Assembly (NCBI RefSeq): GCF_000188695.1
Contig: NW_004457740.1
Coordinates: 434,165-464,383 of the forward strand
Reading direction: 5' to 3'
Length of the DNA stretch: 30,219 bases
DNA from: Salpingoeca rosetta
Lineage: Eukaryota; Opisthokonta; Choanoflagellata; Craspedida; Salpingoecidae
The translations under genes and the position numbers were made by a program. Below are positions 1 through 30,219 of the stretch, one piece after another. The notes under the pieces were generated by a model. It made no database searches. It worked only from the letters and a program-made list of their open reading frames with translations, and was not told the origin of the DNA. How positions within the stretch are numbered: the stretch's first letter is position 1; each line of letters begins with the position of its first letter.

Positions 1-100
1 GCGCTGTGTTGGACAGCGTGTGTTCCTGGCTCTGTTCAGCCCACAGCACTCATCGACACGGTGCGTACGTGGTGTTGGTGCACACGCTTCACTTTGACAG
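1..100 (+). other. Probable RagA intron sequence; upstream exon not identified
   Basis: A clear acceptor (tttgacag) ends at 100. No translation of bases 1-60 resembles the RagA stretch expected before VLIYV. A donor-like gtgcgtac at 61 would leave an upstream exon ending at 60 and an intron of only 40 nt, with no family match, so I do not call it. Confidence 0.4.
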
Positions 101-207
101 GTACTGATCTACGTCGTTGATGCCAAAGCGATTTCCACGGACAAGAAGAGCGAGGAGGAGGACAGGACGTGGTTTGAAATGTGCATCAAATCCCTCAAAC
201 AGGTGCG

Positions 208-274
<67 letters not shown>

Positions 275-2548
275 ACGTGTGACTGGTTGTGGGCTGCAAG
301 TATTTGCAGCTTGCAAGTGCTGGTTACTTTCATCCTGACATTTCAACCCGTGTCTGCATGTGTCTGCATGTGTCTGCATGTGTCTGCATGTGTCTGCATG
401 TGTCTGCATGTGTCTGCATGTGCATGACAGCACTCGCCAAGTGCAAAGACGTTTGTGCTCCTGCACAAGATGGATCTCGTCTCAAACTTTGAGCAGCCGA
501 ACGTACGTCCTTGCTTCCTTGCTTCCTTGCTTCATTGCTCCAACTTGCACAGCTGCGCTCATCTATCTGCTGCGCGTTCAACAAGCATCGCACAGCCACG
601 CACGTGAGCACAACAAAAAAAAAAAAAAAAGGCAGGCAGACAGCGTTATGATGTCAGCACACGGCTCAAGTGCAACAATACCGCGCAACTTGTGGCAACC
701 GCCGTCACACACCATCCACCCCCACCCACCACCACGACCATCCACCACCCACCACTCCTTACGTCTCACCGGCTCACCGTGCATGTCCGTGTCGACGGCT
801 GGGCGCAGGTTGTGCGGGGCACGGTGGACATGCTGCAGGAGCTTGCGGGCGACCACGAGCTGACGTGCTTCCAGTCGAGCATCTGGGACGAGTCGCTGTA
901 CCAGGCGTGGTCCCGCATCTGCACGTACCTCCTGCCGGGCGTCGAGGTGTATCGGGAGAGCCTCAACTCGCTCATCCACGCCATCGGCGCACGCGAGGTT
1001 CGTGCCGCTTCTGGTGGTGGTGGTGGTGGTGGTGGTGGTGGTGGTGGTGGTGGTGGTGGTGGTGGTGGTGTGTATGTGTGTGTGTGTGTGTGTGTGAGTG
1101 AGTAAGTGTGTGTGCGTGCGTGTGAGTGAGTGAGTGTGCGTGCGTGCGTGCGAGTGAGTGAGTGAGTGTGCGTGCGTGTGAGTGAGTGAGTGAGTGTGCG
1201 TGCGTGTGAGTGCGTGCGTGTGAGTGAGTGAGTTTTGTGCAGTGAGCGAGCAACCAGAGTGAGTGTGCGTGTGTGTGTGTTTGCTTTGTTGCAGCCTGTG
1301 TGCTTTGTTGCATCTCCTGCGTGTGTCGACAGTGCTCACACTCCGCCCATGCTCCCCGCCATGATCGCCAGGTTGTGCTGTTTGAGAGCCGGACGTTCCT
1401 GACGCTCGTGCGCGAATCCCGCGAGGCGGATCCCGCCGAGGACCAGCAGCGGTGCGCACGCCACACCGCCATGCCTCATGCGTGCTCGTGGTGTCACACA
1501 GGGGATGGTGGCGGTGGTGGTGTGTGGTGGTGGCGTGGTGCATGGGTATGTGTATGTATTTGTGTGTGCACATGTGTCTATGTGTGCTTGTGTATTCGTC
1601 GGTGCAATGGCACATTGGATCTTTCTCTCTCTCTCCCTCGTCTCAGCTCATCGGGTGGACACGTTTCATGTGTGCGCACGCGTGTCTGTGTGGCAATTCA
1701 CAGGTTTGAGCGCGTGAGCACCATCCTCAAGCACTTCAAGATCACCTGCTTGTAAGTGGCCGTGCTCTATGGTGCGCGTTTGGTGTGTGTGTGTGTTTGC
1801 CTGCGTGTGTGTGAATTTTATTGCTTGTTGTGATGCCAACACACACACACACACACGCACAATGCACACACACGCACACAATGCACACCACAAACACAAC
1901 ACAACACAACATACACTGCATGCATACATGCAGGAAAATGCAGACGTCGTTCCGGGAGATGCAGATTTGCAATTCCGAGTTTTCTGCGTTTCTGTGGCCG
2001 TTCACGACGAGCACCGTCGCCCTCATCATCCACGACCGCCCAGACGGTCCGCTGCTGTTTTGGGGAGAGAGAGAGGGGGGGGGTTGGTGGGGAGGGGAGG
2101 TGACATAAGAGGCATGTTGAAGCGGAAGTGGCGTGTGTGTGTGTGAGTGTGAGTGGATAAGAGGGGCCTGTTGAAGTAGAAGCATCATGCGTGCGCGTGT
2201 GGATGTATTTGCGTTTGGATGTTTGTTTGTTGGATGACCATCCCTACTTACACCCTTCTCACAAAGCATTGTTTCGCTCTGTTTGGTTGTCATCCCTGTT
2301 TTCGTTCCCCCCCCCCCCCCCCCCTCTCTCCAACCACGATGAGGACAGAGGTTGAGATGGTGCAGGCGAATCTGCAGCTTGCGCGCGGGCACTTTGCGGA
2401 GCTGGAGGCGCAGGTGATGAAGGTGCCGCTGCCCGGCGCACACAACTTTGACGACGACGACGACGATGAGTACGACGATGGGGAGAATGGCGAGGAGGGC
2501 GCAGAGGGGAACAGCAGTGACGATGAGTACGACGATGCAAGGGACTGA
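101..2548 (+). CDS. RagA/RagB-type (Gtr1-like) small GTPase, 5'-partial, 7 exons in window
   Basis: Rag GTPases of the RagA/B class pair with RagC/D on the lysosome or vacuole and signal amino acid sufficiency to TORC1. Exons by splice signals and phase: 101-202, 431-502, 809-997, 1372-1451, 1704-1751, 1934-2046, 2349-2548 (804 nt, 267 residues plus stop). The first visible exon begins VLIYVVDA, the strand before the G4 motif. G4 reads HKMD, the Rag variant of NKxD. CFQSSIWDESLYQAW matches the RagA G5 region (CFRTSIWDETLYKAW, from memory) and excludes RagC/D. The C-terminal roadblock-like half follows (VVLFESRTFL, NSEFSAFLWPFTTST, ARGHFAELE). The P-loop and switch regions lie upstream of the window. 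The spacing from HKMD to the SIWD motif equals that of human RagA, which supports the exon joins. The last 30 or so residues are a highly acidic Asp/Glu tail absent from animal RagA. The donor at 2047 is the least certain junction. Confidence 0.88.
212..271 (+). repeat. (GT)n microsatellite in RagA intron
   Basis: About 60 bases of uninterrupted GT lie 9 bases after the exon donor (gtgcgctt) at 203. The reverse strand gives spurious poly-His/Thr reading frames. Confidence 0.97.
351..420 (+). repeat. 10-bp minisatellite, 7 perfect copies, before a RagA acceptor
   Basis: The unit TGTCTGCATG is repeated seven times without error and ends 10 bases before the first exon base at 431. The array occupies the place of the polypyrimidine tract. 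Confidence 0.97.
1012..1230 (+). repeat. (GGT)n tract followed by GTGTGAGTGAGT complex repeat in RagA intron
   Basis: About 57 bases of GGT run into (GT)n and then alternating GAGT/GCGT units. It lies in the intron between exons 809-997 and 1372-1451. Poly-Gly or poly-His readings of it are not coding. Confidence 0.95.
2307..2324 (+). repeat. C18 homopolymer upstream of the last RagA acceptor
   Basis: An 18-base C run followed by ctctctcc precedes the acceptor at 2348. It probably serves as the polypyrimidine tract, and its length may be unreliable in the assembly. Confidence 0.85.
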
Positions 2549-2943
2549 GCGAGGAGGGAAGCAGTAGTAGGCGTGCGTGTTTGTGCGAAGTGTGCGTGTG
2601 TGTCTGAAGATGGGTTGAAGGGCAAAGGGGTGAGGTTTAAATGTTTGGTTGTGTGAGAGGGTTGGTTGCTTGCTCTCGAAGTGAAAGTTTGAGTTGAGTG
2701 TCTTTCAGTTGGTGCCGTTGCTGTTGGCTTGCGTGGTGGGTTTGTGTATGGGTAGCTGGTGAGTGGTTGTCTCTCTTTTGTGTGTGAGTGTGTGTGGTTG
2801 TGTGTGTGGCGTTTTTGTGCAATGTGCAATAAGCCAAAGCAAGCAAGATGGCAGAGGGAAGCCAGGGAAGTAAGGGAAGAGGAGATGGTGAAGGAGGAGA
2901 GGTGCAGGGAGAGGAGGAGGGAACGTACAACACACACACGTAC

Positions 2944-3028
<85 letters not shown>

Positions 3029-3092
3029 CAACAAAAAAAATCGCCACACCAACAAGCAACTCAGCACGCAAGGAGCAGAAGAAGGAAGGAGC
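2549..3092 (+). other. Intergenic region between the RagA and receptor-kinase genes
   Basis: Non-coding, same-strand spacer of 544 bases holding the RagA 3' region and the presumed promoter and 5' UTR of the kinase gene. The (CA)n block at about 2945-3024 dominates its second half and ends about 70 bases before the ATG. No clear TATA box or poly(A) signal was seen. Confidence 0.7.
2945..3024 (+). repeat. (CA)n microsatellite upstream of the kinase start codon
   Basis: About 80 bases of near-perfect CA. Confidence 0.97.
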
Positions 3093-10699
<7,607 letters not shown>

Positions 10700-10898
10700 T
10701 CATTCCATGAGCAAGTGCTGCACATCTTCATCAGCATCACTGCGCAAACTCTCATCCGAGTCCTCCTCATCCTGGCTCACGTCCACACGTGCGGTTGCCA
10801 CCTCTTCGTGTGTACCATCACCAGCATCTTGTTGCCCCACGTGCCATCCTTGTTGCTCTTGCTCTTCCGGTCCTTCTTGTTCTTGGTGTTGGCGTTGG

Positions 10899-10929
<31 letters not shown>

Positions 10930-13900
10930 GATGCAGCAGCTCTTGCTGGTTGTCGTGATGATGGTCGTGGGGAGCAGCCACTTCTGCCGAAAACTGCACC
11001 GCTTGCCCCCTTGCCGTTGCTGTATTTGTCGCCGGTGTTGTCGAGGTTGCTGTTGCTTCACGTTCCGTCATGGCGTGTGCGTGCAAGGGCACAGCAGTGC
11101 CCGCTGACTTGTCCAGTTGTGCTGTCACTTGCGTCCCCGCTGGCGTCGCGCGGCCGCTGCCATACTTGCCCAGCGTGGACAGAGACGTCATCTGCGAAGC
11201 AAAGTGGCGTTTCATCTTGTCCAGGAGCCTGGCGTGCTGCGTCCGGCGATCGCGCAGCAGCTGCTGGTTGCTGGCATACAGTCTGTCCACTCGGTACTGC
11301 AGCTCTGCGTACTCGCGTTTCAGCTTCGCCGCCTCCCGCTCCTTGGACGACAGCTGCTGTTGCAGATCGTGCAGCTGGGTGGACGCGTGTTCCGATTCGT
11401 CGCGCGCTGCGCGTGCATCCCTCTCCGCATGTACGGCCCGCGTCTCAAAGTGCTGCGCCTTCTCTGCCAGCGCTGACACCGCCTCCTCTGCGTTTCTCGC
11501 TCGCGTGCGCGCCACCTGCAGCTGCCGTGTGAGGTCGTCCACCACCGCCCTGTTGGCGTGTGCTGTCCGCTGCGCCTCCTCCTCTGCTTGCTCCTTCCGC
11601 GCGTGGGTGTCCGCAATTTGCCGCCGCAGCTGTGCGATTTCGCTGTGCGCGGCATCCCGTGCCACCAGTGCAGCCTGCAGTTGCGTCTCCGCGTCGCTCA
11701 GTGCCTCGTTCTTCTGCTTCAGCACCGCCACTTTGCCTCGCAGCTTTGCCGCCTGCTGCTGCAACGCGGCCTGCTCCGCGTTCGCCGTTTGCACGGCCCT
11801 GTCCGTCTCCTGTGCGCGTGATCGCAGCGCATCTGCCTCTGCCTGCAGCGCGTGCAGCTGCTGCTCGGCATGCTCCTTGGCCGTCTTGGTGGAGGCAAGT
11901 TCCTGCTCCAGCTTCTTTGCCCTCTCCAGCGAGAAGTCGTGTCGTTCCTGCAAGCGCCTGGCCGTTGCTTCCTGCTCCGTCGCCGTCTTTGCCAGGCGCT
12001 CAGTCTCCTCCCGCAGCTTCATGTTGTCGCGGAGCGCCTCGCCCAGCTGTGACTCCACCGCCGTCTTCACCCCCAGCGCAGACTGCAGCTCGGCCTTAAA
12101 CGCCTTCACCTGCTGCTGTACGCCGGCCACGCGCTGCTTCGCGTCGTCCTCGCTGCGCTGCAGACGTGACTGCGCCTCCGAGGCGGCGCGATCAGCCTCC
12201 GCCTCGAGCTCTCCCGCCCGGCGCTGGGCAGCCTGCAGGTGCCGCGTCATGTCCGCGTTGTGCCGTTCGAGTGACTCCTTTTGCGACTGCAGCGTTGCGC
12301 ACTGTGCACGCAGGGCGTCCATGGCGCCCTTGGTTTCCTGCTCCTGCGTGCTCAGGTCATGGCAGCGCGTTTGGGAGGCGGCGACCTGCGAGCGCAGCGC
12401 TATCAGCTCCTGCTGGGCCATCTCGTGCTTGCGCGACAGCTGCGCAAACTCCACGGAGATGTTGTCGAGCGCCGTGCGCACCTTGCCAAAGGCGTTGAGC
12501 ACGGCCATGAGGTGCTGCTGCGGCACCGACGCTGACGACGACAACGAGGCAGTGGTGGAGGTGGAAGTGGACGTGGAAGCGTAGGCCGAGGCCAGCACAT
12601 GCGCGGGAGGGAGTGCGCGTGACTGCAAGAGCACCATTGTGGAGGGGCGCACGCCATCTGCTGCTGCTGCTGCTGCTGCGGCCATTGCGGCGGAAGCGGA
12701 TGAGTAAGACCCTATGCTGGGGTTGGAGTTGGTGGCACTGGCGTTGCCACCAGAGTGATGGCTGTACGGCGGCGTTGGTGCTGTTCTTGTCGCTGTTGCT
12801 CGCGCTGCCGCTTGCTCAGCCATGAGCGCGTTGTACTGGCGGTCAAGGGCTTCCTCGAGGGCGGCAAGGGTAGAGTGTGCACCTGTCAACTGCGTGGCGT
12901 TGGAGTCCAGGGCGGACTGCACTTCTGTGACGTGTTGCGCATGCCGCTGCTTGAGCTCTTCCCTGTCCTTGGTCAAGTCCTCGACAAGCTTGATCTTGCT
13001 GGCGCGGACCTGCGTGAGCTCCTGCTTCAGCCGCGCAATCTCTTCCTGCAGTTGCGTGCGGTTGTGGAGCAGGGCGCGCACGGTGTACTCGGTGGACCGC
13101 GCAAAGGCTGCGGCTGCGGGGCCGTCTGGTTTCATGGACAGGGACGCAGGCAGCGTCTGGGAGAGCGGATCGTGCTGGGCTTGCTGCTGTGTGCTGTCGT
13201 GGCGTGCCGTCGCTGCCATGAACGAGGAGGAGGAGGAGAGGTTTGCTGTCGACTGCACTGGCATCATTGTTGAGGAACGCCCTTGCTCGTCAAACCCAAG
13301 GGTGGTGTTGTTCAAGTGTTGGGTGGCAGCTGGCGTGGTTGCGGTTGCTGCGAAGGTGTCGGATGCATGTGGCAGCTGCAGCTGCTTGAGCATGCGCTGG
13401 AGCTGGGCGACGCGGGTTTTTGCGCGGGCAAGGTCTGCGTGGAGGGCGGCCTTGTCGTCGAGGGCCCGCTGCAGCTCAGCGGTGCGGGTGGAGGTGGAGG
13501 ACTTCTGCTCCCTGGCCAGGTCTTGAAGCTGGGCCTCCAGCTGCTGCATGGCCTGCTCACGCAAGTGCGCGTCGCGCTCGTAGCCGGCCCGCACGCTGTC
13601 GAGCACGTCCTGCTTTGCGGCGAGGGCGGAGTCGAGGAGGTCGATGCGCTGGTTGAGGGCGTCCACCTCGGCCTGCAGCGTGTCTGCGCGGGCAGTCTCG
13701 TCGGCGAGGAGCTGCTGGTGTTGCCGCTTCTGGCGCTCCATGGCAGCCTCGAGCTGTTCCATGTCTGCAGCGTGGCGTGCCTGCATGGCATCCATCTCGC
13801 GCTGCAGGCTGTGTCGATCGGTGCCATTGTCCCCGAAATCATGATGTGTGGCATCGTCGCCATTTGCGGTGCGGACGGCGGACGACAAGAGCCTGCTGGT

Positions 13901-14545
13901 GTTGCTGGCTTTGCTTCTTGGGGATGAGGCAGGGTCCATTGACGCTGTGGTGTCCATCACATCCTGCAGCAGGCTGGTCATGAGGTCGGCGGTTGTTGTC
14001 GTTGTAGTTGTTGCTGCTGCTGTGTCGCCATCCATGTGGAGGTGCCCGCCGTGGTGTTGCTGGTGGAAGAGCACTGTTTCCTTGAATGCGTCGATGTGGC
14101 GTTGTAGCTGGTGGCGGTACCTGGCTTCCATGTCCTGCAGCTCTTGTTCGTGCGCATGTTCCAGGTCTTCAAATTGTTTTTCGTACGCCTCTCTCTGCGC
14201 CTTTAATCGCTGCTGCAACCGTTCCACCTCTTGCTGCAGCTGTTGATGTGGTTGTGGTTGTGGTTGTGGTTGTTGATGTGGCTGTAGTTGTGGTTGTGGT
14301 TGTGGTTGTTGATGTGGCTGGTGCTGTATCTCCTCGTGTCGAGCAGTGTGACCGTGGTTCTCTTGCTGATCATGCCGTTGCTGCGCCTCACCGTGTCGAG
14401 CAGTGTGACCATGGTTCTCTTGCTCCTCCTGCTGCTGCTGGATCTCGTGTCGACCGCCACCATCATCACGACTGCCGCCACTGTGGCGACGACTGCCGCC
14501 ACCACCTTCACTGCTGCAGTTGTTGTCGTCTTCCATGGTTGTCAC
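10700..14545 (-). CDS. Large coiled-coil protein, single exon, 1281 aa
   Basis: Open without interruption for 1281 codons from an ATG at 14545. I recognise no enzymatic domain. Residues about 1-30 are Gly/Ser/Asp-rich, and about 30-105 are Gln/His/Pro-rich, with ENHGHTARH occurring twice and PQPQPH-type repeats. From about residue 105 it is heptad-rich coiled coil with blocks such as LQQRLKAQREAYEKQFEDLE and ALDDKAALHADLARAKTR. This is interrupted by low-complexity Ala/Ser/Thr segments (poly-Ala near base 12670, STSTSTSTT near 12560). The C-terminal region has a poly-Gln run (bases about 10902-10930) and an acidic end. The composition resembles golgin, centrosomal or myosin-tail-like scaffolds, but this class gives false matches easily, so no family is assigned. 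It has no intron, unlike PRP8 and the kinase. The Gln run and high-GC coding create long antisense frames that are shadows. Confidence 0.85.
14335..14430 (-). repeat. Tandem coding duplication in the coiled-coil protein N-terminus
   Basis: Two copies of a roughly 65-base segment encode the ENHGHTARH-containing peptide twice. The + strand text tcgagcagtgtgacc recurs with few changes. Confidence 0.8.
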
Positions 14546-14581
14546 AGTCAGTTTTGAAATGGGTTGAATTTCAGGCCACCA

Positions 14582-14619
14582 CTGATTTCAGCTTTATCGT
14601 CTGATTTCAGCTTTATCGT
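14582..14619. repeat. 19-bp perfect tandem duplication upstream of the coiled-coil gene
   Basis: CTGATTTCAGCTTTATCGT occurs twice back to back, and a third copy starts (CTGATGTCAG) before diverging. It lies 37-74 bases 5' of the ATG at 14545, so it is in the likely 5' UTR or core promoter. Confidence 0.9.
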
Positions 14620-15240
14620 CTGATGTCAGATGAGCAACTGACATCAGTTTTGCGATATGGTGGTAACGAAGAAGGCGCTGTCTCACTGATCACTTCTTGT
14701 CAGAGCAAGCGATGCGTTGTGACATGTCGTGACGACACCGTGACGTCGAGTCGAGTCCTTGCTGCCCACTGCCCAGCAACAGCCCACCCACCACAAGAAG
14801 CCATCATCATCATGCGTGTCTTGCATTGTGTTTGCTGTTGCTTCGCCAACTCAAAGTTAGTTGCTTTGACATCTGCATGCGTGTTTGCTTCTGCACCGAG
14901 CTCTGCATCATCAGCATCAGCAGCCATAAGCAACGGCGCTGGACGCTTGCTTCTTGCTTGTTGTTGGTGTGTGGCGTGAGTGGTTGCTGTGCCATTTTAT
15001 CCATATCCACCGCACGTGAAGCATCGCCCAGCAACACCGCTTTTACCCGTGCCACGTCCCCCGCATATCCGCACATCACCCCAGCAACCCACACACCGGT
15101 GACTTGGCACCCTCTCTCATCTCCGTGCTCACCCCCCGAACAAGGTCTCCAGGCAACAGCGGTGGTTGGGGAAGGAGGCGCAGGCGCGTACGACTTGAAA
15201 TGCCATTGGATTCGTTCGTTCTTCTTGGGCGGGAGGAGGG

Positions 15241-15334
15241 GTGTTTGGGGTGGTTGTTTGTCGGGTGGATGTTTGTCGGGTGGATGTTTGGGGGTGGATG
15301 TTTGGGGTGGAGATGTTTGGGGGTGGATGTTTGG
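15241..15334 (+). repeat. G/T-rich minisatellite (GGGTGGATGTTTG units)
   Basis: Five to six imperfect 12-16-base units with runs of 3-5 G. It lies about 180-270 bases upstream of the FAS1 gene start. Confidence 0.85.
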
Positions 15335-15359
15335 CTCGAAACGCAGCCACGTGCATTCA

Positions 15360-15410
15360 CCCTCGCCACACGCACACGTTCACACCCTCGCCACACGCAC
15401 ACATTCACAC
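15360..15410 (+). repeat. 25-bp direct repeat upstream of the FAS1 gene
   Basis: CCTCGCCACACGCACAC followed by G/ATTCACAC occurs twice in tandem with one mismatch. Confidence 0.8.
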
Positions 15411-15509
15411 CCATTCATTCTCACACACTTACACTCCCGCATACACATGCTCACCATGGCATCGCTTCCAAACCCAATCATGGCAGGTTGAGACGCGTGA
15501 TCGTGAAGG

Positions 15510-17363
15510 ATGACGATGACGATGATGGCGTCCTTCAATACACGCTGCTGCTGCTTGTTTCCGTTGCTGCTGGCAGTGGTGCTGGTTGTGATGACACCGC
15601 TTGCACAAGCCAGGCCCATTGCTGCTCGGCACCGCCGCGAAGTGACCGCATACTCTCTGGAGGAAATCGGTGCGGCTGGATCCAACTTTGTGGTCGACCA
15701 CTTTGGCGCCCTGCCTGGCGTGACAGACCCGCGGCGGTACACAACCGCGTTCTCCTCCTCCGCCACCATCGCCGTCATCAACGGCGTCACTTCCCTCACG
15801 CCATGCATTGCCGCGTGCGAGCTTGATTCCGAGTGTCTCGGCATCTTTTACTGGCACGTCCCAAACGGCGACGTGCGCTGCTATCTCCTCTCGGACCTGG
15901 GCACGCCCGGCGGCATCACCACTGCCACCGTCTCCCTCAGCCTGCGCCGTTTGTTCCCCACCACAAGCAGATCTACAAGTGCAACAACGACCACCACCAC
16001 ATCAACCACATCCACAACTACATCAACCACCACCACAACCACCACAACAACCCCAACCACTACAGCAACCACAACCACAACCACCACTACATCCACAACC
16101 ACCACAACCACCACAACTACAACCACAACCACCACAACCACCACAACTACAACCACTACAACCACAACTTTCGGGACACCAACAGTGTACGACATCATCC
16201 AAACAAAGCCGCAGTTCTCGTACCTGCTGCAAGCTGTGCAGGCCGCAGGCTTAGAAGCGGCACTGCAAACAACACCACACATTACGTTCTTCGCACCAGA
16301 CAATGACGCGTTCGAGGACGCGTTTTCCCCAGCGGAGCTGGCAAACCCATCCCTGCTGGGCAGCCGTCTGGCAACCATGCTGCTGGGCCACGCTGCAACT
16401 AATCGATACACGGTATACGGGCTGTTTGTCAGTAACGGCGCGGTGCTGCCAACGCTGAATGGGCAGTCGTTTCTCTCTGTGGTCGTGAACCTCAACCTCA
16501 TCTACATCAACGGCGCGCAATTGGTTGATGGCAACTTTGTCGCCTCCAACGGCATTGTGCACGAGATTGACGCCGTCCTACTCACCGAGCTTCTCACCAC
16601 CACGACCACCACGAGCACCACGACCACCACCACATCGACAACGACGACCACAACCTCAACCACAACTACAACACTGCCCGGTTCAACGACAACCACCACA
16701 ACCACGACTGCAACCACGACTACAACTACCACCACAACCACGACTACGACTACAACCACAACCACGACTACGACTACAACCACGACTACAACCACGACTA
16801 CAACAACGACGACAACGACGTCCACAACGTCGAGCACATCCACAATGACACTGCCAAACCTGGTGTCCTTTGTGAACAGTGACAGTCGCTTCAGCATGTT
16901 TGCGTCCCTGATTGATTCCTCCTTCTTGGAGCCGACCCTGAGCAACCTTGGGCAGCAGTTTACGTTCTTCATTCCCACAGACGAAGCCTTTGCCAAGGTG
17001 CCGCCAGCGGTGCTTGCAGAGCTGCAGAGCAGCCCGCTGGAGCAGCGCCGCTTCATCTTGTACCACATGCTCCCTCGCCGGCACACAGCAGCCACACTGC
17101 GCCACGTCGCCCCGCACGTGTACACGTCACTGGTTTCCAGCGAACCCAACCTGCTTGTCAGGAACATTGGCGGCGTGCTCTCTGTCAACGGCGCAGACAT
17201 TGTGGCAGAGGACATTGAGTTTCAACACGGCCTCATCCACGCCCTGGACCGCGTCCTCTACCTCGACTACACCACAACCACAACCACGACGACCTCCACG
17301 ACAACCTCTACCACAACCACCACAACCACGCCCGTCCCAGCCTCCAGCAGCAGCGTCATGTGA
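15510..17363 (+). CDS. Secreted FAS1 (fasciclin) protein with PAN-like module and Thr-rich linkers, 617 aa
   Basis: Predicted extracellular adhesion or matrix protein. The N-terminus has a hydrophobic signal peptide (about residues 8-35, ending near PLAQA). A Cys module follows with C99, C103, C109 and C124 in CIAACELDSECLGIFYW, resembling a PAN/apple-type fold; that call is tentative. Three almost pure Thr segments (about 150-222, 360-446, 588-607) are likely O-glycosylated stalks. They alternate with two FAS1 domains at about 224-358 and 448-586. Both show the H1 and H2 signatures of the family: TFFAPDNDAF and TFFIPTDEAF, then NGIVHEIDAVLL and HGLIHALDRVLYL. The chain stops at SSSVM with no membrane helix or GPI signal, so it looks secreted. 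It is a single exon. An ATG in the same frame a few codons later could be the true start. Confidence 0.88.
   Translation: MTMTMMASFNTRCCCLFPLLLAVVLVVMTPLAQARPIAARHRREVTAYSLEEIGAAGSNFVVDHFGALPGVTDPRRYTTAFSSSATIAVINGVTSLTPCIAACELDSECLGIFYWHVPNGDVRCYLLSDLGTPGGITTATVSLSLRRLFPTTSRSTSATTTTTTSTTSTTTSTTTTTTTTTPTTTATTTTTTTTSTTTTTTTTTTTTTTTTTTTTTTTTTFGTPTVYDIIQTKPQFSYLLQAVQAAGLEAALQTTPHITFFAPDNDAFEDAFSPAELANPSLLGSRLATMLLGHAATNRYTVYGLFVSNGAVLPTLNGQSFLSVVVNLNLIYINGAQLVDGNFVASNGIVHEIDAVLLTELLTTTTTTSTTTTTTSTTTTTTSTTTTTLPGSTTTTTTTTATTTTTTTTTTTTTTTTTTTTTTTTTTTTTTTTTTTTSTTSSTSTMTLPNLVSFVNSDSRFSMFASLIDSSFLEPTLSNLGQQFTFFIPTDEAFAKVPPAVLAELQSSPLEQRRFILYHMLPRRHTAATLRHVAPHVYTSLVSSEPNLLVRNIGGVLSVNGADIVAEDIEFQHGLIHALDRVLYLDYTTTTTTTTSTTTSTTTTTTTPVPASSSSVM
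15985..16170 (+). repeat. Thr-codon minisatellite (ACN)n in the first FAS1 linker
   Basis: Coding repeat of ACCACAACC-like units. Reading the other frames gives His/Asn- or Pro/Gln-rich shadows. A second array lies at about 16593-16845 and a third at about 17268-17330. Confidence 0.9.
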
Positions 17364-17995
17364 CGGCGTTAGCGCTAGCCTGGGGCGTGTCGTTTCCTTG
17401 CGTTGTTTCCTTCCAATCGAGTGTTTCGTGTCATCACAACGTACCTTGTGTCAACAGTCCTCCTCTTCACACACACTCCCCCCCCCCCACACACACAGAA
17501 AAACCTAACCTCGGCTCATAAACCTTGTGCCTGCAAGCAAGCAATCAGAAACAGAGGATGATGACAATGCTGCTGCTGCTGCTGCTGCTCTCTCTCTCTC
17601 TTTGACTGCGAGATGAGCGCTCCCTGAGTGTGGATACTTTCATGTCGGTGTTTACGAACCAAGAAGGGGTGACGTGAAAGCAACACGCCAATGTCGTGCA
17701 TGGAACGGGGGAAAAGCTGATGTGACACATGTGACACGTCGATGCCACGGACAAAGACACAGACAGACACATGGGTGGTTGACCACGTAGAGGTGCTAAC
17801 AGCTGTTGGGTGCGGGTCAACAAATGAGGATGGAGATGAATGAGTCGGCCGTATGATGGGGCTTCACATCACAGCAAAAACACAGCGAAGAAACAAAGAC
17901 GACGGTAGGCTGTGATGCGTGTGCGTGTGCGCGTGGCTGGTGTTGTTAGGGGAGGAGAAGAGAGGAGGAGGGAGGAACTTGTGCCTTGAAAATGC
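17364..17995. other. Convergent intergenic region between the FAS1 and PRP8 genes
   Basis: Both genes end into this 632-base spacer. It holds a short C run near 17480 and a (CTG)n-(CT)n tract at about 17569-17600. I see no gene. Confidence 0.7.
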
Positions 17996-20900
17996 TCAGG
18001 CAAACATGTCCTCACGATCCGCAGCATATTCCTCGGCACTCTCTTCCAATGCGCCAAACGACTGGAAGTGGTTGGGACGGTGAACCTCATGGTAGTACTC
18101 CTGCAACACACACATACGACAGCACACCGCACATGGGCAGTGAGCGACAGGGTTGAAAGCAGACACACAGAGACAGAGAGACAGACACGGGGAAGAGGTG
18201 CGGTATGCAAGGGATAAAGGAGGAGGAGGATGACGGATGTGCAGCAAAACCAAGACATACAGACATACACACGCACACAGATAGACACACACACACACAC
18301 ACACACACACAGAGAGATAGACACGCACACGCACACAGATAGACACACACACACATATCCACACACCTTGGGGTTGGCGAGCTGGAGAGAATAGCGCATA
18401 GCGGTCTTGTGCTTGGCGCCAACAAAGTTGTAGTTCCAAGAGCCTTCCGCGGGCGTCATGAAGAAGCCGTAGAAGCGATCGGACAGCAGCATCTGCACCT
18501 TCTCGTAGTGCTGGGGCGAGTAGCCCTCCGGGTTGCCGCTCTTGTCCTTGTTGTTCTTGCCCCACTCAAATCCGGACACGGTGAGCTTGTAGGCCGTGAG
18601 GGACACGGAGCCGGGCGTGAAGCTGCACGTGATGATGCACGTCTTGTCCAGCTCCCACTCCTCGTGATCGCTCATGATGCGGGCGTGCGTCGTCACGTCA
18701 ATCGGCGACAGCTGCGGCAGCTCGCTCGGCTGCGTGTGGATCCAGCCGAGCGGCTCCAGGTCGTCCAGATACTCGTGGTCAGGCAGCTGCGTCGGCAGCG
18801 TCACGCTCTGGTGCGTGCCGTACTGCGGCACCATCACAATGCAGTGGATCTCCTTCACCTGCGGGTTGTCCGGCGGCGACTTGCCGTACAGGTAGCCGGC
18901 AATCTGCGTGCGCAGGTCGCTAATCACCACAAACTTGGTCAGCACGTTCTTGGGCAGGATGTACGTGTAGCCCGTCTCGGAGATGTCGTCGTTGACGTAA
19001 ATGTGCTTGGTGCGCAGCGGGAGGTTGGTGGAGCTGATGGCACGCACGCGCCAGTCCGTCTTGGAGGAGAAGGCCGCCCGCTCGTAATTGGTGGTGGTGT
19101 GCGTGATAATCTCGTCGCCGTGCACGTTGGTGGTCTTGGTGGCCGTGGAGGTGAGCGCGCTCTGCTCGCGCGTCTGCTTCTCAATCTCCGCAATCTGCTG
19201 CCGCTGCTGCGACGGCGCAGAAATCTCCATACCCAGGATGATGTCGCGAATCTCAGACTGCGTGAGGGACGCCGTGTTGACGTTGTTCTTCTTGCCGTAG
19301 TCGGTCAGGATGAGGTCCTTGAGCGCAACCTCGACGCGGATCCACTCCTCGTCCGACAGCGACGGCCAGATGTGGTGCGGCTCCGTGATGGTCGTCTTGT
19401 CCGGCCGCAGGATGCGCTTGGCCTTGTCGATGTTCACGTGCAGCGCACGCAGGATGAGGATGAGGCGCGAGAACGCCGTGTACGAGGAGATGTTGCGCAG
19501 CCAGTCGTCGTAGAGGTTGAACAGCACCATCTGCGGCTCCGTGGCCTTGAGAATGAGGTCCCCAAACTTCTCCACCTTGAGGCACGCCTGGAACGGCAGC
19601 TGCAGCTCAGAGCCCTTGATGACAATGTTGGGGAAATCCAGGCAGTGAACCTCGAGTGGGTCAAGCATGCCCTTGCGCGTGACGATAATCTGCTTCGGCT
19701 GCTCCTCCACGGGAAGCGAGCGAATCAGGGCAGCGACTTCCTCAGCAGTCTTCCACTTGGCCAGCTGGGACAGACGCTTCTGGCCAGCCCACACAGAGGT
19801 GTGGATGATCTTCAGGAACAGCTGGCCCGTGCGCGGGTTGAAGATGAAGATGGCGCCGTTGATGGGTTTCGTCTGCGAGGGGTTGTATGTTTGAGAGACA
19901 AGGAAAGCGCGTGCGTGCGTGCGTGCGTGAGCGAGTAAGTGAGCGAGTAAGTGAGCGAGTGAGTGAGTGAGTGAGTGAGTGAGTGAGTGAGTGAGTGAGT
20001 GAGTGAGTGAGTGAGTCGTTGGTTGAGCCAAAGGGGGCATGTGAATCAGTGGAAAAGAGAGCAAGACACAACAAGAAAACAAAAGAAACCCACACAAACC
20101 AACACTCAAACATCACCCAAAAACAACACAAACCCAACACAAACCAACACGAAACAGTGAACATGGCAAGCAGCGCCCCCAACTCACCGTCAAGTTGCCT
20201 TCAAAGGTCTTGTGGATGGTGACGCGGTAGACGTTGGTATCATCAACAAACCAGATAATCTGGTTGGAGAAGAGCTCGTTGTAGTTCTGGGACGACAGGT
20301 ACGGCTCCGTCGGCTCGGACGAGTACAGCTGCAGGCCCTTGCGAATGCGCTCACGCAGCACATACAACGCGGGGTTGGCCTTGATAATCTTGGCCATGGC
20401 CTGCTGCAGCAGCACCTTGCAACCCGGGAACCAGTTGCCAAAGGCAGAGTGCAGGTTGTACGCCAAGTCAATGGCAATCAGCACACCCGTTGGCGAGGGA
20501 TAGATGGACATGTTGTCCGTGGTGTAGTCGAGGAACTTGGCGCGGGAATAGCGCTCCACATCGTGGCTGTCGTAGTCGCCCCAGCGAAGCTGCACATCGA
20601 GCCAGTAGCGGTCGGAGGTGGTCGCGTCCATGACGTCGTGCGTGTCCGCGAGCAGGGAAGGCTTGGAGATGGGCCACTTCTGCGAGGCAAACAGCAGGAT
20701 GTCGGCACAGCTCGAGTTCATCTTGTACGACTTTCGCGGGTGGATCGACTCCTTCTGCACCGTGTCAATCTCAAGCGCATCCAGCTCCTGATCAAACACT
20801 TGGCACCTGTTTTGTGGGGGTTTGGGGTTGGCAAAGCAAAACAAAGGCAAACGAGCATGGATTACCACAGTGTGAGAACAGCGCTCGCAAAGACAAACCC

Positions 20901-21216
20901 ACTCGCAATGAACGATGACGATGACGATGACAACAACAACAACAACAACACAACTACCAGCAGCAGCAGTAATGACATGGCAAGGGACAAGAAAACAAGA
21001 ACTTACAGATCCATGACCACGCTCTCGTGGATCTTCTGCCACAAATGCGCGCGGAAGATCTGGATGAGGGAGATCTTGAGCGTGGGAATCTTGCCGTGCA
21101 TGAAGATGCCGGTAAGATCCAGCTGCACCTGGAACCCAACGTACACGTTGGCGCGGTTGATGGTTGGCGACCACCACAGCGTGAAGCGGCGGTTGGGAAT
21201 CTGGTTCAGACCAGAG

Positions 21217-21248
<32 letters not shown>

Positions 21249-22145
21249 GCTCTCCTCAAAACCGCTGTTGTGCGTGACCAGAAAGTCCGCGCGCAGGAAC
21301 CGCTTGTTGCCGTCCACGAAAAAGCCGACGTATGGCTCCGGCTGCTCAAGCTGGCGCACGGCCGCAATCTTGTACGTGGTGCACTCGCCAGCTTCTGCAT
21401 GAGTGCCCGCCTCGCCGAGGGACACCACCTGGCGGTACATGAGCAGGTTGCTCTGCACGGCCTCCGGCAGCTGCGTGTACTCCTCCACCGTCATCTCAAA
21501 CAGCGTGCTGTCCTGTGGCTGTTGTGCCTGGGGCATCGCGGCGCCGTTGACGGAGGCATCGCCCGTGGCTGCGGTGGCGGCACGCAGGGCTGCGGCCTTG
21601 AGCTTGCGTGCGACTTCCTCCTGCTGCTCATCAACAGAGAGGTGCGCAGAGGGCTTGAGGCAGAGAATGTGGTTGCCTGTGACCACGAGCGGCTCCACGT
21701 CAGAGCTGGCAACCGTCACCTCGTACAGGCGGGAGAGACCCGTGACCACGTGCTGCACGTTGCGCGGGGTGCCGTCGTCACCCATGAGCTTGTCGCCCAC
21801 ACGCACGTCGCTGGCACGGACAATGTCACCAGAGGCAAGCAGCAGCTCGGTGGTTGTGCGGAAGCACGCCTTCTCCCAGAAGAGACCCTCCCAAGTGGGG
21901 AAGTACGTGCCCTTGAACAGCGTGTGCTCCAGGATGCCTTCGACACCACCCAGCGCCTGGATCATGTCTGTGCGGTAGTTGTTCAGGTTCCACAGCTTGC
22001 CATCGTGGCGCCTGCAGTGCGGGAGGAAAATTCAAGGGAGGAGAAGAGCGAGGGAAGGGGGACAGGAGGGTCGTGTGGTGAGGGGCAGGCGTGGTAGAGG
22101 GCCATTGCAAGTGAGTCCGCCACACTTCATGCAAAGGTCAACTGA

Positions 22146-22223
<78 letters not shown>

Positions 22224-25200
22224 CAGTCAACAGACGGCAGAGGGTGCAAGCAGAGGTATTGGAACTCACATGTGTGTCCACCAGAAGGGGTTATTGCGGA
22301 GAATCTGGTACTGCTTGAACTCTGTGCGCACACGCCAGCCCTTGTCGTAAGCGAGGGTGTGGCGGTCCTTCTGGAAGAGCGTGTTGATGCGCGGGATACC
22401 GCGATCCCACGAGTCCTCCAAGTCCTCAAGCGTCAGGCGGCGGTTCTGGGCGTTGGCCTCTTGCCGCTTCAGCGCAAACTCGGCCCACACGCGCTGCGAG
22501 TCGATAAACTCAGACTCCCAGGGCTGCAGGTAGCGGTACAGGTTGGGGATGACCTGGTCCTCCTCGTGAGACATGCCAGAGCGGAAGTGGGTGATGCCAA
22601 CGTCCGTCTGCTTGCTCCAGCGAAGATCCGACTGGGGAATCAGCACGTGACCCATCGACAGCATACCCAGGCCGCCAAGCTCCTTCGGGCTGCACACGTT
22701 GTACGTTTGAAAAAGGCAAAACAAAGCATTCATGGAAGGGGGGGGGGAAGAGAAATCACATGAGGTGAGGGCTGAAGCGCGCACGCGACTGAAGCACGAA
22801 GGGAGGACCAGAATCCCAGACGAGCAGCAGGGAAGACTTGACACACACACGCACGCACGCACAGAAGGAAAACAAAACTCACCAGTAGAAGACGACTGCG
22901 TGAATGCAAGGCGAGGAGACGATTGTTGGGGTGGGTGGAGTGGGTGGATGTGGAGGTGAAGACAACAGCGTGAGCGGTGAGGAGCAATAATGAACAAGCA
23001 TGCGCACACAAACCAGGCGATCATGACGCCAAAGAAGAAAAGAGGACAGCCAACACATGCACACCCACCCACGCCCACACACGCATAGCATACAAAGGCG
23101 TACACAAATACACTCTCTCCGCCCCCTCCCCCTCACACACACCCACGTGCAATGGCACAAAAACCAACCTGGAGGGAACCTGGAAGGCATCTTGGAGTTG
23201 AGACCAATCTTGACACGGGTCTGGATCTTGTTCTCGCACTTGACGAGGAGGTCGAGCAGCTCCTGCGTGTTGACGACGGCCTCCCGGAAGTAGGTCATGA
23301 GGCCAATGAGGGCCGTGTTCCACTTGTTGACCACCTTGGTGAAGGTGGTGGCGCCGGAGGACATGAGAATCTGGCGCACACGGTTGTGGAAGCGGGCCTG
23401 CGACTCCTCGTCGACGCGGAGGAAGGCCTGCGCGGTGCGCTCCTTGGTGATCTCGTTCTGCAGGTTCCACACGCCGTCGCGGTGGTTGGCGTCGTTGAAG
23501 GTGGCGCGGATCTTGGGCAGGATGCGCACGTCAAAGCCCGTCATGTTGAAGAGGAGGTTGGGGTTGTCCTTGCTGTACACGGAGGCGAAGCTGTTCTCCC
23601 ACTCAATGGTGGTGATGGAGCGCGGCAGGCGGTTCTTGATGTCCCAGAAGACGGCGCGGCCCAGGTTGACGTCGTGCTTCATGAGGCGCATGCGCGCGTC
23701 GCGCGGCCAGCACTTCTTGTTGTTGTAGCCAACAATGTTCTCGTTGTTGGGGTCTGGGTGCTCGGTGAGGTAGCGCTGGATGAGGTCGCGGGCCTCCTCA
23801 GCGGTGAAGCGGAAGAACATGTGAATGCGGTCGACGTACCGGGCGTACAGGCGAATCGGGTGCGCCGTCTCCGTCTCCACGCTCTCAAAGGTGTGGAAGT
23901 CGTTGGGCAGCGTGGGCGGGCCGGCCATCTCCGACGCGCGGTTGAGGCCGAGCACGAGGAGGTCCAAGATCAGGCCGTAAAACTGCACGATAAACGAGGC
24001 AAACTGCAGGCCGCGGATGATGCCGTACGAGTTGGTGTGGTTCATGTCCTTGAAGTTGATGACGACGTTGTTCTTCGCCGTCATGTAGTCGGCGACGTTC
24101 TGGTCCACCACCAGGCGCAGCAGGCGGTTGAGCACGGTGAGGTCAATCTTCTCGTACAGCTTCTCAAAGCGCGTCTCCAGCATGACGTTGCACTGGCCCT
24201 CGGACGTGTCCCACACGTCCTGCAGGTTGTTGATGCCCTGGCACCACTTGTACACGAGCAGCGGCGCGGGCTCCGTGTCGCTGGGCTTGACCCAGGCCGG
24301 GAAGAGCTTGCGCTTGTCCGCCTCGTACCACAGGTACTGGTCGAGGTAAGCGTCGGTGATCTTCTCCAGCGGCTCAATGTCGTACACGGGGATGAGGTGG
24401 CTGTACATGTCCATAAACTCAATGCCAACCTCCTTGAAGGCGCGCTGCGTGAGGAGGTGGCGCTTGATGCGCATGAGGGCCTCGTGCGGGTTGTCGTAGG
24501 CCTGCTCGATGAGGCCGAGCTCCTCGCGCTGCGACGAGTTGAGGCGGTTCTTCACGCTGTACGCCTCGCGCAGGCGCTCCAGCGCCAGGATGAGCAGCTT
24601 GGTGTCGTGCTTGTAGGTGAGCGGCGGGAAGGGGATGTGCTTGAAGCGGCGCGACTCGAGCCAGTGCACGGTGGTGGTGTAGATGGCGACGGCCTCCTCG
24701 GCGCTGATGTAAGGGCCGTCCTTGAGGTAGTTGTGCTGGCGCTCCTGCTCCGCCTTGAGGTGCAGGCGGGTGAGGCGGCCCAGGTTCTTCTTGCACACGG
24801 TCTTGTCGACGGTGGCGCCGCGGCGGATGCGCTCGCGGTTGTAATGAGCGGTGTTGGTCCACCAGTCGGCCTTGGCCTTGACGTAGCGCAGGATCATGTT
24901 CTCAATGGGCGTGGGCAGGCCGGGCACCTTCCAGGGGATGTTGGCCTTCCAGCAGCGCCACGCCTCGGAGAGATGCTGCATGATGACGCGGGCCTTGTTG
25001 GCCTTGACGCCCTCGGGCATCATGTCGAGGATGTCGTGCATGACTGAGGCGCGCAGCTCCAAATCGTAGTGGCTCTCCACGCGCTGCTTGGTCACCGTCT
25101 TGGCCACGCCCTTGTTGGTACGGCCCTCAAACTGGCGCGCAAGCAGGTTGCCGAGCCAGCGCTCGAGGAGGGGCACCACACCGCGCAGGAAGAACAGCCA

Positions 25201-26006
25201 CACGCGCCAGCCGGGCGCCCAGAAGCCAACGCCAGGGCCCTTGCCCACAGGTCCCGTCTGCAACCAGGACGAGGAGGGAGGGTGAGTGAAGGAGTGTGGT
25301 TGTCTGTGAGCAATAGCGGGGGATGTCTGTGTTTGACAAGGAGCAAGCAAACCGACAAACACCGAGTGGCAATCACCGAGTGCCAAACAGAAACACAAAC
25401 ACACGCACACGCACACACACACAACCATACGCACACACACACAGACATGCACACACACATACAAACAAACAAAACACACGCACACACACGAACGGACAAC
25501 GACGGAGACACTCACGTTGAAGCGATAGTAGATGATGTGCTTCAAGTCCTTGCACATGCGAATCTGACGCATGAGCTTGTACTTGTAGCGGTACATGCCG
25601 GTGAGTTGGCCGACATGGGCGAATGTGTACTGGAGACCGTCTGCGAGCTGGAACGCATCGACGTTACCGAGACGGTACTGCACGTGCGAGTCAACCACGA
25701 GCTTGGTCAAGCGCAGAATCTCACGAAGCACTGGGTATGAGATGATGATGATGATGATGATGTGTGCGTGGGGGTGAATGTGCATGTAGATGTATGGGCA
25801 TGCGTGGGAACATGTGGTGGTTGCACATGGTGTGATGCGCATCATGTGAGTTGATGAGACACAACAAAGAGTTTTTACGGAGTAGCAAGACAACAAGGGG
25901 CTTGTACAAAGTAGCAGCAGGACGACAAAAAAGGTGAGACGGGTCAAGACAGCTGCTCTTCAAGCACCCCCCGGCCACACACGCACACACACACACGCAC
26001 ACACAC

Positions 26007-26059
<53 letters not shown>

Positions 26060-27572
26060 AGCAGACACACTTACAATGGAAGGCGTTTCCGAAGCGGGAC
26101 TTCTTACGCTCCTTTGTGGTGAGCGTCTTGACGGGCTTGAGGTTGAAGTTGTAGTCGAGATGGAGGTAGTTGAGGTTCTTGCGGTGGATGAGAAGGTTGA
26201 GCATGTTGTGGCCCTGGCGACACACCTGCAGGCCGACCTCGACCCAGTCGAGGGTGGTGGACTGGAAGAACTTTGTCTGCTTGAAGGAGCGGAAGAGGGA
26301 GCGGCGCTTGCAGGGCTTTGGCGGGCGCTTCTTGAGAGCGTTAAGGACGAAGATCTTGAGCATCTTCTGGTAGGAGACGCGCACCTTGACGGGCTGTCCG
26401 GCGGGGCAGTGCTCCTGGTACCAGGTCTTGATGAGGGGCACGTCGATGGCGCGGCGCATGTAGCCGGAGCGGGTGTTGAAGGGGCGGGGCGCCCAGAGGA
26501 GGGCAATGGCGGCGGCGGTGCGGTCTGTGTAGAGCGGCGCCTCGGCCAGGAAGGGCTCCACCTCCTCCGGCAGGAAAAACTCCTCCGACTCGTCAAAGGT
26601 GTCTGTGGCGCGGACGGCCTGGCGGTGGGAGATGGGGTTGATGATGGGGTCGTAGTAGAAGGCGGGGAGGTCTGGGTCGTCCGTCTTGATGAACACGACG
26701 GGCGGGGTGTGGTACTTGCAGAGGTACACGCGACGGGGCATGCTGTTGTAGAGGTAAGGGAACGCGACGCGGTACTCCGTGCGGATGGAGTGGCGGATGA
26801 TGATCTTGTTGATGTCGTTGAACTCGTTCCAGTCCTCGTCGGCTGGGTTGAGGTCGCGGAAGAGCGGCTCAAACTTGGGGCCGCCCGGGATGGCGACGTT
26901 GAGCGCCTTTGCGGTGAAAAACGCCTTGGCGTCAAACAGGTGGAAGTAGTTGTCGTCGAGCAGGTCCGAGAGGAGGGAGCCCGAGAGGCGGAAGAGCGTG
27001 GCCATGATGGGGATGGTGAGGTACCACTTGCGGTAGGAGGGCCCGTTGACCATGCGCGTGTCCACGAGGGGCTTGTGGTCGTAGAACCACTCCCACACGG
27101 CAGAGTCCTCCTCCTCGTCCAGCTCCATCTGGATGGGATCGAGCGGGGGCACGTTCATGATGTTGTCGCCGTAGTCCAGCGGCGGCTCTTCGTCGTCAAA
27201 GGGCGGGAAGCGCATGCGCTTGAAGTGGCGGCGATCACGCTTCTCACGACGCATCATGATCCACATGGTACCCCACTGCGCAATGTAGATGGGCTCAATC
27301 ACCCATGGAATCTCGTTCACAAACGTGATGGCACCAGTGGTGTGGTACAGCACCTTGACATCGCGAATCTGTCATGTGTGTGTGTGAGCGTGTGTGTTGT
27401 GTGACCGTATGTGTGTGTGAGCGTATGTGTGTGTGTGTGTGTGTAACGTATATTGTGTGTGTGTGTGTGTGTGTGTAACGTATATTGTGTGTGTGTGTGT
27501 GTAACGTATATATATATTGTGTGTGTGTGTGTGTGTAACGTATATTGTGTGTGTGTGTTGTGTGTAACGTAT

Positions 27573-27610
<38 letters not shown>

Positions 27611-28100
27611 GAAACGGGTGGCTGCTTGCAACCAAGTGCATGAGTGCGTGCGCACACCGCACCACTGCTCATTCCCCGTGTACATTGCACCGACAGTGAT
27701 AGCAAGTGCCTTCCCCCCTCCCCCAATCCCCCACTGGTCCCCTGTTCCCTTTGCCATCAACCAACCGCCACCACTCGCCGCACTGTACCTGTTCCCATGG
27801 CATGGGCATGTTTTCGAGGAGCTTGATGACGGCGTGAGGCATGTACTTGAGGGCGCCGAGGTAAGCGCGCTTGTCGTGGCGGAACTTGCGGCTGGACATG
27901 TCACCATGGTTCTTGATGATGACACGAATCTGTGAGGGAGGCATGTCCTCCTTTTGCGGGTCGACAAAGCCAAACTTGCGCTTCTCTGCATAGCGGCGCG
28001 ACTGCAGCTGCTTCCACTTGCGTGCCTTCTCCTGCAGCTGCTCTTCACTTGGCGGGGACGGCGGCATGCCGGCTGCCGCCGACTTGCTTGCACTGCTCAT
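17996..28100 (-). CDS. PRPF8: PRP8 (PRPF8) U5 snRNP core splicing factor, 10 exons, with intein; 2525 aa precursor
   Basis: PRP8 scaffolds the spliceosome catalytic centre and contacts U5, U6 and both splice sites. Exons in transcript order: 28100-27789, 27368-26075, 25730-25516, 25257-23169, 22895-22883, 22689-22270, 22011-21007, 20806-20188, 19872-18367, 18100-17996 (7578 nt, every junction GT-AG and in phase). Near-identity to animal PRPF8 runs throughout: [79 protein letters not shown], the RNase H-like region, and the C-terminal JAB1/MPN domain ending ADREDMFA. Removing the 200-residue intein (residues 1497-1696) leaves 2325 residues, close to human (about 2335). The start [11 protein letters not shown] replaces the longer Pro-rich animal N-terminus; the frame stays open upstream, so the exact Met is uncertain. 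It is divergently arranged with PAF1. Confidence 0.97.
18288..18310 (+). repeat. Short (CA)n tract in the last PRP8 intron
   Basis: Within intron 18101-18366. On the PRP8 strand the donor itself begins gtgtgtggatatgtgtgtg. Confidence 0.85.
19907..20017 (+). repeat. (GAGT)n/(GCGT)n tetranucleotide repeat in PRP8 intron 8
   Basis: About 110 bases. On the PRP8 strand it reads (ACTC)n and sits 35-145 bases upstream of the acceptor, acting as a pyrimidine-rich stretch. Confidence 0.95.
21267..21866 (-). other. Mini-intein (200 aa) inside PRP8 exon 7
   Basis: In-frame protein-splicing element interrupting PRP8 between ...EKA and SGFEESMK. It starts with Cys1 ([14 protein letters not shown], block A) and continues with [12 protein letters not shown]. 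Block B is [10 protein letters not shown], with T63 and H66 of the TxxH motif. Block F is [17 protein letters not shown] and block G is VTHN followed by the extein Ser. All residues for a class 1 splicing reaction are therefore present: Cys1, block-B His, penultimate His199, Asn200 and Ser+1. There is no LAGLIDADG endonuclease. The middle (about residues 72-122) is an Ala/Gln-rich linker. The extein flanks are continuous with PRPF8 of organisms lacking the insertion. From memory, the same site and similar block text occur in the Cryptococcus neoformans PRP8 intein, so it looks allelic to the fungal Prp8-a site. Confidence 0.95.
22148..22219 (+). repeat. (CA)n microsatellite in PRP8 intron 6
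   Basis: On the transcribed strand it reads (GT)n. It lies in intron 22012-22269. Confidence 0.95.
22883..22895 (-). other. 13-nt microexon of PRP8 (exon 5)
   Basis: The exon TCGTCTTCTACTG is flanked by acceptor cattcacgcag and donor gtgagttttg. Exon 4 ends in phase 1 (cca g) and exon 6 begins with c. Joining through the microexon gives FPPVVFYCPKELGG, against FPPVVFYTPKELGG in human PRPF8 as I recall it. Skipping it shifts the frame and deletes a conserved strand. Flanking introns are 273 and 193 nt. The exon 4 donor (ccag|gttggt) is weak. Confidence 0.9.
25977..26056 (+). repeat. (CA)n microsatellite in PRP8 intron 2
   Basis: Reads (GT)n on the PRP8 strand, about 20 bases after the exon 2 donor gtaagtgtgtc. 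Confidence 0.95.
27371..27604 (+). repeat. (GT)n array with five TAACGTATATTG spacers in PRP8 intron 1
   Basis: GT tracts are separated by TAACGTATATTG-type spacers starting at 27444, 27476, 27502 (longer, with extra TA units), 27536 and 27565. The intron is 27369-27788, and the array reaches almost to the acceptor of exon 2. Confidence 0.9.
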
Positions 28101-28799
28101 CCTGCTGCTGCTGCTATCGTGGTCGTGGTCGTTGGTCGCGGTTGTTGGTTGTCGTGAATTGGTGAGGTTGTGTTGGTCGGCGTTGACGACAATGTGGATG
28201 CGTGGGCGTTGGTGAGTTTGTAGAAGGGGGGAACAGCGATTGCAAACGCACGCAGGAACAACTACGCACGAGATGCGCGAAAAACTCGGATCACACACAC
28301 ACACACACACACGAGATGCACACACAGACACAAACACACGCACAGGATGTACCTTGCACTGGTATCAGCAAAGTGTCTGAGCTGGTGTTGAGGCAAAGGC
28401 AGGAAGCAAGTGCGTGGTGGAACTTGTGGATGGATACGTCAAAACAACAACAACAACAACAACAACAACGGCAGCTTGTGTTGATGGCGCTCTCCGTGTG
28501 TCTCTCCTTGTCTCTCGCACACGCCACACAATCAACCTTCTTTTCAGTGCGTACGTTTGCACGACTTGTTGCTGTTGCAGGCGCGCGTGTGTGTGGAGTG
28601 TGCTGTGGTTCAGAGGCACAAAGGCACAGCAGAGGCACAAATGCGCAATTTTGATCATTTGGAAGTTTCGCAATAATTTCCATCAATGACCGCGCAACCG
28701 TCTACCGTCTGCGGCAGCATAAACTGTAGCAGATACCAAGAGCAGAGTTGAGCCAGCGAGCGAGCAGCAGCAGACACCACACAACCGCAGTGGAGGACG
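28101..28799. promoter_or_regulatory. Divergent PRP8-PAF1 intergenic region (candidate bidirectional promoter)
   Basis: 699 bases separate the two start codons, which point away from each other. The region holds a (CA)n tract at about 28294-28312 and an (AAC)n tract at about 28441-28470. No TATA box is evident. It must contain both promoters and 5' UTRs unless a non-coding first exon lies elsewhere. Confidence 0.6.
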
Positions 28800-30078
28800 A
28801 TGCACAGACGATCTGTCAACGGGAAGGCTGGCAGCAAGCAGCCGCGGTTGGAGGTGCACATCAAGTATGAAAACCCTCTGCCTGAGATTCCTTTCCCACC
28901 AAAATTCCTCCCTCATCCCATGGACATTGAAGAGTGAGTGCGTGAGTGTGAGTGAGAGTGTGAGTGAGTGTGAGTGAGTGCGTGAGTGTGAGTGAGAGTG
29001 TGAGAGTGAGTGTGAGAGTGAGTGTGAGAGTGAGAGTGAGAGTGAGTGTGAGTGTGAGTGTGAGAGTGAGTGTGAGTGTGAGTGAGAGTGTGGGTGTGAG
29101 TGTGAGTGTGAGTGTGAGTGTGAGTGTGAGTGTGAGTGTGAGTGTGAGTGTGAGTGTGAGTATGAATGTGAATGTGTGTGATGAGTGTAAACGATACGCG
29201 TGGCGTCTTTTTTCATGTGCCAACGAACCACCCGCGCCACATCCAACAGGTTTGCAGAGTACGATGCAGTGAACGACCTGACGAACCAGTGCCGACAAAG
29301 GGTGAGCGCCGGCATGAAGTCTTGCATTGCTTCTGTTGCTGGTTCATGGCCGCTCTTCTAGTTCCGTTTCTTTGTTCTTTATGCGCTGTGGTTCTGTTGT
29401 TGGCTGTTCCACTCACCACTGTCTGATTCGGTTGCACGCGCGCATCTGTGTTTGTCGACAACACGCGGCATTTCAATGTGCAGTTTCTCATTGGCCGCGA
29501 TGTGGGTGCCCCCGTCAACCTGCTGAAAGAGGAAGACTACCTCGTGCCTGACGGTAAAGCTTTGCCGCATGCGAGAGAGTGTGCACGTGTTTGCATCTGT
29601 GTGTGTGTGTGTGTGTGTGCATCTGTGTGTGAGTGTGTTTGCATCTGTGTGTGTGCATCTCTGCATCTGCGCATCTGTGCATCTGTGCATCTGTGCATCT
29701 GTGTATGCGTGTGTGCGGTTTTGTTGCCAGTGTTGATCGAAGCATGTGAATGGATGGGTTGGTCAGTGCCCGCGGATTTGGACCCGGATGATGCCAGCTT
29801 GCTCGAGGACGACGACCTCGACGCCAAAGCAAAGTGCGACACGCTGCTGCATGTGTGTGTGCGTGTGTATGTGTGTGTGTGTGTGCGTGAACACTTCGGG
29901 GCCAAATCAGCCATATCAGCTATATCCGCCTGCGCTCAGCTGCTTGCTATCACACCGGCTCACCACTGTTGTGCTGCTGCTGCGCCATCCACGCAGGGGT
30001 GTGGGCATGGGGGCGACAGCGTTCCTCCGCAAGCCAGAATACCTCAGCGCAGACACGCGCGCCCTGGTCCGTGAGACA
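28800..30078 (+). CDS. PAF1: PAF1 (RNA polymerase II-associated factor 1), 3'-partial, first 5 exons
   Basis: PAF1 is a core subunit of the PAF complex, which acts with elongating RNA polymerase II. Exons: 28800-28933, 29250-29301, 29484-29553, 29731-29833 (or 29767-29833), 29997-30078 and on past the window. The protein begins MHRRSVNGKAGSKQPRLEVH and then LPEIPFPPKFLPHPMD, matching human LPDIPFDPKFITYPFD as I recall it. Next come FAEYDAVNDL, a FLIGRDVGAPVNLLKEEDYL segment (human LGVTIDLINPDTY), PADLDPDDASLLEDDD (human LLDPADEKLLEEE) and FLRKPEYLSAD (human WMRKTEYIST). The order and spacing fit PAF1. Exon 4 has two in-frame acceptors; the upstream one adds LIEACEWMGWSV, which has no human counterpart but has the better pyrimidine tract. 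The end of exon 5 at 30078 is tentative. Confidence 0.88.
28934..29182 (+). repeat. GTGAGT/GTGAGAGT array filling PAF1 intron 1
   Basis: From the donor at 28934 onward, about 250 bases are built of GTGAGTG-type units. The unit is itself the 5' splice-site consensus. Confidence 0.95.
29580..29712 (+). repeat. (GT)n and GCATCTGT repeats in PAF1 intron 3
   Basis: GT tracts alternate with repeated gcatctgt units, ending about 20 bases before the upstream exon 4 acceptor. Confidence 0.85.
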
Positions 30079-30219
30079 GTGCGCATGTGCACATGTGTTT
30101 GTGTACGAGTGTGAAGCATTGCATGCGCTCTCCTGCGTGTGCGTGCGTGGGTATGCCCCGGCGTGTCTGAACCAAGTCATGATTAATGTTGTGCTGTCGT
30201 GTCCCCTCTGCATCATCAA
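30079..30219 (+). other. Probable PAF1 intron 5, no coding match
   Basis: After the putative donor gtgcgcatg there is no sequence resembling the next PAF1 segment. The window probably ends inside an intron. Confidence 0.4.

Follow-up and report, generated by a model that had tools for sequence, protein, structure and literature searches.

The PRP8 gene of Salpingoeca rosetta carries an in-frame insert of 200 residues that is, in all likelihood, a mini-intein at site Prp8-a, excising itself through class 1 chemistry. The element (21.7 kDa; precursor residues 1497-1696) is encoded on the minus strand at 21267..21866 of the window, by which we mean the whole 30,219-nucleotide stretch of DNA that was analysed. 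An insert of this length, in frame and at these coordinates, had been called in the original prediction, which left the strand unstated; the coordinates proved exact.

Position and catalytic residues of the insert

Translated on the minus strand from 21866 to 21267, the insert gives 200 residues without a stop (CFRTTT...VTHN), within an open frame of 342 aa at 21003-22031 (-). Stop-free translation over 200 codons was found in only 100 of 20,000 composition-shuffled inserts. The boundary is exact and falls within a highly conserved stretch of PRP8. Against solved PRP8s, the frame tracks the human protein to A1506 and picks up at S1507, and the insertion point reads EKA/SGFEES, the equivalents of these two residues. 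We take this point to be site a, by the text of PMC6805012 and by the Cryptococcus flanks.

All members of the catalytic set that had been claimed (Cys1, TxxH, His-Asn and Ser+1) were found. Position 1 is a cysteine (C1, codon 21864-21866) at the head of Block A (residues 1-13, 21828..21866 (-)), the Block B motif is T63-G-N-H66 (21669..21680 (-)), and Blocks F and G (residues 179-200, 21267..21332 (-)) end in H199-N200, followed by Ser+1 (21264..21266 (-)), the first residue of the C-extein and the equivalent of human PRP8 S1507. Cysteines occur at positions 1, 69 and 162. Block names follow usage in PMC6805012; the limits of Blocks A and F/G were set in this analysis.

Could the 600 nt be a spliceosomal intron that is open and intein-like by chance? 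One in-frame GT-AG pair nearly coincides with the junction, and removal of its 603 nt would yield EKA-GFEES. However, this cut would delete the conserved S1507, and its donor, GTGCTT, is unlike PRP8's own donors, six of nine of which read GTRAGT. Among GT/GC-AG pairs lying no more than 60 nt from both ends, 42 keep the frame without a stop, and not one of them restores the empty protein. The single 600-nt cut that would restore it is bounded by TG...AC. On this reading, the protein homology seen at each end of the insert would also go unexplained. With no GT/GC-AG pair near the ends predicted to give an empty site, the intron reading was rejected, and we consider it extremely improbable.

The interrupted gene

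The identification of the host protein as PRP8 is supported by one unbroken alignment of extein residues 14-2325 to residues 22-2335 of human PRP8. The coding model (17996..28100 (-)) has ten exons with GT-AG joins, a TGA stop and a putative start codon. In coding order, the exons lie on the minus strand at 28100-27789, 27368-26075, 25730-25516, 25257-23169, 22895-22883, 22689-22270, 22011-21007, 20806-20188, 19872-18367 and 18100-17996. The fifth is a micro-exon of 13 nt, preceded by a GT-AG intron of 273 nt and followed by one of 193 nt. The seventh bears the intein, which separates an N-extein part at 21867..22011 (-), ending ...WEGLFWEKA, from a C-extein part at 21007..21266 (-), SGFEESMK...HESVVMD plus a split codon. 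By this model the precursor has 2525 aa and the protein without the insert 2325 aa and 271 kDa, somewhat above the spliced mass of about 265 kDa given originally. Simple repeats rich in (AC)n occur in PRP8 introns 6, 3 and 2 (window 22150-22220, 25400-25490 and 25980-26060, respectively).

The assembly (54,378,996 bases in 49 contigs) holds at least one PRP8 locus and at least one Hom_end_hint match, a single one of each being found. A second, empty PRP8 was sought in these 54.38 Mb and not found, counts here being lower bounds. Given a single locus, as a lower bound, and an otherwise intact gene, supply of this essential protein seems to require that the insert be excised.

Expected route of splicing

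If the insert behaves as its residues suggest, the transcript and the PRP8 precursor would both keep the 200 residues. C1 would attack the Ala-1/C1 bond in an N-S shift aided by T63 and H66 of Block B, after which Ser+1 would attack the thioester to give a branched intermediate. N200 would then cyclise with help from H199, freeing the intein, and an O-N shift would join ...EKA to SGFEESMK... to give intact PRP8. These steps follow established intein chemistry, and from that chemistry, together with the splicing reported in the literature for the Cryptococcus relative, we infer that the S. rosetta intein would splice as well. Judged from its sequence, the element is real and probably active. 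The earlier label 'apparently splicing-competent' has as its grounds the preserved catalytic residues and an undamaged host gene that is essential and apparently present once.

A dead intein, with residues intact, splicing lost and PRP8 functional with the insert retained, would fit the lengthened linker and the agreement with Cryptococcus at only 11 of 22 residues in Block F/G. Retention of every catalytic residue and the failure to find an empty second copy (again with lower-bound counts) speak against it, and we hold it to be very unlikely.

Family membership and lack of an endonuclease

Pfam assigns the insert to Hom_end_hint (1.6e-27, 97 bits), and no match to a Hom_end or LAGLIDADG family was found in it at E <= 10. 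Phage relatives (described below) offer a comparison, as the same library detects endonuclease families inside three of five of their inteins that were checked (L007, L022 and L024). Between Blocks B and F, the insert has a 49-residue Ala/Gln-rich linker (residues 73-121, 21504..21650 (-); 13 Ala and 6 Gln) and a motif, TVEEYTQLP. Since no endonuclease family is matched between these blocks, the insert is classed as a mini-intein, which agrees with the original prediction. An intein of this kind presumably cannot now home by itself and would be transmitted vertically.

Other family libraries add little. In PHROGs the best match (E 0.0018) was a family without an assigned function, and the one NCBIfam match, an intein-bearing radical SAM family, was weak, at 14.8 bits where the cut-off is 700.

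The closest solved sequences are three PRP8 inteins (67.0, 65.9 and 65.6 bits, E 1.9e-17 to 4.9e-17). Of these, 6mx6 is from Cryptococcus neoformans and 6mwy from C. gattii, and the segments shown for 6owu equal those of 6mx6. The next solved relative is the yeast VMA intein (25.4 bits, E 1.1e-4). This Saccharomyces VMA1 intein (PI-SceI) shares the Hint family and a Block A likeness over 53 residues, but it sits in another host gene, has an endonuclease and is a far weaker match.

A structure predicted from a thin alignment (earlier alignments that misplaced the linker and C-terminal blocks were not used) had a mean pLDDT of 63.9, with residues 54-66, TxxH included, below 50; a single-sequence prediction was useless (mean pLDDT 34.8). 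When the weak model was searched with Foldseek, 6mx6 and 6mwy ranked first (E 1.2e-8); TM-scores were low, at 0.36/0.50 for the former and 0.35/0.48 for the latter.

Comparison with the Cryptococcus PRP8 intein

The inteins of C. neoformans and C. gattii share with that of S. rosetta the class 1 set, the Hint family and the lack of an endonuclease. Within the limits of the human alignment and of the published account of the site, they are inserted at the same PRP8 residue. The originally proposed match to the Cryptococcus site fits the description in PMC6805012, which places the Cne intein at Prp8-a, in the 1585 loop. Splicing of the Cne intein is reported to be inhibited by Cu and Zn. The catalytic residues given there for Cne (C1, T62, H65, H170 and N171) align with those of S. 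rosetta.

Identity between the S. rosetta and Cryptococcus inteins is 34-36%. The S. rosetta intein is longer (200 residues versus 171) and has the 49-residue Ala/Gln-rich stretch that Cryptococcus lacks. Cysteines are at 1, 69 and 162 in S. rosetta versus 1 and 61 in Cne, where Cys61 precedes TxxH in place of Val62; valine is the commonest residue at this position according to PMC6805012. The motif between Blocks B and F is similar in the two (TVEEYTQLP and TVDDFVRLP in Cryptococcus).

Related inteins of phages and bacteria

Scans for related inteins yielded 24 phage or bacterial loci (15 + 6 + 3; L007-L030). Most are 36-46% identical to the S. rosetta intein over about its first 65-85 residues. 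The exceptions are L026 (57% over 37 residues) and L014, which matched over residues 1-200 with a best segment of 39%. Hom_end_hint was found in all five loci checked. Inteins with a visible end have 311-359 aa, except L014 with 138. By Pfam, the host protein is an ATPase or helicase in four of the five (AAA, ClpX-type or helicase domains), and the open frame of the fifth, L014, matched intein and endonuclease families only. On its phage contig, L014:4671-8093 (+) holds two inteins, the 138-aa Hom_end_hint mini-intein and then an Intein_splicing/LAGLIDADG element. Viral contigs scanned with the PRP8 C-extein gave six pattern matches, none confirmed as PRP8, and those scanned with the Cne intein gave 11 stretches, none confirmed.

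A tree was built from 18 of these inteins and three PRP8 inteins (S. rosetta and two Cryptococcus). The six loci left out were near-copies (L010, L018, L019), had no intein start (L017, L026) or had no visible end (L028). In the maximum-likelihood tree, the three PRP8 inteins stand apart from all 18 others (aLRT 97.1 / UFBoot 99; 96.4/98 on trimmed columns). Attraction between long branches (1.3 and 0.8) could have shaped this tree. Pairwise identity of the S. rosetta intein is 0.36 both to Cryptococcus and to the nearest phage intein, L007, and the Cne intein is 0.38, 0.37 and 0.36 identical to L027, L023 and L025 versus 0.36 to S. rosetta.

Origin of the intein

So, how did a Prp8-a intein come to lie in a choanoflagellate gene? 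Old vertical inheritance or horizontal homing between lineages, the alternatives posed in the original prediction, are a reasonable way to frame the question. Base composition shows no clear sign of recent import. The GC3 of the intein (0.815) is lower than the extein mean (0.888) and lies within the range of 107 sliding 200-codon extein windows (0.795-0.975), so the intein is not visibly a recent arrival.

Horizontal transfer from a fungus or another eukaryote by homing, with later loss of the endonuclease, has in our estimate an even chance of being the explanation. The tree joins the S. rosetta intein with those of Cryptococcus (97.1/99). Its site is where fungal Prp8 inteins lie, with few exceptions (PMC6805012), and PRP8 inteins are scattered among eukaryotes (PMC5784728). 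For a recent transfer, the identity to Cryptococcus, just 34-36%, and the host-like GC3 are unfavourable.

Both the depth of this divergence and the host-like composition would suit vertical descent from an ancestor that choanoflagellates shared with fungi about a billion years ago, with many later losses. So would the shared site and the shared non-catalytic motif T-V-(D/E)-(D/E)-(F/Y)-x-x-L-P. Such descent needs loss in animals and in many further lineages, and homing is known for inteins that have an endonuclease; we regard it as unlikely. A particular version, in which that ancestor already had a Prp8-a intein and S. rosetta has kept it in the core of the spliceosome as an endonuclease-free and possibly regulatory element, with no arrival by later homing, is a speculative proposal that we put forward tentatively.

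That the intein arose independently, out of a phage- or virus-type member of its Hint family, seems doubtful to us. The 36-46% identity over the first 65-85 or so residues speaks for such an origin, as does Block F/G of L014, which matches S. rosetta at 15 of 22 residues where Cryptococcus matches at 11. The AU test is compatible with such an origin, rejecting none of five alternative placements with phage inteins (p 0.086-0.319), although bp-RELL and c-ELW exclude one of the five, in which the S. rosetta intein is sister to L022. Against it stand the split in the full and trimmed trees and the common insertion site, which would have to be a coincidence.

Earlier records, host and significance

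The choanoflagellate genomes known to be public early in 2017 were those of Monosiga brevicollis and Salpingoeca rosetta. The S. rosetta intein is therefore very likely the one that Green et al. catalogued for Choanoflagellida, with which it shares protein and host group. Their 2018 catalogue of 104 Prp8 inteins gives Choanoflagellida under Prp8 in Table 1 and names choanoflagellates in the legend of Fig. 3 (PMC5784728), and the legend of the PRP8 intein tree of Green et al. 2019 abbreviates Choanoflagellida (PMC6805012). The intein is thus of a known family and already listed for its group, and the weight of novelty first placed on it is not supported. The word Salpingoeca is absent from the main texts of both papers. 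Among the titles and abstracts listed in a literature search, none describes a PRP8 intein of S. rosetta, and in the 2021 survey of horizontal transfer in this species (PMC7971027) 'intein' occurs in the reference list only and 'PRP8' is absent.

Further PRP8 inteins outside fungi are recorded in Amoebozoa and a green alga (PMC5784728 and PMC6805012); the former cautions that contamination from a fungus might explain the algal record. One is also recorded in Bathycoccus (PMC8528832).

The choanoflagellate host was identified with high confidence as S. rosetta by published oligos (from PMC11984502 and PMC10530576), five of seven of which match the assembly exactly, at two loci. The JNK guide and both genotyping primers fall in one 3-kb locus, with the primers facing inward, and both cRFXa primers face inward in the other. 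The remaining two, from p38, gave no match in the assembly, and the p38 gene may lie outside the contigs examined.

S. rosetta is closely related to animals and open to genetic work, genome editing included (PMC7314544), and so offers a native host outside the fungi for research on a nuclear PRP8 intein. Such research could ask whether splicing of PRP8 is under regulation and whether the Prp8-a intein is an old element or a mobile one.

Other features of the window

Beyond PRP8, the window contains Kelch-repeat frames at 2892-4295 and 4917-6959 (+), the second followed by an ephrin-receptor-like stretch; the two perhaps form one gene (2892-6959). Frames at 8060-10035 (+) match tyrosine/serine-threonine protein kinase. 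At 10700-14587 (-) there is an open frame of 1295 aa that looks coiled-coil-like by eye and has no Pfam match at E <= 0.001. Two fasciclin domains with adjoining long threonine-rich stretches are encoded at 15507-17363 (+).
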